The notes under the pieces: generated by a model
Seen by the model: only the letters and a program-made list of their open reading frames with translations
Database searches by the model: none
Told to the model about the DNA's origin: nothing
Made by a program: the position numbers and the translations under genes
NCBI GenBank assembly: GCA_903861645.1
Contig: CAIOVE010000079.1
Location: 1-64,000 of the forward strand
DNA from: an uncultured Hyphomicrobiales bacterium
GTDB lineage: Bacteria > Pseudomonadota > Alphaproteobacteria > Rhizobiales > Beijerinckiaceae
Direction: 5' to 3'
DNA: 64,000 nucleotides
Shown: piece by piece, positions 1 to 64,000 of the stretch
How the letters are laid out: every line of letters starts with the position of its first letter
Numbering within the stretch: the first letter of the stretch is position 1

Positions 1-1548
1 AACCGCGTGCGGGTGAAAGTGCCCTATCTCGGCGGCGGCTTTGGCGCGAAGCTCTACATCAAGCTCGAGGCCCTCGTGGCCATTCTGGCGCTGATGGTGA
101 AGCGTCCGGTGAAGCTTTCGCTCACCATGGAGGAGCAGTTCTTCACCATCACGAAACACGCCTGCACGTTCCGCATCAAGAGCGCGGTGACGAAGGGCGG
201 GCGCGTCACTGGGCGGCGTTGCGAAGTGTTCTGGAATGGCGGCGCCTATGCGGATATCGGCCCGCGCGTCACGCAGAAGTCCGGGTTCACGGCGCCGGGC
301 CCCTATGACATCGAGAACGTGTCGATTGATTCCTACGCGCTCTACACCAACCGGCCGCCGGCGGGCGCGTTGCGTGGCTTTGGCATTCCGCAGCTTGTCT
401 GGGCCTACGAGAGCCACACGGACTTGATCGCGCGCGATCTCGGCGTCGATCCCGTCGAGTTCCGACGCAGGAACATCCTGCGCGAGGGCCGTCCGCAGGC
501 GACGGGCACCGCGATGCGCGACGCGGAAATCTCGGGCGTGCTGGAAAAGCTCGCCGAGCGCATGGACTGGGCGGGGCCCTTCGACAAGGGGACGGGAACG
601 ATCCGTCGGGGCCGTGGCGTCGCCATTGGCTTCAAGGCCTCGATCGCGCCGACAACCTCGGTCGCCATCGTCAACGTCTCGGCTGACGGCGGCGCGACCC
701 TCTCCATGTCGACGGTGGACATGGGACAGGGCTCCGACACCGCCATGTCGCAGATCGTGGCGGAAATCCTGGGCCTTGCGACAGAGTCGATTCACGTCGT
801 TCATCCCGACACCGACGTGACGCCCTACGACATGGCGACGCTCGGCTCGCGCTCGACCTTCCACATGGGCCACGCGGTCAGGCTCGCGGCGGAGGACGCG
901 CGCCGTCAGCTCGACGATCTCGCGCGCGGCCTCGGCCTGCCGGCCGGCTCGAATTACGCGCCCGCCGATCTCTTCAAGAAGAAATACGGCATGCAGGCGG
1001 GCAACGTCATCGGCGTCGGCTCGTTCATTCCCGATTACAAGTCGCCCGCGCCGGGCACGGGCCTGTCGGAAAACATCACGCCCTTCTGGATGATCGGCGG
1101 CACGGGCGTCGAGGTCGAGGTCGACACCGAGACGGGCATCGTCCGGGTCACGCGCATGGTCAACGCCGCCGATCTCGGACGACCGCTCAATCCGCGCGTC
1201 GTCGAGACGCAGCTATCGGGCGCGGCGCTGATGCAGTTCGGCTTCACGATGCAGGAGAACATGATCTTCAGCAACGGACAGCTCGTCAACGGCTCGCTGT
1301 CCGACTACAAGATTCCCGGCATTCACGACATTCCGTCCGCGATCGAGAACCACATCGTCGAGGCAAACCAGAAGAGCGGGCCGTTCGGCGCGAAGGGCGT
1401 CGGCGAAAGCGCCACGTTCGGCGTGTCGCCCGCCATCGCCAACGCGATCCACGATGCCGTTGGCGTTCGCGTCACCGAACTGCCGATTACGCCCGAGACG
1501 ATTTTCAACGCCATCCGGGCCGCCACGCAAGACACGAAGAAGGGCTGA
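1..1548 (+). CDS. Xanthine dehydrogenase-family molybdopterin-binding subunit (5' end missing)
   Basis: Large catalytic subunit of a molybdenum hydroxylase (xanthine oxidase / isoquinoline 1-oxidoreductase superfamily). The reading frame is open at base 1, so the N-terminal part lies outside; about 515 residues remain. Visible motifs are GGGFGAK near the start, the family signature GALRGFGIPQ (about residues 120-130), a glycine-rich molybdopterin contact DMGQGSDTAMSQ, and GVGESATFG near the C-terminus, whose Glu is the expected catalytic base. The 2Fe-2S subunit follows 4 bp after the stop, in the small-subunit-last order often seen for three-subunit enzymes; a FAD subunit may lie upstream. 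The substrate (N-heterocycle or aldehyde) cannot be told from the sequence. Confidence 0.9.
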   Translation, partial: NRVRVKVPYLGGGFGAKLYIKLEALVAILALMVKRPVKLSLTMEEQFFTITKHACTFRIKSAVTKGGRVTGRRCEVFWNGGAYADIGPRVTQKSGFTAPGPYDIENVSIDSYALYTNRPPAGALRGFGIPQLVWAYESHTDLIARDLGVDPVEFRRRNILREGRPQATGTAMRDAEISGVLEKLAERMDWAGPFDKGTGTIRRGRGVAIGFKASIAPTTSVAIVNVSADGGATLSMSTVDMGQGSDTAMSQIVAEILGLATESIHVVHPDTDVTPYDMATLGSRSTFHMGHAVRLAAEDARRQLDDLARGLGLPAGSNYAPADLFKKKYGMQAGNVIGVGSFIPDYKSPAPGTGLSENITPFWMIGGTGVEVEVDTETGIVRVTRMVNAADLGRPLNPRVVETQLSGAALMQFGFTMQENMIFSNGQLVNGSLSDYKIPGIHDIPSAIENHIVEANQKSGPFGAKGVGESATFGVSPAIANAIHDAVGVRVTELPITPETIFNAIRAATQDTKKG

Positions 1549-1552
1549 GGCG

Positions 1553-2041
1553 ATGACAAACCACGCCCGCGACATTCATTTCACGCTCAATGGCCGACCC
1601 GTTTCCGCGCGCGTCGAAAGCCATCTCGATCTCGTCGATCTGCTGCGTCGCCTGAATCTGTTCGGCGCGCGCGAAAGCTGCGGGCAGGGACTGTGCGGCT
1701 GTTGCACGGTGCTCGTCGACGGCGTCGCGGTGTCTGGCTGTCTGACGCTGGCGCAACTCGTCGATGGCAAGGCCGTCGCGACCGTCGAGGGTCTCGACGC
1801 GTCGGGCGCGCTCAGCCCGGTGCAGCAGGCCTTCATCGACGAAGGCGCGTTCCAGTGCGGGTTCTGCACGCCGGGCTTCGTGTTGATGGCGCATCAATTG
1901 TTGCGCGAGAATCCAGATCCGGACGACGGCGAAATCCGCGACTATCTGGCGGGCAACCTGTGCCGTTGCGCCGCCTATCCCGAAATCATCCGCGCGGTGA
2001 AAACGGCGGCGCGCCGCATGCGCGAGACACAGCCGGCCTGA
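1553..2041 (+). CDS. 2Fe-2S subunit of molybdenum hydroxylase (CoxS/XdhA-like)
   Basis: Electron-transfer subunit of 162 residues carrying both [2Fe-2S] clusters. The N-terminal plant-ferredoxin-type domain supplies C43, C48, C51 and C63 (motif CGQGLCGCC). The C-terminal helical domain supplies C102 and C105 (CGFC) and C137 and C139 (CRC). The length is normal for the small subunit. The ATG at 1553 is chosen because it follows the large-subunit stop by 4 bp and starts the conserved beta-strand; longer in-frame extension would overlap the large subunit deeply. It should pass electrons from the molybdenum centre of the preceding gene product to a FAD or other acceptor. Confidence 0.93.
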   Translation: MTNHARDIHFTLNGRPVSARVESHLDLVDLLRRLNLFGARESCGQGLCGCCTVLVDGVAVSGCLTLAQLVDGKAVATVEGLDASGALSPVQQAFIDEGAFQCGFCTPGFVLMAHQLLRENPDPDDGEIRDYLAGNLCRCAAYPEIIRAVKTAARRMRETQPA

Positions 2042-2062
2042 CGCCGCGCTCGAGGCGGCATT

Positions 2063-2087
2063 CCTTCCGGCGCGTTTCGCCGGAAGG
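2063..2087. other. Perfect 10-bp inverted repeat between genes
   Basis: CCTTCCGGCG and CGCCGGAAGG are separated by CGTTT, 22 bp after the 2Fe-2S subunit stop and 40 bp before the aminotransferase start. The RNA would form a strong hairpin but no T-tract follows, so it may be a weak or Rho-assisted terminator or a transcript-stabilising element. Confidence 0.4.
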
Positions 2088-2127
2088 CGCGCCGTGGTAT
2101 GACCGCCGCCTCCCGCAGGAGCCGTCC

Positions 2128-3456
2128 ATGTCCGCCACCGCCGCCACGCCGAACGATCTTGAAGCCTACTGGATGCCGTTCACGGCGAACCGGGCCTTCA
2201 AGAAGGCGCCGCGCATGCTCGGGCGCGCCAAGGACATGCATTACTTCACGCCCGATGGACGCAAGCTGCTCGATGGCGCGGCGGGCCTCTGGTGCGTCAA
2301 CGCGGGCCATGGCCGCGACGCCATCGTCCAGGCGATCCAGGATCAGGCGGCGGAGATGGACTACGCGCCGCCGTTCAATTTCGGGCATCCCAAGGCGTTT
2401 CAACTGGCCACCCGCATCGCCGCGATCGCGCCGGGCGATCTCGACCATGTGTTCTTCGCCAACTCGGGCTCCGAGGCCGTCGACACGGCGCTCAAGATGG
2501 CGATCGCCTATTTCGCCACCCTCGGGCAGGGTCAACGCACCAAGCTGATCGGTCGCGCGCGCGGCTATCATGGCGTCGGCTTCGGCGGCATTTCCGTGGG
2601 CGGTCTTTCGCCCAACCGCAAGATGTTCGGCAACGCGCTGGCGGGCGTCGATCATCTGCCGGCGACCTACAATCGCGCCGAGCAGGCCTATGCGCGCGGC
2701 GAGCCGGAATGGGGCGCGCATCTCGCCGACGAACTGGAGAACATCGTCGCGCTGCATGACGCCTCGACCATCGCGGCGGTCATCGTCGAGCCGATGGCGG
2801 GATCGACCGGCGTCATCGCGCCGCCAAAGGGCTATCTCCAGAAGCTGCGGGCCATCTGCGACAAGCACGGCATTCTGCTCATCTTCGACGAGGTCATCAC
2901 CGGGTTCGGTCGCCTCGGTCACGCCTTCGCGGCGGAGCGGTATGGCGTGATCCCCGACTTCATTACCTTCGCCAAGGGCGTCACCTCCGGCGCCGTCCCG
3001 ATGGGCGGCGTCATCGCGCGCAAGCATGTTCACGACGCCTTCATGAAGGGCCCGGAGCATGTCGTGGAGCTGTTCCACGGCTATACCTATTCGGCGCATC
3101 CGCTCGCCTGCGCCGCGGGGCTGGCGACCCTCGACATCTACCGCGACGAGGGTCTGTTCGAGCGCGTCCGCGCGATCGAGTCGACCTGGGCCGACGCGAT
3201 CCACGGGCTCAAGGGCCTGCCCAATGTCGTCGATATCAGGACGATCGGACTCGTTGGCGCCATCGATCTCGCGCCCAATGCGATCGGGCCGGGCAAGCGT
3301 GGGTTCGAGGCGATGGAGGAGGCCTATCACCGGCGCGATTTGCTGATCCGCATCGCCGGCGACACGATCGTGCTGTCGCCGCCCCTGATCATTTCCGACG
3401 CGCAGATCGGCGAGGTCGCCGAGCGCGTGGGCGACGTCATCAAGGCGCTCGCCTGA
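2128..3456 (+). CDS. Class III aminotransferase, omega-amino acid:pyruvate type
   Basis: PLP-dependent transaminase of 442 residues, the usual length for beta-alanine/omega-amino acid:pyruvate aminotransferases. The N-terminus has the family mark YWMPFTANR, the PLP-ring Asp is D254 in IFDEVITGFGR, and the Schiff-base lysine is K283 in FAKGVTSG. An AGGAG at 2117-2121 lies 6 bp before the ATG. It would move the amino group of an omega-amino acid or amine (for example beta-alanine from pyrimidine breakdown) to pyruvate. That substrate is inferred from family and the nitrogen-catabolic setting; other amines are possible. Confidence 0.88.
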   Translation: MSATAATPNDLEAYWMPFTANRAFKKAPRMLGRAKDMHYFTPDGRKLLDGAAGLWCVNAGHGRDAIVQAIQDQAAEMDYAPPFNFGHPKAFQLATRIAAIAPGDLDHVFFANSGSEAVDTALKMAIAYFATLGQGQRTKLIGRARGYHGVGFGGISVGGLSPNRKMFGNALAGVDHLPATYNRAEQAYARGEPEWGAHLADELENIVALHDASTIAAVIVEPMAGSTGVIAPPKGYLQKLRAICDKHGILLIFDEVITGFGRLGHAFAAERYGVIPDFITFAKGVTSGAVPMGGVIARKHVHDAFMKGPEHVVELFHGYTYSAHPLACAAGLATLDIYRDEGLFERVRAIESTWADAIHGLKGLPNVVDIRTIGLVGAIDLAPNAIGPGKRGFEAMEEAYHRRDLLIRIAGDTIVLSPPLIISDAQIGEVAERVGDVIKALA

Positions 3457-3457
3457 T

Positions 3458-4483
3458 CTACTCCCCGCGCAGCAGCTTCTTCATGCGGGCGATGACGCCG
3501 GGCGGCGGCGCGGCGTTTTTCGCCACGATGGCCTGAACCTCGGCGCCGGTCGCCGGGTGAAACTCGACGCGGGCCTTTTCCACCTCGGCGCGAAACTCCG
3601 GGTCGCGCATCGTGGCGTCGAAGGCGGCCCGCAACGCCGCGACGCGATCGGCAGGCATGCCGGGCGGCGCGATGAAGGACCGGCCGATATCGGCCGTCGA
3701 GGCGTAGAGTTGCAGCATGGTTCGATCCTCGGGCGTGTCGCCGAGTTCGCCGACCGCTGGCGTAGCCGGCAGTTCCGCGGTGCGCGCCACCGTGCCCTGC
3801 GCCAGCAAATGGACGGATTTCGCCGCGAGCCAGTCCTGATGATAGGCGCTCAACGAACCCCATGAGGTGAAGGCCGCGTCGACCTCGCCCTTTTCCATCG
3901 CGAGCAGCACCTCGGCGGACGCGGGATAGCCGGCGATGACGCGAAACTTCGTGCCGGCGCCGGCGTTGAGCAGCTTGGGGTAGCCTTCCGATGGCGATCC
4001 CGGCCCGGTGCCGCCGATCAGCACTTCCCGCCGCCGCGCGTCGTCGATGGTTTTGGCCCGGGCGGCGCCGAAGGTCATCATGATCTCGATCACCGAGGTC
4101 GCGCGGCCGATCCAGTTGAAGTCCGCCGCGCGGTAGGCGACGCCCGACGATCCCAACGCTTCCTCCAGCGCCACCGCCTGCGAGACGATGCCCATCGCCG
4201 TGCCATCCTTCGGCGCGACGGAGGTAAGCCAGTTGGCGAGCTTGAAGCTGCCGGCGCCGGGCATGGCCTGCGCGACGACATTCGGGTTGCCGGGAATGTG
4301 CTTGCCCATGTGGCGGGCAATCAGATGCCCGTAGAAGTCATACGAGCCGCCGCCGCCAAAGCCGATGTAGATCGAGACCGTGCGCCCGCGGAAAAACGTC
4401 TCGGGCGATTGCGCCAGCGTGGGCGCCCATGGCGTCAGCAGGCACGCGATCAGCAGACCGCGCGCCGCGCGTCGAGCGAACAT
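3458..4483 (-). CDS. TctC/Bug-family tripartite tricarboxylate-type substrate-binding protein
   Basis: Periplasmic binding protein of about 341 residues. The start at 4483 is preferred over the ATG at 4504 because GGAG lies 6 bp upstream and it gives a clean signal peptide (FARRAARG, then LLIACLLTPWAPTLAQ). The mature part has the Bug-family fold marks: GGGGSYD near the start, NPNVVAQAMPGAGS, and a later GTGPGSPSEG ligand loop. No TctA/TctB membrane genes are adjacent, so it is an orphan receptor as is common for this family. The ligand, probably a carboxylate or small aromatic acid, is unknown. It converges with the aminotransferase, with stops 1 bp apart. Confidence 0.85.
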   Translation of the reverse strand: MFARRAARGLLIACLLTPWAPTLAQSPETFFRGRTVSIYIGFGGGGSYDFYGHLIARHMGKHIPGNPNVVAQAMPGAGSFKLANWLTSVAPKDGTAMGIVSQAVALEEALGSSGVAYRAADFNWIGRATSVIEIMMTFGAARAKTIDDARRREVLIGGTGPGSPSEGYPKLLNAGAGTKFRVIAGYPASAEVLLAMEKGEVDAAFTSWGSLSAYHQDWLAAKSVHLLAQGTVARTAELPATPAVGELGDTPEDRTMLQLYASTADIGRSFIAPPGMPADRVAALRAAFDATMRDPEFRAEVEKARVEFHPATGAEVQAIVAKNAAPPPGVIARMKKLLRGE

Positions 4484-4550
4484 ATGCAACTCCGGCGTTT
4501 CCATCCCGCGCGCAGATTATCGCGCGCGCCGCCGGACGCCAACGGCCGTG

Positions 4551-5054
4551 TCAGGGTTTCACGTAAACGAATCCCTGCGCCTGCAAGGCGGAGACCTCGG
4601 CCACCGCCGCGCCGACGATATCCGCGGTCTTGACGTCGTAGAGATCGGCCGGGTCGAGGCCGCGGCCGACAAGCGTGTTGCGGCAAACAAGGAAGCGAAC
4701 GCCTTGCGCCTTCAGCTTGTCGACCCGTTCCGACATGGCGCGGTCGCCCGCCGCCTCCTTCAGCAGATCGAGCCCGTCGCCCTGCAACACGATGCGCAGG
4801 TCGAGCTTGTCCTTGCCGACGGCGTTGACGTGATTCTGGGCCGATTGCAGCACGTGCAGCGAATAGTTGCGGTGCAGGAGGCCATCGCTGTCGGTGATGT
4901 GGTAGACGACCTTCTGCTGGCTGTACCCGGGCAGGGTCAGGTCGGCGACGGGCGAGCGCTTCGCCTCGGCGCGATAGCCGAGCGAATATCCCGCGAATGC
5001 GATCGCCGCTCCCGAAATGAGCGCGAGGATAATCCTGTTTTTCGTCGCCATCAT
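4551..5054 (-). CDS. Exported DsrE/DsrF-like protein of unknown function
   Basis: Protein of 167 residues with one N-terminal hydrophobic segment (IILALISGAAIAFAGYSLG), so secreted or membrane-anchored. The rest resembles the DsrE/YchN-like fold: KVVYHITDSDG strand, a central LDLRIVLQGDGLDLL segment and VRFLVCRNTL with a single Cys at the place where DsrE proteins carry their conserved cysteine. It starts with two consecutive ATGs at 5049-5054, preceded by GGGAAG. Such periplasmic DsrE proteins occur alone in many Proteobacteria and their job is not established. It sits between unrelated genes on the same strand. Confidence 0.7.
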   Translation of the reverse strand: MMATKNRIILALISGAAIAFAGYSLGYRAEAKRSPVADLTLPGYSQQKVVYHITDSDGLLHRNYSLHVLQSAQNHVNAVGKDKLDLRIVLQGDGLDLLKEAAGDRAMSERVDKLKAQGVRFLVCRNTLVGRGLDPADLYDVKTADIVGAAVAEVSALQAQGFVYVKP

Positions 5055-5145
5055 GCTTCCCGGTGTTTCGATTTGAACCCGACGCGTTCCGTCCCGGAAC
5101 AAGATCGGTTTGGAAGACATCACCGAGCAAGCGCCGCGCCGGAAA

Positions 5146-5174
5146 CAAAAGGGGCGCCTCGTGGGGCGCCCCTT
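5146..5174 (-). terminator. Rho-independent terminator after flavin monooxygenase
   Basis: AAGGGGCGCC (5149-5158) pairs with GGCGCCCCTT (5165-5174) around a 6-base loop, and the minus strand continues with TTTT. It lies 26 bp past the stop of the minus-strand monooxygenase gene, so it should end that transcript. Confidence 0.75.
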
Positions 5175-5200
5175 GCCAGATCGCCGTGGCGGCGGGTCGA

Positions 5201-6364
5201 TTATTCCGCCGCCTCGCGCGTGACCTTCAGATCCTTGAGCCGTGGATAGACCTCGCTCGCGAAGAGTTTGAGGCCCTTCACCGTTTCCGCGTGGTCGAGG
5301 AAACCGGCCTGCCCCATCGAGAGCAGGTGGCCAAAGCCGCCGACGTGGTCGTAGAACTTCTTGATCTGGCGACAGACCGTGTCCGGGTTGCCGCAAAACA
5401 CCGTGCCCGTTTCGATTTCGTGATCAAGGTCGGGCACGAAGCCCTGTTCGCGCGTGCCGACCTTGCCCGTGCGGAACGCCTTGATGTTGGCGTCGTACGA
5501 ATTGTAGCCGGGCGGGTTCTTGAAATGGTTCGGCAGCTTGTTGTGGGACAGATACCACAACAGCTTTTGCGCCCCGGCGCGACCTTCCTCGTCGGTGTCG
5601 CCGACATACATGAGCGCCGAATAGCCGAGCCGATCCTCCGGCACGGGCCCCTTGCGACCGGCCCGCGCCCAACCGGCGCGATAATAATCGAACACCTTGC
5701 GCGTGCCATCGAAGCCCGTGTGGAAGCAGCCGATGACATAGCCGCCCTCGCCGACGCGCGCGGCGCCCTCGGGCGAGGTCGATGAAATCCAGATGGGCGG
5801 ATGCGGCTGCTGATAGGGCCGCGGCCAGATGTTGACGCAGCGGTGGTGAAAGAACCGCCCCTCGAAGCTGAAGGGGCCGTCGTGATGCGTCCACGCCGCC
5901 TTGATGAGATCGAGCGCCTCGTACATGCGTTCGTTCATGCGCACGGGATTGCTGTTGGCGGCGGGCACCTCGTAGGGCACGCTGCGCACGAATCCACATT
6001 CGAGGCGACCACGCGAGATCACGTCTATCATCGCCATTTCCTCGGCGACGCGCACGGGCTGGTTGCGGTTGGCGATGGGGTTGCCGAGAATGAGCAGCCG
6101 CGCCTTTTTCGTCTGCCGCGCGAGAATGCCGAGCAGGATGGGCGCGGCGGGATCGACGCAGGTCGGCGTCTGGTGGTGCTCGTTCACCATGATGTCGAGG
6201 CCGAGATCGTCGGCGATCAGCCATTCGTCGAGATAGCGATGATAATTGTCGGCGCCGACCTTCGGATCGTAATAGCGGTTCGGCAGGGTCACGCGAACGG
6301 AATCGTAGGCGTCCTCCTCCGGCAAATCCTGAAAGGCGCCCTCGCTGAAATGAAACATGCGCAT
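5201..6364 (-). CDS. LLM-class (bacterial luciferase-like) flavin-dependent monooxygenase
   Basis: F420/FMN-dependent oxidoreductase of 387 residues with the TIM-barrel luciferase-like fold. Marks are the N-terminal FHFSEG, the NEHHQT motif near residue 60, GNPIANRNQPVRVAEE, and SRGRLECGFVRS. The start at 6364 has GGAG 8 bp upstream. It probably oxygenates a small organic substrate with reduced flavin supplied by a separate reductase; none is adjacent. The upstream hydrolase gene is 25 bp away and co-oriented, implying the pair acts in sequence. A paralogous pair lies at the right end of the window. The substrate is unknown. Confidence 0.85.
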   Translation of the reverse strand: MRMFHFSEGAFQDLPEEDAYDSVRVTLPNRYYDPKVGADNYHRYLDEWLIADDLGLDIMVNEHHQTPTCVDPAAPILLGILARQTKKARLLILGNPIANRNQPVRVAEEMAMIDVISRGRLECGFVRSVPYEVPAANSNPVRMNERMYEALDLIKAAWTHHDGPFSFEGRFFHHRCVNIWPRPYQQPHPPIWISSTSPEGAARVGEGGYVIGCFHTGFDGTRKVFDYYRAGWARAGRKGPVPEDRLGYSALMYVGDTDEEGRAGAQKLLWYLSHNKLPNHFKNPPGYNSYDANIKAFRTGKVGTREQGFVPDLDHEIETGTVFCGNPDTVCRQIKKFYDHVGGFGHLLSMGQAGFLDHAETVKGLKLFASEVYPRLKDLKVTREAAE

Positions 6365-6389
6365 GGTCTGAGCTCCGGAAAGTGACGTT

Positions 6390-7196
6390 TCAGCCCTGGG
6401 CGAAGCGCGTGACCCGCGCGACGAAATCCTCCGCGCGCTCGCTTTGCGGCGAGTGGCCCGCGCCGGGGATGGTTTCGCTTCGCGCGCCGGGAATGAGCTT
6501 CGCGTAGGCCTCGACATAATCGGCGCCGACCAGTCGATCATGGTCGCCGCGCAGGATGAGCGTCGGCCGGTTGATCGCGTGCAGCCGGTGTTTGAGCTTG
6601 GGATTGTGCATGTAGGGCTCCCACGCCACCAGCGCGAGCGTCTCGCGATTGCGCGCGAGAACGCGCAACTCTTCATCGCTCATGGCGGCGTAGTCGGGCT
6701 TGCGCCTGACGGGATCGGCCGCCGTCAGTTTCAGAAGATCATCGGCGCTGGTGGCGAAGATGTCGGGAATATCGAGGCGGTCGCGCGGCCCGACCTTGAT
6801 GCCAACGGGAGAGACGAGAATGATTTTAGCGATGCGGCTCGTGTTCTTCGTCGCCAGGTCGGCGGCCACCCAACCGCCTATGGACACGCCGACAAGAATG
6901 ACGTCGCGCAGGTCGAGTTTTTCCATCAACGCGAGGTGCGCGTGGACGAAGTCATCCACGCTGTCGACCCAGAAGGGCAGGCTCGACGAACCAAAGCCCG
7001 GATGCAAAGGCGCGACAACGTCGAAATGGCGAGCGAGATCGGCCACGAAGGGCGCGCGTGGATCGAAGCCGCCGCCGCCATGCAGAAAGAGCAGGGTCTG
7101 GCCCGCGCCGCCGCGATGCAATTCGAGATCGATATCGCCGATTTGCAACCGGCTGGCGATCATCGCGACCGACCCGGCCACCAAGGCCTCGTTCAT
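6390..7196 (-). CDS. Alpha/beta hydrolase (MhpC-like)
   Basis: Serine hydrolase of 268 residues. The nucleophile is S105 in GVSIGG, the acid is probably D218 or D220 in RGDHDR, and the base is H248 in GAGHSP; the oxyanion loop is LHGGGGFDPR at 39-48. The start at 7196 is preferred because GGAGG lies 5 bp before it; a further upstream frame has no ribosome site. It forms a two-gene unit with the luciferase-like monooxygenase downstream. It may cleave an ester, lactone or C-C bond made by that enzyme, which is an inference from order only. Confidence 0.85.
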   Translation of the reverse strand: MNEALVAGSVAMIASRLQIGDIDLELHRGGAGQTLLFLHGGGGFDPRAPFVADLARHFDVVAPLHPGFGSSSLPFWVDSVDDFVHAHLALMEKLDLRDVILVGVSIGGWVAADLATKNTSRIAKIILVSPVGIKVGPRDRLDIPDIFATSADDLLKLTAADPVRRKPDYAAMSDEELRVLARNRETLALVAWEPYMHNPKLKHRLHAINRPTLILRGDHDRLVGADYVEAYAKLIPGARSETIPGAGHSPQSERAEDFVARVTRFAQG

Positions 7197-7282
7197 CCCA
7201 TCCTCCCGTCGTGGCGTCTTTTGGCGCGCCACTCATCTATTTCAACGATAAAAGCGTCGCCGCGTTCCCGCAAGACAACCGG

Positions 7283-8320
7283 TTATTTCTGGCCGCTGAT
7301 CATGCCGCCCGCCTTGACCAGCAGTCGCTGCATCAACGCCGTGTCCTGCGACTCGATGACGACCTGAAGGCCGGCGTCCTTCATGGTCTGTCCAAGCGGC
7401 GACAGGTTGGGCCCGGTGAGACGCCCGAAGCGGTGATGCTTGTAGAGTTCCTCCTGATGCTCCCGCGTGGTTGTCCACCATGTCCAGAGTCGGGCGGCGT
7501 TGGGATGCGGCGCGCCCCTGAGCGCCATCTGCACATAGATCATCGCGGGTATCGGCCCGACGCGCGCCCATTCCACCGGCGCGCCCTCGGCCTGGAATTG
7601 CAGCACGCGTCCGCCATAGGTGCCCAGCGCAACGGCGCCCTGACCGCCCGCCAGCGCCTCGATGGTTGGCGTCCCGCCCTTGATGATGATCGGCTTGTTG
7701 GCGAGCAATTTTTGCAGATAGGCGTAGGTCTTCTCCTCGCCCCACGCGAGCGTCAGCAGGGGGAACTCGATGCCCCGCGCCTCCAGCAGGATCTTGCCCG
7801 ACCATTTGGGATCGAGCAGATCTTCCCACGACTTGAAGTCCGACGCCTTGGCGAGTTGCGTGTTGAAGGCGATTGGCACGTCGAGATTATAGCAATAGAG
7901 CGCCTTGCCATCGAACAGGATGGATTCCTTCTCTAGACCGAAGACCTCCTCCCATGGATAGGAAATGGCGAGGTCGCGATCGAACAGCAGCTTCGTGTAT
8001 GAAATCGGCGAGTCCACGACGTCGGCGCTCAGGCGGTTGGCGCTGGTTTCGCCGATGATGCGCTCGATCGCGGGGCCCGGCTCGATCTTGTAGGCCTCGA
8101 CCGCGACGCCGGGAAACTTCTGGGCGAAGCGTTTCGCGCTCGCCTGACTGACGGCGACGTCGTTGGACGACCAGAAGACGACCTTGCCTTCCTTTTTCGC
8201 GCCTTCGTAGACGGATTGCAGCGTGTCCTGTTCCGCGCGCGCGGCGAAGCTGGCGCCCGCCGCCACTAAAGCGGTGGCTCCGCCCATGAATCGACGACGG
8301 CTTGGCGGCGAATGGATCAT
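7283..8320 (-). CDS. Extracellular solute-binding protein family 1, Tat-exported
   Basis: ABC-importer receptor of 345 residues. The N-terminus has a twin-arginine signal (SRRRFMGGATALVAAG, cut near AARAE), then GKVVFWSSNDVA, the start of the iron/putrescine/thiamine-type binding fold. The ATG at 8320 opens exactly on this Tat signal, so longer N-terminal extensions are rejected. No ATPase or permease is adjacent. This group includes receptors for Fe(III), polyamines and organosulphur or organophosphorus compounds; the ligand cannot be assigned. It is divergent from the Tsx-like channel gene, which might admit the same solute through the outer membrane. Confidence 0.83.
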   Translation of the reverse strand: MIHSPPSRRRFMGGATALVAAGASFAARAEQDTLQSVYEGAKKEGKVVFWSSNDVAVSQASAKRFAQKFPGVAVEAYKIEPGPAIERIIGETSANRLSADVVDSPISYTKLLFDRDLAISYPWEEVFGLEKESILFDGKALYCYNLDVPIAFNTQLAKASDFKSWEDLLDPKWSGKILLEARGIEFPLLTLAWGEEKTYAYLQKLLANKPIIIKGGTPTIEALAGGQGAVALGTYGGRVLQFQAEGAPVEWARVGPIPAMIYVQMALRGAPHPNAARLWTWWTTTREHQEELYKHHRFGRLTGPNLSPLGQTMKDAGLQVVIESQDTALMQRLLVKAGGMISGQK

Positions 8321-8630
8321 GTCCAACCCTTGTGTGATTTTTTGATTTTGCGCGGACAAAACTAGGCGAACGTCCCATCCGTGGCAAATCGCCGTCCGTG
8401 TCGCGGCGCCGGCGGCGACACCGAAAGTGTGGCAAATCAGCATCACCCGCGGCGAGATTTTCTCATTGCCGAGCTTTTGGTCTGATATTGCGCAAGTCGT
8501 TGGCGATTTGGCGTTTTTGAGGCGTTTGTGACTTTTCTTTGACCTTCGTTCCTCGCGAGTGAATCAGCAATATCGGTTCATGCGAATAAATGCCGGGGAT
8601 CGCTCCGGGCTCGCAACCGAGGGGCAAGAA
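8321..8630. other. 310-bp divergent intergenic region
   Basis: It separates the minus-strand binding-protein gene from the plus-strand channel gene and no gene is seen in it. It is AT-richer than its surroundings. GTGGCAAATC occurs twice, at 8381-8390 and 8429-8438. A TTGACC at 8539-8544 could be a -35 element for the channel gene, but no convincing -10 follows at 16-18 bp. Confidence 0.5.
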
Positions 8631-9659
8631 ATGAAGTTCAAACTGCTCGCCGCGACGGCTCTTGTCGTCGCTTCCATGGCTCCGGCGCTGGCCGCCGACC
8701 TTCCCAACACCAAGGCGCCGCCGGCGGCGCCGTCGATCGCGCCGTTCTTCTTCGTGAACGATAACTCGATCAGCCTGTCGTATCAGTTCACCGCCACCGA
8801 CCCGGGCTATTTCCTCAACGGCAACAGCAAGTTCGGCAAGTCGGTCCTGAACTTCACCCACTTCGACGTGTGGGGTTACGGCACCAACTTCTTCACCATC
8901 GACTTGCTGAAGTCCGGCTCCCTCGACGCCGCCGCGCCTTGCCTTGGCCCGGGCGCCGACTGTCCGAACGCGACCGGCTCGACCGAAATCTACGGCCTGT
9001 TCCGCAGCACGCTCGGCCTGAACGAACTGTTCCACACCAAGGCGTTCAGCTGGGGTCCGCTGACCGACGTGTCGCTTGAAATCGGTGGCGACGCCAACAC
9101 CGAGAACAACTATGTTGGCCCGGCCAAGCGCGATGTCGTCGCCGGTCTCGAGTTCTCGTTCGCCCTCCCCTACAAGGGCCACCTGAACATTTCGCCCTTG
9201 TACTACAAGGAATGGAACCACAACGCGTTCCTGATCCCGCCCTTCACGACCAATGGTCCGCTGAACGGCAACACGAGCTTCGACGGCACGTGGGATATCG
9301 AGACCAACTACGCGATGGATCTCGGCTTCCTGCCCGACGCCTTCCCGCTGACCTTCAGCGGTTACGCGAACTTCCACGGTCCGAAGGGTCGCGGCATCAG
9401 CGGCGCCGTTCCCTACGTGGGCGACGGTTCGGTCGCCAAGACCGCCGTCGAATTCAACAGCGAGCAGAAGCTGTCGCTTGACGTCGGCAAGATGGTCGGC
9501 GGCTCCACCTATTCCCACTTCTTCGATGTGTGGGTGGCCTATCGCTACTGGCAGAACAAGTTCGGCCTCGACAACACCAAGAGCCCCGGCCTTTGCGCTG
9601 GCTCGTTCGGCAGCTGCACCGAACAGTCGTGGGTGACGGGCGTGACCGTCAAGTTCTGA
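8631..9659 (+). CDS. Tsx-like nucleoside-specific outer-membrane channel
   Basis: Outer-membrane beta-barrel of 342 residues. It has a classical signal peptide (KFKLLAATALVVASMAPALA), alternating hydrophobic strands rich in Tyr, Phe and Trp, and a C-terminal Phe after VTGVTVK, the outer-membrane assembly signature. The order FDVWGYGTNFFTIDLL, EIYGLFRSTLG, ISPLYYKEWNHNAF and the central FDGTWDIETNYAMDLGF segment resembles the Tsx family rather than trimeric rhizobial porins. Codon choice is more biased than in neighbouring genes and two terminators follow, suggesting high expression. Uptake of nucleosides or nucleobases would suit the purine and ureide genes nearby, but that is inference. Confidence 0.72.
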   Translation: MKFKLLAATALVVASMAPALAADLPNTKAPPAAPSIAPFFFVNDNSISLSYQFTATDPGYFLNGNSKFGKSVLNFTHFDVWGYGTNFFTIDLLKSGSLDAAAPCLGPGADCPNATGSTEIYGLFRSTLGLNELFHTKAFSWGPLTDVSLEIGGDANTENNYVGPAKRDVVAGLEFSFALPYKGHLNISPLYYKEWNHNAFLIPPFTTNGPLNGNTSFDGTWDIETNYAMDLGFLPDAFPLTFSGYANFHGPKGRGISGAVPYVGDGSVAKTAVEFNSEQKLSLDVGKMVGGSTYSHFFDVWVAYRYWQNKFGLDNTKSPGLCAGSFGSCTEQSWVTGVTVKF

Positions 9660-9671
9660 TAACCGCATTCG

Positions 9672-9699
9672 GCCCCGCCATTCGTGGCGGGGCTTTCTC
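9672..9699 (+). terminator. Terminator 1 of tandem pair after the channel gene
   Basis: GCCCCGCCA (9672-9680) and TGGCGGGGC (9685-9693) form a perfect 9-bp stem with a stable TTCG tetraloop, followed by TTTCT. It starts 12 bp after the channel stop codon. Confidence 0.9.
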
Positions 9700-9702
9700 A
9701 AG

Positions 9703-9740
9703 GCCCGATCGCGCACCTCCACGCGATCGGGCTCTTTTTT
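9703..9740 (+). terminator. Terminator 2 of tandem pair after the channel gene
   Basis: GCCCGATCGCG (9703-9713) pairs with CGCGATCGGGC (9722-9732), an 11-bp perfect stem with an 8-base loop, followed by TCTTTTTT. It lies just before the converging FAD-oxidase stop and protects it from read-through. Confidence 0.9.
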
Positions 9741-9742
9741 GG

Positions 9743-11122
9743 TCAGGCGCGCGCGGCGAAGGTCCAGCCGGATGTCGCGAGGGCGGAAGCCTTGACGCCA
9801 TCCAGGTTAAGCTTGCCCGGATTGAGCAGGCCATGCGGGTCCATCACGCCCTTGAAATCAACATCGCGCGACGTGATCCGCTTGATGCCGACCTCGCGCA
9901 CGCCCGTCGTGTGTGAATTGGCGACGGCGCCGCCGGCATTCTGGATCAACGCGACCATCTCGCGCATGCGGGTCTCGCCGTCGAACCTGATCTGTGGCGA
10001 GCCCATGGCGACGATCTCGCCATCCGACCAGAAGATTTCCAGCCGGAACGGTTCCTCGCGCGATGCGCCCGCGCGCACGGCGGCGATGGCCTCGAACATG
10101 CCGTCGCCGCGGAACATGCCCTGAAACCCGGTATATCGCGGCTCCGTCTTCTGCATCTGCCGCAGGCCATGGCCATAGGCGAATTCATGCTGGGGGGCGC
10201 CGAAGGGGTTTTCGCCCTGCGCGTGATTGGACACAACCTTGCCGGCGTGTTGCGCGACCAGCGCGTCGAAACTCGGCGCGCAGTTGGCCGCGACGATGCA
10301 ATTGACCATGGAATGCCCCTCGGGAACGATGTCGCCGAGATCGCGCATCAGTCGGGGAATGGGCCATTCGTGCACGGAGGCGAGCTTCTTGAGCACGCCG
10401 GTCTCGCGCACGAGACGCGCGCCAAAACGCAAGGCATCGGCGAACTCGGCGAAGGCGACAATGCATTCGCGCCAGCGCCACGCCGGCGCCAACGGCATCG
10501 CCACCTCGGTGATGATGGCGTTCGCGCCATAGGCATGATGCACAAGCTCGATGTCGTAGCCCGTCAGCTCCATCAGGCGCGGCGACTCCTCGGCGCTCAT
10601 CACCTCGATGGCGGCGATATTGCCGCGGTCGCGCAACATGCCCCACATGGCCGAGCCAATGCCGCCGCTGCCGCCGGCCACGAAACCCGCGATGGTCGAG
10701 GTGGCTAGCGTGGAAGGATAAAGCCGCAACTCCCAGCCGCGCGCCTGCGCGGCGGTTTGCATGTCGGCCATGATCGTGCCGGCGTTGGCGCGAATGAGTC
10801 CGTCGTCGATGGACAGAACGCCTTTGTAATCGACCATGTCGAGCAGCACGCCGCCTTGCAATGGAACGCTTTGCCCATAATTCGCCGTGCCGCCGCCACG
10901 CGGCGTTATGGGAATGCGATGCCGCACCGCCGTGCCGACCGCGCGCGCGACCTCTTCCCTCGATCTAGGCGAAACGACGATATCGGCGAGATTGCCCGCC
11001 AATTCGCCCCGCAACAGGGGGCTGATCACGAAGTGATCACGGCTTTTCCGCCGGATGATCGACGGGTCCATGCTCCAGGGCACGGCGCCGATATCGGCGA
11101 TGTAGGATGCGATGGGATTCAT
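9743..11122 (-). CDS. FAD-binding oxidase, GlcD/VAO type (paralogue A)
   Basis: Flavoprotein of 459 residues with a PCMH-type FAD domain: PRGGGTANYGQ is the pyrophosphate loop and GGSGGIGS the second FAD contact, followed by the GlcD/vanillyl-alcohol-oxidase cap and the closing FKGVMDPHGLLNPGK. The start at 11122 is the first ATG within the conserved N-terminus. It is a clear paralogue of the oxidase at 15075-16445: both begin with the same DP..(K/R)RKSRD block. It faces away from the importer/Rieske operon and has its own sigma-54-like promoter 31 bp upstream. It may oxidise a hydroxy acid or a related intermediate of the pathway encoded by that operon. Confidence 0.85.
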   Translation of the reverse strand: MNPIASYIADIGAVPWSMDPSIIRRKSRDHFVISPLLRGELAGNLADIVVSPRSREEVARAVGTAVRHRIPITPRGGGTANYGQSVPLQGGVLLDMVDYKGVLSIDDGLIRANAGTIMADMQTAAQARGWELRLYPSTLATSTIAGFVAGGSGGIGSAMWGMLRDRGNIAAIEVMSAEESPRLMELTGYDIELVHHAYGANAIITEVAMPLAPAWRWRECIVAFAEFADALRFGARLVRETGVLKKLASVHEWPIPRLMRDLGDIVPEGHSMVNCIVAANCAPSFDALVAQHAGKVVSNHAQGENPFGAPQHEFAYGHGLRQMQKTEPRYTGFQGMFRGDGMFEAIAAVRAGASREEPFRLEIFWSDGEIVAMGSPQIRFDGETRMREMVALIQNAGGAVANSHTTGVREVGIKRITSRDVDFKGVMDPHGLLNPGKLNLDGVKASALATSGWTFAARA

Positions 11123-11153
11123 GCGCGCGCTCCGGCGTTGTGGGGATGGGCGC

Positions 11154-11170
11154 AGCAACGGCCATGCCAT
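11154..11170 (-). promoter_or_regulatory. Sigma-54-like -24/-12 promoter for FAD oxidase A
   Basis: On the minus strand it reads ATGGCATGGCCGTTGCT, matching YTGGCACGRNNNTTGCW except at Y and C, with the GG-N10-GC spacing intact. The predicted transcript start is about 11143, some 20 bp before the ATG at 11122. Confidence 0.65.
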
Positions 11171-11304
11171 CGAATGCGGCGCCCGAAATGTACAATCCGG
11201 CCAGTTGGAGCGCTTTGGCGCGTGAAATTTAGGCAGCGGCGCCTCGGACGCGGTCAGGCGAACGCGTTGGCGCCATCGGCGCGCGGGGATGAACGCGATT
11301 CCCG

Positions 11305-11321
11305 CTGGCGCCCGCCTTGCT
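11305..11321 (+). promoter_or_regulatory. Sigma-54-like promoter for the importer/Rieske operon
   Basis: CTGGCGCCCGCCTTGCT keeps TGGC, TTGCT and the GG-N10-GC spacing, with three mismatches between them. The predicted start is near 11332, about 49 bp before the binding-protein ATG. It is divergent from the promoter at 11154-11170. Confidence 0.6.
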
Positions 11322-11380
11322 ACGTTCGTTCATGAAAGAACCGTTCCCGGCTGAACGGGCCCGCGCATGGAGTTGACCTG

Positions 11381-12397
11381 ATGACAGCGAATTCGCATTT
11401 TCCGGGATTGGGCGTCGTCACTCGCCGTATAAGCGCCGCGGTGGCCCTTGGCGTTCTGGCGATGGCCGCGTCCCTGAACGTCGCGAGGGCCGCCGACAAG
11501 GTGACATTCCTGACAAGCTGGTTCGCGCAAGCCGAACATGGCGGCTTCTATGAAGCCAAGGCGACGAAGCTTTACGAGAAGGCCGGGCTCGACGTCACCA
11601 TCAAGATGGGTGGACCGCAGGTCAACGGCTTGCAACTGCTGCTCGCTGGCGAAGCCGACATGATGATGGGTTATGACATTCAGGTGCTCAAGGCGCTTGA
11701 ACAGAACATTCCCATCACGACGGTGGGCGCGTCCTTTCAGTTCGATCTTCAGGGCATCATGGCCCACGAGGACTCCAAGGGACTCGACGACCTCAAGTCG
11801 AAGACCATCCTGATCGCGTCATCGAGCCGCATGACGTTCTGGCCCTGGCTGAAGACCAAGTTTAGCCTGTCGGATGATCAGCTGAAGCCCTACACGTTCA
11901 ATCTGCAACCCTTCGCCGCCGATCAGAACACCGTGCAGCAGGGTTATGTTTCGTCCGAGCCCTACGCCGCCAAGCAGATGGGACTGAAGCCAAAATTCTT
12001 CCTCTTCGCCGAACAGGGATATCCGCCCTATGGAACGACGATCGTCGTCACCAAGGCCTATCTCGAGAAAAATCCGGATATCGTCGCGCGCTTCGTGAAG
12101 GCGTCGATGGAAGGCTGGCGCGATTACATGAAGGATCCGGCGCCGGGCAACGCGCTCATCAAGGCCGACAATCCCAAGATGGGCGACGACCAGATCGCCT
12201 ATGCCGTCGAGGCCCTGAAGTCGATCAAGGCGGTCGATGGCGGCGACGCGGCGACGCAGGGCATCGGCATCATGACCGCGGCCCGGTGGAAGGCCACCTA
12301 TGACTTTCTCGTCGCCGGCGGCTTGCTGAAGCCCGAGGTCGACTGGAAGGCCGGCTTCACCGATCGCTTCGTCAAAGATCTCAAAATCGGCCTGTAA
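11381..12397 (+). CDS. NMT1/THI5-like ABC substrate-binding protein
   Basis: Periplasmic receptor of 338 residues for an importer of the taurine/thiamine-pyrimidine/nitrate type. It has a signal peptide ending LNVARAADK, then the NMT1 opening strand VTFLTSWFAQAEHGGFYEA and AGLDVTIKMGGPQVNGLQLLLAGEAD, the usual ligand loop. GGAG lies 8 bp before the ATG. It is the first gene of an operon with ATPase, permease, Rieske oxygenase, FAD oxidase, quinone reductase and creatininase, all co-oriented. Family members bind pyrimidine precursors, sulphonates or aromatic N-compounds, so an N-heterocycle is a reasonable guess here. Confidence 0.88.
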   Translation: MTANSHFPGLGVVTRRISAAVALGVLAMAASLNVARAADKVTFLTSWFAQAEHGGFYEAKATKLYEKAGLDVTIKMGGPQVNGLQLLLAGEADMMMGYDIQVLKALEQNIPITTVGASFQFDLQGIMAHEDSKGLDDLKSKTILIASSSRMTFWPWLKTKFSLSDDQLKPYTFNLQPFAADQNTVQQGYVSSEPYAAKQMGLKPKFFLFAEQGYPPYGTTIVVTKAYLEKNPDIVARFVKASMEGWRDYMKDPAPGNALIKADNPKMGDDQIAYAVEALKSIKAVDGGDAATQGIGIMTAARWKATYDFLVAGGLLKPEVDWKAGFTDRFVKDLKIGL

Positions 12398-12409
12398 CGC
12401 GGGCTCGCG

Positions 12410-13246
12410 ATGTCCATCCCCCTGAAAAACGTGAGTGACATGATCGCCACGCCGACATCGCCTCCCATTGTCGAGGTTCTGTCGGCGAACAAGATCTACG
12501 CGGATGGAACCGAGGCCCTCGCGCCCGTCGATTTGTCGATCGACAAGGGCGAGTTCCTGACGCTGATCGGCCCGTCGGGTTGCGGCAAGAGCACGCTGCT
12601 CAAGCTGATCGCGAATCTGATCGAGCCAACCGATGGTCGCCTGCAATGGTGGCGCGGCGGTTTCGATCAGGTTGGCCGCGAGGGGCGGCAGCTCGCCTTC
12701 GTTTTTCAGGATCCGACATTGATGCCCTGGGCGCGGGTGGGAACCAACGCGCGCCTGCCGCTCGATCTGGATGGCGTGTCGCGCGCCGAGGCGGGACCGC
12801 GTGTCGCGGCCGCGCTCAAAATGGTGGGGCTGGAGAATTTCGAGAAGCACTATCCCCGTCAGTTGTCGGGCGGCATGCGCATGCGCGTTTCCATCGCGCG
12901 CGCGCTCGTGACCAATCCCGATCTGCTGCTGATGGATGAGCCTTTTGGCGCGCTCGATGAATTCACGCGCAACAATCTCGACGCGGACCTTTTGAATTTG
13001 TGGTGGCAACGCAAGCTTACCTGCGTTTTCGTCACGCACTCGATCTACGAGGCGGTTTTCCTGTCGACGCGCGTGGTGGTCATGGCCGCGCGTCCGGGTC
13101 GCGTCTATCGTGTCATGGAGATCGATGAGCCGCAGCCCCGCGGCAAATCATTCCGCACCTCGCAACGCTTCGCCGATCTATGCCGGCAGCTATCGACGTG
13201 GCTCGCCGACGCGTCCTTGCCGGGCGACAGGGAGAAGCAGTCATGA
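12410..13246 (+). CDS. ABC transporter ATPase (SsuB/TauB/ThiZ type)
   Basis: Nucleotide-binding subunit of 278 residues. Walker A is GPSGCGKST (54-62), the Q-loop is FVFQDPTLMPW, the signature LSGGMRMRVSIARAL and Walker B LLLMDEPFGALDE, with the switch His in VTHSIYEA. It lies 12 bp after the binding-protein gene and its stop overlaps the permease ATG. It powers import of the ligand of the preceding receptor. The N-terminal 20 residues are a poorly conserved extension, so the start might be internal at MIATP. Confidence 0.92.
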   Translation: MSIPLKNVSDMIATPTSPPIVEVLSANKIYADGTEALAPVDLSIDKGEFLTLIGPSGCGKSTLLKLIANLIEPTDGRLQWWRGGFDQVGREGRQLAFVFQDPTLMPWARVGTNARLPLDLDGVSRAEAGPRVAAALKMVGLENFEKHYPRQLSGGMRMRVSIARALVTNPDLLLMDEPFGALDEFTRNNLDADLLNLWWQRKLTCVFVTHSIYEAVFLSTRVVVMAARPGRVYRVMEIDEPQPRGKSFRTSQRFADLCRQLSTWLADASLPGDREKQS

Positions 13247-14043
13247 AGCCCCTGATCCAGTCCGAGCGCTTCGTGCGCATCGTCGCGCCGCTCGCGGTGG
13301 GCGTCGCGCTGCTTGGCGGTTGGGAATGGGCCTGCGATCATTGGCATGTGCCGGTCTTCCTGTTCCCCAGGCCATCGGACATCTGGCATTCGCTGATCAA
13401 GGATTGGCCCTCGCTGACGCGCGCGCTCGTGACGACCATGTCGATCACGTTCCAGGCCTTCCTCTGCGCGGTGGTGCTGGGCGTCGCGATCGCCTTCGTC
13501 TTCGTGCAAAGCCGTTTTCTGGAAGCAAGCCTTTTTCCCTACGCGGTGCTGTTGCAGGTCACGCCCGTCGTCGCCGTCGCGCCGCTGATCATCATCCTGG
13601 TCAAGAACACGCAGGCCGCGCTGACGATCTGCGCGACCCTGGTCGCCTTGTTTCCGATGATTTCCAATACGACCATCGGCCTGCGCAGCGTCGATCCCGG
13701 CCTCGTCAACCTGTTTCGCATGAACCGCGCGAAGCGGTCCTCCACCTTATTGCGCCTGAGAATTCCAAGCGCCTTGCCCTACTTCTTCGCGGGTCTGCGC
13801 ATTTCGAGCGGTCTTTCCCTCATTGGCGCGGTCGTGGCGGAATTCGTCGCCGGAACGGGTGGTCGCAGTTCGGGGCTCGCCTATGAAATCCTGCAATCCG
13901 GCTTCCAGCTCGACATTCCCCGCATGTTCGCGGCGCTGCTGCTGATCGCGTTCGCGGGCATCGCCCTGTTTCTCGCGATGGCGTGGTTGTCGAAACTGGC
14001 GCTTGGCGGTTGGCACGAAAGCGAAATAGCGGTCGAAACCTGA
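13243..14043 (+). CDS. ABC transporter permease (SsuC/TauC type)
   Basis: Inner-membrane subunit of 266 residues with about six predicted helices (for example VALLGGWEWACDHW region, AFLCAVVLGVAIAFVFV, IIIILVKNTQ flanks, MFAALLLIAFAGIALFLAM). The EAA-type loop is poorly conserved, running FRMNRAKRSSTLLRLRIPSA. The ATG at 13243 overlaps the ATPase stop as ATGA, indicating translational coupling. It completes the three-component importer with the two genes before it. Confidence 0.9.
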   Translation: MKPLIQSERFVRIVAPLAVGVALLGGWEWACDHWHVPVFLFPRPSDIWHSLIKDWPSLTRALVTTMSITFQAFLCAVVLGVAIAFVFVQSRFLEASLFPYAVLLQVTPVVAVAPLIIILVKNTQAALTICATLVALFPMISNTTIGLRSVDPGLVNLFRMNRAKRSSTLLRLRIPSALPYFFAGLRISSGLSLIGAVVAEFVAGTGGRSSGLAYEILQSGFQLDIPRMFAALLLIAFAGIALFLAMAWLSKLALGGWHESEIAVET

Positions 14044-14064
14044 ACTCAACGCATCGAGGCTCCC

Positions 14065-15078
14065 ATGCTGAACACGCAACAAAAAGTGCTTCGCAAATTC
14101 TGGTACGCGACGCTGCCGCTCGATGATCTGAAGGATGGACCAAAGCCCTTCAAGCTTCTTGGGCAGAATATCGTCGTTTTTCTCGACGAGTTTGGAAAGC
14201 CCGCCGCGCTGGAAGATCGCTGCTGTCACCGCACCGCGAAGCTTTCCAAGGGCTGGGTGAAGGAAGGCAACATCGTTTGCCCCTATCATGGATGGACCTA
14301 CAACGGCGCGGGCAAGCTTGTCGCCATACCGCAATTCCCCGCGGAGCAGCCCTTGCCGGAAGGACGCGCAACGGCCTTTCACGCGCAAAGCCGTTATGGC
14401 TATGTCTGGGTGGCGCTCGATGAACCCCTGAGCCCGATTCCCGATGTGCCCGAGGATACAAACCCCGGCTACAGGCGCATCCATCAATTCTATGATCGCT
14501 GGAACACCTCGTCGCTGCGCCTGATGGAAAACTCCTTCGACAACGCGCACTTCGCCTTCGTGCACAAGGGCACCTTCGGGGACATCAACCAGCCGAAGCC
14601 CGAGAAATACGAGATCCACGAAACCGATTATGGTTTCGAGGCCGAGACGATCGTGCAAGTCGTCAATCCTCCGCACGCCAAGCGCATCACCGGTTCCAGC
14701 GAGCCCTACACGACGCGGCACATGCGCAACAAATGGTTCATGCCCTTCTGCCGGCGCCTCGACATGGAATATCCGTCGGGCATTCGTCATATCATCATCA
14801 ATTCCGCCACGCCGATCGACGACGGCTCCATTCAGGTCGTGCAGATTCTCTATCGCAACGACAAGGAGGAGGATTGCTCGACGCAGGAGTTGATCGACTG
14901 GGACGCCGCGATCATCGAGGAAGACAAGGACGCGCTCGAGTCGACCGATCCCGACGCGATCGTCGACATGGGGCGCAAACTCGAAATGCACATGCCGTCC
15001 GACCGGCCGGGCATGATCATGCGGCGGCGACTGCTGGAACTGTTGACGGCTCACGGCGAGGTCGAGGTTCCCCGGTGA
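14065..15078 (+). CDS. Rieske non-heme iron oxygenase, alpha subunit
   Basis: Ring-hydroxylating or demethylating oxygenase of 337 residues. The Rieske [2Fe-2S] ligands are C53-x-H55 and C72-x-x-H75 (CPYHGW). The mononuclear iron site is N156-xx-D159-xx-H162-xxxx-H167 (ENSFDNAHFAFVH). The size and lack of a beta subunit fit the VanA/homotrimer class. No ferredoxin or reductase is adjacent, but a flavodoxin-fold quinone reductase is two genes on. It is placed directly after an importer and before a FAD oxidase, so it probably makes the first attack on the imported compound. HpxD-type purine hydroxylases are one family alternative; the substrate is not proven. Confidence 0.9.
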   Translation: MLNTQQKVLRKFWYATLPLDDLKDGPKPFKLLGQNIVVFLDEFGKPAALEDRCCHRTAKLSKGWVKEGNIVCPYHGWTYNGAGKLVAIPQFPAEQPLPEGRATAFHAQSRYGYVWVALDEPLSPIPDVPEDTNPGYRRIHQFYDRWNTSSLRLMENSFDNAHFAFVHKGTFGDINQPKPEKYEIHETDYGFEAETIVQVVNPPHAKRITGSSEPYTTRHMRNKWFMPFCRRLDMEYPSGIRHIIINSATPIDDGSIQVVQILYRNDKEEDCSTQELIDWDAAIIEEDKDALESTDPDAIVDMGRKLEMHMPSDRPGMIMRRRLLELLTAHGEVEVPR

Positions 15079-16445
15079 GCGATACGATACTTGGCGCGGC
15101 GACGCGCGCCGACGCGATCGCGGCATTGTTGCGCGATATCGAAGGCGTGCCGCTGTCGGTCGATCCCGTGGCGGTCAAGCGTAAGTCGCGCGACTATTTC
15201 TGGTACAGCCCTGTTCTCAACGAACAACTGGCGCGCAAGTTCGCGGATGTCATCGTAACGCCACGCGACGAGGCCGATGTCATCAAGGTGGCGGCGGCCT
15301 GCGCGCGGCATCGCGTGCCGTTGACGCCCCGCGGGGGCGGCACGGGCAATTACGGTCAATGCGTGCCGATGGACGGCGGCGTCGTGCTCGACATGATCAA
15401 CATGACGCGCGTGATTTCCCACGGACCGGGCGTTGTTCGGGTCGAGCCCGGCGCGAAACTCGTCGATATCGACGCCGAGCTGAAGCCGTCGGGCTGGGAA
15501 CTGCGCATGCATCCCTCCACCAAGCGGTCAGCCACCATCGGCGGCTTCGTCGCGGGCGGTTCCGGCGGCGTCGGTTCGGTTGGTTATGGCGGCCTGCGCG
15601 AGCCTGGGAACGTGTTGAGCGCGCGCGTCGTCACTGTCGAGGAGAAGCCTCGGGTCATCGAGCTTTCCGCCGACGCGGCGCAAAAGATCAACCGCGCCTA
15701 TGGGACGACGGGTATCATCACACAGCTCGACATGCCGCTGGCGCCCGCGTGGGAATGGATGGACGTCGTCGTCTGTTTCGACGACTTCATGGAGGCGTGT
15801 CGCGTCGCGCTGGACGTGGCGCTCGCCGATGGCGTCGTCAAGAAACTGCTGTCGGTGACCGAGGCTTCGCTCGCCGCGCATTTCACCGCCCTGAAGCCCG
15901 CCATCCCCGATGGGCAGAGCGCGCTGATCTGCATGATCGCCAAGCCGTTCATCGATTGTTTCGAGGATATCATCCGCGGTCGTGGCCGCATTGTTCATCG
16001 GGAGCCGTTCCACGAGGAACCGAGCCATACGCCGCTGTATGAATACACATGGAACCACACGACGCTTCAGGTGCTCAAGGTCGATCGCGGAGTCACCTAT
16101 CTGCAATGCCTGTTTCCGCATGACCGGTTGCTGGAAAGCATCGCCGAGACGCGCGCGCTGCTCGGCGACGAACAGATGCAGCATCTGGAGTTCATCCGCT
16201 TTGGCGGACGCATGACGGCCAGCGCCTTGCCCGTCATTCGCTACACGACGGCGGAAAGGCTGAACGAGATCATTCGGCAATACGAGGACCACGGCGTGTT
16301 CATCGCCAATCCTCACGTTGTCACGCTGGAGGATGGCAGCCGACACAAGCGCGCCGACGCGGATCAACTTGGCTTCAAGCACGACGTCGATCCATTCGGA
16401 TTGTTGAATCCGGGCAAGATGCGCACCTTCACGCCGCGCGCATGA
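15075..16445 (+). CDS. FAD-binding oxidase, GlcD/VAO type (paralogue B)
   Basis: Flavoprotein of 456 residues; translation starts at GTG 15075, overlapping the Rieske stop as GTGA, which implies coupled synthesis. The FAD-binding loop is PRGGGTGNYGQ and a second contact is GGSGGVGS; the C-terminus has the closing VDPFGLLNPGK. It is a paralogue of the divergent oxidase at 9743-11122. Coupling with the Rieske oxygenase suggests that it oxidises the hydroxylated product, or acts as an electron-transfer partner. Neither reaction can be decided from the sequence. Confidence 0.87.
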   Translation: MSDTILGAATRADAIAALLRDIEGVPLSVDPVAVKRKSRDYFWYSPVLNEQLARKFADVIVTPRDEADVIKVAAACARHRVPLTPRGGGTGNYGQCVPMDGGVVLDMINMTRVISHGPGVVRVEPGAKLVDIDAELKPSGWELRMHPSTKRSATIGGFVAGGSGGVGSVGYGGLREPGNVLSARVVTVEEKPRVIELSADAAQKINRAYGTTGIITQLDMPLAPAWEWMDVVVCFDDFMEACRVALDVALADGVVKKLLSVTEASLAAHFTALKPAIPDGQSALICMIAKPFIDCFEDIIRGRGRIVHREPFHEEPSHTPLYEYTWNHTTLQVLKVDRGVTYLQCLFPHDRLLESIAETRALLGDEQMQHLEFIRFGGRMTASALPVIRYTTAERLNEIIRQYEDHGVFIANPHVVTLEDGSRHKRADADQLGFKHDVDPFGLLNPGKMRTFTPRA

Positions 16446-17026
16446 AGGTTCTGTATCTTTATTGCCATCCGCTGAAGGACAGTTTTCACGCGGCTATCCG
16501 CGACGAGGCGCTCGCGGGGCTGAAGGCCGCGGGGCATGAAATCGATCTGCTCGATCTCTATGCCGAGGGGTTCGACCCTGTTCTGCGGGCCGACGCGCGC
16601 GAGCGTTACCATGACACGTCGCGCAACCAGCGGGGCGTCGAGGCTTATGTGGCGAGGTTGCGCGCTGCGGAGGCGCTCGTCGCGCAGTTTCCCACGTGGT
16701 CGTTTGGCTTGCCGGCCATGCTCAAGGGGTTTTTCGACCGGCTGTTCATGCCAGGCGTCGGGTTCGACATTTCGGATCCCGCTCATGCAAAGCCCCTTCT
16801 CGGTCACATCAAGCGGCTGGTTGGCGTCTCGACCTATGGTCGGCCGCGGTGGATGGCGCTTTACATCGGCGATCCCCCGCGCCGCACGATCACCCGCTAT
16901 GTGCGCTGGTTTGTCGCGCGCGACGCGCGTGTCGACTACCTCGCGCTTTATCACATGAATATCGCCACGCTGGCGCAACGCCAGCGCTTCCTTGCCCGCG
17001 TGCGCGCGCGCATGGAACGGCTCTGA
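16442..17026 (+). CDS. NAD(P)H:quinone oxidoreductase, flavodoxin fold (MdaB/KefF type)
   Basis: FMN/FAD-dependent reductase of 194 residues. It opens with VLYLYCHPLKDSF, the phosphate-binding loop of the family, and has QFPTWSFGLPAMLKGFFDR, the conserved FMN-ring segment. The ATG overlaps the FAD-oxidase stop by 4 bp. It may reduce a quinone or imine product of the pathway, or supply reduced flavin to the Rieske enzyme; the first role is the family norm. Confidence 0.87.
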   Translation: MKVLYLYCHPLKDSFHAAIRDEALAGLKAAGHEIDLLDLYAEGFDPVLRADARERYHDTSRNQRGVEAYVARLRAAEALVAQFPTWSFGLPAMLKGFFDRLFMPGVGFDISDPAHAKPLLGHIKRLVGVSTYGRPRWMALYIGDPPRRTITRYVRWFVARDARVDYLALYHMNIATLAQRQRFLARVRARMERL

Positions 17027-17039
17027 GGGGATGACGACC

Positions 17040-17828
17040 ATGCGCAAGTGTTACTGGGGCGAACTGACCAGCGCCGAATTTCGCGACCTCGATCCACAAC
17101 GCGTCATCGCGGTCGCGCCCATCGCCGCGCATGAACAGCATGGACCACATCTGCCGGTATCCACCGATACGACCATCGGCGAGGGCATGGTGCGCGAGGT
17201 TTTGTCGCGCCTGCCCGACGATCTTCACATCCTCGTTTTGCCCACGATGCCCGTCGGCAAGTCAAACGAGCATATCCGGTCGCCGGGCACGCTGACCTTT
17301 TCCGCCCAGATCGCGCTCGCCATGTGGATCGAACTTGGCGAGTGCGTGCATCGCGCGGGTCTGCGTAAGATCGTGTTCGCCAATTCCCATGGCGGCAACG
17401 CGGACCTGCTCGCGGTCGTCGCGCGCGAGCTGCGTGTGCGACACAACATGCTGGTGGTGCACACCTCGTGGCGAAGGTTCGGCGTACCCGCAGGCATGTA
17501 CACCAGCGTCGAAACCTCGCACGGGATTCACGCGGGCGACATCGAGACCTCGCTCATCCTGCATTTTCGCGAAGACCTCGCGCGCATGGACAGGACGGCG
17601 AATTTCGTCTCCTCGGCGGTCGCGATGGAGCAGCGTTACCGCCATCTCAGGCCCACGGGCACGGCGGCCTTCGGCTGGATGGCTCCCGACCTCAATCCAG
17701 CGGGCGCGGTCGGCGACGCGTCCCTCGCGACTAAGGAAAAAGGGCGCCTGACCGCCGAGCATCAGGCGCTCGGCTTTATCGAGCTGCTGCGCGACGTCGC
17801 CGAATTTCCGCTGGATCAGCTTACCTGA
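17040..17828 (+). CDS. Creatininase-family amidohydrolase
   Basis: Metal-dependent cyclic amide hydrolase of 262 residues. E32-x-H34 with D43 (HEQHGPHLPVSTD) repeats the spacing of the metal ligands recalled for creatininase (E34, H36, D45). NSHGGN at 115-120 and HAGDIETS with E169 supply the remaining ligands. The ATG at 17040 is preferred over 17031 because AGGGG lies 9 bp before it and directly abuts the other. It is the last gene of the importer/Rieske operon and probably opens a lactam or cyclic amide ring made upstream. Creatinine itself is only one possible substrate. Confidence 0.87.
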   Translation: MRKCYWGELTSAEFRDLDPQRVIAVAPIAAHEQHGPHLPVSTDTTIGEGMVREVLSRLPDDLHILVLPTMPVGKSNEHIRSPGTLTFSAQIALAMWIELGECVHRAGLRKIVFANSHGGNADLLAVVARELRVRHNMLVVHTSWRRFGVPAGMYTSVETSHGIHAGDIETSLILHFREDLARMDRTANFVSSAVAMEQRYRHLRPTGTAAFGWMAPDLNPAGAVGDASLATKEKGRLTAEHQALGFIELLRDVAEFPLDQLT

Positions 17829-18261
17829 CCGCGCGCGGTCCGACGATGGCGGCGATATCGGCGGCGTCTAGCTTTTCGGGCAGGCCCGCGCGGATCAGTT
17901 CGGCGAAGCCTTCGTTGGGCATCATCACCGTCAGGCAATAAAGGCGTTCGGCGTTCGGGTTCTCGACGACGTGCTCATTGCCGGGGCGCACAATGAAGCT
18001 GTCGCCGGGAGCCACGGGGAATTTTTCGCCGTTGCAATAGGCAAATCCGCTCCCTGAAAGCACAAAGAACAATTCATGGGCATCCGTGTGCGTATTGGGC
18101 GGCGTCTTGCCGTGCGGATCGAAAATTTCGACGATGGCGACGAAGGGCACGCGGTCGCGAATGGGATCGGCGATCACGGCCATCCGGTTGGTGTCCGTGG
18201 CGGCGATGCGGAACGTTTCGTAATCCGCGGGTCCACGCGCGATGGCGGGGGCTTCGGTCAT
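17821..18261 (-). CDS. Cupin-domain protein
   Basis: Single small beta-barrel of 146 residues. The two cupin motifs are visible: HTDAHELFFVLSGSG with metal-ligand His and Glu, then PGDSFIVRPGNEHVVEN with the closing His. Its stop codon overlaps that of the converging creatininase gene by 8 bp. A near-consensus sigma-54 promoter lies 35 bp upstream, divergent from that of the cysteine hydrolase. It could be an isomerase or dioxygenase, or a metabolite sensor of the same pathway; small cupins are too varied to assign. Confidence 0.83.
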   Translation of the reverse strand: MTEAPAIARGPADYETFRIAATDTNRMAVIADPIRDRVPFVAIVEIFDPHGKTPPNTHTDAHELFFVLSGSGFAYCNGEKFPVAPGDSFIVRPGNEHVVENPNAERLYCLTVMMPNEGFAELIRAGLPEKLDAADIAAIVGPRAVR

Positions 18262-18295
18262 GGACGCACTCCAATGTGGTTTCGACCAGGTGGGC

Positions 18296-18312
18296 AGCAA
18301 GTCCCTTGCCAG
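18296..18312 (-). promoter_or_regulatory. Sigma-54 promoter for the cupin gene
   Basis: The minus strand reads CTGGCAAGGGACTTGCT, 16 of 17 positions of the -24/-12 consensus (A for C at one place). The predicted start is near 18285, about 24 bp before the cupin ATG. It is one of the best matches in the window. Confidence 0.75.
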
Positions 18313-18319
18313 CGGTCGG

Positions 18320-18336
18320 CTGGCATGGGCCATGCT
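18320..18336 (+). promoter_or_regulatory. Sigma-54 promoter for the cysteine hydrolase gene
   Basis: CTGGCATGGGCCATGCT matches 15 of 17 consensus positions with the correct GG-N10-GC spacing. The predicted start is about 18347, just before the GGGAG ribosome site and ATG 18364. It is back-to-back with the promoter at 18296-18312, with 7 bp between. Confidence 0.68.
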
Positions 18337-18363
18337 GCCACCAGTACGACGGGAGCCTGTGCA

Positions 18364-19140
18364 ATGACCGAGCCTTCACAAATGCCCGAGCCGATAGCCT
18401 TGGGCGCGACCCCGGCGGGATCGTGGCGGGTATCGTCGGCCGCCGTCGATCTGACGCGACCGGCGGGCCCACCGCGCGTCGCGCATGTTCACGCGGACAC
18501 GAAGGATCTTTCGATTGATCTTCGCCGAACCGCCATGATCGTGATCGACATGCAGAATGATTTTTGCCACGCGGATGGCTGGTTGGCCTCCATCGGCGTT
18601 GACGTAACGCCGGCGCGCGCGCCCATCGCCCCCCTGCAAGCCTTCCTGCCGCGTTTGCGCGTCGCGGGGATTCCGGTGATCTGGGTCAACTGGGGCGCGC
18701 GTCCCGATCGACTGAACCTGTCGCCGGCATTGCTGCATGTCTACAACGGCGATGGCCGCGGCCATGGCATTGGCGACGCCCTGCCGAAAACCGGCGCGCC
18801 GGTGCTGACGGAGGGAAGCTGGGGGGCGGCGATCGTCGACGAGCTGTCGCCCGACCCGCGCGACATTCACGTCGCCAAGCATCGCATGTCCGGGTTCTGG
18901 GACACGCCGCTTGATTCCATCCTGCGCAATCTCGATGTGAAGACGCTTCTGTTTGGCGGCGTCAACGCGGATCAATGCGTTCTTCACACGCTCGCGGACG
19001 CCAATTTTCTTGGCTATGACACCATCATGGTCGAGGATTGCTCGGCCACGACATCGCCAGATTTTTGTTGGCAAGCCACGCTCTACAACGTGCGGCAGAT
19101 ATTCGGATTCGTGGCGCGATCCACGGCGTTCGAGTTTTAA
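18364..19140 (+). CDS. Isochorismatase-fold cysteine hydrolase
   Basis: Amidohydrolase of the cysteine-hydrolase (isochorismatase/nicotinamidase) family, 258 residues. The catalytic triad is D62 (IDMQNDF), K172 (VAKHRMSGFW) and C205 (VNADQC). A 50-residue N-terminal extension precedes the core. GGAG lies 8 bp before the ATG. Family members hydrolyse carbamoyl or amide bonds of ureides such as N-carbamoylsarcosine, ureidoacrylate and biuret. The nearby creatininase makes an N-carbamoyl or creatine-like substrate plausible. It converges on the cytosine-deaminase-like gene with 1 bp between stops. Confidence 0.87.
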   Translation: MTEPSQMPEPIALGATPAGSWRVSSAAVDLTRPAGPPRVAHVHADTKDLSIDLRRTAMIVIDMQNDFCHADGWLASIGVDVTPARAPIAPLQAFLPRLRVAGIPVIWVNWGARPDRLNLSPALLHVYNGDGRGHGIGDALPKTGAPVLTEGSWGAAIVDELSPDPRDIHVAKHRMSGFWDTPLDSILRNLDVKTLLFGGVNADQCVLHTLADANFLGYDTIMVEDCSATTSPDFCWQATLYNVRQIFGFVARSTAFEF

Positions 19141-19141
19141 T

Positions 19142-20476
19142 TCAGCCCATGCCCAGCGTGGCGTCGAGTTCGCGATAGTCTGGCGGCGTCGTGTCGACCA
19201 TCCGCCCGCCAACGAGCACGATCCGGTTGTTCTGCGGGCGGCAATTCAATTCATTGTAGGTTCGCGCGCCCAACAGAATGAGGTCCGCCGATTGGCCAAC
19301 CCGCAATCGCCCGGCGTCGGGCAGGCCCATCACCGCGGCCGGCGTGGCCGCGACCAGGCTTATCCAGTCGGATTCGCAATGATCGAGTTGCAGGATGCGC
19401 GTGGATTCGCGAAAAACCTCCAGCAGGTCAAGGTCGCCGTAGGCGTAAAACGGGTCGCGCGTGTTGTCGCTCGACACCATGACAGGCACGCCGGCGGCGG
19501 CGAGTTCATGCAGGGCGGTGACGCCGCGCCAGCGCGGCGTGCGTCCACGCGAACGATCCTGCAAATACATGTTGCACATGGGCAGCGAGACAACGGCGAG
19601 GCCGCTTTCCGCGACGCGCGCGATCATGTCGTTGCGCGTGGCGTCGTCGAACAGCGACAATGAACAGCAATGGCCGGCGACCACGCGCCCGCGGAAACGC
19701 TTGCGCGTGATCACGTCGGCGATTTGACCAAGGCTTCGCGCGTCGAGGGAATCGCTTTCATCGACATGAAAGTCGAGATCGAGGCCATGGGCGGCGGCGG
19801 CGTCGAACACGCGTTCCAGCGCGGCGCGGGAACGCTCTCCGGGCGCCTGCCCAAGAAAAGTCATGCCGCCTAGAATGCCGCCCGCGCGCGCGACGCGTTC
19901 AACCAGCGCGCGGAACTGCGGTTCATCGTCGAGCGCGAGGTCGATCGGAAACAGCGCCACGGCTTGCAGCGTGACGCGATCTTTCCATTCGGCGCGGATA
20001 CGCTCGACGACGGGCCAGGTAATCGCCGCCTGCTTGCCAAGGGAATCGATATGCGTGCGAAGGCTAGCCGTGCCGTGGGCGTAGGCGCAACGAAGCGCGA
20101 AATTCATGCGCGCGTAAACATCCTCGGTTGTCCAGTGGTTTTCGCGATCCGCCGCGACGCTTGTCCGCGCCCCCCAATGGGTGCCGTCGGGATTGGGCCG
20201 ACGACCTATGATATGGCCCTTGTCGATATGGGTGTGAATATCCACGAGCCGGGGCAAAACGAGCCCGCCGGCGCGTTCGATGCGCATCGGCGCGCCCGCC
20301 GCGGCGCCCGCGGCCACGATATCGGCGATCACGCCATCGCGCACGAGAATGTCCACATCAACCAGACCCTCCGCGTCGGGTGAACCGAGGCCGGCTTCCA
20401 GCAGGCAAGCCGGCGCGCGCGCATGGGTCAGCCAGAAGGCGCCGCGGTCTGGGATCATTGCATCAGGCGTTTTCAT
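19142..20476 (-). CDS. Cytosine deaminase-like amidohydrolase
   Basis: Amidohydrolase-superfamily deaminase of 444 residues, close in size and motif order to CodA. Metal and catalytic residues are H81 and H83 (HTHID), H237 and E240 (HVDESDSLD), H269 (GHCCS) and D337 (SSDNTRDPFYAYGD), matching the cytosine-deaminase pattern. It should remove an amino group from cytosine, isoguanine or another amino-azine and release ammonia. The position among ureide genes supports nitrogen scavenging. A weaker sigma-54-like promoter lies 54 bp upstream. It may act on a triazine or pterin instead of cytosine. Confidence 0.85.
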   Translation of the reverse strand: MKTPDAMIPDRGAFWLTHARAPACLLEAGLGSPDAEGLVDVDILVRDGVIADIVAAGAAAGAPMRIERAGGLVLPRLVDIHTHIDKGHIIGRRPNPDGTHWGARTSVAADRENHWTTEDVYARMNFALRCAYAHGTASLRTHIDSLGKQAAITWPVVERIRAEWKDRVTLQAVALFPIDLALDDEPQFRALVERVARAGGILGGMTFLGQAPGERSRAALERVFDAAAAHGLDLDFHVDESDSLDARSLGQIADVITRKRFRGRVVAGHCCSLSLFDDATRNDMIARVAESGLAVVSLPMCNMYLQDRSRGRTPRWRGVTALHELAAAGVPVMVSSDNTRDPFYAYGDLDLLEVFRESTRILQLDHCESDWISLVAATPAAVMGLPDAGRLRVGQSADLILLGARTYNELNCRPQNNRIVLVGGRMVDTTPPDYRELDATLGMG

Positions 20477-20494
20477 CGCGTTGCGTCCGGTTCC

Positions 20495-20511
20495 ATGGCT
20501 TGGCGCTTGCT
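20495..20511 (+). promoter_or_regulatory. Sigma-54-like promoter for the Rid-protein gene
   Basis: ATGGCTTGGCGCTTGCT keeps TGGC, G-R and TTGCT with exact GG-N10-GC spacing; Y, A and C differ. The predicted start is near 20522, about 38 bp before the ATG at 20560. Confidence 0.55.
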
Positions 20512-20529
20512 ACATAGACGGTACGCAAA

Positions 20530-20546
20530 AGCAATTCGCGTGCAAC
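20530..20546 (-). promoter_or_regulatory. Possible sigma-54-like promoter for the deaminase gene
   Basis: The minus strand reads GTTGCACGCGAATTGCT: GCACG and TTGCT are exact but the -24 GG is TG. The predicted start is near 20519, 43 bp before the deaminase ATG. It would fire towards the promoter at 20495-20511, so the two transcripts start within a few bases of each other. Confidence 0.35.
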
Positions 20547-20559
20547 CGGAAGCTCAATC

Positions 20560-20943
20560 ATGCGCGTCGCCATCAATCCACCCGGCATCCGCCCACCGCT
20601 CGCCGCCTATAGCCACGGTCTTGTCACGCCCGTCGGGTCGCGCATGCTGTTCAGCTCCGGCCAGCTTGGCATGGACGCGACGGGCGACATCCCCGAGGAC
20701 GTGGAGGCGCAGGCCGTGATCTGCTTTGAAAACATCAAGGCGATCCTCGCCGAAGCCGACATGGGTTTCGAACATGTGACGCGTTACGCGGGCTTCGTGA
20801 CCGACCGCGCCTATTTTCCCGTCTATGGCGCGGTGCGCGCGCGCTACGCCGTGGGCGACGCTTTCGCGTCAACCCTGCTTGTCGTCTCGGGCTTCACGCT
20901 TCCACAATTCAAGGTCGAGGTCGAAATCACCGCCCTCAAATAG
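20560..20943 (+). CDS. Rid-family (RidA/YjgF-like) protein without the catalytic arginine
   Basis: Small trimeric enamine/imine-deaminase-fold protein of 127 residues. The core marks are FSSGQLGMD and FVTDRAYFPVYGAV. Classical RidA has an arginine (R105 in E. coli) a few residues before its last strand; here that stretch reads AFASTLLVVSGF (101-112) and has none. It therefore belongs to a Rid subgroup that lacks this residue, many of which sit in catabolic operons and act on other substrates. It may handle an unstable imine, enamine or carbamoyl intermediate of the adjacent deaminase or ureide pathway. Confidence 0.87.
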   Translation: MRVAINPPGIRPPLAAYSHGLVTPVGSRMLFSSGQLGMDATGDIPEDVEAQAVICFENIKAILAEADMGFEHVTRYAGFVTDRAYFPVYGAVRARYAVGDAFASTLLVVSGFTLPQFKVEVEITALK

Positions 20944-20971
20944 CGCCGCTTGTCCCCGCCAATGTGATGAT

Positions 20972-20988
20972 TTGGCATGGGATTTGCT
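20972..20988 (+). promoter_or_regulatory. Sigma-54 promoter of the ureide importer/hydrolase operon
   Basis: TTGGCATGGGATTTGCT matches 16 of 17 positions of the -24/-12 consensus, with GG at 20974-20975 and GC at 20986-20987. The predicted start is about 20999, 52 bp before the binding-protein ATG. It implies RpoN control and an NtrC-type activator. Confidence 0.78.
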
Positions 20989-21050
20989 GACCTGGTCCTC
21001 CGGGCGCGAAGACGGAAACTCCCGTCGTGCCAGCGCAAGGAGAGGGTGCA

Positions 21051-22160
21051 ATGTCCATCCATATGTTGTCGCGGCGTAAGTTTATTCGAAATACCGGCGC
21101 GCTGGCCGCTTCAGCGGGCCTGATGGCCTCGACCAGCGAGGTGGCGATGGCCGCTGGCGTGACTCTGGGCATTGTCTATGTCGGACCGCGCGATGACTTT
21201 GGCTGGAACCAGGCCCACGCCGTCGCCGCGAAGGCGCTGCAAAGCTCGGGCGTGAAGATCATCGAGGAAGAGAATGTTCCCGAGACCGACGCATGCGCCA
21301 AGTCGATGGAATCGATGGTCAATCTCGATGGCGCGCAAATCGTGTTGGGCACGTCTTTCGGCTATTTCTCGCCGTTCATGGTCGATCTCGCCAAGAAATA
21401 TCCCAAGGTCGAGTTTCGTCACGCCGCGCCCCTGTGGGACGCGAGCAAGCATCCCATGAATCTTGGCAGCTATTTTGGCTATCTCAATCAGGCGCATTAC
21501 GTGGACGGCGTCGCAGCGGGTCTGTCGACCAAGTCGAACAAGCTTGGGTTCGTCGCCGCCAAGCCGATTTCCTCGGTGCTCAGCAACATCAATTCGTTCC
21601 TGCTGGGCGCGCGCAAGACCAATCCCAACGCGATCGTTCAGGTCATCTTCACGGGCGACTGGTCGTTGCCGGTGCGCGAGGCCGAGGCGGTCAACGCGCT
21701 GGTGGACGCGGGTTGCGACGTCATCACCTGTCACGTCGACGGTCCGAAGGTCGTTATCGAAACCGCCGAGAAGCGCGGCGTGAAAACCTGTGGTCACAAC
21801 GCATCGCAGGCGCCGCTGGCCCCCAAGGGCTTCATCACCGGCGCCGAATACAAGTGGATCACGATCTACAAGGGCTACGCCGACAAACTCGCCAAGGGCG
21901 AGAAACTGCCAAACATGGTCGCGGGCGGTTATGACACGGACATGGTGCAGAACACGCCCTATGGCGCCGGCGCCAGCGACGCCGCGCGCAAGGCGGCGGA
22001 CGCCGCCATCGCCGATCTCAAGGCGAAGAAGCCGATCTATGTCGGTCCCCTCAAGGACAACAAGGGCAAGATCGTCATCGACAAGGCCTACGACAACTAC
22101 GACCCCTATCTCGACCAGATGGATTATCTGCTCGAGGGCGTTGTCGGCTCGATCACCTGA
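21051..22160 (+). CDS. BMP-family ABC substrate-binding protein
   Basis: Receptor of 369 residues in the basic-membrane-protein (PnrA/BmpA) family, which binds nucleosides and nucleobase-like solutes. The N-terminus is a Tat-type signal (SRRKFIRNTGALAASAG) ending near VAMAAG. The core starts GIVYVGPRDDFGWNQAH, a typical BMP opening, with VLGTSFGYFSPF and GVKTCGHNASQAPLAPKGF later. AAGGAG lies 8 bp before the ATG. It is the first gene of a run of eight co-oriented genes with two permeases, ATPase and ureide hydrolases. It probably delivers a urea-like or ring compound to this importer. Confidence 0.9.
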   Translation: MSIHMLSRRKFIRNTGALAASAGLMASTSEVAMAAGVTLGIVYVGPRDDFGWNQAHAVAAKALQSSGVKIIEEENVPETDACAKSMESMVNLDGAQIVLGTSFGYFSPFMVDLAKKYPKVEFRHAAPLWDASKHPMNLGSYFGYLNQAHYVDGVAAGLSTKSNKLGFVAAKPISSVLSNINSFLLGARKTNPNAIVQVIFTGDWSLPVREAEAVNALVDAGCDVITCHVDGPKVVIETAEKRGVKTCGHNASQAPLAPKGFITGAEYKWITIYKGYADKLAKGEKLPNMVAGGYDTDMVQNTPYGAGASDAARKAADAAIADLKAKKPIYVGPLKDNKGKIVIDKAYDNYDPYLDQMDYLLEGVVGSIT

Positions 22161-22224
22161 TCGAGGCGAGGCCCCAGGCGCGGGGGTTGAACGGCCCCCG
22201 CGATCCTCGTGCTGGAGTGAATGC

Positions 22225-23346
22225 ATGACGGAAGCGTCGGGATTCGTCGAAGTCGCGAGCGCGGAAACATTTCGCCGGGACATGTCCATCCGTTTGCGGC
22301 GCAGCGCGGAATACATCTGTATTCCCCTGCTGGCGCTGACGATGTCGGCGCTGCTTTTTTCCGTGTTCCTCCTGGCGATCGGCAAGTCTCCGGTTGAATT
22401 CTTCCAGCTTGTCGCGCGCGGCGGCTTCGGCACCGCCTTTTCCATCCAGAATACGCTGCAACGCGCGGCGCCGTTGATCCTCACCGGTCTCGCGGTCGCG
22501 ATCCCCGCGCGGATCGGGCTCATTATGATCGGCGGCGAGGGCGCGCTGGTGCTGGGCGGCTTCGCGTCCGCCGCCATCGCCATCCCGATGATCGATCACG
22601 TTCCACCCATTCCTACGCTTCTCGTCATGGCGATAGCGGGCGCCGCGACCGGCGCGCTGTGGGTCGGCCTCGCCGGCGCCCTGCGACATTATCGTGGCGT
22701 GAACGAAACCATCTCGACGCTGCTGCTGACCTATATCGGCATCGCCATCATGAACTTCTTCGTCGAGGGTTCGCTGCGCGATCTGACAAATCCGAACAAG
22801 CCGTCGACCAAGCCCATTGGCGACGCCTATATGATTGGCAAGATCCCCGGCACCGACGTGCACTGGGGGCTCGCGATCGGCATTGTGCTCGCGATCGCCC
22901 TGCAAATCCTCATGACCCGGACGACTTTCGGCTTCGCCGCGCGTGTCACGGGTGGCAACGCGCGCGCGGCGCTGGCGCAGGGCCTTCCGGTGGGACGCCT
23001 TATTGTTATCTGCACTTCAATCGCCGGCGTTTGCGCGGGGCTCGCCGGATTCTTCGAGGTCGCCGCCATTCAGGGTCGCGCCAACGCCTCGCTCGCGGCG
23101 GGGTATGGATTCACCGGCATTCTCGTTTCGTTTCTCGCGCGACATAATCCCATCGCCATCATCTTCGTCGCGATCCTGTTTGGCGGCATTGTCGCATCGG
23201 GCGGGTTGATTCAGCGCCGCATGGATTTGCCCGACGCCACGGTCCTGCTGTTGCAGGGCCTGACCTTCGTCGTGCTGCTGGTTTCCGAGACGCTCTATGG
23301 GCGGTTCGAGATATTCAAGGTGAAGACCAACGGAGAACGCACATGA
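22225..23346 (+). CDS. BMP-type ABC transporter permease 1 (YufP-like)
   Basis: Inner-membrane protein of 373 residues with eight or more hydrophobic segments, starting IPLLALTMSALLFSVFLLAI. It has the branched-chain/ribose-type permease marks LTGLAVAIPARIGLIMIGGEG and GVNETISTLLLTYIGIAIMNF, as in nucleoside permeases of the YufP kind. The ATG at 22225 has GGAG 8 bp upstream; another ATG 4 bp earlier is in a different frame. The stop overlaps the second permease start. Confidence 0.92.
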   Translation: MTEASGFVEVASAETFRRDMSIRLRRSAEYICIPLLALTMSALLFSVFLLAIGKSPVEFFQLVARGGFGTAFSIQNTLQRAAPLILTGLAVAIPARIGLIMIGGEGALVLGGFASAAIAIPMIDHVPPIPTLLVMAIAGAATGALWVGLAGALRHYRGVNETISTLLLTYIGIAIMNFFVEGSLRDLTNPNKPSTKPIGDAYMIGKIPGTDVHWGLAIGIVLAIALQILMTRTTFGFAARVTGGNARAALAQGLPVGRLIVICTSIAGVCAGLAGFFEVAAIQGRANASLAAGYGFTGILVSFLARHNPIAIIFVAILFGGIVASGGLIQRRMDLPDATVLLLQGLTFVVLLVSETLYGRFEIFKVKTNGERT

Positions 23347-24263
23347 GCGGCGGCACGCCCTTCATCGTTCTCGTGGCGATCCTCGGCGGCGCGCTGCGTG
23401 TGTCGACGCCTTTCATGTTTGTCGCGCTTGGCGAATGCCTGACGGAAAAATCCGGGCGCGTGAATCTGGGACTCGAGGGGACGCTGGTTCTCGGCGCCAT
23501 GAGCGCTTACGCGGTTTCGTATCACACGGGTTCGCCCTGGCTTGGCGTTCTGGCGGCAGGCTGCGCGGGATCGGCGCTGGGCGCGATGCACGGGTTCATC
23601 TGCAAGCTCCCACGCGTCAACGACGTCGCCATCGGTATCGCGATGATGCTGTTCGGCACGGGCATCGCGTTCTTTTTCGGCAAGGCCTACATCCAGCCAA
23701 CCGCGCCGCGGTTGGGCTCGATCATGCTCGGCGACTGGACGGGCAACCCGCAACTCGCCACCGCCTTGCAGATCAATCCGTTGATGATCGTTGGCATTCT
23801 CGTGGCGATCGCGATGTGGTGGGCCTTCGCCAACACGCGCTGGGGCCTGATCGTTCGGATGAGCGGCGACAGCGCGCCGTCCGCCATGGCGATGGGCGTT
23901 TCGGTCGATCTCGTGCGTTTTCTCGCGACAACGGCGGGCGGCTTTCTGGCGGGCGTCGGCGGCGCCTTCCTGTCGCTCTATTATCCCGGCTCGTGGAACC
24001 AGGGTCTGTCGTCGGGACAGGGTCTGATGGCCGTCGCGCTCGTGATCTTCGCGCGGTGGAATCCCTTGCGTTGCGTCGCCGCCGCGTTCCTGTTTGGCGC
24101 CACGGGCGCCATCGGCCCCGCTCTGCAATCGGTTGGCATCACGCAGGGCTATTATTTCTTCAACGCGGCGCCCTACATTCTCACGCTTTTCATCATGATT
24201 GCCTCGGCGGGCTCCAGCAAGGCTGGACGCGATGTGCCGGGTGAACTGTCGATCATCAAATGA
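23343..24263 (+). CDS. BMP-type ABC transporter permease 2 (YufQ-like)
   Basis: Second inner-membrane subunit, 306 residues, overlapping the first by 4 bp (ATGA). It has [20 protein letters not shown], the N-terminal permease signature of this family, and [21 protein letters not shown] near the end. With permease 1 it forms the heterodimeric channel energised by the fused ATPase that follows, whose ATG again overlaps its stop. Confidence 0.92.
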
Positions 24264-26506
24264 CCCAGAAAACCGGCCCCATTCCCGGCGATCCCTATGC
24301 CTGGCCCTTCGATGGCGCCATTCATCCAGCCGATACCGCGTTGATCATCATCGACATGCAAACCGATTTCTGCGGACGCGGCGGTTATGTCGATTCCATG
24401 GGCTATGACATCGCGCTCACGCGCGCGCCCATCGAGCCCATCCGGCGCGCGCTCGACGCCTTTCGCGCCAAGGGCTACCACGTCATCCATACGCGCGAAG
24501 GCCATCGGCCCGACCTCTCGGACTTGCCGGAAAACAAGCGCTGGCGCTCGCGCCGCATCGGCGCCGGGATTGGCGACGCGGGCCCGTGCGGACGCATTCT
24601 CGTGCGCGGGGAACCGGGTTGGGAAATCATCCCGGAACTCGCGTCCTTGCCGGGCGAGCCGATCATCGACAAGCCGGGCAAGGGATCGTTCTATGCTACG
24701 GATCTCGAGCTGCTGCTGCGCGGGCGCGGTATCCGCAATCTCGTGCTCACGGGCATAACGACCGATGTCTGCGTGCACACGACCATGCGCGAGGCCAATG
24801 ATCGCGGCTTCGAGTGTTTGTTGCTGGAGGATTGCTGCGCGGCGACGGACCCGGCGAACCACGCCGCCGCGGTCGCGATGATCAAGATGCAGGGCGGCGT
24901 TTTCGGCTCGGTTTCGAATTCGGTCGCGCTGGTCGACAATTTGCCCCGAGGAGCGCGCCACATGAGTCCGCTGATGGAATCGCCCGCGCCGAGGCCCCGC
25001 GCCATGGGGCTCGAAACGCTTGGAATGACCAAGATTTTCGGTTCCTTCGTCGCGCTCGACGACGTGTCGATCAAGGTGCCGGCGGGGTCGTTCCACGCCC
25101 TGCTTGGCGAGAATGGCGCGGGCAAGTCGACGCTCGTCAAATCCATCATGGGTTATTACCACGCCGACAAGGGGTCGTTGCTGCTCGATGGGCAGGAAGC
25201 CCACGTGCGCAATCCGCGCGACGCGCGTTCGCTTGGCCTCGGCATGGTCTATCAACACTTCACCCTCGTGCCCTGCCTGACGGGCGCGGAAAACCTCGTC
25301 ATCAGCCGCGCCGACGCGCCAGCGGTGATTGACTGGGCGAAGGAAAAGCGCGGTCTGGAGGCCTTTCTCGACCGCATGCCGTTTCGCGCACCGCTGAACG
25401 CGCCGGTGTCGTCGCTCGCGGCGGGCGAAAAGCAGAAGCTGGAAATCCTCAAGCTGCTCTATCTCGATCAACGCCTGCTGATCCTCGACGAACCGACATC
25501 CGTGCTGACGCCCAGCGAGGCCGATGAAATCCTCGGGCTGTTGAAGGACATGACCGCGCGGGGCGACATATCCGTCATCATGATCACCCACAAATTCCGC
25601 GAGGTGACGGCCTACGCCGATGGCCTCACGGTGTTGCGTCGCGGGCGCAAGGCGGGCGGCGGTCTTGTCAAGGACATGACGACCGAGGAGATGGCGCGGC
25701 TGATGATCGGCGACACGCCCATCCGCGAGCGCGCCAAGCGGGCGGATCACGTGACGGGTCCGGTGACGCTCGAACTCGCGGGTCTCATGGCCGATGGCGA
25801 CGAAGGCGCGCCGGTTCTCAACGCCGTGAATCTGAAGGTCGCGGCGGGCGAGATCGTCGGCATCGCCGGGGTTTCCGGCAACGGGCAATCGCAACTCGTC
25901 GAGGTTCTTTCGGGGCAGCGCCCCCTGCGCGATGGACGCGTTTTCGTTCGCGATCAACCGTTCGAGCCGACGCGCGACGCCTATTACAAGCTGAAGATCT
26001 TCGGTCTTCCCGAGGAGCCCCTGAAGAACGCCACCGTGCCGCGCATGACGGTGGCGGAAAACCTGGCCTTCCGCAATTTCGATCGTCCGCCCAACGCGAG
26101 TTTCGGCTGGTGGCTGTCGCCGGGGCCGATGCGGGCCAAGGCGCGCGAGTTGATCACGCGCTATCGCGTCAAGACCCAGTCGCCGGAAAGCGCCATCGGC
26201 GATCTTTCGGGCGGCAATGTGCAACGCGCGGTGCTGGCGCGTGAATTGTCCGGCGAGGTCGACGTGCTCATCGTCGCGAACCCGTGTTTTGGCCTCGACT
26301 TCGCGTCGGTGGCCGATATTCGCTCGCAGATCATGGAACAGCGCAACAAGGGCGCGGCGGTGTTGCTGATTTCCGAGGATCTCGACGAGATTCTCGAACT
26401 GGCCGATCGGGTCGCGGTGATGTCGGAGGGCGCCATCGCCTATGTCTCGCCGATTGGTCAGACGGATCGCGCGACCATCGGCATGCACATGGCGGGGCAC
26501 GCATGA
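24260..26506 (+). CDS. Fusion: biuret-hydrolase-like cysteine hydrolase + dual ABC ATPase
   Basis: One 748-residue frame encodes two enzymes. Residues 1-230 are a cysteine hydrolase with D32 (IDMQTDF), K138 (IDKPGKG), C171 (TTDVCVHTT) and Q211; each is exactly four less than the residues I recall for Rhizobium biuret hydrolase BiuH (D36, K142, C175, Q215), so biuret to allophanate is the likely reaction. Residues 250-748 are a two-domain ATPase of BMP/ribose importers: Walker [10 protein letters not shown] (283-291), Walker [12 protein letters not shown], a degenerate second Walker A (GVSGNGQSQ) and second signature LSGGNVQR. Met235 has its own ribosome site, so a separate ATPase may also be made. 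In related clusters the two are, as far as I know, separate genes. Confidence 0.85.
24948..24964 (+). promoter_or_regulatory. Internal ribosome-binding site and ATG inside the fusion gene
   Basis: GAGGAG at 24948-24953 lies 8 bp before an in-frame ATG at 24962-24964 (Met235). This is exactly where an independent ATPase gene would start if the hydrolase had its own stop codon. Confidence 0.6.
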
Positions 26507-27165
26507 CGATCGCGATTCCCGCGCGACCCGGTCCCTTTCAGCTTGATCCCGAGCGGGTCGCGCTTGTGGTCATCGACATGCAGCGTGATTTCGTTGAACT
26601 CGGCGGTTTCGGCGACTCGCTTGGCAACGACGTAACGCGATTGCAGGCGATCATTCCGACGGTCGCCGCGCTCATTGGTCTATTCCGGGAAAAGGGCTGG
26701 CCCATCGTGCATACGCGCGAGAGCCATCTGCCTGATCTGTCGGATTGTCCGCCCGCCAAGCTGGCGCGCGGCGGGGCCCTGCGCATCGGCGATGTCGGCC
26801 CCATGGGTCGATTGCTCGTGCGGGGCGAGCCGGGCAACGCCATCGTCGACGCCTGCGCGCCTGTTGATGGCGAAATCGTCATCGACAAGCCGGGCAAGGG
26901 CATGTTTTACGCGACGAGCGTTGAAGCCGAATTGAAGAATCATGGCGTGTCGCAACTCGTGTTCGCGGGCGTGACCACCGAGGTCTGCGTGCAGACCTCC
27001 ATGCGCGAGGCGAACGACCGGGGCTATGAATGCCTGTTGGTGGAGGACGCCACAGAGAGCTATTTTGCCGAATTCAAGGCGGCGACGCTGGCGATGATCG
27101 CCGCGCAGGGCGCGATCGTGGGCTGGACGACGCCGTTCGAAAGGCTGCGGGAGGCCGTGGAATGA
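26503..27165 (+). CDS. Second isochorismatase-fold cysteine hydrolase (BiuH/TrtA-like)
   Basis: Protein of 220 residues paralogous to the N-terminal half of the preceding fusion. The triad is D25 (IDMQRDF), K129 (IDKPGKGMF) and C162 (TTEVCVQTS), with Q202 also kept; [15 protein letters not shown] is shared with the paralogue. It lacks that paralogue's KRWRSRR and GDAGPCGRI stretch, having AKLARGG and GDVGPMGRL, so its pocket differs. The start overlaps the fusion stop (ATGA). Known relatives hydrolyse biuret or triuret. A triuret hydrolase producing carboxybiuret would fit the AtzG/AtzE-like genes that follow, but this is inference. Confidence 0.85.
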
Positions 27166-27350
27166 ATGAAACGGGCAATGACGTGAGCGCCGTCGTCGAC
27201 GCCATGGCGCGGTTGCTCGATCTGGAGCTGACCGACGACAGTCGGCCCGTGGTGATCGCGCATTTCGACATCGCCACGAAAATGGCCAAGGGCCTCATGG
27301 AATTCCCGCTGACCGACGAGGCGGAACCCGCGCCCGTGTTCACGCCATGA
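27162..27350 (+). CDS. AtzG/HpxX-like small subunit (DUF4089)
   Basis: Very small protein of 62 residues: an Asp/Ala-rich helix ([13 protein letters not shown]) followed by [23 protein letters not shown], the conserved DUF4089 core. In AtzG-AtzE the small partner stabilises and completes the amidase. It overlaps the preceding hydrolase by 4 bp and the following AtzE-like gene by 4 bp, so production is likely coupled. The ATG at 27162 is chosen by these overlaps and by the conserved length. Confidence 0.87.
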
Positions 27351-28747
27351 CCCTGTCCTTCGAGGCATCCAGCGCGGCGTCGATCGCGCGCGCCGTGCGC
27401 GCGGGCGAAACCACCGCCGTGGACATGGTCGAGGCGTCGTTGGCGCGTATTGTCGCGCTCAACCCGCGGCTCAATGGCTTCACCGCCGTGGTCGCCGACC
27501 GCGCGCGCGGCAGGGCCGCGGCCATCGACGCCCGTCGCGCGCGCGGCGAGGCGCTGGGTCCGCTCGCGGGGGCGCCCTTCGCGGTCAAAAACCTGTTCGA
27601 CGTCGCGGGCTTGCCAACCCTCGCCGGCTCCAAAATAAACGCGTCGCAGGCGCCGGCCGCCGCCGACGCGACGCTGATCGAGCGGCTGGAAGCCGCCGAC
27701 GCCATTCTGGTCGGCGCCTTGAACATGGGCGAGTATGCCTATGATTTCACCGGCGAGAACCAGCATTACGGTCCTTCGCGCAATCCGCACGCGCCGGAAC
27801 ATATGTCCGGTGGATCGTCGGGCGGTTCCGGCACGGCGGTCGCCGCGGGCATGGTTCCGCTGTCGCTCGGCTCGGACACGAATGGCTCGATCCGCGTGCC
27901 ATCGTCGTTTTGCGGCTTGTTCGGGCTGAAGCCGACATATGGCCGGCTGTCGCGCGCCCGCACCTTTCCCTTCGTGTCGAGTTTCGATCATCTCGGGCCG
28001 ATCGCGCGTTCCGTCGAGGATCTCGCGCTGTCGTTCGACGCCGTGCAGGGCCCTGATCCGCTCGATCACGCGCAGGCGCGGCGCGCGGCGGAGCCGACGT
28101 TCGCCTCGCTGGAAGAAGGCCTGGGTGGTCTGCGCATCGCGCGCGCCGGCGGCTATTTCGCGAGTGGCGGCCAGCCCGAGGCCTACGCCGCCGTCGATGT
28201 CGTCGCCGCCGCGCTGGGCGCGAGCCGCGTGGTCGAACTGCCCGAGGCGCGCCGCGCGCGGGCCGCCGCCTATCTCATCACCATGGCCGAGGGCGCCGCG
28301 TTGCATCTTGATCGCATCCGCGCGCGTCCGGGCGATTTCGATCTCGACGTGCGCGATCGCTTGATCGCGGGCGCGATGATCCCCGCGGGCTGGGTTGTTC
28401 GCGCGCAGAAATTCCGCGCGTGGTATCGCGACGCCGTGGCGCGCGTGTTCGAGGACGTCGACATCATCCTCGCGCCCTCGACGCCTTGTCGCGCGCCGCG
28501 CATCGGTCAGAAAGACATGACGCTCGATGGCGTCGAGATGGCGGTGCGCGCCAATCTTGGCGTTTACACGCAGCCGATTTCATTCATCGGTCTGCCCGTC
28601 GTCGGCGCGCCCGTGTGGACGCCGGGCGAGGCGCTGCCCATCGGCGTGCAGATCATCGCCGCGCCCTGGCGCGAGGATCTGGCGCTGCGCGTCGCGCGCT
28701 GGCTGGAATCGCGTGGCGTCTGCGTGTCGCCAACGGCGCGCCGCTGA
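27347..28747 (+). CDS. AtzE/HpxY-family amidase
   Basis: Amidase-signature hydrolase of 466 residues with the Ser-cisSer-Lys triad: K81 (AVKNLFD), S157 (GGSSGG) and S181 (TNGSIR). The 24-residue interval between the two serines is the family norm. With its AtzG-like partner it resembles 1-carboxybiuret hydrolase, which makes 1,3-dicarboxyurea, or the HpxY amidase of oxalurate metabolism. The neighbourhood (BiuH-like enzymes, AtzH-like protein, allophanate hydrolase) favours the carboxybiuret role. Codon use matches the adjacent genes. Confidence 0.88.
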   Translation: MTLSFEASSAASIARAVRAGETTAVDMVEASLARIVALNPRLNGFTAVVADRARGRAAAIDARRARGEALGPLAGAPFAVKNLFDVAGLPTLAGSKINASQAPAAADATLIERLEAADAILVGALNMGEYAYDFTGENQHYGPSRNPHAPEHMSGGSSGGSGTAVAAGMVPLSLGSDTNGSIRVPSSFCGLFGLKPTYGRLSRARTFPFVSSFDHLGPIARSVEDLALSFDAVQGPDPLDHAQARRAAEPTFASLEEGLGGLRIARAGGYFASGGQPEAYAAVDVVAAALGASRVVELPEARRARAAAYLITMAEGAALHLDRIRARPGDFDLDVRDRLIAGAMIPAGWVVRAQKFRAWYRDAVARVFEDVDIILAPSTPCRAPRIGQKDMTLDGVEMAVRANLGVYTQPISFIGLPVVGAPVWTPGEALPIGVQIIAAPWREDLALRVARWLESRGVCVSPTARR

Positions 28748-28768
28748 ATCATTGGAAGGAAACATCAA

Positions 28769-29158
28769 GTGGATATCAATATTCCCGAGGTTCTGCGCGA
28801 GGCGGAGGATGAATTCGCCCGTTACGAAAAGGCGCTCGTGGAAAACGATGTCGAGGCGCTCGACGGTTTTTTCCATGATCACCCGATGTCCATCCGCTAT
28901 GGCGGCGGCGAAAACCTTTATGGCTATGCCGAGATAAAAGCGTTTCGCGCGGCGCGCTCGCCAGCGGGCCTCTCGCGTTCGCTGGAACGGACGGTCATCA
29001 CGACCTACGGGCGCGATCTCGCCATGGCGTCGACCATGTTTCGACGCCCTTCCGCGCCGGGCAAGATCGGACGCCAGATGCAGACATGGGTCCGCTTTCC
29101 ATACGGCTGGCGCATTGTCGCCGCCCATGTCAGCGTGATTGACGAACCGGTCGTCTAG
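28769..29158 (+). CDS. hpxZ: AtzH/HpxZ-like protein (DUF3225, SnoaL-like fold)
   Basis: Protein of 129 residues starting at GTG with AAGGA 8 bp upstream. It has the family run RYEKALVENDVEALDGFF, RYGGGENLYGYAEIKAFR and TWVRFPYGWRIVAAHVS. HpxZ members accompany oxalurate catabolism, and the related AtzH hydrolyses and decarboxylates dicarboxyurea to allophanate in cyanurate degradation, as I recall. Located 21 bp after the AtzE-like gene, it would be the step from dicarboxyurea to allophanate. Its stop shares a CTAG with the converging amidohydrolase, so both TAG codons overlap. Confidence 0.87.
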   Translation: MDINIPEVLREAEDEFARYEKALVENDVEALDGFFHDHPMSIRYGGGENLYGYAEIKAFRAARSPAGLSRSLERTVITTYGRDLAMASTMFRRPSAPGKIGRQMQTWVRFPYGWRIVAAHVSVIDEPVV

Positions 29159-30597
29159 CAGCAGCCCATCCGTTCCTTGTAGAAAGTCGCGATCCCCGGT
29201 TCGCACAGCGGCCAGGCGCCGATGAAGCCCGCTTTTTGTGGCAGGCGCGCTCGAAATTGCGCCCTGAGTTCATTCTGGATCGCGGCGTGATCGACGCCGG
29301 TCAGGCGCCCGTCGCGCGCTATCTCCCGTCCGGCGACATAAAGTTGATGAACGTGGCTCGCGTTGACGCGCGAAAACAGCAGATCGAGCGGTTCGACCGG
29401 CATGAGCGCGTCGCGGTCGAGCCTGTCGAGGTCGAGCAGCAGCAGGTCGGCGGGCTCGCCCACCGCGATGGCGCCGGTTCCCGGCGCGCCATTGGCGAAG
29501 CGGCCGTTGGCCACGATGGTCTCCATGAATGTCTCGCGCGAAATCGTTTCGTCGAAGCCCCATCCACCGTGCAGGAAGTGGGCGAGGCGCATTTCGCGCA
29601 GCGCGTCGTCGTCCTCGTCGAAGGCCGAGGCGTCGACGCCGATCGCGACGCGACAGCCGCGACGGATCGCCTCGCCGATGGGCGCTATGCCCGAGCGCAG
29701 ATGCAGGTTGGAGCTGGCGTTGGTGACAATGGTCGCGCCCGCCTCGGCGATCATGTCGAGTTCCTCGGGCCGGGCGTGCACGCAATGGGCGAGCGCCAGC
29801 CTTGGCGATAGCAGGCCAATGTCGCGCAGGTGGCGCACCACGCCGCCGGGATAATTCTGGTCCGCCCATTGTCGCTGATAGGGCGTTTCCAGCAGATGTA
29901 TGTGGACGCGGCGACCGGTGCGCGCCGAGGCCTCGGCGATGGCTTCCAGCAATTCGTCCGAGCACCATTGAACGCCGTTCGGACCGTATTGAACCGAGAA
30001 CAACGGTCCCTCGCAGGCCGCCGCCATTTCGTCGACCCGCGCGATCTGTTCGCGGGGCGATGGCATGGGGTTGCAGAAGACCTTTTCGATTTCCGCGCGG
30101 GCCTCGCCCGGCATGTCGCCCAGCGCGGCGTCGGTGGGGCCATAGACGATCGGGTTGCGGTCGCGCATGAACATGGCGAGCGTGACGCGCGCGCCGATGT
30201 CGCCGGCGGCCTTCGCCATGGCGCGGGCTTCCTCGAGCGGCGACATCGGCCCGTTCAGGCGCGTGCAATGGGCCATGATGGAGCCGCAACCGCCCCGCAC
30301 CGCGCGCCCGAAGGCCGCCGCCGCGCCGAGATAGGGGTCGATGGAGGGGATCGCGCCGAGGCGCAGGATCCAGCTTTCGAGCGGCTTGCCCGCCGCGCCG
30401 AACGACGTGGGCGATAGCGGTCGCGCGTGATCGTGGGCGTTGGCGACGGGCGGGATCGCCAGCAGACGCCTTTGCGGCGGCGCGCTGGCCGGCGTGATCG
30501 CCGCGATTTTGCCGCCATCGAGCGCGATGTCGAAACAGGCGGGCGCCTCGGGCGTTCCCGCGCCCAGCAGTTGCACCGCCGCCAGCGTCGTCGACAT
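29155..30597 (-). CDS. Amidohydrolase (AtzA/TrzN/guanine-deaminase type)
   Basis: Metal-dependent hydrolase of 480 residues. Metal ligands are H55 and H57 (AHDH), a later His in IHLLETP, HCVH, and the Asp in GVDASAFDEDDD. The start at 30597 has GGAGG 5 bp upstream; the frame could extend to a TTG at 30609 but that is less likely. The subgroup includes triazine chlorohydrolases, guanine deaminase and 8-oxoguanine or isoxanthopterin deaminases, so a ring deaminase feeding the ureide pathway is plausible. It is transcribed away from the oxygenase/allophanate-hydrolase pair, with sigma-54-like sequences on both sides. Confidence 0.82.
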   Translation of the reverse strand: MSTTLAAVQLLGAGTPEAPACFDIALDGGKIAAITPASAPPQRRLLAIPPVANAHDHARPLSPTSFGAAGKPLESWILRLGAIPSIDPYLGAAAAFGRAVRGGCGSIMAHCTRLNGPMSPLEEARAMAKAAGDIGARVTLAMFMRDRNPIVYGPTDAALGDMPGEARAEIEKVFCNPMPSPREQIARVDEMAAACEGPLFSVQYGPNGVQWCSDELLEAIAEASARTGRRVHIHLLETPYQRQWADQNYPGGVVRHLRDIGLLSPRLALAHCVHARPEELDMIAEAGATIVTNASSNLHLRSGIAPIGEAIRRGCRVAIGVDASAFDEDDDALREMRLAHFLHGGWGFDETISRETFMETIVANGRFANGAPGTGAIAVGEPADLLLLDLDRLDRDALMPVEPLDLLFSRVNASHVHQLYVAGREIARDGRLTGVDHAAIQNELRAQFRARLPQKAGFIGAWPLCEPGIATFYKERMGCC

Positions 30598-30642
30598 AAG
30601 CGCCTCCAAAGGGAGGTCCGTTCCCCCAATGGCGAATTTGGT

Positions 30643-30659
30643 ATCAAGTCCCGTGCCAC
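30643..30659 (-). promoter_or_regulatory. Sigma-54-like promoter for the amidohydrolase
   Basis: The minus strand reads GTGGCACGGGACTTGAT: the -24 TGGCACG is exact but the -12 GC is GA. The predicted start is about 30632, 35 bp before the ATG at 30597. The -12 change may weaken it. Confidence 0.45.
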
Positions 30660-30676
30660 CGTCGCGACGAGGTCAC

Positions 30677-30693
30677 CGTGCACGGGTCTTGCT
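30677..30693 (+). promoter_or_regulatory. Sigma-54-like promoter for the oxygenase/atzF unit
   Basis: CGTGCACGGGTCTTGCT keeps GCACGG and TTGCT at the right spacing, but the -24 GG is TG. The predicted start is near 30703, about 23 bp before the ATG at 30726. Confidence 0.45.
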
Positions 30694-30725
30694 TGGCTTG
30701 TTCAGGCTTTTGACGCGTGGACCCG

Positions 30726-31625
30726 ATGCCGCCGATCATTGATTTCAGTTTGCCGAATGAAAACATCGCCGACCGCAACGCGCGACTGGCGGGCGCCCTT
30801 GGCCACGCCTGCCGCGAGGTCGGGTTCTTCTATCTGCGCGCGCATGGTCTGGAGGCGATGATCGCGCCCCTGTTCGCGGCGTCGCGGTCGTTTTTCGCGC
30901 TTCCTGTCGAGGTCAAGTCAGGTCTGGCCCTGACGTCAGCCTCGGGCAACCGCGGCTATGTCGGCCTGCGCGCGGAGGCGCTCGACCCCGGCGCGCCCGA
31001 CAACAAGGAGGCTTTCAACGTCACGGCGGCGTCGGACGACGGCTTCTGGCCCGAAACGCCGGGGTTTCGGGCCCTGATGGCGGATTATTTCGCCCGCGCC
31101 AACGATCTCGGTCGCGCCATCCACGCGGCGCTCGCGATCGATCTGGGGCTCGATCCCGCCTATTTCCAATCGCGACTCGACAGGCCCATGTCGACCCTTC
31201 GCTTGTTGCATTACCCGCCCGCGCCCCCGGGCGGCCCGCTCGGCGCGGGCGAACACACGGATTACGGCAACCTGACCCTGCTGCTGACCGATGACGCGGG
31301 CGGTCTCGCCGTGCGCCGACGCGATGGCGAATGGATCGAGGCGCCGCCCATTCCCGGCGCCTTCGTCTGCAACATTGGCGACTGCCTCATGCGCTGGACC
31401 AACGACGTCTATCTGTCGACGCCGCATCGCGTGACCAGCCCCGCCGGGCGCGAGCGGTATTCGATCGCCTTCTTTCTCGATCCGAACGCCGACGCCATGG
31501 TCGAGGCGATTCCAAGCTGTGTCGGACCCGATCGGCCGGCCCGCCACGCGCCCATCCGCGCCGACGATTATCTCGCGTCGCGCTTCGCCGCCACCTATGG
31601 CTTTGGCGCCGCGCGACCCCAATGA
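30726..31625 (+). CDS. Isopenicillin N synthase-family 2-oxoglutarate/Fe(II) oxygenase
   Basis: Oxygenase of 299 residues. Iron ligands are H177 and D179 (EHTDYG) and H234 (TPHRVTS); the 2-oxoglutarate contact is R244-x-S246 (RYSIAFF). The N-terminal DIOX domain starts PIIDFSLPN. An in-frame GTG at 30717 is an alternative start; neither has a strong ribosome site, though the sigma-54-like promoter allows both. It is 21 bp before allophanate hydrolase. Enzymes of this family hydroxylate purines, pyrimidines (thymine 7-hydroxylase) or gibberellins, so oxidation of a ring or methyl group that finally yields a ureide is likely but unproven. Confidence 0.85.
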   Translation: MPPIIDFSLPNENIADRNARLAGALGHACREVGFFYLRAHGLEAMIAPLFAASRSFFALPVEVKSGLALTSASGNRGYVGLRAEALDPGAPDNKEAFNVTAASDDGFWPETPGFRALMADYFARANDLGRAIHAALAIDLGLDPAYFQSRLDRPMSTLRLLHYPPAPPGGPLGAGEHTDYGNLTLLLTDDAGGLAVRRRDGEWIEAPPIPGAFVCNIGDCLMRWTNDVYLSTPHRVTSPAGRERYSIAFFLDPNADAMVEAIPSCVGPDRPARHAPIRADDYLASRFAATYGFGAARPQ

Positions 31626-31646
31626 CCCGTCCGGGAGTGCAAACCC

Positions 31647-33437
31647 ATGAATGACCTGAGTTTCGATCTTGCCTCGCTGCGCGCGCGCTACGCGGAGGGT
31701 CTCGATCCCGTCGCGGTGGTCGAACTCGTTTACGCGCGTATCGGGGCGGCGGGCGATCCCGGCATTTTCATTTCGCTGCTCCCGCTGGAGACGGCGCGCG
31801 CCATGGCGCGGGCGCTTGGGCCCTTCGATCCGTCGAAGCCGCTCTGGGGCGCGCCTTTCGCGATCAAGGACAATATCGATTTGGCCGGCCTGCCGACCAC
31901 GGCGGCCTGTCCAGCCTTCGCCCATGCACCCGCCGAGAGCGCCGCTTGCGTTCAGGCGCTTGTCGACGCCGGGGCGCTGCCGATTGGCAAGACCAATCTC
32001 GACCAGTTCGCGACGGGGCTCGTGGGCGTCCGTTCGCCCTATCCTCCACCGAAAAACGCCTTTGATCCGGCCATCGTGCCGGGCGGGTCGAGCTCCGGCT
32101 CGGGCGTCGCCGTCGCGCGCGGACTCGTCAGTTTCGCGCTGGGCACGGATACGGCGGGCTCGGGCCGCGTGCCCGCCGCCTTGAACAACGTGGTGGGTTT
32201 GAAGCCGTCGCTTGGCGCGGTCTCCATTCGTGGCGTCGTTCCCGCCTGCAAGTCGCTCGATTGCGTGTCGATCTTCGCCGGTTGCGTCGCCGACGCGTGG
32301 GATGTTCTGCGCGCCATGGCGGTAGAGGACGGGCGCGATCCGTTCCAGCGGCCGCTGTCGTTCGCGGACGTGGGCGCGGCGCCGCCGGCCCTCAAGCTTG
32401 GCGTTCCCCGCGCCGAGGATCTTGAGTTCTTTGGCGACGACAACGCCGCGGCCGCGTGGCGCGCGGCTCTGGCGGTGCTGAAGGACATGGGCGCTGCTTT
32501 CGTCGAGGTGGACATGCGCCCGCTGCTGGCCGCCGCGAAACTGCTCTACGACGGACCATGGGTGGCCGAGCGGCACGCGGCGCTGCGCGCCTTTCTCGCC
32601 ACCAACGCAGCAGACGTGCTGCCGGTGACGCGCGGCATCATCGAGGAAGCAAAGCGCTATTCGGCGACGGACGCCTTTGACGCCGCCTATGAGATGCGCG
32701 GCATCGCGCAATATGCGCGCGCGATTGAACGCACGTATGACATGCTCGTCGTGCCCAGCATTCCCGGCGCGCCGACGGTCGCCGATCTCGAACGCGATCC
32801 GCTGACGCCCAACGCCCGCCTCGGCCGCTGGACGAATTTCGTCAACCTGCTGGACATGTCGGCGCTCGCCGTGCCCGGTCCCTTCCGGCCCGACGGATTT
32901 CCCGCGGGCGTGACATTGATCGGTCCACGCGGCGCCGACGCGCGCCTCGCCGCGGTCGGCGATGTTTTCCACGCGCGTTCGGGCGTCGGCATGGGCAAGG
33001 GCCGGCTCGCGCCGCCATCCTTGCCGCCCGGTTCCACGACGCCAGCGGACTGGATCGAACTCGTGGTCGTCGGCGCGCATCTGTCGGGCATGGCGCTCAA
33101 TCGCGAACTGACCGAGCTCGGCGCGCAATTCGCGCGCGCGGTGAAGACCGAGCCTTGTTATCGCTTCCACGCGCTGGCCGGCGGACCGCCGAAGCGGCCC
33201 GGCCTCATCCGTTGCGCGGCGGGCGAGGGCGTCGCCATCGAAACGGAGGTGTGGAGCCTGTCGCCCGCGGCCTTCGGGCGCTTCGTGGCGGGCATTCCCG
33301 CGCCGCTCGGCATTGGCGTCATCGCGCTCGCGGACGGCACGCGCCCCAAGGGCTTCCTCGCGGAGCCCGAGGGTCTTGTTGGCGCGCGCGACATTGGCGC
33401 GTTGGGCGGCTGGCGGGCGTTTATCGCGGCCTCGTGA
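31647..33437 (+). CDS. atzF: Allophanate hydrolase
   Basis: Bifunctional enzyme of 596 residues that converts allophanate to two ammonia and two CO2. The amidase domain has K74 (AIKDN), S148 (GGSSSGSG) and S172 (TAGSGR); the intervals of 74 and 24 equal those I recall for AtzF (K91, S165, S189). Residues from about 470 form the C-terminal decarboxylase-type domain with FVAGIPAPLGIGV and PKGFLAEP. The length is full for AtzF and no biotin-dependent urea carboxylase is attached or adjacent, so allophanate must come from the ureide enzymes upstream. GGGAG lies upstream of the ATG. Confidence 0.93.
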   Translation: MNDLSFDLASLRARYAEGLDPVAVVELVYARIGAAGDPGIFISLLPLETARAMARALGPFDPSKPLWGAPFAIKDNIDLAGLPTTAACPAFAHAPAESAACVQALVDAGALPIGKTNLDQFATGLVGVRSPYPPPKNAFDPAIVPGGSSSGSGVAVARGLVSFALGTDTAGSGRVPAALNNVVGLKPSLGAVSIRGVVPACKSLDCVSIFAGCVADAWDVLRAMAVEDGRDPFQRPLSFADVGAAPPALKLGVPRAEDLEFFGDDNAAAAWRAALAVLKDMGAAFVEVDMRPLLAAAKLLYDGPWVAERHAALRAFLATNAADVLPVTRGIIEEAKRYSATDAFDAAYEMRGIAQYARAIERTYDMLVVPSIPGAPTVADLERDPLTPNARLGRWTNFVNLLDMSALAVPGPFRPDGFPAGVTLIGPRGADARLAAVGDVFHARSGVGMGKGRLAPPSLPPGSTTPADWIELVVVGAHLSGMALNRELTELGAQFARAVKTEPCYRFHALAGGPPKRPGLIRCAAGEGVAIETEVWSLSPAAFGRFVAGIPAPLGIGVIALADGTRPKGFLAEPEGLVGARDIGALGGWRAFIAAS

Positions 33438-33440
33438 GGG

Positions 33441-33854
33441 TCAGGCGACCTTGCGCCATTTCAGCGCGCGGCGCGTGACCTTGCCGTGCAGGAAGTCCGC
33501 CGAGACGGGCGGACGCAATGTCAGCGTATCCGCCTCGAAGGTGAAGTGCCTGATCTGGCGCGTGCCGTTCCACTGATGGCGGGCGGCGATGTCGATGTCG
33601 TGATAGACCTTGTCGCCGTCGAGGCTCCATTTGGCCGCGTAACAGGTGATGACGGGCTCGGGGGCGCCCGGTTCGACGCGCGAGATGACCACGCTCATGC
33701 GGCCATCGGGCTGGTAGCTGATGTAACCGGTGTTGCGCACGCCGACATCGAGCTTGTCGCCGGTCGCGGCGTCCTCGCGCTCCACGCCGACAAGGCTCCA
33801 GGTGCCCAGAAATCTCGCGTCGAGGCCCGGTTTCAATTCAGACGAGCGGTCCAT
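33441..33854 (-). CDS. Lipocalin-like domain protein
   Basis: Protein of 137 residues with the lipocalin-like repeat pattern: FLGTWSLVGVERED at the start, GYISYQPDGRMSVVISR in the middle and RHFTFEADTLTLRPP at the end. No signal peptide is seen, so it is cytoplasmic. GGAGG lies 7 bp before the ATG. Such proteins are common in catabolic clusters and may bind a small hydrophobic ligand; no enzymatic role is known to me. It converges with atzF, with 3 bp between stops. Confidence 0.8.
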   Translation of the reverse strand: MDRSSELKPGLDARFLGTWSLVGVEREDAATGDKLDVGVRNTGYISYQPDGRMSVVISRVEPGAPEPVITCYAAKWSLDGDKVYHDIDIAARHQWNGTRQIRHFTFEADTLTLRPPVSADFLHGKVTRRALKWRKVA

Positions 33855-33913
33855 GTGCAGTCCTCCCTAAAGTGGCGGGAGAATGACGCGAACGGGCCGC
33901 GCGGGCAATCCAA

Positions 33914-35305
33914 TCACCGAATGAAAATGAACGTCAGCGCCGCGAACAGCGGAATGAGGATGCCGAACGACCAGATCATGTAGCCGAAGAAGCCGGGCAT
34001 GCGCACGCCATTGTCGCGGGCGATGGCGTAGACCATGAAATTGGGCGCGTTGCCGATATAGGTCAGGGCGCCCATGTAGACGGCGCCCATCGAGATCGCG
34101 GCGAGCGTTCCCCCCAGCGGACCCATAAGGCGCGCCGCGTCGCCGCCCGCCATCTGGAAGAACACCAGATAGGTCGGCGCGTTGTCGAGGAAGGCCGACA
34201 GCAGACCCGTCAGCCAGAAATAGACGATATTGTCGGGCGATCCATCGGCGCGGGTGGCGAGGGACACCAGCGGCGCGAAGGGGCCGGCGGCGCCCGCGTT
34301 CAGCATGGCCATCACCGGGGCGATGCAGACAAAGATCGCCGCGAAGAGCACGGCGACCTCGATCAACGGCGCCCATTCAAAGCCGGTTTCCGCGCGGGTT
34401 CGCCTGTCGGTCAATAGCAGCGAGGCGAGGCCCACAAGAACGAGGATGGCGTCACGAACGAGGTTTTGCGTTTCCAGCCCGACGCCGAGAATCGTCATGC
34501 CCGAGCCCGGCTTCCAGACGCCGCTCATGGCGATGGCCGCGACGGCGATAGCGAGCAGGGCGAGATTGATCTTGCCCTCCACCGCGAAGGCTTCGCGCGA
34601 CATCGCCTCGCGCGTTTCGCGCGCCGCGCGCCATGAATCGATGGCGAAAAACAGCGCGAGCAACAGTCCGGCGGACAGAAGGGTTGGCGCGAACAAGTGT
34701 TGCGTGGTCCAGAAGAAATCAACGCCGCGCAGAAAGCCCAGAAACAGCGGCGGATCGCCAAGTGGCGACAGGGCGCCGCCCATGTTGCCGACGAGGAAGA
34801 TGAAGAAAACCGCCACATGCGCGGCGTTCGCGCGATCCGCGTTGGCGCGCAGCAGCGGGCGAATGAGGATCATCGCCGCGCCCGTGGTGCCGATGACGCT
34901 CGCCATCGCGGCGCCCAGCGCGAGGATGAGCGTGTTCGACAGCGGCGTTCCCGTGGCGCCGCCGCGAATGTTGAGGCCTCCCGCCGCGGTGAACAGCGCG
35001 AACAGCATGACGATGAAGGGGCCGTATTCGAGCGCGAGGGCGTGAAACAGCACTTCCGCCGCGCCATGGCCGCCCAACGTGGCGAACAATGGAACGATCG
35101 CGGTCGCGGCCCAGAGAGCGGCGGCCTTTTCATAGTGCGGATGCCACCAGTGCGCGGCGAGCAGTGGTCCCAGCGCGATGGACAGAAGAATGCCGGCGAA
35201 GGGCGCCGCCCACCAGAGCGACATATGCGCGCCGTCGAGACCATCGGACGCGAGGGCGGGCGTGGCCGTCGCCAGAAGCGCGGCCAGATAGGCGAGCCGT
35301 TGCAT
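33914..35305 (-). CDS. Sodium:proton antiporter (NhaD/CitMHS-like)
   Basis: Membrane protein of 463 residues with about 12 hydrophobic segments. It has an N-terminal signal-like helix (LAYLAALLATATPALA) and paired half-helix motifs with short charged breaks: GTTGAAMILIRPLLRAN and FLVGNMGGALSPLGDPPLFLG in the first half, LSAFLDNAPTYLVFFQMAGG and TYIGNAPNFMVYAIA in the second. This inverted repeat is typical of the ion-transporter superfamily. The start lies 2 bp after the polA stop with GAGG 10 bp upstream, so it may be co-transcribed with polA. Cation/proton exchange is the assigned role; a carboxylate substrate is possible. Confidence 0.85.
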   Translation of the reverse strand: MQRLAYLAALLATATPALASDGLDGAHMSLWWAAPFAGILLSIALGPLLAAHWWHPHYEKAAALWAATAIVPLFATLGGHGAAEVLFHALALEYGPFIVMLFALFTAAGGLNIRGGATGTPLSNTLILALGAAMASVIGTTGAAMILIRPLLRANADRANAAHVAVFFIFLVGNMGGALSPLGDPPLFLGFLRGVDFFWTTQHLFAPTLLSAGLLLALFFAIDSWRAARETREAMSREAFAVEGKINLALLAIAVAAIAMSGVWKPGSGMTILGVGLETQNLVRDAILVLVGLASLLLTDRRTRAETGFEWAPLIEVAVLFAAIFVCIAPVMAMLNAGAAGPFAPLVSLATRADGSPDNIVYFWLTGLLSAFLDNAPTYLVFFQMAGGDAARLMGPLGGTLAAISMGAVYMGALTYIGNAPNFMVYAIARDNGVRMPGFFGYMIWSFGILIPLFAALTFIFIR

Positions 35306-35307
35306 GT

Positions 35308-38295
35308 CTAGTGAGCCTCGTCCCAGTTATGCGCGGCGCGCGCGTCGACCTTCAGCGGCGTCTTCAGCATGACCGCCGGATGTGGCGCGTCGACCATGAT
35401 CTCGCGCACGACGGCGATGGTCGCGTCGATCTCGTTTTCCGGAACCTCGAACACCAGTTCGTCATGCACCTGCAACAGCATTTGCGCGCCGAGCCGCGCG
35501 CGGGCGAGCGCGTCGTCCATGCGGATCATCGCGCGGCGGATGACGTCGGCGGCCGAGCCCTGAATGGGCGCGTTGATCGCCGCGCGCTCGTTGAAGGCGC
35601 GCTCGGAGGGATTGGACGCGGTGATGCGGGGATAATGACATTTACGCCCGAAGATGGTCGTCACATAGCCGTTCTCGCGACAGGCCTTCTTGGTCGCGTC
35701 CATGTAGTCGCGTATGCCGGGAAAGCGCTCGAAATATTTCTTGATGTAGGCGCCGGCCTCCTCGCGCGGAATGCCAAGCTGGTTGGCGAGGCCGAAGGCC
35801 GAAATGCCGTAGATGATGCCGAAGTTGATCGCCTTGGCGCGGCGGCGCACCTCCGACGGCATGTCCTTGATCGGCACGCCGAACATTTCCGACGCGGTCA
35901 TGGCGTGAATGTCGAGGTCGTCGTCGAAGGCTTTTTTCAACTGCGGAATATCGGCGATATGCGCGAGGATGCGCAGCTCGATCTGCGAGTAGTCGGCCGA
36001 CAGCAGCTTGTGGCCGGGCGTGGCGACGAAGGCCGTCCTGATCTTGCGGCCTTCCTCGTTGCGCACGGGGATGTTTTGCAGGTTCGGCTCCGACGACGAC
36101 AGGCGACCGGTCGTTGTCGCCGCCAGCGCGAAACTCGTGTGCACGCGCTTCGTGTTCGGGTTGACGTAGTTCGGCAGCGCGTCGGTGTAGGTCGATTTGA
36201 GCTTCTGCAACTGGCGCCAGTCGAGAATGCGCGCGGGCAGTTCGTGACCCTGTTCGGCGAGGTCGTCGAGCACGCTCGCCGACGTCGACCACGCGCCCGT
36301 CGCGGTCTTCTTGCCGCCGGGCAGGCCCATCTTGCCAAACAGGATGTCGCCGAGTTGCTTGGGCGATCCCAGATTGAAGGTCTCGCCGGCGAGCGCGTGA
36401 ATCTCGTGTTCGAGGCGGGCCATGGATTGCGCGAATTCCCCCGACAGGCGCGAGAGTATTCTGGCGTCGATGGCGATGCCGCGACGCTCCATGGCGCCGA
36501 GCACGTCGGGCATGGCGCGTTCGAGGGTTTCGTAAACCGTTGTCATGCGCTCGGCGGCGAGACGCGGCTTCAACAGGCGCCAAAGGCGCAGGGTCACATC
36601 GGCGTCCTCCGCCGAATATTCGCTCGCCTTGTCGATGGGCACGCGCGCGAAGCCGATGAAGGTCTTGCCCGAGCCCGCCACCTCCGAGAAGGAAATGGGC
36701 TTGTGGCCGAGATGTTTCTCGGCGAGCTCATCCATGCCGTGGTTGTTGCGACCGGCGTCGAGCACGTAGGAAATCAGCATGGTGTCGTCGACTGGCGCCA
36801 CGTGGATGCCGTGCTGGCGGAACACCAGCCAGTCGAACTTCATGTTCTGCGCGACCTTCAGGACGTCGGGCGCTTCCAGCAGGGGTTTCAGGCGCGCGAG
36901 CACGTCCGCTTCGCGCAACTGGCCGGGGAGCGGCCCCTCGGCGAACAGGCCCGCGGCGTCGCCGACATGGCCGATCGGGATGTAGCAGGCCTTGCCCGGC
37001 GCGACAGCCATGGCGACGCCGATGAGATCGGCGGTCATCGCGTCGAGGGAGGATGTTTCCGTGTCGACGCAGACGACGCCCGCCGCGCGCGCCGCGGCGA
37101 TCCAGGCGTCGAGCGATTCAAGCGTCGTGACGGTTTCATAGGCCGAGCGGTCGATCTTGCTCGCCTGCGCTTCCGTGGCGCGTTCGGCGGTCAGCGTGGC
37201 GGGCGTCAGCCCATCGGCGGGCGCGGATGGCGTGTCCGGGCCCTTGACGGCGCTGGCCGCGGCCGGGGCCACGCCAGCCGGCGGATCGATGGTCTCGCCG
37301 TTGCGTCCGCGCCAGCCGCCGGGTCCAACCAGAGCCGGGTCCGGCTCGATCTCGGCGGCGTCGACGCCAAAGACCTCGGCGGCGCGGCGCGTGATGGTGG
37401 AAAATTCCATCGCCTTCAGGAAGGCGACGAGGTCGCTGCCGCGCGGCTCGTGCAGGCCGAGGTCGTCGAGAGGGGTTTCGAGCGGCACGTCGTCCACCAG
37501 CCTGACGAGTTCGCGGGAAACTTTCACGCGCTCGACGTTATCCGGCAGGGTCAGGGCTTCGCGACGCTTGGGTTGCTTGATCTCGCCGGCGCGGGCCAGC
37601 AACGCGTCGAGGTCGCCATATTCCTTGATGAGCAAGGCGGCGGTCTTGACGCCGATGCCGGGCGCGCCCGGCACGTTGTCGGTGGAGTCTCCCGCGAGCG
37701 CCTGCACATCCACGACCCGATTTGGCGGCACGCCGAAATAGTCCTCCACCTCGGCGGGACCGATGCGCCGTTCGTCGCGATCGCCCGAGGCGGGGTCGTA
37801 CATGGCGACGCCCGGCCCGAGGAGTTGCATCAGATCCTTGTCGGCGGAAATGATGAGAACATCCGCGCCGCGCTCGCGCGCCTGCTTCGCGTAAGTGGCG
37901 ATGAGGTCGTCGGCCTCGTATTTGTCCTGTTCGATGGGGATCAGGCCAAAGGCGCGCGTCGCCGCCCGCATCAGGGGAAACTGCGGGACGAGGTCTTCCG
38001 GGGGCTCGCTTCGGTTGGCCTTGTAAGCGGGATACAGCGCCTTGCGGAAGGAGTTTTCCGACTTGTCGAAGATGATGGCGAGATGGGTCGGCTTGATGCC
38101 CGCCGCGCCGTCGCGCACGAACTGGAACAACTTGGTCGCGAAGATGCGCACGGCGCCGTTGGGCAGCCGGTCGGAACGGTAGTTGTATTTGGGATCCTGA
38201 CGGATCGACTGAAAATAGGCGCGGAACACGAAGGACGAGCCGTCGACCAGAAAAACATGGTCGCCGGGTTTCACGGTGCGATGGTCTGAGGTCAT
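35308..38295 (-). CDS. polA: DNA polymerase I
   Basis: Full-length replicative-repair polymerase of 995 residues. The 5'-nuclease domain covers about 1-320 (FLVDGSSFVFRAYF, YEADDLIATYA, GDSTDNVPGAPGIG). An Ala/Pro-rich linker of about 70 residues follows. The 3'-5' proofreading domain is intact: CVDTETSSL (Exo I), NMKFDWL (Exo II), YSAEDADVTL (Exo III). The polymerase domain holds motif A DYSQIELR, motif B RRRAKAINFGIIYG and motif C QVHDELVFE. It fills gaps and removes RNA primers. The only clear DNA-replication gene in this catabolic stretch. Confidence 0.97.
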   Translation of the reverse strand: MTSDHRTVKPGDHVFLVDGSSFVFRAYFQSIRQDPKYNYRSDRLPNGAVRIFATKLFQFVRDGAAGIKPTHLAIIFDKSENSFRKALYPAYKANRSEPPEDLVPQFPLMRAATRAFGLIPIEQDKYEADDLIATYAKQARERGADVLIISADKDLMQLLGPGVAMYDPASGDRDERRIGPAEVEDYFGVPPNRVVDVQALAGDSTDNVPGAPGIGVKTAALLIKEYGDLDALLARAGEIKQPKRREALTLPDNVERVKVSRELVRLVDDVPLETPLDDLGLHEPRGSDLVAFLKAMEFSTITRRAAEVFGVDAAEIEPDPALVGPGGWRGRNGETIDPPAGVAPAAASAVKGPDTPSAPADGLTPATLTAERATEAQASKIDRSAYETVTTLESLDAWIAAARAAGVVCVDTETSSLDAMTADLIGVAMAVAPGKACYIPIGHVGDAAGLFAEGPLPGQLREADVLARLKPLLEAPDVLKVAQNMKFDWLVFRQHGIHVAPVDDTMLISYVLDAGRNNHGMDELAEKHLGHKPISFSEVAGSGKTFIGFARVPIDKASEYSAEDADVTLRLWRLLKPRLAAERMTTVYETLERAMPDVLGAMERRGIAIDARILSRLSGEFAQSMARLEHEIHALAGETFNLGSPKQLGDILFGKMGLPGGKKTATGAWSTSASVLDDLAEQGHELPARILDWRQLQKLKSTYTDALPNYVNPNTKRVHTSFALAATTTGRLSSSEPNLQNIPVRNEEGRKIRTAFVATPGHKLLSADYSQIELRILAHIADIPQLKKAFDDDLDIHAMTASEMFGVPIKDMPSEVRRRAKAINFGIIYGISAFGLANQLGIPREEAGAYIKKYFERFPGIRDYMDATKKACRENGYVTTIFGRKCHYPRITASNPSERAFNERAAINAPIQGSAADVIRRAMIRMDDALARARLGAQMLLQVHDELVFEVPENEIDATIAVVREIMVDAPHPAVMLKTPLKVDARAAHNWDEAH

Positions 38296-38368
38296 GGGTC
38301 CGCGCTTTGAAGCCTTGGGACCCCGATCTTAGAGAAAGCCGCCGCGCGGCGCCATGGCGGCGCCGGTC

Positions 38369-39925
38369 TCAACCCGCGCCGAAGGCCACATTCGCCGCGG
38401 GCGCGCGCGGCGCGCGTGGGCGGTTGAACCACAGCATGGCCGCGACGATGAACACGGGCAGGATCGCGGCGGGGCTGCGGAGCACGGTCGCCACCATGAC
38501 GACGGCCCAGCAGAGCGACATCATGTGCTCCATGAGGCCGACGATCTTGGATTGCGAATGGCGGCGCATGAGTTGGGCGCGCTTGCCGGGCATCGGGTGC
38601 CACAGATTGAGCAACGCGGTCGATCCGGCCGCGGCGCAGGCGATCAACGCCGTCAGGGCGGCGTCCACCGGCGCGATCAGGGCTAAACCAATGAGTGGTC
38701 CCGCCAGCAGCAGCGCGAGCGGCGCGAAGACCGCCTCGATCTTGCCGCGCTCGACGCGCGCGCGCGGCACGGGCGCCGTGGCGATGAATTCGGGCGCGTC
38801 CTCGCTGGACACCGCGAGCCAGGCGAGCGAGGCGGAAATCTGCGACGCGATGACCACGATGAAGGGCGAGGCGGCGAGGGCGGGCGATCCGCCGCCCACC
38901 TGACTGCGCCAGATGACCACGCTGATGGGCAGGGTGTAGATCACCTGCAGGAGCATCTGCGAGGCGAGCCAGGGATCGCGCGCCAGCAGACGCCATTCCT
39001 TCATGCGCAGGGCGACGCCCACGCCGGCGCGGAACCGTCGGTCGCGTCGGGATCGGGCCGGGGCCGACGTCGCGGCGGCGCCCGCGGAACGCACGGCGCT
39101 CGCCATGAAATTCGGGCCGAGGCCGATGGCGACCAGCGCGAAAGCCACGATGGCGGTGGCGCACCAGATGGCGAGATCGCCGCCGTCGCCCATGGCGGCG
39201 CGCACGGGCAGCCAAAGGGGCCCGCCGGGATCGAACAGCCCGCCGGGCGCCGGATTGTCGAAGGCGGCCATGATGGAGTCGCGCATATGCTCGGGCAATA
39301 CGTTGACGATCTGACCCCCCAGCACGAAGGCCGAGGCGATGAAGGTCGCGACAATCTGGGCGGCGAAGCGGGTTCTGCGCGGCCCCATCAGCCTGAACAG
39401 GAGGACCGTCAAGGTCAGGCCAATGGCCGAGGCGATGAGCCCCGAGGCCAGCATCGCCGGATAGATCGCCAGCCAATGGGCGCCGCCGAGCAGGGCGTTC
39501 ATGTTGGCGATCGGAAACAGGAAAATCCCGACCGAGGCGATGGCCTCGATGGCGACGGCGAGCGCCCGGGCGGCCACGACGACGCGGGCCGAGACCGGCG
39601 AGGCGAGCAACAAATCGAGATCGCCGCGCGAATAGAGCGCGCGCGTGGAACTCATCAGCGCCTGCGAAATCAACCAGGGCAGGACGAACAGCGCCGCGCA
39701 GGCGAGCAGCGGGTAGTAATAGCGGGCCGAGTGGGCGTCGGCGCGGGCGTTGACGAACCACGCGGCCAGCGGCCAGACAAGCAGATGGATCGCCGCCAGC
39801 GCGACAAGGACGATGGCGGCGATGGTCAGGGGGCCGCGTCGCCCGAACATGGCGCGCATGCGCAGGAAGCTCAGCCTGAGGTCGTGATGGACGAGCCAGG
39901 GGAGGGAGCCGGGGCGACCGATCAC
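38369..39925 (-). CDS. ABC-2 type exporter permease
   Basis: Integral membrane protein of 518 residues starting at GTG, overlapping the ATPase stop as GTGA. It has roughly ten to twelve hydrophobic segments in two halves joined by a basic loop (ARSRRDRRFR). The first half contains SRGDLDLLLASPVSARVVV, a conserved loop of ABC-2 permeases acting with a CcmA-like ATPase. Two halves in one chain suggest a fused homodimer. The exported substrate is unknown. Confidence 0.8.
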   Translation of the reverse strand: MIGRPGSLPWLVHHDLRLSFLRMRAMFGRRGPLTIAAIVLVALAAIHLLVWPLAAWFVNARADAHSARYYYPLLACAALFVLPWLISQALMSSTRALYSRGDLDLLLASPVSARVVVAARALAVAIEAIASVGIFLFPIANMNALLGGAHWLAIYPAMLASGLIASAIGLTLTVLLFRLMGPRRTRFAAQIVATFIASAFVLGGQIVNVLPEHMRDSIMAAFDNPAPGGLFDPGGPLWLPVRAAMGDGGDLAIWCATAIVAFALVAIGLGPNFMASAVRSAGAAATSAPARSRRDRRFRAGVGVALRMKEWRLLARDPWLASQMLLQVIYTLPISVVIWRSQVGGGSPALAASPFIVVIASQISASLAWLAVSSEDAPEFIATAPVPRARVERGKIEAVFAPLALLLAGPLIGLALIAPVDAALTALIACAAAGSTALLNLWHPMPGKRAQLMRRHSQSKIVGLMEHMMSLCWAVVMVATVLRSPAAILPVFIVAAMLWFNRPRAPRAPAANVAFGAG

Positions 39926-40719
39926 GCGGCCTTCTCCGTTGGCCGGGTCAGTTCAAGGAAGACATCCTCCAGCGTGGAATGAGCCCCGCCCGCGGCCGCG
40001 CGCAGTTCATCGAGCGTGCCCATGGCCACCAGCCGACCATGATGGATGATGCCGATGCGGTCGGCGAGCCGCTCGGCGACCTCGAGAATATGGGTCGTCA
40101 GGATGATCGACCGACCGGCGCGCGTGCGCTCGACGAGGATGTCCTTGACCAGTCGCGCGGCGGCGGCGTCGAGGCCGGTCAATGGCTCGTCGAGCATCAG
40201 CAGCAGGGGATCATGGATGAGGGCGCCGGCGAGGGCGACCTTCTGCTTCATGCCGCGCGAGAAGCCCTCGCAGCGCTCGTGCCGGTGCTTCCACAGCTCC
40301 AGCATCTCCAGCAGTTCGTTGGCGCGGGCGCGGGCGGTTTCGGGCTCGACGCCCCACAGGCCCGCGACGAATTCCAGATATTCCAGCGGGTCGAGCTTGT
40401 CGTAAAGCATGGGCTCGTCCGGCAGCCAGGCGGTGATGCGCTTGGCGTCGATGGACTGGCGGCGCGCGTCGACGCCGAAGATGGAAATCTCGCCGGAGTC
40501 GGCGGGCAGAAGCCCGGCGATCATCCGCAGGGTGGTCGTCTTGCCGGCGCCATTGGGGCCGAGCAGGGCGAAAAATTCGCCAGCGCGGACGCCGAGGTCC
40601 AGCCCGTTCACCGCGACGGAACCGCCAAACGTCTTGCGCAGGGCGCGAAGTTCGAGCGCGGGCGTTTCGGCCCCTGGGTTCGTGGGAGATAAGATCACGC
40701 CGGTCGTCCTGTTCGCCAT
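39922..40719 (-). CDS. ABC-2 type exporter ATPase
   Basis: CcmA-like nucleotide-binding protein of 265 residues. Walker A is GPNGAGKTTT, the Q-loop is in the WLPDEPMLYD region, the signature reads FSRGMKQKVALAGAL, Walker B LLLMLDEPLTGLD and the switch His is in LTTHILEVAE. The start at 40719 is taken as the first good ATG; a TTG 22 codons upstream is less likely. It is translationally coupled with the permease that follows and would drive export of lipid, polysaccharide or drug. Confidence 0.88.
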   Translation of the reverse strand: MANRTTGVILSPTNPGAETPALELRALRKTFGGSVAVNGLDLGVRAGEFFALLGPNGAGKTTTLRMIAGLLPADSGEISIFGVDARRQSIDAKRITAWLPDEPMLYDKLDPLEYLEFVAGLWGVEPETARARANELLEMLELWKHRHERCEGFSRGMKQKVALAGALIHDPLLLMLDEPLTGLDAAAARLVKDILVERTRAGRSIILTTHILEVAERLADRIGIIHHGRLVAMGTLDELRAAAGGAHSTLEDVFLELTRPTEKAA

Positions 40720-40908
40720 GGCCGCGGTGCCAAGCGCACCATGGCAGGGGCGAATTGCGGAGCCCTTAATCCCTAGGCTTTCCAAACTCCTAACTTTGTC
40801 GCTCGCAAGCCGGGCATCGGGCGCGACATCCGGGTTTCACCGGCGCGCGGAAGTGATAAACGGAGGGCGACGGGCCTACGCCCGAAACTCCAGTCAGGGA
40901 AACGTCCG

Positions 40909-41610
40909 ATGTCGCACGATAAAATCAAGGAAACCCTCATCATCGCGGGCAAGGTGCTGGTCGCCGAGGGCCAGGACGATTTCACGCGCGGCCATATTTC
41001 CATGCGCCATCCCGACAATCCCGGCCTGTTCTACATGAAGGCCCACAGCATCGGCCTCGACGAGATCACGCTGGAAAACATCCTGACCATCGATCTCGAG
41101 GGCAACGTGGTGGCGGGCACGGCCCGTCGTCACAGCGAGGTCTATATCCACTCGGAAATTTTCAAGGCGCGTCCCGACATCAATTGCGTGATTCACACGC
41201 ACCCGGCCTATTCGGTCGCCTTGTCGGCGGCGAACCGTCCGCTGCGCGCGCTCAGCCAGCCGAGCGCGCTGTTCTACAAGAACATCGGCGTCTACACCGA
41301 CACGATCAACCTCATCCGCACGCATGACATGGGTCGCGGCGTCGCCATGGCGCTGGCGTCGCATCGCGCCGTTTTGCTTAAAAATCATGGCGTAGTCGTC
41401 ACCGGCGCGACTATCGAGGAGACCGTGATTGGCGTGATCATGCTGGAGAACGCGGCGCAGATCCAGATGATCGCGGAAGCCGCGGGCGAATGCGCGCCTG
41501 AATTTCCCGAGGCGGATATTCGCAAATTGCAGAGCGATATCAGCCGCCCCGATCAATTCATCGTCAATTTCGACTATCTCGCGCGCCGCGTGAAGCGTCG
41601 CGAGGGCTGA
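40909..41610 (+). CDS. Class II aldolase/adducin-family protein
   Basis: Zinc-dependent aldolase or epimerase fold, 233 residues. Metal-binding candidates are HTHPAYS and the later LLKNHGVVV, with Glu in HSEVYIHSEIFKAR. The family splits carbon bonds of phosphorylated or unphosphorylated hydroxy acids, or decarboxylates aromatics; no sugar-phosphate neighbours are present to choose. GGGAA precedes the ATG. A 16-bp hairpin follows its stop, and the purine-type symporter gene starts 136 bp on. It may be part of ureidoglycolate or glycolate-type carbon handling, but this is only neighbourhood inference. Confidence 0.83.
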   Translation: MSHDKIKETLIIAGKVLVAEGQDDFTRGHISMRHPDNPGLFYMKAHSIGLDEITLENILTIDLEGNVVAGTARRHSEVYIHSEIFKARPDINCVIHTHPAYSVALSAANRPLRALSQPSALFYKNIGVYTDTINLIRTHDMGRGVAMALASHRAVLLKNHGVVVTGATIEETVIGVIMLENAAQIQMIAEAAGECAPEFPEADIRKLQSDISRPDQFIVNFDYLARRVKRREG

Positions 41611-41622
41611 TCGCATTTCCCG

Positions 41623-41660
41623 GTCTGGCTGGCGTTTCACGCGAGAAATGCCAGCCGGAC
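41623..41660 (+). other. Long RNA hairpin between aldolase and symporter
   Basis: The 16 bases 41623-41638 pair with 41645-41660 around ACGCGA; in RNA 14 pairs are Watson-Crick and two are G-U. It starts 12 bp after the aldolase stop and has no T-tract, so it may be a processing, stabilising or Rho-linked element. Confidence 0.5.
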
Positions 41661-41687
41661 GGGAGGTTCTTGCCATCATTGTTCATA

Positions 41688-41704
41688 TTGGCGCAATCTT
41701 TGCT
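41688..41704 (+). promoter_or_regulatory. Sigma-54 promoter for the purine symporter
   Basis: TTGGCGCAATCTTTGCT matches 15 of 17 consensus positions with GG-N10-GC spacing. The predicted start is near 41715, about 32 bp before the ATG at 41747. Confidence 0.68.
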
Positions 41705-41746
41705 CGTCGGACCAGGACAGTCTGATCCACGCGAATGGGGGCGACG

Positions 41747-43168
41747 ATGGACAAAGCAACGGACCAGGTGAACGAGATACTTCCGGCGCCGCGCTTGCTG
41801 GCGCTGGGATTGCAACATGTATTGGTGATGTACGCCGGCGCCGTCGCGGTGCCCTTCATCATCGCCGGCGCGCTCGGCCTTGGGCCCGAGCAACGTGCCT
41901 TCCTCATCAACGCCGATCTGCTCGCGTGCGGCCTCGCCACGCTCGTGCAGGCCTATGGTTTTCCCGGCGTGGGCATTCGCCTGCCGGTGCTGATGGGCGT
42001 CACCTTCGCGTCCGTCTCGCCCATGCTCGCCTTCATCGGCGCGGCGAAGGCGGCGGGCGGCGTCGACCCTAACGCCGTACTCGTGACGCTCTATGGATCG
42101 GTGATCGCGGCGGGTATTTTCGGGCTGCTTGTCGCGCCGGTCATCAGTCGCCTGCTGCCGCTTTTTCCGCCGGTCGTGACGGGCACCATCATCACGCTCA
42201 TCGGCATCTCGCTGATGCGCATCGGCATCAACTGGGCTGGCGGCCTGCCGAGTTCGACGATGCGCAAGGTGGTTGATGGCGTGGCCGGCGATTTTCCCAA
42301 TCCCGCCTTTGGCGCGCTCGATAACATGGGCATCGCGCTGTTCGTGCTGGTCGTCATTCTGTTGATCACCAAATACGCCAAGGGCTTCATCGCCAACGTC
42401 GCGGTGCTCGCGGGGATCATCGTTGGCGGCGTGGCGGCGGCGGCGCTCGGCAAGATGAATTTCGCGCCGGTCGCCGCGTCTCCATGGGTGGCGATTGTCT
42501 ATCCGTTCCAGTTCGGCCTGCCGCGTTTTGAACTGGTGCCGGTGATCACGATGTGCCTGGTGATGATCGTCGTGATGATCGAATCCACGGGCATGTTCCT
42601 CGCGCTTGGCGAGATGACCGGCAAGAAGATCGGCACCGCCGAACTGACGCGGGGACTGCGCGCGGATGGCGTCGGCACGATTCTCGGTGGCATCTTCAAC
42701 ACCTTCCCCTACACGTCGTTCTCGCAGAACGTCGGTCTCGTCGGCGTGACGGGCGTCCGCTCGCGGTATGTCGCGGTGGCCGGCGGCGTCATTCTGGTGC
42801 TGCTCGGGTTCATCCCGAAACTCGCGGCGCTTTTCGCCGCGGTGCCCCTCTATGTGTTGGGCGGCGCCGGCCTCGTGATGTTCGGCATGGTGGCGGCCAC
42901 CGGCGCGCGCATCCTGACGAACGTCGATTTTCGCAATAACCGCAACAACCTTTATGTCGTCGCGATTTCCATCGGCTTCGGCATGATCCCGCTGGTCGCG
43001 CCGAATTTCTTCGAGCACTTTCCCGCGGTCATGAAGCCGTTGATGGAATCGGGCATCCTCCTGACCTCGATCGTCGCGGTGGCGCTCAATCTCTTCTTCA
43101 ACGGCTGGACCTCGGCCGAGGCGGCGCTCGAGGGCGCGGCTTCCGCCGCTCACGCCGCCGAGGCGTGA
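41747..43168 (+). CDS. Nucleobase:cation symporter-2 (xanthine/urate-type permease)
   Basis: Membrane symporter of 473 residues in the NCS2/NAT family. The diagnostic segment ESTGMFLALGEMTGKK carries the conserved Glu, and QNVGLVGVTGVRSR is the NAT signature (QN-G-T-G). Purine (xanthine, urate) members have QN here, unlike uracil permeases, which have EN. It opens with LALGLQHVLVMYAGAVAVPF. The ATG at 41747 is favoured over 41735 because GGGGG lies 5 bp before it. It should bring urate or xanthine into the cell for the PuuD/UraH/PuuE genes just downstream. Confidence 0.9.
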   Translation: MDKATDQVNEILPAPRLLALGLQHVLVMYAGAVAVPFIIAGALGLGPEQRAFLINADLLACGLATLVQAYGFPGVGIRLPVLMGVTFASVSPMLAFIGAAKAAGGVDPNAVLVTLYGSVIAAGIFGLLVAPVISRLLPLFPPVVTGTIITLIGISLMRIGINWAGGLPSSTMRKVVDGVAGDFPNPAFGALDNMGIALFVLVVILLITKYAKGFIANVAVLAGIIVGGVAAAALGKMNFAPVAASPWVAIVYPFQFGLPRFELVPVITMCLVMIVVMIESTGMFLALGEMTGKKIGTAELTRGLRADGVGTILGGIFNTFPYTSFSQNVGLVGVTGVRSRYVAVAGGVILVLLGFIPKLAALFAAVPLYVLGGAGLVMFGMVAATGARILTNVDFRNNRNNLYVVAISIGFGMIPLVAPNFFEHFPAVMKPLMESGILLTSIVAVALNLFFNGWTSAEAALEGAASAAHAAEA

Positions 43169-43184
43169 TCAGGCGAACGCATGA

Positions 43185-43216
43185 AAAAGCCCCGGAGAGC
43201 GATCTCCGGGGCTTTT
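43185..43216. terminator. Bidirectional Rho-independent terminator
   Basis: AAAAGCCCCGGAGA (43185-43198) pairs with TCTCCGGGGCTTTT (43203-43216) around a GCGA loop. T-tracts appear on both strands, so it ends both the symporter transcript and the converging peptidase-family transcript. Confidence 0.93.
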
Positions 43217-43237
43217 GTTTTGCCGCGTTGGGAACAA

Positions 43238-44464
43238 TCAGGCGAGCAGGTCGCGGACCGACAGCGCCGTTACGAGGGTCGCCTTTTCGAGATCGTCGAG
43301 TTTCAACCTCTCGTCGGCGCGATGGCCGTTGGCTTCTTCGATGGTGCGCGGTCCCGCGCCATAAAGCACCACGGGGATGCCTTTTTCCGCGTAGAGCCGC
43401 GCGTCCGTGTAGAGCGGCACGCCGTTCGACGCGACCGTTTCGCCAAACACGCGCGTGGCGTTGCGGCAGACCGTGTCGGCGATCCGCATCGTCTCGGCGC
43501 TCGCCGTCAGCGGCCTCGCGAGGAGGATGCGTTTCACCTCGACCGTCGCCGCGGGGCGTGTTCGCGCGGCCGCCGCGATGACGGCGCGCACCTCGGCCTC
43601 GACGGCCTCGGGAGTCTCGTCGGGAATGATGCGCCGGTCGAGACGGAAGGTGACGCGGTCCGGCACCACGTTGGTGTTGATGCCGCCGCTGATGAGGCCG
43701 ACGTTGATCTGCGGCGAACCGATGCCCTTCACCGTGGAGACTTTCGACGCCAGCGTGCCGCGATAGGCGTAGAGGGCGTTGAGCACCTGCGTCGCCGCCT
43801 CCAGCGCGTCGACGCCCGTGGCGGGAATCGCGGCGTGGGCGGAGCGGCCCTTCACCTCGACCTCGAGATGCAGGCAGCCGTTATGGGCGATGACGACGGC
43901 GTAGCTGAACCCGGCGCAGATGACGGCGTCCGGCTTCGAGATTCCTTGCGACAGCAACCAGCCCGGACCGATCTCGCCGCCCTGTTCCTCGTCGTAGGTC
44001 AGGTGCAGTTCGACGGCGCCCTTCAACGCCGCGCCGGATTTCATCAGGGCGAGCAGGGCGAAGGCGTAGGTGGAGAAATCCGATTTCGACACGGCGACGC
44101 CGCGTCCGAACATCTGGCCATCGGCGATCTCGGCGCCGTAGGGATCGTGGGTCCAGCCCGCGCCGGGCGCGACGACATCGCCATGGGCGTTGAGCGCGAT
44201 GGTCGGGCCGGGGCCGAAGCGATGGCGCACCACCAGATTGGTGGCCGAAATCATGCCATTGGCGCGGGCGAGCGCTTCCGGCACGGGATGGCGCTCGACG
44301 GAGAAGCCGAGCGCCTCCAGCAACTCGGCTGCGCGCGCGGCGTGGGGTGCGCAGTCGCCGGGGGGATTGTCCGAGGGAACCTTCACCAGTTCGGCGAGGA
44401 ACCGCGTCTGTTCGTCGAAGCGCGCGCGCACGAGCGCGCGCAATTCGGTTTCGATATCGCTCAT
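43238..44464 (-). CDS. M20-family metallo-hydrolase (ArgE/DapE-like)
   Basis: Dinuclear-zinc amidohydrolase of about 408 residues. NAHGDVV gives the first ligand His/Asp, TYDEEQGGE the catalytic Glu pair, and YTDARLY a C-terminal ligand-bearing stretch; VKGRSAHAAIPATGVDA starts the dimerisation domain. The ATG at 44464 is preferred (GGA 9 bp upstream), with 44470 possible. It lies 25 bp after puuD on the same strand, so it is probably co-transcribed with the urate oxidase. M20 members in purine pathways cleave carbamoyl groups (allantoate, ureidoglycolate); ArgE-like deacylation is the alternative. Confidence 0.87.
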   Translation of the reverse strand: MSDIETELRALVRARFDEQTRFLAELVKVPSDNPPGDCAPHAARAAELLEALGFSVERHPVPEALARANGMISATNLVVRHRFGPGPTIALNAHGDVVAPGAGWTHDPYGAEIADGQMFGRGVAVSKSDFSTYAFALLALMKSGAALKGAVELHLTYDEEQGGEIGPGWLLSQGISKPDAVICAGFSYAVVIAHNGCLHLEVEVKGRSAHAAIPATGVDALEAATQVLNALYAYRGTLASKVSTVKGIGSPQINVGLISGGINTNVVPDRVTFRLDRRIIPDETPEAVEAEVRAVIAAAARTRPAATVEVKRILLARPLTASAETMRIADTVCRNATRVFGETVASNGVPLYTDARLYAEKGIPVVLYGAGPRTIEEANGHRADERLKLDDLEKATLVTALSVRDLLA

Positions 44465-44489
44465 GTCCATCTTTCCGTCTTGCGCGCGT

Positions 44490-45707
44490 TCAGCGCGACC
44501 TCAGCCAGTCACGCAGGACGCGGCGTTCCGAATCCGGCATTTCCGTGATGTTGTTGGGCGGCATGGCGCGGGTCAAGACCGCCTGCATGTAGATTTCCTC
44601 GCCATGGCGGGCGATGTCGGCGGGCGTATCGAGGCGCACGCCCTTGGGCGCGGTGACGATGCCATCCCAGACGGGCTCGCTCGCGTGGCACATCGAGCAA
44701 CGGCTGAGCACCACGTTCGCGACCTGCTTGGGCGCCTCCGGCAGTCCGGCCAGTTGGGTGGGGGAGTCGATCGGGGCGAGGCCGAGTTCGTCGCGCGAGC
44801 GGGCCGTCGAGGTCAGGGTGATCGCCACCGCGGCCGCGATGCACAGGGCCGCCACGATCCAGGTCCACCATTTGTCGCCATGGCCCTCGTGGCGCAGGTT
44901 GTAGAAGACGCGCACCAGCGCGCCCGCGACGAGGATCAGGCCGACCACGACGAAGGCGTAGGGCGACGAGTAGGTGATGGGATAGTGGTTCGACAACATC
45001 AGGAACACGACCGGCAGGGTCAGGTAGTTGTTGTGCGTCGAGCGAACCTTGCCGATGGCGCCGAGGGTGGGGTCCGGCGTTTCGCCCTTCTTGAGCGAGG
45101 CGATGACCTTCGCCTGATTGGGAATGATGATGAGAAACACATTGGCGGTCATGATGGTCGCCATCAGCGCGCCAGTGTGGATGAACGCGCCACGCGCCGA
45201 AAAAACATGCTGGAACAGCGCGGCCATGGCGATGATGTAGACAAAGCCGATGGCGGCGAGCGCCACGTCGTTCTTGCCGATGGGCGATTTGCATAGCGCG
45301 TCATAGACGATCCAGCCGAGCGCCAGCGCGCCGATGCCGATGGCGGCGGCCGCGGGCGCGCCGATGTTCAGCACGGCGGGGTCGATGAGGAACAGGCTGG
45401 CCTTGAAGTAATAGGCCCAGATGAGCAGCAAGAAACCCGACAGCCACGTGGCGTAGGATTCCCACTTGTGCCACATCAGCTCCGGCGGCAGATGCTCGGG
45501 CGCGACGAGATACTTGCGCACTTCATAGAAGCCGCCGCCATGGACTTCCCAGACCTCGCCCTTGGCGCCCTTGGGCATGTTGGCCGCCTCGCGGATGCTG
45601 GCGTCGAGATGCATGAAATAGAACGACGAGCCAATCCAGGCGATGCCCGTGATGATGTGCGTCCAGCGGAGCAGAAGGGCGCCCCATTCGTAAAAAATCG
45701 CATCCAT
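44490..45707 (-). CDS. puuD: Urate hydroxylase PuuD (membrane urate oxidase with cytochrome c domain)
   Basis: Integral membrane urate oxidase of 405 residues. The first 290 residues hold about eight helices with conserved histidines (RWTHIITGIAWIGSSFYF, the first signature; LMWHKWESYATW). The C-terminal domain is a cytochrome c with the heme motif CSMCH and an AMPPNN heme-ligand Met. It oxidises urate to 5-hydroxyisourate and passes electrons to cytochrome c, without making H2O2. It is divergent from uraH, whose enzyme takes the product. A perfect TATAAT lies 33 bp upstream on its strand. Confidence 0.92.
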   Translation of the reverse strand: MDAIFYEWGALLLRWTHIITGIAWIGSSFYFMHLDASIREAANMPKGAKGEVWEVHGGGFYEVRKYLVAPEHLPPELMWHKWESYATWLSGFLLLIWAYYFKASLFLIDPAVLNIGAPAAAAIGIGALALGWIVYDALCKSPIGKNDVALAAIGFVYIIAMAALFQHVFSARGAFIHTGALMATIMTANVFLIIIPNQAKVIASLKKGETPDPTLGAIGKVRSTHNNYLTLPVVFLMLSNHYPITYSSPYAFVVVGLILVAGALVRVFYNLRHEGHGDKWWTWIVAALCIAAAVAITLTSTARSRDELGLAPIDSPTQLAGLPEAPKQVANVVLSRCSMCHASEPVWDGIVTAPKGVRLDTPADIARHGEEIYMQAVLTRAMPPNNITEMPDSERRVLRDWLRSR

Positions 45708-45740
45708 TTGCCTAGCCCCGGTCCATTGTTTGCAAGACGA

Positions 45741-45746
45741 ATTATA
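45741..45746 (-). promoter_or_regulatory. Candidate -10 element for puuD
   Basis: The minus strand reads TATAAT exactly, rare in this GC-rich DNA, and would place a start about 27 bp before the puuD ATG. No good -35 hexamer is seen at 16-18 bp, so an activator may be needed. Confidence 0.35.
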
Positions 45747-45839
45747 GCCGCTTCCGCGACAGCGCCATGGTTGACGTCACAAAGCCATGCCCGCAAATAG
45801 CAATCTTCCTTGTCTCGTTCCCAACCGGGGAGAGAGTTG

Positions 45840-46196
45840 ATGGGTCGCCTTTCCACGCATGTTCTCGATACGGCGCGCGGCAAACCGGCGCAAGGCGTGG
45901 CCATCCAGCTCGCCCGGATCGACGCGGCGGGCGTCAGGACGCCGGTCGCTTCCGCGCTCACCAACGCCGACGGCCGCACCGACGCGCCGCTCCTGACCGG
46001 CGCGGCGCTCGACGTCGGAACCTATGAATTGACCTTCGCCATTGGCGACTATTTTCGCGCCAGCGGACTTGTTCCGGCGGGGCCGTCGTTTCTCGACGTC
46101 GTGCCGTTGCGCTTTCAAATCACCGATCCCGACGGGCATTACCATGTGCCTCTCGTGTGCTCGCCATTCAGCTATTCGACCTATCGCGGTTCCTGA
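45840..46196 (+). CDS. uraH: 5-Hydroxyisourate hydrolase
   Basis: Transthyretin-like enzyme of 118 residues that hydrolyses 5-hydroxyisourate to OHCU. H7 in LSTHVLD, R46 in ADGRTD, and the His pair of HYHVPL form the usual active site; the protein ends in YRGS, the diagnostic C-terminal tetrapeptide. GGGGAGAGAG lies before the ATG. It starts the operon uraH, puuE-uraD, allantoate amidohydrolase, and is divergent from puuD. Confidence 0.95.
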   Translation: MGRLSTHVLDTARGKPAQGVAIQLARIDAAGVRTPVASALTNADGRTDAPLLTGAALDVGTYELTFAIGDYFRASGLVPAGPSFLDVVPLRFQITDPDGHYHVPLVCSPFSYSTYRGS

Positions 46197-46208
46197 TCGG
46201 ATTTGTCC

Positions 46209-47627
46209 ATGCAAGAAACCTACCCACGCGATCTCGTCGGCTATGGCGCGGAGCCGCCGCGCGTCCGCTGGCCCGGCGACGCCAGGATATGCCTGCAATT
46301 CGTGATCAATTACGAGGAGGGCGGCGAGAACAACATCCTGCACGGCGACGCGGCCTCGGAGGCCTTCCTGTCGGAGATCGTCGGCGCACAGCCATGGCCG
46401 GGCCAGCGGCACATGAACATGGAGTCCATCTACGAATATGGTTCGCGCGCCGGCTTCTGGCGGTTGCATCGCATGTTCGGCGAGCGGAACATTCCCGTGA
46501 CCGTGTTCGGCGTGGCGTCGGCCATGGCGCGCAATCCAGCCGCCGTTTCCGCCATGAAACAGGCGGGGTGGGAAGTCGCCACCCATGGCCTCAAGTGGAT
46601 CGACTACAAGGACGTGCCGCGCGAGGTCGAGCGTCGCCACATCAGCGAGGCGATCAAGCTGCACACGGAAATCGTGGGCGAGCGACCCCTTGGCTACTAT
46701 CAGGGCCGCACGTCCGAAAACACCGTGCCGCTCATCACGCAGGAAGGGGGCTCGCTTTATAACGCGGATTCCTACGCCGACGAGTTGCCCTACTGGATCG
46801 AGGGGCCGCATGGTCCTCAACTCATCGTGCCCTACACGCTCGACGCCAACGACATGCGTTTCGCCGCGGCGCAGGGCTTCAATTCCGGCGATCAGTTTTA
46901 CGCCTATCTGAAGGACAGCTTCGACTATCTGTACGCCGAGGGCGCGACGAGTCCGAAAATGCTGTCGATCGGACTGCATTGCCGGCTTGTCGGGCGTCCC
47001 GGCCGCGCCGCCGCGCTGTTGCGTTTTCTGGATTACGCCCGCCAGTTCGAGGGCGTCTGGTTCGCCACGCGTCTCGCCGTCGCGCGTCACTGGATCGCGC
47101 ATCATCCGCCGGTGGGCGGCTATAAACCGGGCCACATGCCGCGCGTGTTGTTCATGGAATTGTTCGGCGGCGTGTTCGAACATTCGCCTTGGGTGGCAGC
47201 GGGGGCTTTCGATGGGTCGCGCGGACCGGATTTCGACACGGCGAAAGGTCTACACGACGCGATGACGCGCGTCCTTTCCGCCGCCACGCATGAACAAAAG
47301 CTGGCGCTGATCAACGCCCATCCCGATCTCTCCGGTCGGCTCGCGCAAGCCAAGATGCTGACCCGCGAATCATCAGAGGAACAGGCGTCGGCGGGGCTTG
47401 ATCAACTGACGCCGGACGAACTCGCGCGGTTCACCGCGTTGAACGACGCCTACAAGGCGCGTTTCGGGTTTGTGTTCATCATGGCCGTGCGCGGTCGGAC
47501 GAAACAGGAAATCCTCGAAGCCTTCGAACGGCGGCTCAATCACGCGCCAGACGAGGAGTTCGCGGAGGCGTTGACGCAGATCGAACGCATCGCCCTGTTG
47601 CGCCTCGAACAAATCCTGCCGGCGTGA
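46209..47627 (+). CDS. puuE: Fused allantoinase PuuE - OHCU decarboxylase UraD
   Basis: Bifunctional protein of 472 residues. Residues 1-300 are the polysaccharide-deacetylase-like allantoinase PuuE (NYEEGGENNILHGD, RAGFWRLHRMF, EVATHGLKWIDY). Residues 310-472 are UraD, with FEHSPWVAAGAFDG, the catalytic-His segment INAHPDLSGRLA and the FGFVFIMAVRGR end. So it decarboxylates OHCU to S-allantoin and also opens allantoin to allantoate. Domain order is the reverse of reaction order. This fusion is known in some bacteria. The ATG at 46209 is 12 bp after uraH. Confidence 0.93.
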   Translation: MQETYPRDLVGYGAEPPRVRWPGDARICLQFVINYEEGGENNILHGDAASEAFLSEIVGAQPWPGQRHMNMESIYEYGSRAGFWRLHRMFGERNIPVTVFGVASAMARNPAAVSAMKQAGWEVATHGLKWIDYKDVPREVERRHISEAIKLHTEIVGERPLGYYQGRTSENTVPLITQEGGSLYNADSYADELPYWIEGPHGPQLIVPYTLDANDMRFAAAQGFNSGDQFYAYLKDSFDYLYAEGATSPKMLSIGLHCRLVGRPGRAAALLRFLDYARQFEGVWFATRLAVARHWIAHHPPVGGYKPGHMPRVLFMELFGGVFEHSPWVAAGAFDGSRGPDFDTAKGLHDAMTRVLSAATHEQKLALINAHPDLSGRLAQAKMLTRESSEEQASAGLDQLTPDELARFTALNDAYKARFGFVFIMAVRGRTKQEILEAFERRLNHAPDEEFAEALTQIERIALLRLEQILPA

Positions 47628-47634
47628 GGCGTCC

Positions 47635-48867
47635 ATGAGCGAAATTCAGGATCCCCTGTCGGGCGCCGCCATCGAGCGGCGGCTGCGCGACCTCGCCGGC
47701 TATACAGACATCGCCGGCGAGATGACGCGCCTGTCGCTGTCGACGACGCACAAGAGCGCCGTCGAACATCTCGGCAAGTTGTTCCGCGCCGCCGGCATGC
47801 GGGCGACCGTCGATCCCATGGGCAATCTCGTCGGTCGCTACGCGCCGGCGGGGTGCGGGCCCAAAACGTTGCTGATCGGCTCGCATATCGACACGGTGCG
47901 CGACGCTGGCATCTACGATGGCAATCTCGGCGTGATGGTGGGGCTTGCCGTCGTGGAGTCGCTGCATCGCGATGGCGTCGTTCCGCCCTGCGCCATCGAG
48001 GTCATCGCCTTTAGCGACGAGGAGGGCGTGCGGTTTCCCTCCACGCTGACGGGCTCCAAGGCGCTCGCGGGCAAGTTCGATCCGCGTTGGCTCGATGAAA
48101 TGGATGGCAAGGGCGTGCGCCGCCGCGGGGCGCTCGTGGCCTTTGGCGCGCCGACCACCGATCCGCGCGAGATCGCCCGCGATCCCGCGACGACGCTCGG
48201 CTATGTCGAGGTGCATATCGAGCAGGGACCGGTGCTGGAGGCCGCTGGCCTGCCGCTCGGCGTTGTGACGGCGATCAACGGCGTGACGCGCGGCGACATT
48301 GCCCTGCGGGGCATGGCGGGCCACGCCGGCACCCTGCCGATGGCGATGCGCCACGACGCGCTCGCCGCCGCGGCTGAAATCATTCTGGAAATCGAGGAGC
48401 GCGGGCGCGCGACGCCCGATCTCGTCGCGACCGTCGGCGTCATCGAGGTGCCCGGCGCGACGATCAACGTGGTGCCCGGTCGCGCTCGGCTAACCTTTGA
48501 CGTGCGCTCGCCCTCCGACGACGCGCGCCGCCGCGCCGTCAAGGATATCAAGGCCGCGGTCGATCGCGTCGCCGCGGGGCGCTCCGTCGAGGCGACTTTC
48601 GAAATACGCCACGAGGCGGAAGCAACGCCTTGCGACGCCACGCTGTCGGCGGCGCTCGAGGCGCGGTCGCGGGCCGCGGGCGCCGATCCGATAAGGCTTC
48701 CGTCGGGCGCCGGCCACGACGCCATGTCGTTTCGCGATGTCTTGCCGGTTGCGATGCTGTTCACGCGATGTCGCGGCGGCGTCAGCCACAATCCCGCCGA
48801 GTTCGCGACGGAGGAGGATATTGGCCTCGCCGCGCGGGTGTTGCGCGATTTCGTTCTGGGGCTTTGA
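47635..48867 (+). CDS. Allantoate amidohydrolase (M20 family, Zn/Mn-dependent)
   Basis: Carbamoyl amidohydrolase of 410 residues. Metal ligands are H84 and D95 (GSHIDTVRDAGIYDGNLG region), E129/E130 (FSDEEG) and the later VEVHIEQGP and GVSHNPAEF histidines; RGMAGHAGTLPM lies in the lid domain. The HydC/AllC/HpxK group hydrolyses allantoate to ureidoglycolate, ammonia and CO2; beta-ureidopropionase is the close alternative. Being 7 bp after fused puuE-uraD, allantoate is the probable substrate. No ureidoglycolate lyase gene is seen in the window. Confidence 0.9.
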   Translation: MSEIQDPLSGAAIERRLRDLAGYTDIAGEMTRLSLSTTHKSAVEHLGKLFRAAGMRATVDPMGNLVGRYAPAGCGPKTLLIGSHIDTVRDAGIYDGNLGVMVGLAVVESLHRDGVVPPCAIEVIAFSDEEGVRFPSTLTGSKALAGKFDPRWLDEMDGKGVRRRGALVAFGAPTTDPREIARDPATTLGYVEVHIEQGPVLEAAGLPLGVVTAINGVTRGDIALRGMAGHAGTLPMAMRHDALAAAAEIILEIEERGRATPDLVATVGVIEVPGATINVVPGRARLTFDVRSPSDDARRRAVKDIKAAVDRVAAGRSVEATFEIRHEAEATPCDATLSAALEARSRAAGADPIRLPSGAGHDAMSFRDVLPVAMLFTRCRGGVSHNPAEFATEEDIGLAARVLRDFVLGL

Positions 48868-48992
48868 CGGGACCGGGGGGACCCGCCAACGGCGCCCGGT
48901 CGAACACGGGTTACGGTCGCCGCAACCGGAAAATCGGACGAAGGGCGACTTGCGAGGCCGGCCGTTCCGTGCGAACTCAATCGACCGTTTAC

Positions 48993-50060
48993 ATGTCGAC
49001 GAAAATGAGCTCCACGCCGCTGTCCTCCAACCTCGAATTCCCCTTCGTCGAGCCGCCCGCGCCCGGCGAGGCCATCGAGGTCGCGTCCGGCGTGCTGTGG
49101 GCGCGCGTTCCGCTGCCCTTCCGGCTCGACCATATCAACATCTATTTCATCGAGGATGGCGACGGCTGGGCCGTGCTCGACGCGGGCATCAATAACGCCG
49201 TTACCCGCGACACATGGGAGGCGCTTGTCGCCGGGCCGCTGGCGGGCCGACGGTTGACGCGCCTGATCGTGACGCATTTTCATCCCGATCACATCGGGCT
49301 GGCCGGCTGGCTCTGCGAGCGGTTCAACATGCCGCTGCTGACCAGCGAGACCGCCTATCTCGGCTGTCTCAACATTTCGCTCAGCCCCGGCGCGCTCGAC
49401 AACAAGGTCTATCGCGATTTCTACAGCAGCCATGGGCTCGACGCGGCGACCACGGCCATCGTGGCGACGCACGGGAATGGTTATCTCAAGATGGTGGCGC
49501 CGCTGCCGCCGACCTTCGAGCGGCTCGTCGCGGGCGATCGGTTGCGCATCGGCGCGCGTGTTTTCGATGTGCTCAGCGGCGACGGTCACGCGCCCGAGCA
49601 ACTGATGCTCCATTGCGCGGCGGACGGCCTGTTTTTCGCGGCTGATCAGGTGCTCGCGAAGATAACGCCGAACGTGAGCGTCTGGGCCGTCGAGCCGCGC
49701 GGCGATCCGCTGGGGCTCTACCTGCGGTCGCAGCGCGCCATCATCGCGGCCATTCCCGCCGATGTTCTGGTGCTGCCGGGGCATCAGTTGCCCTTCCGCG
49801 GCCTGCACGCGCGGTCGCGCGAACTGATCGCGCATCACGAGGACAGATGCGCGCTGATCGCGGAGGCCTGCCGGTCCACGCCGCGCAGCGCCGCCGAACT
49901 CGTGCCCGTGCTGTTCCATCGTCCGCTCGATCCGCACCAGATGAGTTTCGCCTTCAGCGAGACCCTGGCGCATGTCAATTACATGCTGCGCCTGGGATCG
50001 TTGGTCTGGGCCGAACGCGCCGATGGCGTCGAGCGCGTCATCGCCGCGCCCGCCGCCTGA
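48993..50060 (+). CDS. MBL-fold metallo-hydrolase
   Basis: Metallo-beta-lactamase-fold enzyme of 355 residues. The zinc motif is THFHPDHIGLAGW, with other ligands in SGDGHAPEQ, AADQVL and PGHQLPF. The ATG at 48993 lacks a good ribosome site; 49005 is an in-frame alternative. It is followed 17 bp later by a MarR gene and then by a converging FAD monooxygenase, suggesting a small aromatic or thioester catabolic set. The substrate is unknown. Confidence 0.83.
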   Translation: MSTKMSSTPLSSNLEFPFVEPPAPGEAIEVASGVLWARVPLPFRLDHINIYFIEDGDGWAVLDAGINNAVTRDTWEALVAGPLAGRRLTRLIVTHFHPDHIGLAGWLCERFNMPLLTSETAYLGCLNISLSPGALDNKVYRDFYSSHGLDAATTAIVATHGNGYLKMVAPLPPTFERLVAGDRLRIGARVFDVLSGDGHAPEQLMLHCAADGLFFAADQVLAKITPNVSVWAVEPRGDPLGLYLRSQRAIIAAIPADVLVLPGHQLPFRGLHARSRELIAHHEDRCALIAEACRSTPRSAAELVPVLFHRPLDPHQMSFAFSETLAHVNYMLRLGSLVWAERADGVERVIAAPAA

Positions 50061-50077
50061 AAGGAATTCGCAGGGGC

Positions 50078-50521
50078 ATGTCGATCTCCGAGCTTCACGA
50101 CAAACCGGGCAATCTGATCCGGCGCGTTCAACAGATCGCCGTGGCGCTGTTCATGCGGGAATGCGCGGGCTTCGACATCACGCCGGTGCAATACGCCGTG
50201 TTGATCGCCATGCGCGAGAATCCGGGTCTCGACGCCACGCGCCTTTGTCCGCTCGTGTCGATCGACCGCTCCACCATGGGCAATCTGCTGGAGCGACTGG
50301 AGGGCAAGGGCCTCATCCGCCGTTCGCCCGATCCGCGCGGCGACAAGCGCGTCAAGGCGCTCGCGCTGACCGAGACGGGCGCGGACCTGCTCAGGGCCGT
50401 CGCGCCGGCGGTCGAGCGCGCGCAGGAAAACATGATCGCGCCGCTGCCCGTCGAGGCGCGCCAGCGCTTTCTCGACGATCTGCGCGTGATCATCGCGGCG
50501 CGCGAAACGGCGCCGGATTAA
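50078..50521 (+). CDS. MarR-family transcriptional regulator
   Basis: DNA-binding regulator of 147 residues with a winged helix-turn-helix: LCPLVSIDRSTMGNLLERLEGKGLIRRSPDPRG region (about residues 55-90) contains the recognition helix and the wing. MarR proteins usually sense phenolic or aromatic acids. AGGGG lies before the ATG. It converges with the FAD monooxygenase, whose promoter region holds a 33-bp operator-like inverted repeat, the most likely target. Confidence 0.9.
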   Translation: MSISELHDKPGNLIRRVQQIAVALFMRECAGFDITPVQYAVLIAMRENPGLDATRLCPLVSIDRSTMGNLLERLEGKGLIRRSPDPRGDKRVKALALTETGADLLRAVAPAVERAQENMIAPLPVEARQRFLDDLRVIIAARETAPD

Positions 50522-50527
50522 CGGGCG

Positions 50528-51718
50528 TCAGCCGGTAAGGCCGGTGCCGCCATAGAGCCATTGCAGGCCGTTGTAGAAATCCTCCGGCGATTTCGCGCCG
50601 AGCATGGCGTTGCGGATGCGTCGCTCGACGCCCTCCGCGTGATAGAGCTTGCCGAGCATGCGCGAGGACAGGACGACGCGATAGGCGCGCACGATGCGGT
50701 TGTCCTGATAGGACAGGAAGGCGGCGTTGAAATCGCCCTCGCTCTTGGCGACGCGATCGGCGAGGCAGACCGCGTCCTCCAGCGCCATGCAGGCGCCCTG
50801 CGCGAAATATTGATGCGTGGGATGCGCCGCGTCCCCCAGCAGCGTGACGCGACCGTCGGTCCAGTTCTCGATGGGCTCGCGATCGCCCAGCACCCAACGA
50901 CGCCATTCGGTCGGCACTTCCAGCAGTTTGCGCGCGCGCGGCACGATGTCGCCGAAGCGGGAGAGAACCTCCTCGCGCGTGCCGGGCTCGTTGGAGCCGA
51001 CGTTGTTGACGTCGGTCACGAAGGTCGCGACGAGGTTGAAGGTCTTCCAGCCTTGCAGGGGATAGTGGACCATGTGGCACTTTGGCCCGGCCCATAGCGT
51101 GGCGGCGTTCCAGCGCAAGTCTTCCGGCATCTTCTCGATTGGCAGCACGGCGCGATAGGCGACGTGGCCCGACAGGCGGATCGCGTCGCCGCCGGTCAGT
51201 TGCTCGCGGATTTTCGACCGCACGCCATCGCATCCAACGACCGCGTCGGCGGCGAACGTATCGCCGCTTTCGGTGCGGACCTTCGCGCCGCCCGCGGTGT
51301 TTTCATAGGCGACGACGCGCTGGCGGTTGATCAACGCGATCTTGTCGTCGGCGCGGCAAGCGTCGAGCAGCACGCCATGCAGATCGGCGCGATGAACGAC
51401 GGCGTAGGGATTGCGAAAGCGCTCGCGGAAGGGCGCGTCGATGGGGATATGGGCGATCTCCTCGCCGCTCTTGCCATCCATCATCACGAGCCTGTCGACG
51501 TAGACGGCGACCTTGCGGCCGGCTTCGCCGACGCCGAGATAATCCATCGCGTGAAAGGCGTTGGGGCCGATCTGGATGCCGGCGCCGATCTCGCCGAAAA
51601 CCTCGGCCTGTTCGAGAACGGTCACCTTGCAGCCCTTGCGGGCAAGACCCAGCGCGGCGGCCAGACCGCCGATGCCGCCGCCCGCCACGATGACGCTTCG
51701 TGCTGATGTTCCGGCCAT
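50528..51718 (-). CDS. FAD-dependent aromatic monooxygenase (3-hydroxybenzoate 6-hydroxylase-like)
   Basis: Flavoprotein hydroxylase of 396 residues. The N-terminal dinucleotide fold GGGIGGLAAALGLARKG, the DG motif GCDGVRSKIREQ and GDAAHPTHQYFAQGACMALED are all present. The last block is closest to 3-hydroxybenzoate 6-hydroxylase among the ones I know; salicylate or 6-hydroxynicotinate hydroxylases are alternatives. The start at 51718 fits the AAGGGG site 6 bp upstream. It is probably repressed by the neighbouring MarR protein through the repeat at 51762-51794. Confidence 0.87.
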   Translation of the reverse strand: MAGTSARSVIVAGGGIGGLAAALGLARKGCKVTVLEQAEVFGEIGAGIQIGPNAFHAMDYLGVGEAGRKVAVYVDRLVMMDGKSGEEIAHIPIDAPFRERFRNPYAVVHRADLHGVLLDACRADDKIALINRQRVVAYENTAGGAKVRTESGDTFAADAVVGCDGVRSKIREQLTGGDAIRLSGHVAYRAVLPIEKMPEDLRWNAATLWAGPKCHMVHYPLQGWKTFNLVATFVTDVNNVGSNEPGTREEVLSRFGDIVPRARKLLEVPTEWRRWVLGDREPIENWTDGRVTLLGDAAHPTHQYFAQGACMALEDAVCLADRVAKSEGDFNAAFLSYQDNRIVRAYRVVLSSRMLGKLYHAEGVERRIRNAMLGAKSPEDFYNGLQWLYGGTGLTG

Positions 51719-51761
51719 TTCCATCCCCTTGTTCGCCCAGCGACGGCGGCTGTCTCGCATA

Positions 51762-51794
51762 TATTCAGTATACAGTCAATCAGTATACTGAATA
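51762..51794. promoter_or_regulatory. MarR-type operator: 12-bp inverted repeat
   Basis: TATTCAGTATAC and GTATACTGAATA are perfect inverted copies separated by AGTCAATCA. Each half contains GTATAC, itself palindromic. It is centred about 60 bp upstream of the FAD monooxygenase start and AT-rich against a GC-rich background. Confidence 0.75.
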
Positions 51795-51946
51795 ATAGAG
51801 CACTCAACTCCACAGCCGTACTCGCGCAATTTCGCGCCAATTTTCGCGATTGTTGTTGATCCTGGTCAATGAACCCGGCGCCGACTTGGGCCTGATGGAT
51901 GGTTCGATCAATAATGCCGCAAGGCGACGGGGCGAGGGAGCACGCG

Positions 51947-52342
51947 ATGGGCGAGCGCACGCGACAATTCGAGGATTCCAACCAGTTGCGCGACTGGTTC
52001 AATCTGGTGATGGCCGAAGCGCTGCTCGGCTCGCCATGGTTGTTGAACTACACCGGCGAGAGCTTGCCGACCTGGTCGGCGCGCATTGTCGGCGTCGTCA
52101 TCACCATCCTGGCGATCGCGGCCCTGCTCAAATACGCCGAATGGGAGGAATGGCTGATCCTTGCAGCGGGCGCATGGCTGGTGGTCAGCCCTTGGGCGCT
52201 CGGCTTCTCGCGCTCCGCCACGCCCACCGCCGTGCATCTGATCGTGGGCGCGCTCGTGCTGGTCGTCGCCGCGTGGGAATTATGGGATTTTCGCCGGCTC
52301 ATGGCGGCGCGCGAGGCGTCCGAGCGCCGCCTCAACGCGTGA
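51947..52342 (+). CDS. SPW-repeat membrane protein
   Basis: Small membrane protein of 131 residues with about three to four helices (for example IVGVVITILAIAALL, WLILAAGAWLVVSPWALGF, LIVGALVLVVAAW). Two copies of the SPW motif are seen, GSPWLLNYTG and VSPWALGFS. GAGGGAG lies 6 bp before the ATG. The family has no known activity. Confidence 0.85.
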   Translation: MGERTRQFEDSNQLRDWFNLVMAEALLGSPWLLNYTGESLPTWSARIVGVVITILAIAALLKYAEWEEWLILAAGAWLVVSPWALGFSRSATPTAVHLIVGALVLVVAAWELWDFRRLMAAREASERRLNA

Positions 52343-52352
52343 TCGCGCGCGA

Positions 52353-52381
52353 TTGACACACGCGCCGGGCGACGCCTAAAC
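52353..52381 (+). promoter_or_regulatory. Candidate sigma-70 promoter for the MetE-like gene
   Basis: A perfect TTGACA (52353-52358) is followed 17-18 bp later by CTAAAC/TAAACC as a weak -10. Transcription would start about 22 bp before the GTG. Confidence 0.35.
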
Positions 52382-52409
52382 CCTCCGAACCATCCCGGAG
52401 GAACCGCCC

Positions 52410-53519
52410 GTGAACCGCGATACACCGCCCTTCCGCGCCGATCATGTCGGCTCGCTGCTGCGCTCCGCTCCGTTGAAGGAAGCGCGCGACAGGCGCCGCG
52501 CCGGCGCCATCGACGACGCGGCCCTGCGCGCGGTCGAGGACCGCGAGATCGCCGCCATCATCCGCAAGCAGGAAGAGATCGGCCTGCGCGGGATCACCGA
52601 TGGCGAATATCGTCGCGCCTTCTGGCAGATCGATTTTCTGGAACGCCTCGACGGCGTCGAGTCCTACGAGGGCGAGCGCAAGGTCAAGTTTCAGGGGCCG
52701 CAGCCGCGCCCGGTTCTGCTGCGGGTCAAGAGCAAGCTTGGCGGGTTTTCCGGCCATCCCATGCTCGATCATTTCCGCTTCGTGAAGGAACACACGAAGC
52801 AAACGCCGAAGATGACGATCCCGAGCCCGACGTCGCTGCATTTCCGCTACGGGCGCGAGGCGATTCCGGCCGCGATCTATCCGGACCTGGCTGAATTCTA
52901 TCACGACCTCGGGCTGTCCTATCGCAAGGCGATCAAGGCCTTCGCCGACGCCGGTTGTCGCTATCTGCAAATCGACGAGGTCAATCTGGCTTATCTGTGC
53001 GATCCCGCGCTGCGCGATCAGGTGCGGGCGCGCGGCGACGATCCCGACACGCTGCTGACGACCTACGCGGATCTGTTGAACTCGGCCATCGCCGACGCGC
53101 CCGATGACATGACCATCGCCATGCATTTGTGCCGCGGCAATTTCCGCTCGACCTTCGTCGCCTCGGGCGGCTACGAGCCGGTCGCCGACGTGCTGTTCAA
53201 CAAGATCGGCGTCGACGCCTATTTCATGGAATACGACAGCGAGCGCGCCGGCGGTTTCGAGCCGCTGCGCCTGCTGCCCAAGGGCAAGACCGTGGTGCTC
53301 GGCATCGTCACCACGAAAACCGGCCAGCTTGAATCGAAGGATGATCTCAAGCGCCGCATCGGCGAGGCGGCCAAACACGCGCCGCTCGACCAGTTGGCGA
53401 TCTCGCCGCAATGCGGCTTCGCCTCCACCGAGGAAGGCAACGAACTCGCCGAGGCCGACATGTGGAACAAGCTGTCGCGTTGCGTCGAGGTCGCGACGGA
53501 GGTCTGGGGCGGCGTTTGA
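52410..53519 (+). CDS. MetE-like methyltransferase (cobalamin-independent methionine synthase C-terminal type)
   Basis: Protein of 369 residues with the barrel of the MetE catalytic half. RADHVGSLLR at the N-terminus, the YLQIDEVNLAYL strand, the zinc ligands MHLCRG (His and Cys) and SPQCGF (Cys), and Glu in MEYDSE are all visible. It lacks the N-terminal half of MetE, as do YxjG/YxjH-type enzymes, so it may use another methyl donor or a different thiol. Starts at GTG, with GGAGG 8 bp upstream that lies in a small hairpin. It converges with ubiD-like gene. Confidence 0.83.
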   Translation: MNRDTPPFRADHVGSLLRSAPLKEARDRRRAGAIDDAALRAVEDREIAAIIRKQEEIGLRGITDGEYRRAFWQIDFLERLDGVESYEGERKVKFQGPQPRPVLLRVKSKLGGFSGHPMLDHFRFVKEHTKQTPKMTIPSPTSLHFRYGREAIPAAIYPDLAEFYHDLGLSYRKAIKAFADAGCRYLQIDEVNLAYLCDPALRDQVRARGDDPDTLLTTYADLLNSAIADAPDDMTIAMHLCRGNFRSTFVASGGYEPVADVLFNKIGVDAYFMEYDSERAGGFEPLRLLPKGKTVVLGIVTTKTGQLESKDDLKRRIGEAAKHAPLDQLAISPQCGFASTEEGNELAEADMWNKLSRCVEVATEVWGGV

Positions 53520-53526
53520 TCGGCGA

Positions 53527-53554
53527 CGCCCTCTCGCCGCGTGGAGAGAGGGCG
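53527..53554. terminator. Hairpin between converging MetE-like and UbiD genes
   Basis: CGCCCTCTC (53527-53535) pairs with GAGAGGGCG (53546-53554), 9 bp with a 10-base loop. No T-tract follows on either strand, so termination would be weak or Rho-assisted. Confidence 0.4.
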
Positions 53555-53564
53555 CGCCGCCGAA

Positions 53565-55103
53565 TCAACCTTTAAGAAAATACCGGCCCTGTTCGTCGCG
53601 TTCGAGGCCCTTGCCGCGCAGCGTGAACAGCTCGCGCACGATCTCGCGACCGTCGCGACTGCCGACCGCCGCCATCAGATCCTCGAAGCGCTTGGGTCCA
53701 TCGCGCAACGCCGCGTCGAGCGAGGGGAAGCGCTTGCCGGAATAGGTCGGCGGCGTGGGAATGGCGAGATCCCAGCGCGTCGCGTGCTCGATCGGCCAGG
53801 TCAGGTCGTAACCGGCGCGCGAACCCTGACGCATGCCGAGCAGCGAGGGATCGAGCGGCACGGCGCGCACGCCGGTGGCGATGACGAGATCGCGCTCGGG
53901 CTGGAAGCGGGTGGCGAAGGCCCATTCCATCTGCTTGTCGGAGAAGATGTCCACATCGGGATCGACGGCGAAGGCGTTCTTCGGTCCGACGGCGCCGAGA
54001 ATGGTGTAGAGCGCCGAGCGCGCCTCGCCGGGAAAGCGCTGGCGCATGGAAAAGCGAATGCACATGGAGCCGCCCGCCGAGACCGGCGCGTAAACGGCGA
54101 CGGGTTCGCGCACCACGCTTTTCAGCGCCATCCAGGCGTTGAGCTCGGCGCGCAGGGCCTCGAGATTGGACGTGTCCGTCAGGTCCATGCGCGCGCCGCT
54201 GATGGTCGCGGTCTGGAAGAGCGCGTCGCGGCGATGGGTGATCGCGGTGATGTGAAACACCGGATTGTTCTTCACCACGCCATAGTAGCCAAGATATTCG
54301 CCGTAGGGGCCTTCCTTCTCGGTGTAGCCGGCGGGATCGAGATAGCCCTCGATCACATATTCGGCGTCGGCGGGCACGCGAATGTCGTTGGTGACGCATT
54401 TCACCGTCGGCAGGGGCGCGGCGCGCAGGGACGACACGAGGCCGAGTTCATCGACGGGCTCGCGCATGGTGGCCGACACCATGTCGATGGGATGCGAGCC
54501 GAGCACGAAGCTGACGGGCAGCCGCTCGCCGCGCGCGCTCGCCTTCATGTAGATGGCGCGCAGATCGCTCGGCGCGTTGAGGTCGACGCCAGTCTCCTTC
54601 GGGCCGCGCAACATCAGGCGACGCAGGCCGGCGTTGGTCAGGCCGGTCTCGGGATCGATCGTGTAATCGATCGTGGCCGAGATAAAGGGCGCGCCGTCGG
54701 CGGCGTGTTGCAGATGCACGGGCAGTCTGGTGACGTCGATGTCGTCGCCGGTGATGACGACTTCCTGCACCGGCGCGTCGGCGCGCGCCAGCTCGATGAA
54801 TTCGGGCTTCAGCTTCAGCCGTCGCTCCAGCTCCTGCCGCAACTCGCTAGCCTTGACGCCGAAGGCCCGCGCCAATCGCTCGCGGCCGCCGACCGCGTTG
54901 CCGACGAGTTCGACGCCCTCGCCGCCGATGTTGCGGAACCAGACGGCCTTCTCGTTGCCTTGCAGGATTTCGGCGACCTCGGCGAGGTCGACGCGCTCGT
55001 CGCGGATATCGAGCTGATCCGTGTCGATCAACTCCTCGATGAAGTTGCGCAGGCGAAAGCGGTCGAGGTCGTTCTTTTGCGCGTGCGGAGCCTTGGCGTC
55101 CAT
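53565..55103 (-). CDS. UbiD-family prenyl-FMN decarboxylase
   Basis: Decarboxylase of 512 residues. The catalytic Glu segment KEGPYGEYLGYYG and the preceding EGYLDPAGYTE strand are the UbiD signature. The start at 55103 is taken because GGAGG lies 8 bp before it, 2 bp from another ATG. It removes CO2 from an aromatic or unsaturated acid using prenylated FMN; a UbiX partner is not in the window. It is 20 bp after the molybdenum hydroxylase gene on the same strand, so the two should act in one pathway, for example hydroxylation then decarboxylation of an aromatic N-acid. Confidence 0.88.
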   Translation of the reverse strand: MDAKAPHAQKNDLDRFRLRNFIEELIDTDQLDIRDERVDLAEVAEILQGNEKAVWFRNIGGEGVELVGNAVGGRERLARAFGVKASELRQELERRLKLKPEFIELARADAPVQEVVITGDDIDVTRLPVHLQHAADGAPFISATIDYTIDPETGLTNAGLRRLMLRGPKETGVDLNAPSDLRAIYMKASARGERLPVSFVLGSHPIDMVSATMREPVDELGLVSSLRAAPLPTVKCVTNDIRVPADAEYVIEGYLDPAGYTEKEGPYGEYLGYYGVVKNNPVFHITAITHRRDALFQTATISGARMDLTDTSNLEALRAELNAWMALKSVVREPVAVYAPVSAGGSMCIRFSMRQRFPGEARSALYTILGAVGPKNAFAVDPDVDIFSDKQMEWAFATRFQPERDLVIATGVRAVPLDPSLLGMRQGSRAGYDLTWPIEHATRWDLAIPTPPTYSGKRFPSLDAALRDGPKRFEDLMAAVGSRDGREIVRELFTLRGKGLERDEQGRYFLKG

Positions 55104-55123
55104 GGTCATATCCTCCCGGTGTT

Positions 55124-57487
55124 CTAGTGGTTGGCCTTTCTGGCCCTGGCGTCCTGGATCGCTCGCCAGACCTTCAATGGCGTGGCGGGCATTTCGATGT
55201 GCTCGACGCCAAATTCGGCGACGGCGTCGACGATGGCGTTGATGGCGACGGCGAGCGCGGGCGTCGTGCCGCCTTCGCCCGCGGGGCGGATGCCGAGCGG
55301 ATGGCTCGTCGCGGGGATTTCGCTGATATGTGTCCTGAACGACGGCACGTCGCCGGCGCGCGGCAGGGCGTAGTCCATCAGCGAGGCCGAAAGCATCTGT
55401 CCGCTGGCGCGGTCGTAATAACATTCCTCCATCAGCGCCTGACCGAGTCCGGTGACGATGCCGCCCTGCGTCTGGCCGTCGACGATCATCGGGTTGACCG
55501 CCTTGCCGACGTCGTCGACCGCCGTGTAACGCAGCACGTCCACCTCGCCCGTGTCGGGATCGACCTCGACCTCGCAGACATGCGAACCGAAGGGATAGGC
55601 GAGGCCCTTGGTTACCTTGTCGGATATGGCGCTCAAGGGACCGCGCAAGTCCTCGGGCACGCGCGTGTCCGAGACCGCCGCCGCCGCGACGTCGAAAATG
55701 CCCAGCGAGCGGTCGGTGCCGGCGACCTTGAAGACGCCCGCCTTGAACTCGATGTCGCCGACGCCGGCCTCGAGGATCGCCGCGGCGATGGCCTTGCCCT
55801 TGTCGATGATTTCGTTGGTCGCGTTGTGAATGACGATGCTGCCGAAGCGCATGGAGCGGCCGGAATGGGAGCCGCCGCCGAACTTCACGAAGGCGGTGTC
55901 GCCATGGCGCACGAAGACCTGCCCGAAGGGCACGCCGAGCCAGTCGGCGACAAGTTGCGCGAAGCTCGTCTCCTGACCCTGCCCGGAGGGCTGCGTGCCG
56001 ATGATGGTGTCGACGCGGCCGTCGGGATGCACGGTGATCTCCGTGCGCTCGCGTGGCTGACCGCCGGCGGATTCGATGTAGTTCGCCAGACCGATGCCGC
56101 GCAATTTGCCACGCGCCCGCGATTCCGCGCGGCGGGCGGGGAAGCCGGCCCAATCCGAAAGCTCCAGCGCCTTTTGCATGACGCCGGGATAGTCGCCGCT
56201 GTCATAGGTGAGACCCGATGGCGTCTTGTAGGGCAGGGCGTGCGCGGGGATGAGATTGCGCCGCCGCAACTCGACGCGATCAAAGCCGAAGCGCTGGGCC
56301 GCGATGTCGATCAGGCGCTCGACGACGAACATCGCCTCGGGCCGTCCTGCGCTGCGATAGGGAATGGTGCAGGGCGTGTTCGAAACCGTGGCGCGCGCTT
56401 CCACGTGCGCCGTCGGCACCGTGTAAACGCTGGTCATCAGTTGCACGCCCTTGTTGAGGGCGACGAAGGAGGCCGTGTGCGCGCCAAGGTTGGAGAGATT
56501 CGCCGAATGCACCGCGAGGAAATTGCCTTCCGTGTCGAGCGCCAGTTCGGCCTCGACGTAGAGATCGCGCGCCTGGCAATCGCTGAGGAAGGCCTCCGTG
56601 CGGCGGGCGATGAACTTCGTCGGGCGGCCCAGCCGGCGGGCGGCCCAGGCGGCCAGCACGAATTCGGGATAGGTGGCGTTGCGCGTGCCGAAGCTGCCGC
56701 CGACATCAGCCGGCGTCTTGACGCGCACCTTCTCGACGGGCGTGTCGAGGCAGATCGCGATTTCGTCGCGCAGGCGCGAGATGCCCGTGCCGCCGAAGGC
56801 CCAGACCGTATATTCGCCGGTGGCCTCGTCGTAGCTCGCCATGGCCGAGCGTGGTTCGAGATGCGCGCCAGTGACGCGCTGGACAAGCGTCTTGATGGTG
56901 GCGCGATGCGCCGCCTTTGCCATTGCCGCGCCGGTTGCCGCCTTGTCGCCGATTTCGGCGTCGAGGCAAAGATTGCTCGCCAGATGATCCCAGAGTTTCG
57001 GCGCGCCGGGCTTGATCGCCTCGTGCGAGAGCGTCACCGCCGGCAAGACCTCGTAATCGACGTCAACAAGGGCGGCGGCTTCCTCGGCGGCGTCCTGCGT
57101 TTCCGCCACGACAATCGCGACCGCCTCGCCCACATGGCGGGCAATGTCGACGACCAGCGGATCGGCGGGCGTTACGAAGCGTTCGCTGCCATCGCGGTTG
57201 AACAACGGCACGTCGGAGCCGATATGCGCGCCGCCGGTCTGGTGGGCGATGGATTTGATCCCATCGGCCGCGGCGTCGGCGCCGCTCCACGCCGCGAGCA
57301 CGCCCGCGACGGCCCGCGCCTTCGACATATCGACGCGCAGCACGCGGGCGTGGGCGTGGGGAGACCGCGCCATGGCGATGAAGGCGGCGCCGGGGAAGTC
57401 GAGATCGTCGGCGTATTGCCCCGCGCCCCGCACCAATCGCGCGTCTTCACGACGCTTCACCGAATCGCCAATGCCCGCGCGGATCAT
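55124..57487 (-). CDS. Molybdenum hydroxylase large subunit (CoxL/XDH type, form II-like)
   Basis: Molybdopterin-binding subunit of 787 residues with the full aldehyde-oxidase fold: GAGQYADDL and HAHARVLRVD at the start, GGSFGTRNATYPE, then PYRSAGRPEA where true CO dehydrogenase has AYRCSFR, so it is not CO-oxidising. GEGGTTPALAVAI near the end carries the catalytic Glu. GGAGG precedes the ATG by 5 bp. No FAD or 2Fe-2S subunit is adjacent, so it is an orphan large subunit and must borrow these or use another acceptor. It is upstream of UbiD and downstream of a TetR gene. Confidence 0.9.
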   Translation of the reverse strand: MIRAGIGDSVKRREDARLVRGAGQYADDLDFPGAAFIAMARSPHAHARVLRVDMSKARAVAGVLAAWSGADAAADGIKSIAHQTGGAHIGSDVPLFNRDGSERFVTPADPLVVDIARHVGEAVAIVVAETQDAAEEAAALVDVDYEVLPAVTLSHEAIKPGAPKLWDHLASNLCLDAEIGDKAATGAAMAKAAHRATIKTLVQRVTGAHLEPRSAMASYDEATGEYTVWAFGGTGISRLRDEIAICLDTPVEKVRVKTPADVGGSFGTRNATYPEFVLAAWAARRLGRPTKFIARRTEAFLSDCQARDLYVEAELALDTEGNFLAVHSANLSNLGAHTASFVALNKGVQLMTSVYTVPTAHVEARATVSNTPCTIPYRSAGRPEAMFVVERLIDIAAQRFGFDRVELRRRNLIPAHALPYKTPSGLTYDSGDYPGVMQKALELSDWAGFPARRAESRARGKLRGIGLANYIESAGGQPRERTEITVHPDGRVDTIIGTQPSGQGQETSFAQLVADWLGVPFGQVFVRHGDTAFVKFGGGSHSGRSMRFGSIVIHNATNEIIDKGKAIAAAILEAGVGDIEFKAGVFKVAGTDRSLGIFDVAAAAVSDTRVPEDLRGPLSAISDKVTKGLAYPFGSHVCEVEVDPDTGEVDVLRYTAVDDVGKAVNPMIVDGQTQGGIVTGLGQALMEECYYDRASGQMLSASLMDYALPRAGDVPSFRTHISEIPATSHPLGIRPAGEGGTTPALAVAINAIVDAVAEFGVEHIEMPATPLKVWRAIQDARARKANH

Positions 57488-57500
57488 TCATTCCTCCCTG

Positions 57501-57577
57501 TTCCGCGCGCACCCTAAAACATTTCGCGCGGAAGGGGAGTCTCCATCGATTTTTTTTGTCGCGCGGACCGCGGTCCG
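57501..57577. promoter_or_regulatory. Two inverted repeats before the Mo-hydroxylase gene
   Basis: TTCCGCGCG (57501-57509) and CGCGCGGAA (57525-57533) are inverted with a 15-bp gap, 14 bp before the ATG. CGGACCGCGGTCCG (57564-57577) is a perfect 14-bp palindrome. Either could bind the TetR protein encoded immediately upstream. Confidence 0.45.
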
Positions 57578-57584
57578 GGAGGCG

Positions 57585-58328
57585 CTAGGCTTTCGCGGTC
57601 GCCACGAGGGTCGCCGCGTCGGTCAACGCCGGCGGGGCGTCGGCGGCGTGCAAGGCCGCGAGGCCGCGGCGCGCGCCATCGAGGAATATCGAAACGTTCA
57701 CGCGCATGAACGGCGCGGGTTCCGCGGGCAGGGGAATATGCGCGAGATCCCTGCGCAAATTGAAGAACATGGCGGATGAATGCATCGCCATCATCATTTC
57801 GAATTCGCCGCGCATGAACGCGCGCGCCTTGAAATCGGGCAGCTTTTCGAGCGCCCGCAACTCGCCGATCACCGGCTTGAAAAGCATCTCCATGAGAAAG
57901 GCCGAAAGACGCGCGGATATGGGCAAATCCTCGAGCGCGGCACGGCTCGAAAGTCGCACGCCGGACCCATCGGCGAGGGCCGCCATGTTCTCGTAGAAGG
58001 ACAGGATGCGATCAACGAGCGGCGCCGACGCGTCGTGGTCGAGAAAGCCGCGGTTGCCTTCCGTGCGCTCGCGGATCACGCGGTCGAAAATGGCCTCGAT
58101 GAGCGCTTCCTTGGATGGAAAATATTTGTAGAGCAGCGCCTGGCGCACGCCGATCCGATCGGCGAGATCGCGTGTCGACGCGGCGAATCCGTGCCGGGCG
58201 AAAAATTCGGAGGCCTCCTTGAGAATGACCTCCTTGCGCGCCTCGGCGGGCATGCGCTTGGCGCGTCGACGCATTGGCTCGGGCGCGTTGACCGCGCCAA
58301 CCGGCGACTTGATTGACCTTGGGCTCAT
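57585..58328 (-). CDS. TetR-family transcriptional regulator
   Basis: Regulator of 247 residues; residues 30-80 form the TetR DNA-binding domain (ILKEASEFFARHGFAASTRDLADRIGVRQALLYKYFPSKEAL region shows the helix-turn-helix and the YKYFPSK mark). The ligand domain is typical in size. The start is uncertain (58328 or Met at 58274, neither with a clear ribosome site). It lies upstream of, and in the same direction as, the Mo-hydroxylase/UbiD genes and is the likely repressor of that set and of itself. Confidence 0.88.
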   Translation of the reverse strand: MSPRSIKSPVGAVNAPEPMRRRAKRMPAEARKEVILKEASEFFARHGFAASTRDLADRIGVRQALLYKYFPSKEALIEAIFDRVIRERTEGNRGFLDHDASAPLVDRILSFYENMAALADGSGVRLSSRAALEDLPISARLSAFLMEMLFKPVIGELRALEKLPDFKARAFMRGEFEMMMAMHSSAMFFNLRRDLAHIPLPAEPAPFMRVNVSIFLDGARRGLAALHAADAPPALTDAATLVATAKA

Positions 58329-58330
58329 GA

Positions 58331-58382
58331 AGACGTTTACCCCTAACGACGACACGTCCGATCAATACGTCTGAAAAGACGT
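58331..58382. promoter_or_regulatory. Repeated AGACGT half-sites before the TetR gene
   Basis: ACGTCT-GAAA-AGACGT is a perfect inverted repeat at 58367-58382, with a further AGACGT at 58331-58336, just upstream of the TetR start. This is the arrangement expected for autoregulation. Confidence 0.45.
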
Positions 58383-58475
58383 TATGGTATAAGGGTATAG
58401 TATCATCGAAGTTTGACGTCCGCAATCGCCGTTCGTGCAATTGTCCAGACAAATCAATCTATGCGGGTGTCAAGA

Positions 58476-59477
58476 TCAGGGGTCCACGCCGCCCATCGCC
58501 CATGCCTTCAGCAGATGATGAGCAATCGCGAGATGCTGGGGGGCGGTGAAGCCCTCCGGGTGGGTTCCCTCGAACATGGCGCGCGCCTCCGCGCGGCTGA
58601 ACCAGCGCGCGTCCTCGAGTTCGGCCTGATCCATTACGATTTCGCTCGACAGCGCGCGGGCGAAACAGCCGATCATCAGGGAAGCGGGAAAAGGCCAGGG
58701 CTGCGACGCGACGAAGCGCACCTCGCCACAGGCGACGCCAGCCTCCTCCATGATTTCCCGCCGCACCGCTTCCTCGATGGTTTCACCCGGCTCGAGAAAG
58801 CCCGCGAGCGCCGAATACATGCCCTTTGGAAAGCGCGGCTGGCGACCCAGCAGGCATCGGTCGCCATCGTGGGCGAGCATGATCACGACGGGGTCGGTGC
58901 GAGGAAAATGCGCCGCCTTGCAGGCCGAACATTCACGCCGCCAGCCGCCCGCCGCCATCGTCGATGGCGCGCCGCAGCAGGAACAGAAACGATGCCGCGC
59001 GTGCCAGTAGAGAAGGCTTTTCGCGCCACCAAGCAGGGCTGTCGTAGGGCGATCGAACGCGCCCTTCAGCGTCAGGGAGCGCAAATCCTGAATACGAAGT
59101 TCGTCCCGCCCGGGAATGACGATGACGCGCCGATCCATGAAGCCGGGCTCGCCCGGGATCTCGTCGACGCGCGAGGCCGCGTCGTCGAGAAGGCTGGCGA
59201 ACACCGGCCCCGCCGGGTCGCGACCAAGCAGGACGGATTCGCGGACGGGGCCAAGGCCAGCGACCTGCGCCAGCGTGAACCACGGGTCGAGCGCGTCGCC
59301 GCTGGATTTCAGGACGGGCATGTCGCGCGCGACGACCAGCGAGCGGGCGTTCGCCTGCCCGCGCAGCGAGTCGATGAACGCCTGATCGTCGCGCCGCTCG
59401 GAAAGACGATCCAGCGCGAAGCCGGAATATCCAACCTCGGCGGAAATCTCACGAAAGGTCGACGCGCCCGCTGTCAT
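58476..59477 (-). CDS. nudC: NAD+ diphosphatase
   Basis: Nudix hydrolase of 333 residues that cleaves NAD(H) and removes NAD caps from RNA. The zinc ribbon reads FCSCCG...CSACKAA, the Nudix box GFLEPGETIEEAVRREIMEEAG has all its Glu residues, and SQPWPFPASLMIG is the NADH-pyrophosphatase signature. The start at 59477 is favoured by GAGG 5 bp upstream. It is a housekeeping gene and probably not linked to its neighbours. Confidence 0.94.
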   Translation of the reverse strand: MTAGASTFREISAEVGYSGFALDRLSERRDDQAFIDSLRGQANARSLVVARDMPVLKSSGDALDPWFTLAQVAGLGPVRESVLLGRDPAGPVFASLLDDAASRVDEIPGEPGFMDRRVIVIPGRDELRIQDLRSLTLKGAFDRPTTALLGGAKSLLYWHARHRFCSCCGAPSTMAAGGWRRECSACKAAHFPRTDPVVIMLAHDGDRCLLGRQPRFPKGMYSALAGFLEPGETIEEAVRREIMEEAGVACGEVRFVASQPWPFPASLMIGCFARALSSEIVMDQAELEDARWFSRAEARAMFEGTHPEGFTAPQHLAIAHHLLKAWAMGGVDP

Positions 59478-59533
59478 CTGTTCCTCGCGGCTTTCAAAAG
59501 GTTCGCGGACCATAGTCGTTCCGCGCGGCCTCG

Positions 59534-60730
59534 TCAGCCGAGTTCGATGATTTCCTCGGCGAAGGCGTGCATGCGTTCGGGCGCGCCCGTCCCCAGCAGG
59601 AAGTTGTCGCAGATCCAGCTATAGGTGCGCTCCGTCACATAGGTGGGATGGCAGGCGACGACCATGTTCGGCCGCAGGCGCATGGTTTCATCGGCGCGCA
59701 CGAGCGGACGCTCGACCATGTCGTAGCCCTGGCTGTGGCAGAACACGCGCTTTTCCTCGGGCCTGCCATTCTTTCGCATGAAGGCGTTGTATTCCTCGGC
59801 GATCGCCGCGCAGGGCGCGCCGTCGCGCAGCAGGGTCAGCGCGAACTTGCGCGCCTCCAGCACGAAGGCGAATTCGTCCTTCATTTCCTGATTTGCCTTG
59901 CCGAGCACGAAGGTGCGGCCCAGCTCGGTGTAGAAGCCGCCGGGCCCGCTGTTTTCCAGCAGGATGCAGAACTGGTCGCCGGCGTTGATGACGCGATTTT
60001 GTTGATGGGGCGGGCCCATGGGCGCGCTGACGCCGACAGGCGCGGACGCGGCCATGTACCAGCCCTGCTCGCTGCCCCACGAGGCGGCGACGGAGCGGGC
60101 GATGGCGACAACCTCCTGATCGCGCAGGCCGGGCCGCAGACGCGCGGCGACCTCCTTCATCATGGCGTCCTGCATCGCGCAGGACTTGCGGAAACCGGCG
60201 ATTTCCTCGGCGCTCTTGAGCGCGCGGATTTCATCGACGAGATCGGACGCCTCGACGCAGGTCGCGTTGGCGAGAACGCCGCGCTTGAGACAGTCGACGA
60301 AGGCGTAGGGAAGCTGCGCCGTTCCCACGAGGCCAACCGTGCCGCGCGCGTAGGGCGCGAGCGCCTTCGCCGCGAGTTCCGCGTCGTATTCGCGCGTATA
60401 GGCGACAGGCGTGAAGCTTGGCGAGGACATCACGCGCCTGACGCCGCGGCGCAAGCCATCCGAGCCGCCCGGAAGAATCTGATCGTGGCCGAACGGGCCC
60501 TGTCCGATCATTGTCATCAGGTCGTCGCGCGGAAAGATCGCCGTCAGCGGATAACCATTCGTGGCGGGAATGTCGGTGAAGTACTTCACGTAGCCGCCCA
60601 TGAAATCGTTGTTGTTCTGCATGACGAGAACATCGATTCCGCGCGCCGCCATGGCGGCGCGCACGGCGGCCCAGCGGCGTTCAAGCTCGGCGGTCGAAAT
60701 CGGTGAGTTGACGCGGTCGTTGGCGTTCAT
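59534..60730 (-). CDS. M24-family (Xaa-Pro peptidase/creatinase fold) protein with altered metal site
   Basis: Pita-bread-fold protein of 398 residues. It has the usual N-terminal domain (ELERRWAAVRAAMAARGID) and the C-terminal fold. Where active peptidases have two metal-binding Asp residues it reads CILLENSGPGGFYTELGRTF, with Glu at both places; the His segment FCHSQGYDMVE is kept and the last Glu region is changed to ICDNFLLG. It may bind metal differently or, like creatinase, be metal-free. Its start overlaps the stop of the upstream D-2-hydroxyacid dehydrogenase. The substrate is unknown. Confidence 0.8.
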   Translation of the reverse strand: MNANDRVNSPISTAELERRWAAVRAAMAARGIDVLVMQNNNDFMGGYVKYFTDIPATNGYPLTAIFPRDDLMTMIGQGPFGHDQILPGGSDGLRRGVRRVMSSPSFTPVAYTREYDAELAAKALAPYARGTVGLVGTAQLPYAFVDCLKRGVLANATCVEASDLVDEIRALKSAEEIAGFRKSCAMQDAMMKEVAARLRPGLRDQEVVAIARSVAASWGSEQGWYMAASAPVGVSAPMGPPHQQNRVINAGDQFCILLENSGPGGFYTELGRTFVLGKANQEMKDEFAFVLEARKFALTLLRDGAPCAAIAEEYNAFMRKNGRPEEKRVFCHSQGYDMVERPLVRADETMRLRPNMVVACHPTYVTERTYSWICDNFLLGTGAPERMHAFAEEIIELG

Positions 60731-61701
60731 GTCGTTTCCTGCGTGTTGACGAGATTGATCATGTTGGCGATGTCGCCGGCGAGATAGCGGCGCATGTTTT
60801 CCTCGACCGTCGGCAAGGCGAGGTCGGGATATTCGACGAAGAACCCGCCGAGATGCGCCGTCACGAGAACGTTTTTCATGTCGTAAAGCGGATGGCCCGA
60901 GGGCAAGGGCTCCGTGTCGAACACGTCGAGCGCGGCGGCGGCGACGCGGCCATCGCGCAAGGCTTGCATCAGCGCCTCCTCGTCGACGACGCCGCCGCGC
61001 GCGAGATTGGTGAAGAACACGCCGGGCTTCATCGCGGCCAGCGCCGAGGCGTCGATCATGCGATGATTTTTCGGCGTGTGTGGCGCGAGCAGCACGACAT
61101 GATCGCCAAGCGCGAGGGCTTCATGCAGCCGCGTCGTGGGCTCCATCGCGTCAAAGCCCGGCGCTGGCCGCGGCGCGCCGGTGACGCCGATGACCGTCAT
61201 GCCGAAGGCCTTGCACAGCGGCGCGAGCGCCACGGCGATAAGGCCGACGCCGACGATGACGACCGTCTTGCCGGCCAGCACGCGCGAGGGCCAACGCTCC
61301 CAACGATGCGCGTCCTGATTGCGAACGCTGCGTGGGATGTCGCGCGCCAACGCGAGCATGGCCGCGATGGCGGCCTCGGCGACGGGCGCCCCGTGAATGC
61401 CGCGCATGTTGGTCAGCAGCGTGCCGGGTCGAAACGATGGTTGATCGGCGATGCCGTCGACGCCCGAGCCGAGCGCCTGCACCCACTTCAGACCGCGCGC
61501 CTTGGCGAAAACATGATCGGCCATCATGGGGCCGAAGGTGACGAGCACTTCCGCGTCGGCGATGAAGGGATCGACCTTTTCGTGATTGTCGACGAGATCG
61601 ACCTTCAACGTTGGAAATGTCGCGCGCAGATGGTTCGCGTAGCGCTCGCGAATGGGCGGCGGCAGCGTCAGCGCGACAAGTACGTTCGTCATTCCATTCA
61701 T
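60727..61701 (-). CDS. D-2-hydroxyacid dehydrogenase (NAD-binding)
   Basis: Dehydrogenase of 324 residues. The nucleotide loop is VIVGVGLIAVALA, the catalytic Arg is in FFTNLARGGVVDEEAL, the Glu in DVFDTEPLP and the His in TAHLGG. It reduces a 2-oxo acid to the D-hydroxy acid or the reverse. The following M24-family gene overlaps by 4 bp, so they form a two-gene unit. Phosphoglycerate or hydroxypyruvate activity is possible; the substrate is not shown. Confidence 0.88.
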   Translation of the reverse strand: MNGMTNVLVALTLPPPIRERYANHLRATFPTLKVDLVDNHEKVDPFIADAEVLVTFGPMMADHVFAKARGLKWVQALGSGVDGIADQPSFRPGTLLTNMRGIHGAPVAEAAIAAMLALARDIPRSVRNQDAHRWERWPSRVLAGKTVVIVGVGLIAVALAPLCKAFGMTVIGVTGAPRPAPGFDAMEPTTRLHEALALGDHVVLLAPHTPKNHRMIDASALAAMKPGVFFTNLARGGVVDEEALMQALRDGRVAAAALDVFDTEPLPSGHPLYDMKNVLVTAHLGGFFVEYPDLALPTVEENMRRYLAGDIANMINLVNTQETT

Positions 61702-62086
61702 TCCGGAAGCGATTCAACGGCCTGTTTCACGCCGTTCCCCCGATTTCATTGTAAACCAGCCGGGCTTCGCGCGCTAGGGCGACGGCTGTCATGGTTCCGC
61801 CTTCGCTGGAACATGGCAAATGCCCCCGGCGCGGGGCTTTGTTCACGGTTTGATTCAAAAATGTGTCGCCCGCGCCACAAGCATCTGGGGAAAACAGGCT
61901 TGACGCCGCGCCGACTCTTGCGCGCGATTCGGCGGCTAGTGTAGCGTTTCTTCGTCGGCAACGACATTTCGTGCGGCGGACCCTTCGTAGAGCGTGGCGC
62001 AATCGACGACGACGGACAACCGTCGCTGCGTGCGCATGACGATTCCATGGGGGCTCGCGCGCCAACAGTGAACCGAGGGCGACGGA
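61702..62086. other. 385-bp intergenic region before gcrA
   Basis: No gene seen. It holds four GANTC sites (GATTC at 61711, 61852, 61926 and 62041), the CcrM methylation sequence to which GcrA responds, and a short GC hairpin at about 61822-61840 followed by TTTG. It probably contains the gcrA promoter and the divergent dehydrogenase promoter. Confidence 0.5.
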
Positions 62087-62641
62087 ATGTCCTGGACGGA
62101 TGAGCGAGTCGAGACACTCAAAAGAATGTGGCTGGATGGCAAGAGCGCCAGCCATATCGCCAACGAACTCGCCAATGGCATCACGCGCAACGCGGTGATC
62201 GGCAAGGTGCATCGCCTTGGCCTGTCCGGGCGCGCGAAGGCGCCGAACATGCCCGCGCCGCGCGCGCGTCCGCCAAAGCCCGCGACGAGCGCCAATCCGA
62301 ACCGTCCCGCGATGCGCGGCGGTTCCGGCGGCGGCGGCCCCGTGTCGCGCGGGGCGACGGCGCTGGCCTACATGCCGGAAGCCGATATCGCGCCGACGCC
62401 GCGGCCGATCGAGGATGTCGTCATCCCCATGTCGGAGCGCGTGACGATCCTCGAATTGCGCGAGACCATGTGCCGCTGGCCGCTGGGCGATCCCACGACG
62501 CCGGAGTTTCGTTACTGTGGCGCGACGTCGCCGGTTGGCGTCTCCTATTGCGCGTCGCACGCGCGCATCGCCTATCAGCCCGTGCAGGATCGACGGCGCG
62601 AGCGTGACCGCGAGCGACGCGCGCTTTTGCGGCAGGCCTGA
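62087..62641 (+). CDS. gcrA: Cell-cycle regulator GcrA
   Basis: Alphaproteobacterial regulator of 184 residues. The N-terminal DNA-binding domain begins SWTDERVETLKRMWLDGKSA and continues ITRNAVIGKVHRLGLSGR, the highly conserved core. A Pro/Ala/Gly-rich linker follows and the C-terminal cysteine-containing domain has CRWPLGDPTTPEFRYCGA and YCASHARIAY, which contacts sigma-70. It binds GANTC-methylated promoters with RNA polymerase. It identifies the organism class. Confidence 0.96.
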   Translation: MSWTDERVETLKRMWLDGKSASHIANELANGITRNAVIGKVHRLGLSGRAKAPNMPAPRARPPKPATSANPNRPAMRGGSGGGGPVSRGATALAYMPEADIAPTPRPIEDVVIPMSERVTILELRETMCRWPLGDPTTPEFRYCGATSPVGVSYCASHARIAYQPVQDRRRERDRERRALLRQA

Positions 62642-62652
62642 GTTTTCCAAAC

Positions 62653-62681
62653 CGCCCGGCCAGCGCCGGGCGATTTTGTTT
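62653..62681 (+). terminator. Rho-independent terminator of gcrA
   Basis: CGCCCGGC (62653-62660) pairs with GCCGGGCG (62665-62672) around CAGC and is followed by ATTTTGTTT. It starts 11 bp after the gcrA stop. Confidence 0.9.
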
Positions 62682-62837
62682 CCACCACCCGCGCCGCGCG
62701 CCGACATCGGATCACGGCGACAATCGCCGCGTCATCTCGTCCTTTTGACCTCGGGAATGGCGCGAGGTTAAGTAGGACGTGTCGTCGCGTGGATCGCGCG
62801 GCGCGTGGGTCATGAGCCCGCCGCGACAGGGGTGGAA

Positions 62838-63605
62838 ATGCGTCAATCCGAAATCGATGTTCTCGGCGCGCGCGTTCGCGTGCTGGAAGTGGGCGAAGGC
62901 GCCCCGCTGCTGTGGCTGCATGGGCCGGAAGGACCGAGAGCCGAGCCGCTGCTGACCGAACTCGCCAAGGGCTACCGCGTGATCGCGCCGGAACTGCCGG
63001 GCTTCGGGCGTTGCCCCACGCCGTCGTGGATGATGAGTGTCGCGGATGTCGCCTATTTCTGTCTCGATCTCGTCGACGCGCTGAAACTCGGTCGACCGTT
63101 TCTCGCGGGACATTCCATCGGCGGCTGGGTCGCCGCCGACATGGCGATCAAGCGACCGGATTTGTTCCCCGCGCTGGCGCTGGTCGCGCCGATGGGCGCG
63201 CAGGCGAGCGCTCCTGGCGTCGACATCTTCGCCATCTCGCCCGATGAGGCCATTGGCGCGCAGTTTCACGATCCGGCGCTCGCGCGCGATGTAATCGCCG
63301 CGCGCGCGGACGAGGAAATCGACATCGGCCTGCAAAATCGCACGGGCCTCGCGCGGCTCGGCTGGACCCCGCGCTTCGCGGATCTTCAACTGCCCCGCTG
63401 GCTGCATCGGGTTCGGGCGCGCACGCTCGTCGTCTGGGGCGAGGAGGATCGCATCGTTCCCGTCGACGCGCACGCGGTCTTCGCGCGCGAAATTCCCGGC
63501 GCGAAAGTGGCGTTGTTGCCGGATTGCGGCCACGCGGTTCCCGTCGAGCGCGGCGTCGAGGCGGCCGCGATCATTTCGTCGTTTCTCGCGGGAGCGCGCG
63601 CATGA
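62838..63605 (+). CDS. Alpha/beta hydrolase (paralogous to the 6.4 kb one)
   Basis: Hydrolase of 255 residues with S93 in AGHSIGGW, an acid in WGEEDRIVP and His in DCGHAVPVE. GGHSIGGWVAADMA-type sequence is also present in the hydrolase at 6390-7196 (GVSIGGWVAADLA), so the two are paralogues. The ATG at 62838 follows AGGGG by 5 bp. The stop overlaps the following flavin monooxygenase start by 4 bp, giving a coupled pair like the one at 5.2-7.2 kb. Confidence 0.85.
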   Translation: MRQSEIDVLGARVRVLEVGEGAPLLWLHGPEGPRAEPLLTELAKGYRVIAPELPGFGRCPTPSWMMSVADVAYFCLDLVDALKLGRPFLAGHSIGGWVAADMAIKRPDLFPALALVAPMGAQASAPGVDIFAISPDEAIGAQFHDPALARDVIAARADEEIDIGLQNRTGLARLGWTPRFADLQLPRWLHRVRARTLVVWGEEDRIVPVDAHAVFAREIPGAKVALLPDCGHAVPVERGVEAAAIISSFLAGARA

Positions 63606-64000
63606 AGGTCTATTTCTTTCATCTCATGCCCTATGCCGATCTCGATCTGTCGCAGGTCGACAAGCATGGCGGCGCCTGGGTGACGCTGCCGAACACGAAT
63701 TTCGATTCCGGCAAGGGTCGCGCGCTTTACGAGCGCTACATCGGCGAGCTTGAACTCGCCGACCAGCTTGGTTTCGATGGCGTCTGCGTCAACGAGCATC
63801 ATCAGACCGCCTATGGGTTGATGCCGGCGCCCAATCTCATCGCCGCCGGCCTGGCGCGCACGACCAAGCAGGCGAAAATTTGCGTGCTCGGCCGCGCGCT
63901 GCCGCTCGTCAATAATCCGATGATGATCGCCGAGGAATTCGCCATGCTCGATCATCTGAGCAATGGCCGGCTCATCGCCGGGTTCGTGCGCGGCATCGGC
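63602..64000 (+). CDS. LLM-class flavin monooxygenase (3' end missing)
   Basis: Start of a luciferase-like monooxygenase that runs past the window end; 133 residues are visible. It opens KVYFFHLMPYADL and contains VNEHHQTAYGLMPAPN, then LGRALPLVNNPMMIAEEFAMLD and SNGRLIAGFVRG. The NEHHQT block and the NGRL-GF end align with the monooxygenase at 5201-6364, which identifies it as that enzyme's paralogue. Coupled to the upstream hydrolase. Confidence 0.88.
   Translation, partial: MKVYFFHLMPYADLDLSQVDKHGGAWVTLPNTNFDSGKGRALYERYIGELELADQLGFDGVCVNEHHQTAYGLMPAPNLIAAGLARTTKQAKICVLGRALPLVNNPMMIAEEFAMLDHLSNGRLIAGFVRGIG

Follow-up and report, generated by a model that had tools for sequence, protein, structure and literature searches.

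A biuret hydrolase frame continuous with its neighbouring importer ATPase gene in a single Beijerinckiaceae assembly, probably through loss of a stop codon

Genes for biuret hydrolase (BiuH) beside a BMP-type importer, TrtA and AtzF form an arrangement that is already published and is not new. In nitrifiers, biuH, trtA and atzF lie beside a bmpA-nupABC importer (available part of PMC12625717). BiuH is a tetramer in which Gln215 reaches the active site of the neighbouring subunit, and the cloned BiuH of Rlv3841 carries a 20-residue N-terminal tag (both from the available part of PMC5806882). On the related TrtA, a C-terminal tag reduced activity and left the protein aggregation-prone (available part of PMC7948467). 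In the titles and abstract openings searched, with terms that were in part too narrow, no BiuH-ATPase fusion was found in print; the word "fusion" occurs 0 times in the available part of PMC6219798, and "fused" 0 times in that of PMC7948467. Here we describe a frame in which BiuH runs directly into the ATPase of the adjoining importer, together with the corresponding junction in relatives.

The window is a stretch of 64,000 nucleotides from an uncultured Hyphomicrobiales bacterium (Beijerinckiaceae; assembly GCA_903861645.1, contig CAIOVE010000079.1, positions 1 to 64,000). An ORF scan gave a plus-strand open frame of 748 codons from ATG to TGA at 24260-26506, to which Pfam and NCBIfam matches assign a BiuH, a linker and an ABC ATPase; the single frame joining hydrolase to ATPase reported by the initial annotation is therefore present. 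The hydrolase reaches P229, the usual end of BiuH, and five residues, RGARH (codons 230-234, CGA GGA GCG CGC CAC), then link it to Met235 (ATG, 24962-24964), also as first described. Codon 230 (CGA, 24947-24949, plus strand) stands where, on comparison with other BiuH loci, the relatives have their BiuH stop, and the window sequence holds no in-frame stop between 24700 and 25100. Calculated masses are 80.9 kDa for the fusion, 55.6 kDa for the free ATPase and 24.7 kDa for the BiuH part. The fusion is one codon deep, CGA and TGA being a single step apart (T/C at 24947). Position 24947 is also the last of a CCCC run (24944-24947, plus strand); were the run one C shorter, the BiuH end would become LPEERAT, closed by the present TGA at 24963-24965, which would overlap the ATPase ATG. 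A minus-strand ORF of 775 codons (24173-26500) crosses the same stretch and is taken for the shadow of a G+C-rich gene.

The BiuH part (residues 1-229; 24260-24946, plus strand) is a complete biuret hydrolase of predicted activity. It scores 410.8 bits over residues 10-227 with the NCBIfam biuret amidohydrolase equivalog NF050097 (cut-off, 370 bits), holds a Pfam Isochorismatase domain (residues 26-214) and aligns over residues 8-229 with the Rlv3841 enzyme (PDB 6azo, 402.6 bits). D32, K138, C171 and Q211 are present and equal Asp36, Lys142, Cys175 and Gln215 of Rlv3841 BiuH. The initial annotation had called this part a complete BiuH-like cysteine hydrolase with each active-site residue offset by four; both points held, the offset because query residue 8 pairs with residue 32 of the 6azo chain, from which the 20-residue tag (available part of PMC5806882) is subtracted. 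All 122 distinct relatives have a free-standing protein ending near P229 (stop at -2 to +18 codons), unlike the window frame as assembled; such an ending is a common trait of the relatives and no formal criterion for BiuH. A search across the window's genome found no second, free BiuH: the next isochorismatase-like matches (50% and 35%) both lie within the cluster, followed by one of 34% over 83 residues, and the rest are at or below 30%.

The ABC ATPase part (residues 235-748; 24962-26506, plus strand) has its own ATG and two ABC domains, with two stretches matching Pfam ABC_tran. Its gene adjoins those of a BMP binding protein and of two BPD_transp_2 permeases, in agreement with the complete two-domain BMP-type ATPase of the first reading. 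Its score with NF047930, a putative B6 importer ATPase, is 399.6 bits, below the cut-off of 670. Orthologs in same-genus stretches are 79-90% identical, apart from a 62% fragment at the contig end of one genome (G167). A likely ribosome-binding site, GAGGAG (24948-24953, plus strand), lies 8 nt before the ATG. At this site the predicted anti-Shine-Dalgarno pairing, -8.1 kcal/mol, ranks third among 60 in-frame ATG, GTG and TTG codons; 7.2% of random local 17-mers pair as strongly, and the site is thus only moderately unusual. In nine same-genus relatives (G149 and G167 left out), pairing at the ATPase start ranged from -3.5 to -11.3 kcal/mol and was at or below -6.1 kcal/mol in 8 of 9; the spacer, ribosome site and 24962 start of the window resemble theirs. 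The internal start for a free ATPase that had been proposed at Met235 is therefore plausible. If the sequence is right, two products, the full fusion and the free ATPase, are likely and a free BiuH is not expected, the fusion being made from 24260 because no stop intervenes.

The surrounding plus-strand genes read as one operon with the importer. A BMP/PnrA-like substrate-binding protein (21051-22160; Pfam Bmp, 2.2e-31; 85-87% identity in the eight same-genus stretches holding the gene) is followed by permease 1 (BPD_transp_2, 3.8e-29; 22237-23346 from its predicted start) and permease 2 (BPD_transp_2, 2.6e-34; 23343-24263), whose TGA overlaps the BiuH ATG (ATGA). Past the ATPase, and overlapping its stop in the same way (ATGA), lies a TrtA-like triuret hydrolase gene (26503-27165), whose product scores 307 bits with the TrtA structure (PDB 6xix) versus 183-195 bits with BiuH structures. 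Downstream of it are an AtzG-like gene (Pfam), AtzE (above the NCBIfam cut-off), an AtzH-like gene (Pfam) and the allophanate hydrolase AtzF (above the cut-off), at 27162-29158 and 31647-33437, all clustered with BiuH and TrtA. By gene content, the operon looks suited to triuret as well as biuret, and there could be two parallel routes from carboxybiuret, one through AtzEG-AtzH and one through BiuH. The AtzH-like gene also exceeds the NCBIfam cut-off for HpxZ (oxalurate catabolism), and its role is putative. Upstream, at 18361-20943, are a RutB-like isochorismatase-like gene (below cut-off), the third such in the cluster, a cytosine-deaminase-family gene on the opposite strand (above cut-off) and, by Pfam, a member of the Rid family; together they hint at a role in handling pyrimidine-like compounds as well.

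As far as the contigs reach, the order binding protein, permease, permease, BiuH, ATPase, TrtA recurs in same-genus contigs; one lacks TrtA beside the ATPase (G149), and two have about 1 kb between permease 2 and BiuH (G152 and G169). The recurring order from binding protein to ATPase bears out the suggestion that importer genes and enzyme gene go together, and it is a fair inference from gene order that the importer is BiuH's own, with biuret or triuret as its putative substrate. The binding protein has private changes at 14 of 299 otherwise invariant columns, versus 2-9 in five relatives, and a mean pN/pS of 0.178 versus 0.107. These changes are scattered along the protein, no shifted stretch was seen in its alignment, and the excess possibly reflects an altered substrate preference.

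The junction was surveyed at 187 loci. Setting aside 3 from the window itself and 45 without a BiuH of 65% identity or more left 139, which reduce to 122 distinct loci. The window's protein served as the query for all of them, a choice that favours close relatives, and part of the loci came from a genome-contig scan represented by the best 80 of its 587 confirmed stretches (79 were judged; L091 has no BiuH). The ATPase lies downstream of BiuH at 120 of the 122 (not at L036 and L037), and BiuH and ATPase are fused at none of these 120, the contig-scan loci being the best 80 of 587. BiuH stops exactly at codon 230 at 82/122 loci and within -2 to +4 codons of it at 116/122, by TGA at 101, TAG at 11 and TAA at 10. 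At 113 loci the ATPase begins within 200 nt of BiuH; 30 of these have both genes in the same frame, 24 of them with exactly one in-frame stop between. At these 24, low-level stop readthrough could yield the same fusion.

A second survey covered the genus. Fifteen stretches were taken from 51 genomes searched, and 13 of them (11 genomes) hold the BiuH end, including one partial copy at a contig end in each of G167 and G169. BiuH stops at exactly codon 230 at all 13, the sister of the window included. Five match the window in frame and in geometry, exactly 12 nt separating the stop from the ATG (G186, G183, G154 and both G169 copies); the junction reads TGA-GGAGAGGTTAGC-ATG in G186 versus CGA-GGAGCGCGCCAC-ATG in the window. 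In a tree of BiuH and ATPase proteins (the window, nine same-genus genomes and three outgroups), the sister is G188 with 100% support, several other nodes having 64-79%. G188 keeps its stop in another frame, with the TGA overlapping the ATPase start (ATGA). Since G188 and the other relatives have the stop, the change sits on the window's terminal branch or is unreal.

The fusion is private to one assembly. Overlapping genome sets matching at E cut-offs of 1e-100 (149 genomes), 1e-60 (51), 1e-220 (397) and 1e-150 (398) gave, among the matches listed, only the window itself as a match spanning both domains without a stop. Viral contigs gave 0 matches to the exact junction, whether position 24947 was set to C or to T. 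Among plasmid records, 480 matched the query, and in 158 a single place covered at least 80% of it. The best 40 of the 480 all matched in two or three pieces, which alone is no proof of two genes; 17 of the 40 annotate an ATP-binding protein and a hydrolase separately, and the others are unannotated or list one. Loss of the stop across a clade, raised by the initial annotation, is not what we find, with 0 of 120 loci fused and 13 of 13 same-genus stops at codon 230. An evolved fusion family was considered and rejected, because none of the 120 distinct loci is fused and the matches listed for the genome sets include no other unbroken one.

Neither gene looks dead. Mean pN/pS between window and relatives is 0.225 for BiuH and 0.216 for the ATPase, against 0.221 and 0.209 for the relatives among themselves, so both look normally constrained at the level of sequence, and a pseudogene or clustered frameshift errors in either were rejected. 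Synonymous sites are near saturation, and pN/pS is therefore useless for dating the stop loss. An AlphaFold2 model of the fusion (13-row alignment; mean pLDDT, 75.1; pTM, 0.61) predicts both folds, the hydrolase at lower confidence. Residues 231-244, between the last BiuH helix (221-226) and the first ATPase strand (251-260), have pLDDT below 50 and are predicted to be a flexible linker, and nothing in the model forbids two domains on a loose tether. The deposited 6azo chain extends 9 residues past the aligned end (262 versus 253), where the Rlv3841 gene stops, and by this analogy a short C-terminal tail seems compatible with the crystallised tetramer.

We think it probable that an ordinary biuret/triuret operon lost its BiuH stop in one lineage. 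The ancestor would have had BiuH ending in NLP-TGA, followed by 12 bases that carry the ribosome site and by an in-frame ATPase ATG; as G188 is out of frame, such an ancestor is deduced from the more distant same-genus genomes. One substitution, C for T at 24947 (TGA to CGA, Arg230), would then have made the frames continuous, and both the same-genus loci that share frame and 12-nt spacer (5/13) and the prevalence of TGA among BiuH stops (101/122) are consistent with it. If the sequence is right, a start at 24260 would give an 81-kDa BiuH-ATPase fusion and a start at 24962 the normal 56-kDa ATPase, with no free BiuH. The loss was probably near-neutral or mildly harmful, because free ATPase remains available to the importer and BiuH, as an N-terminal domain, is still able to fold. 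The branch between window and G188 is long (dS of 0.67 to 1.02 over the four genes compared), leaving time enough for a real change. The competing view, unlikely in our judgement though not by a wide measure, is a base-calling or assembly error, such as the initial annotation feared near 24945, with codon 230 truly TGA or CCCC truly CCC and two ordinary proteins made. The fusion is known from a single assembly, and same-genus drafts do carry lesions, at 2 of 101 comparisons of a cluster gene with a stretch (14 genes and 15 stretches, where found). One is a premature in-frame stop in permease 1 of the sister G188 (a broken importer gene or an error), the other an AtzE in G119 split over two frames near residue 389, at about 3209-3436 of locus L186 (a frameshift or an error). 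ATGA overlaps occur at other junctions of the window operon, G188 has one between BiuH and ATPase, and the three-C version would retain it. Some sequencing methods are prone to homopolymer errors, and the substitution and extra-C versions were therefore both kept in view. Against an error, the 18 cluster ORFs of the window have no internal stop and relatives' matches span nearly their full length, and good consensus sequence seldom contains substitution errors. The extra-C version further requires a stop 5 codons later, where 2/122 loci have theirs versus 82/122 at codon 230; we place the TGA-to-CGA substitution ahead of it, an extra C in the CCCC run being less likely. A real private change, selected or not, is on balance likely.

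Far less probable than a near-neutral or mildly harmful stop loss is that the fusion is real, expressed and selected, with BiuH anchored to its importer through the cytoplasmic ATPase, where imported biuret would meet it at once. Both domains are complete, the linker is predicted to be flexible, the importer genes are constant neighbours of BiuH, the genome yielded no other copy of the enzyme, and the 9-residue tail on the deposited chain suggests that a short C-terminal extension is tolerated. On the other side, a tail of more than 500 residues on each subunit would be awkward for a tetramer in which Gln215 acts across subunits (available part of PMC5806882), a C-terminal tag harmed the related TrtA (available part of PMC7948467), and the importer's substrate is putative. 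Nor does the fusion recur: an evolved enzyme-transporter fusion should be found in more than one genome, whereas the distinct loci gave 0 of 120 and the matches listed for the other genomes searched include no unbroken one. The evolved tether coupling uptake to hydrolysis, as first proposed, is accordingly not supported, with no recurrence and a single codon separating it from the two-gene arrangement. We regard as equally improbable a relay from uptake to hydrolysis newly born by one-base stop loss, in which a tethered hydrolase and free ATPase, with no free hydrolase, would place the enzyme at the importer exit.

If real and expressed, the frame would be a natural example of a catabolic enzyme joined to an importer in one step; in 24 of 113 adjacent relatives the two genes share a frame and a single stop codon separates them. 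It also carries a lesson: when one draft genome shows a striking fusion of domains, the relatives' stop codon deserves a look before any mechanism is proposed.

The nitrifier biuH-trtA-atzF clusters (PMC12625717) combine biuH with a BMP-type ABC importer, as here; the available part of that source describes collocated genes and mentions no fusion, unlike the window. BiuH of Rlv3841 (PDB 6AZO and others) is 77% identical over residues 8-229, with the triad and glutamine common to both. Its plasmid gene encodes a free protein, unlike the window's, that ends at the residue aligned with P229, and BiuH and ATPase there are separate genes about 1 kb apart rather than one joined frame. That gap on pRL10 (about 6670-7720 of locus L131), where related plasmids have a gene annotated atzD under the match, may hold an inserted cyanuric acid hydrolase gene. 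The same-genus biuret/triuret operons (e.g., G186, Beijerinckiaceae, and G188) have the gene order of the window, and unlike the window they close BiuH with a stop codon at all 13 loci.
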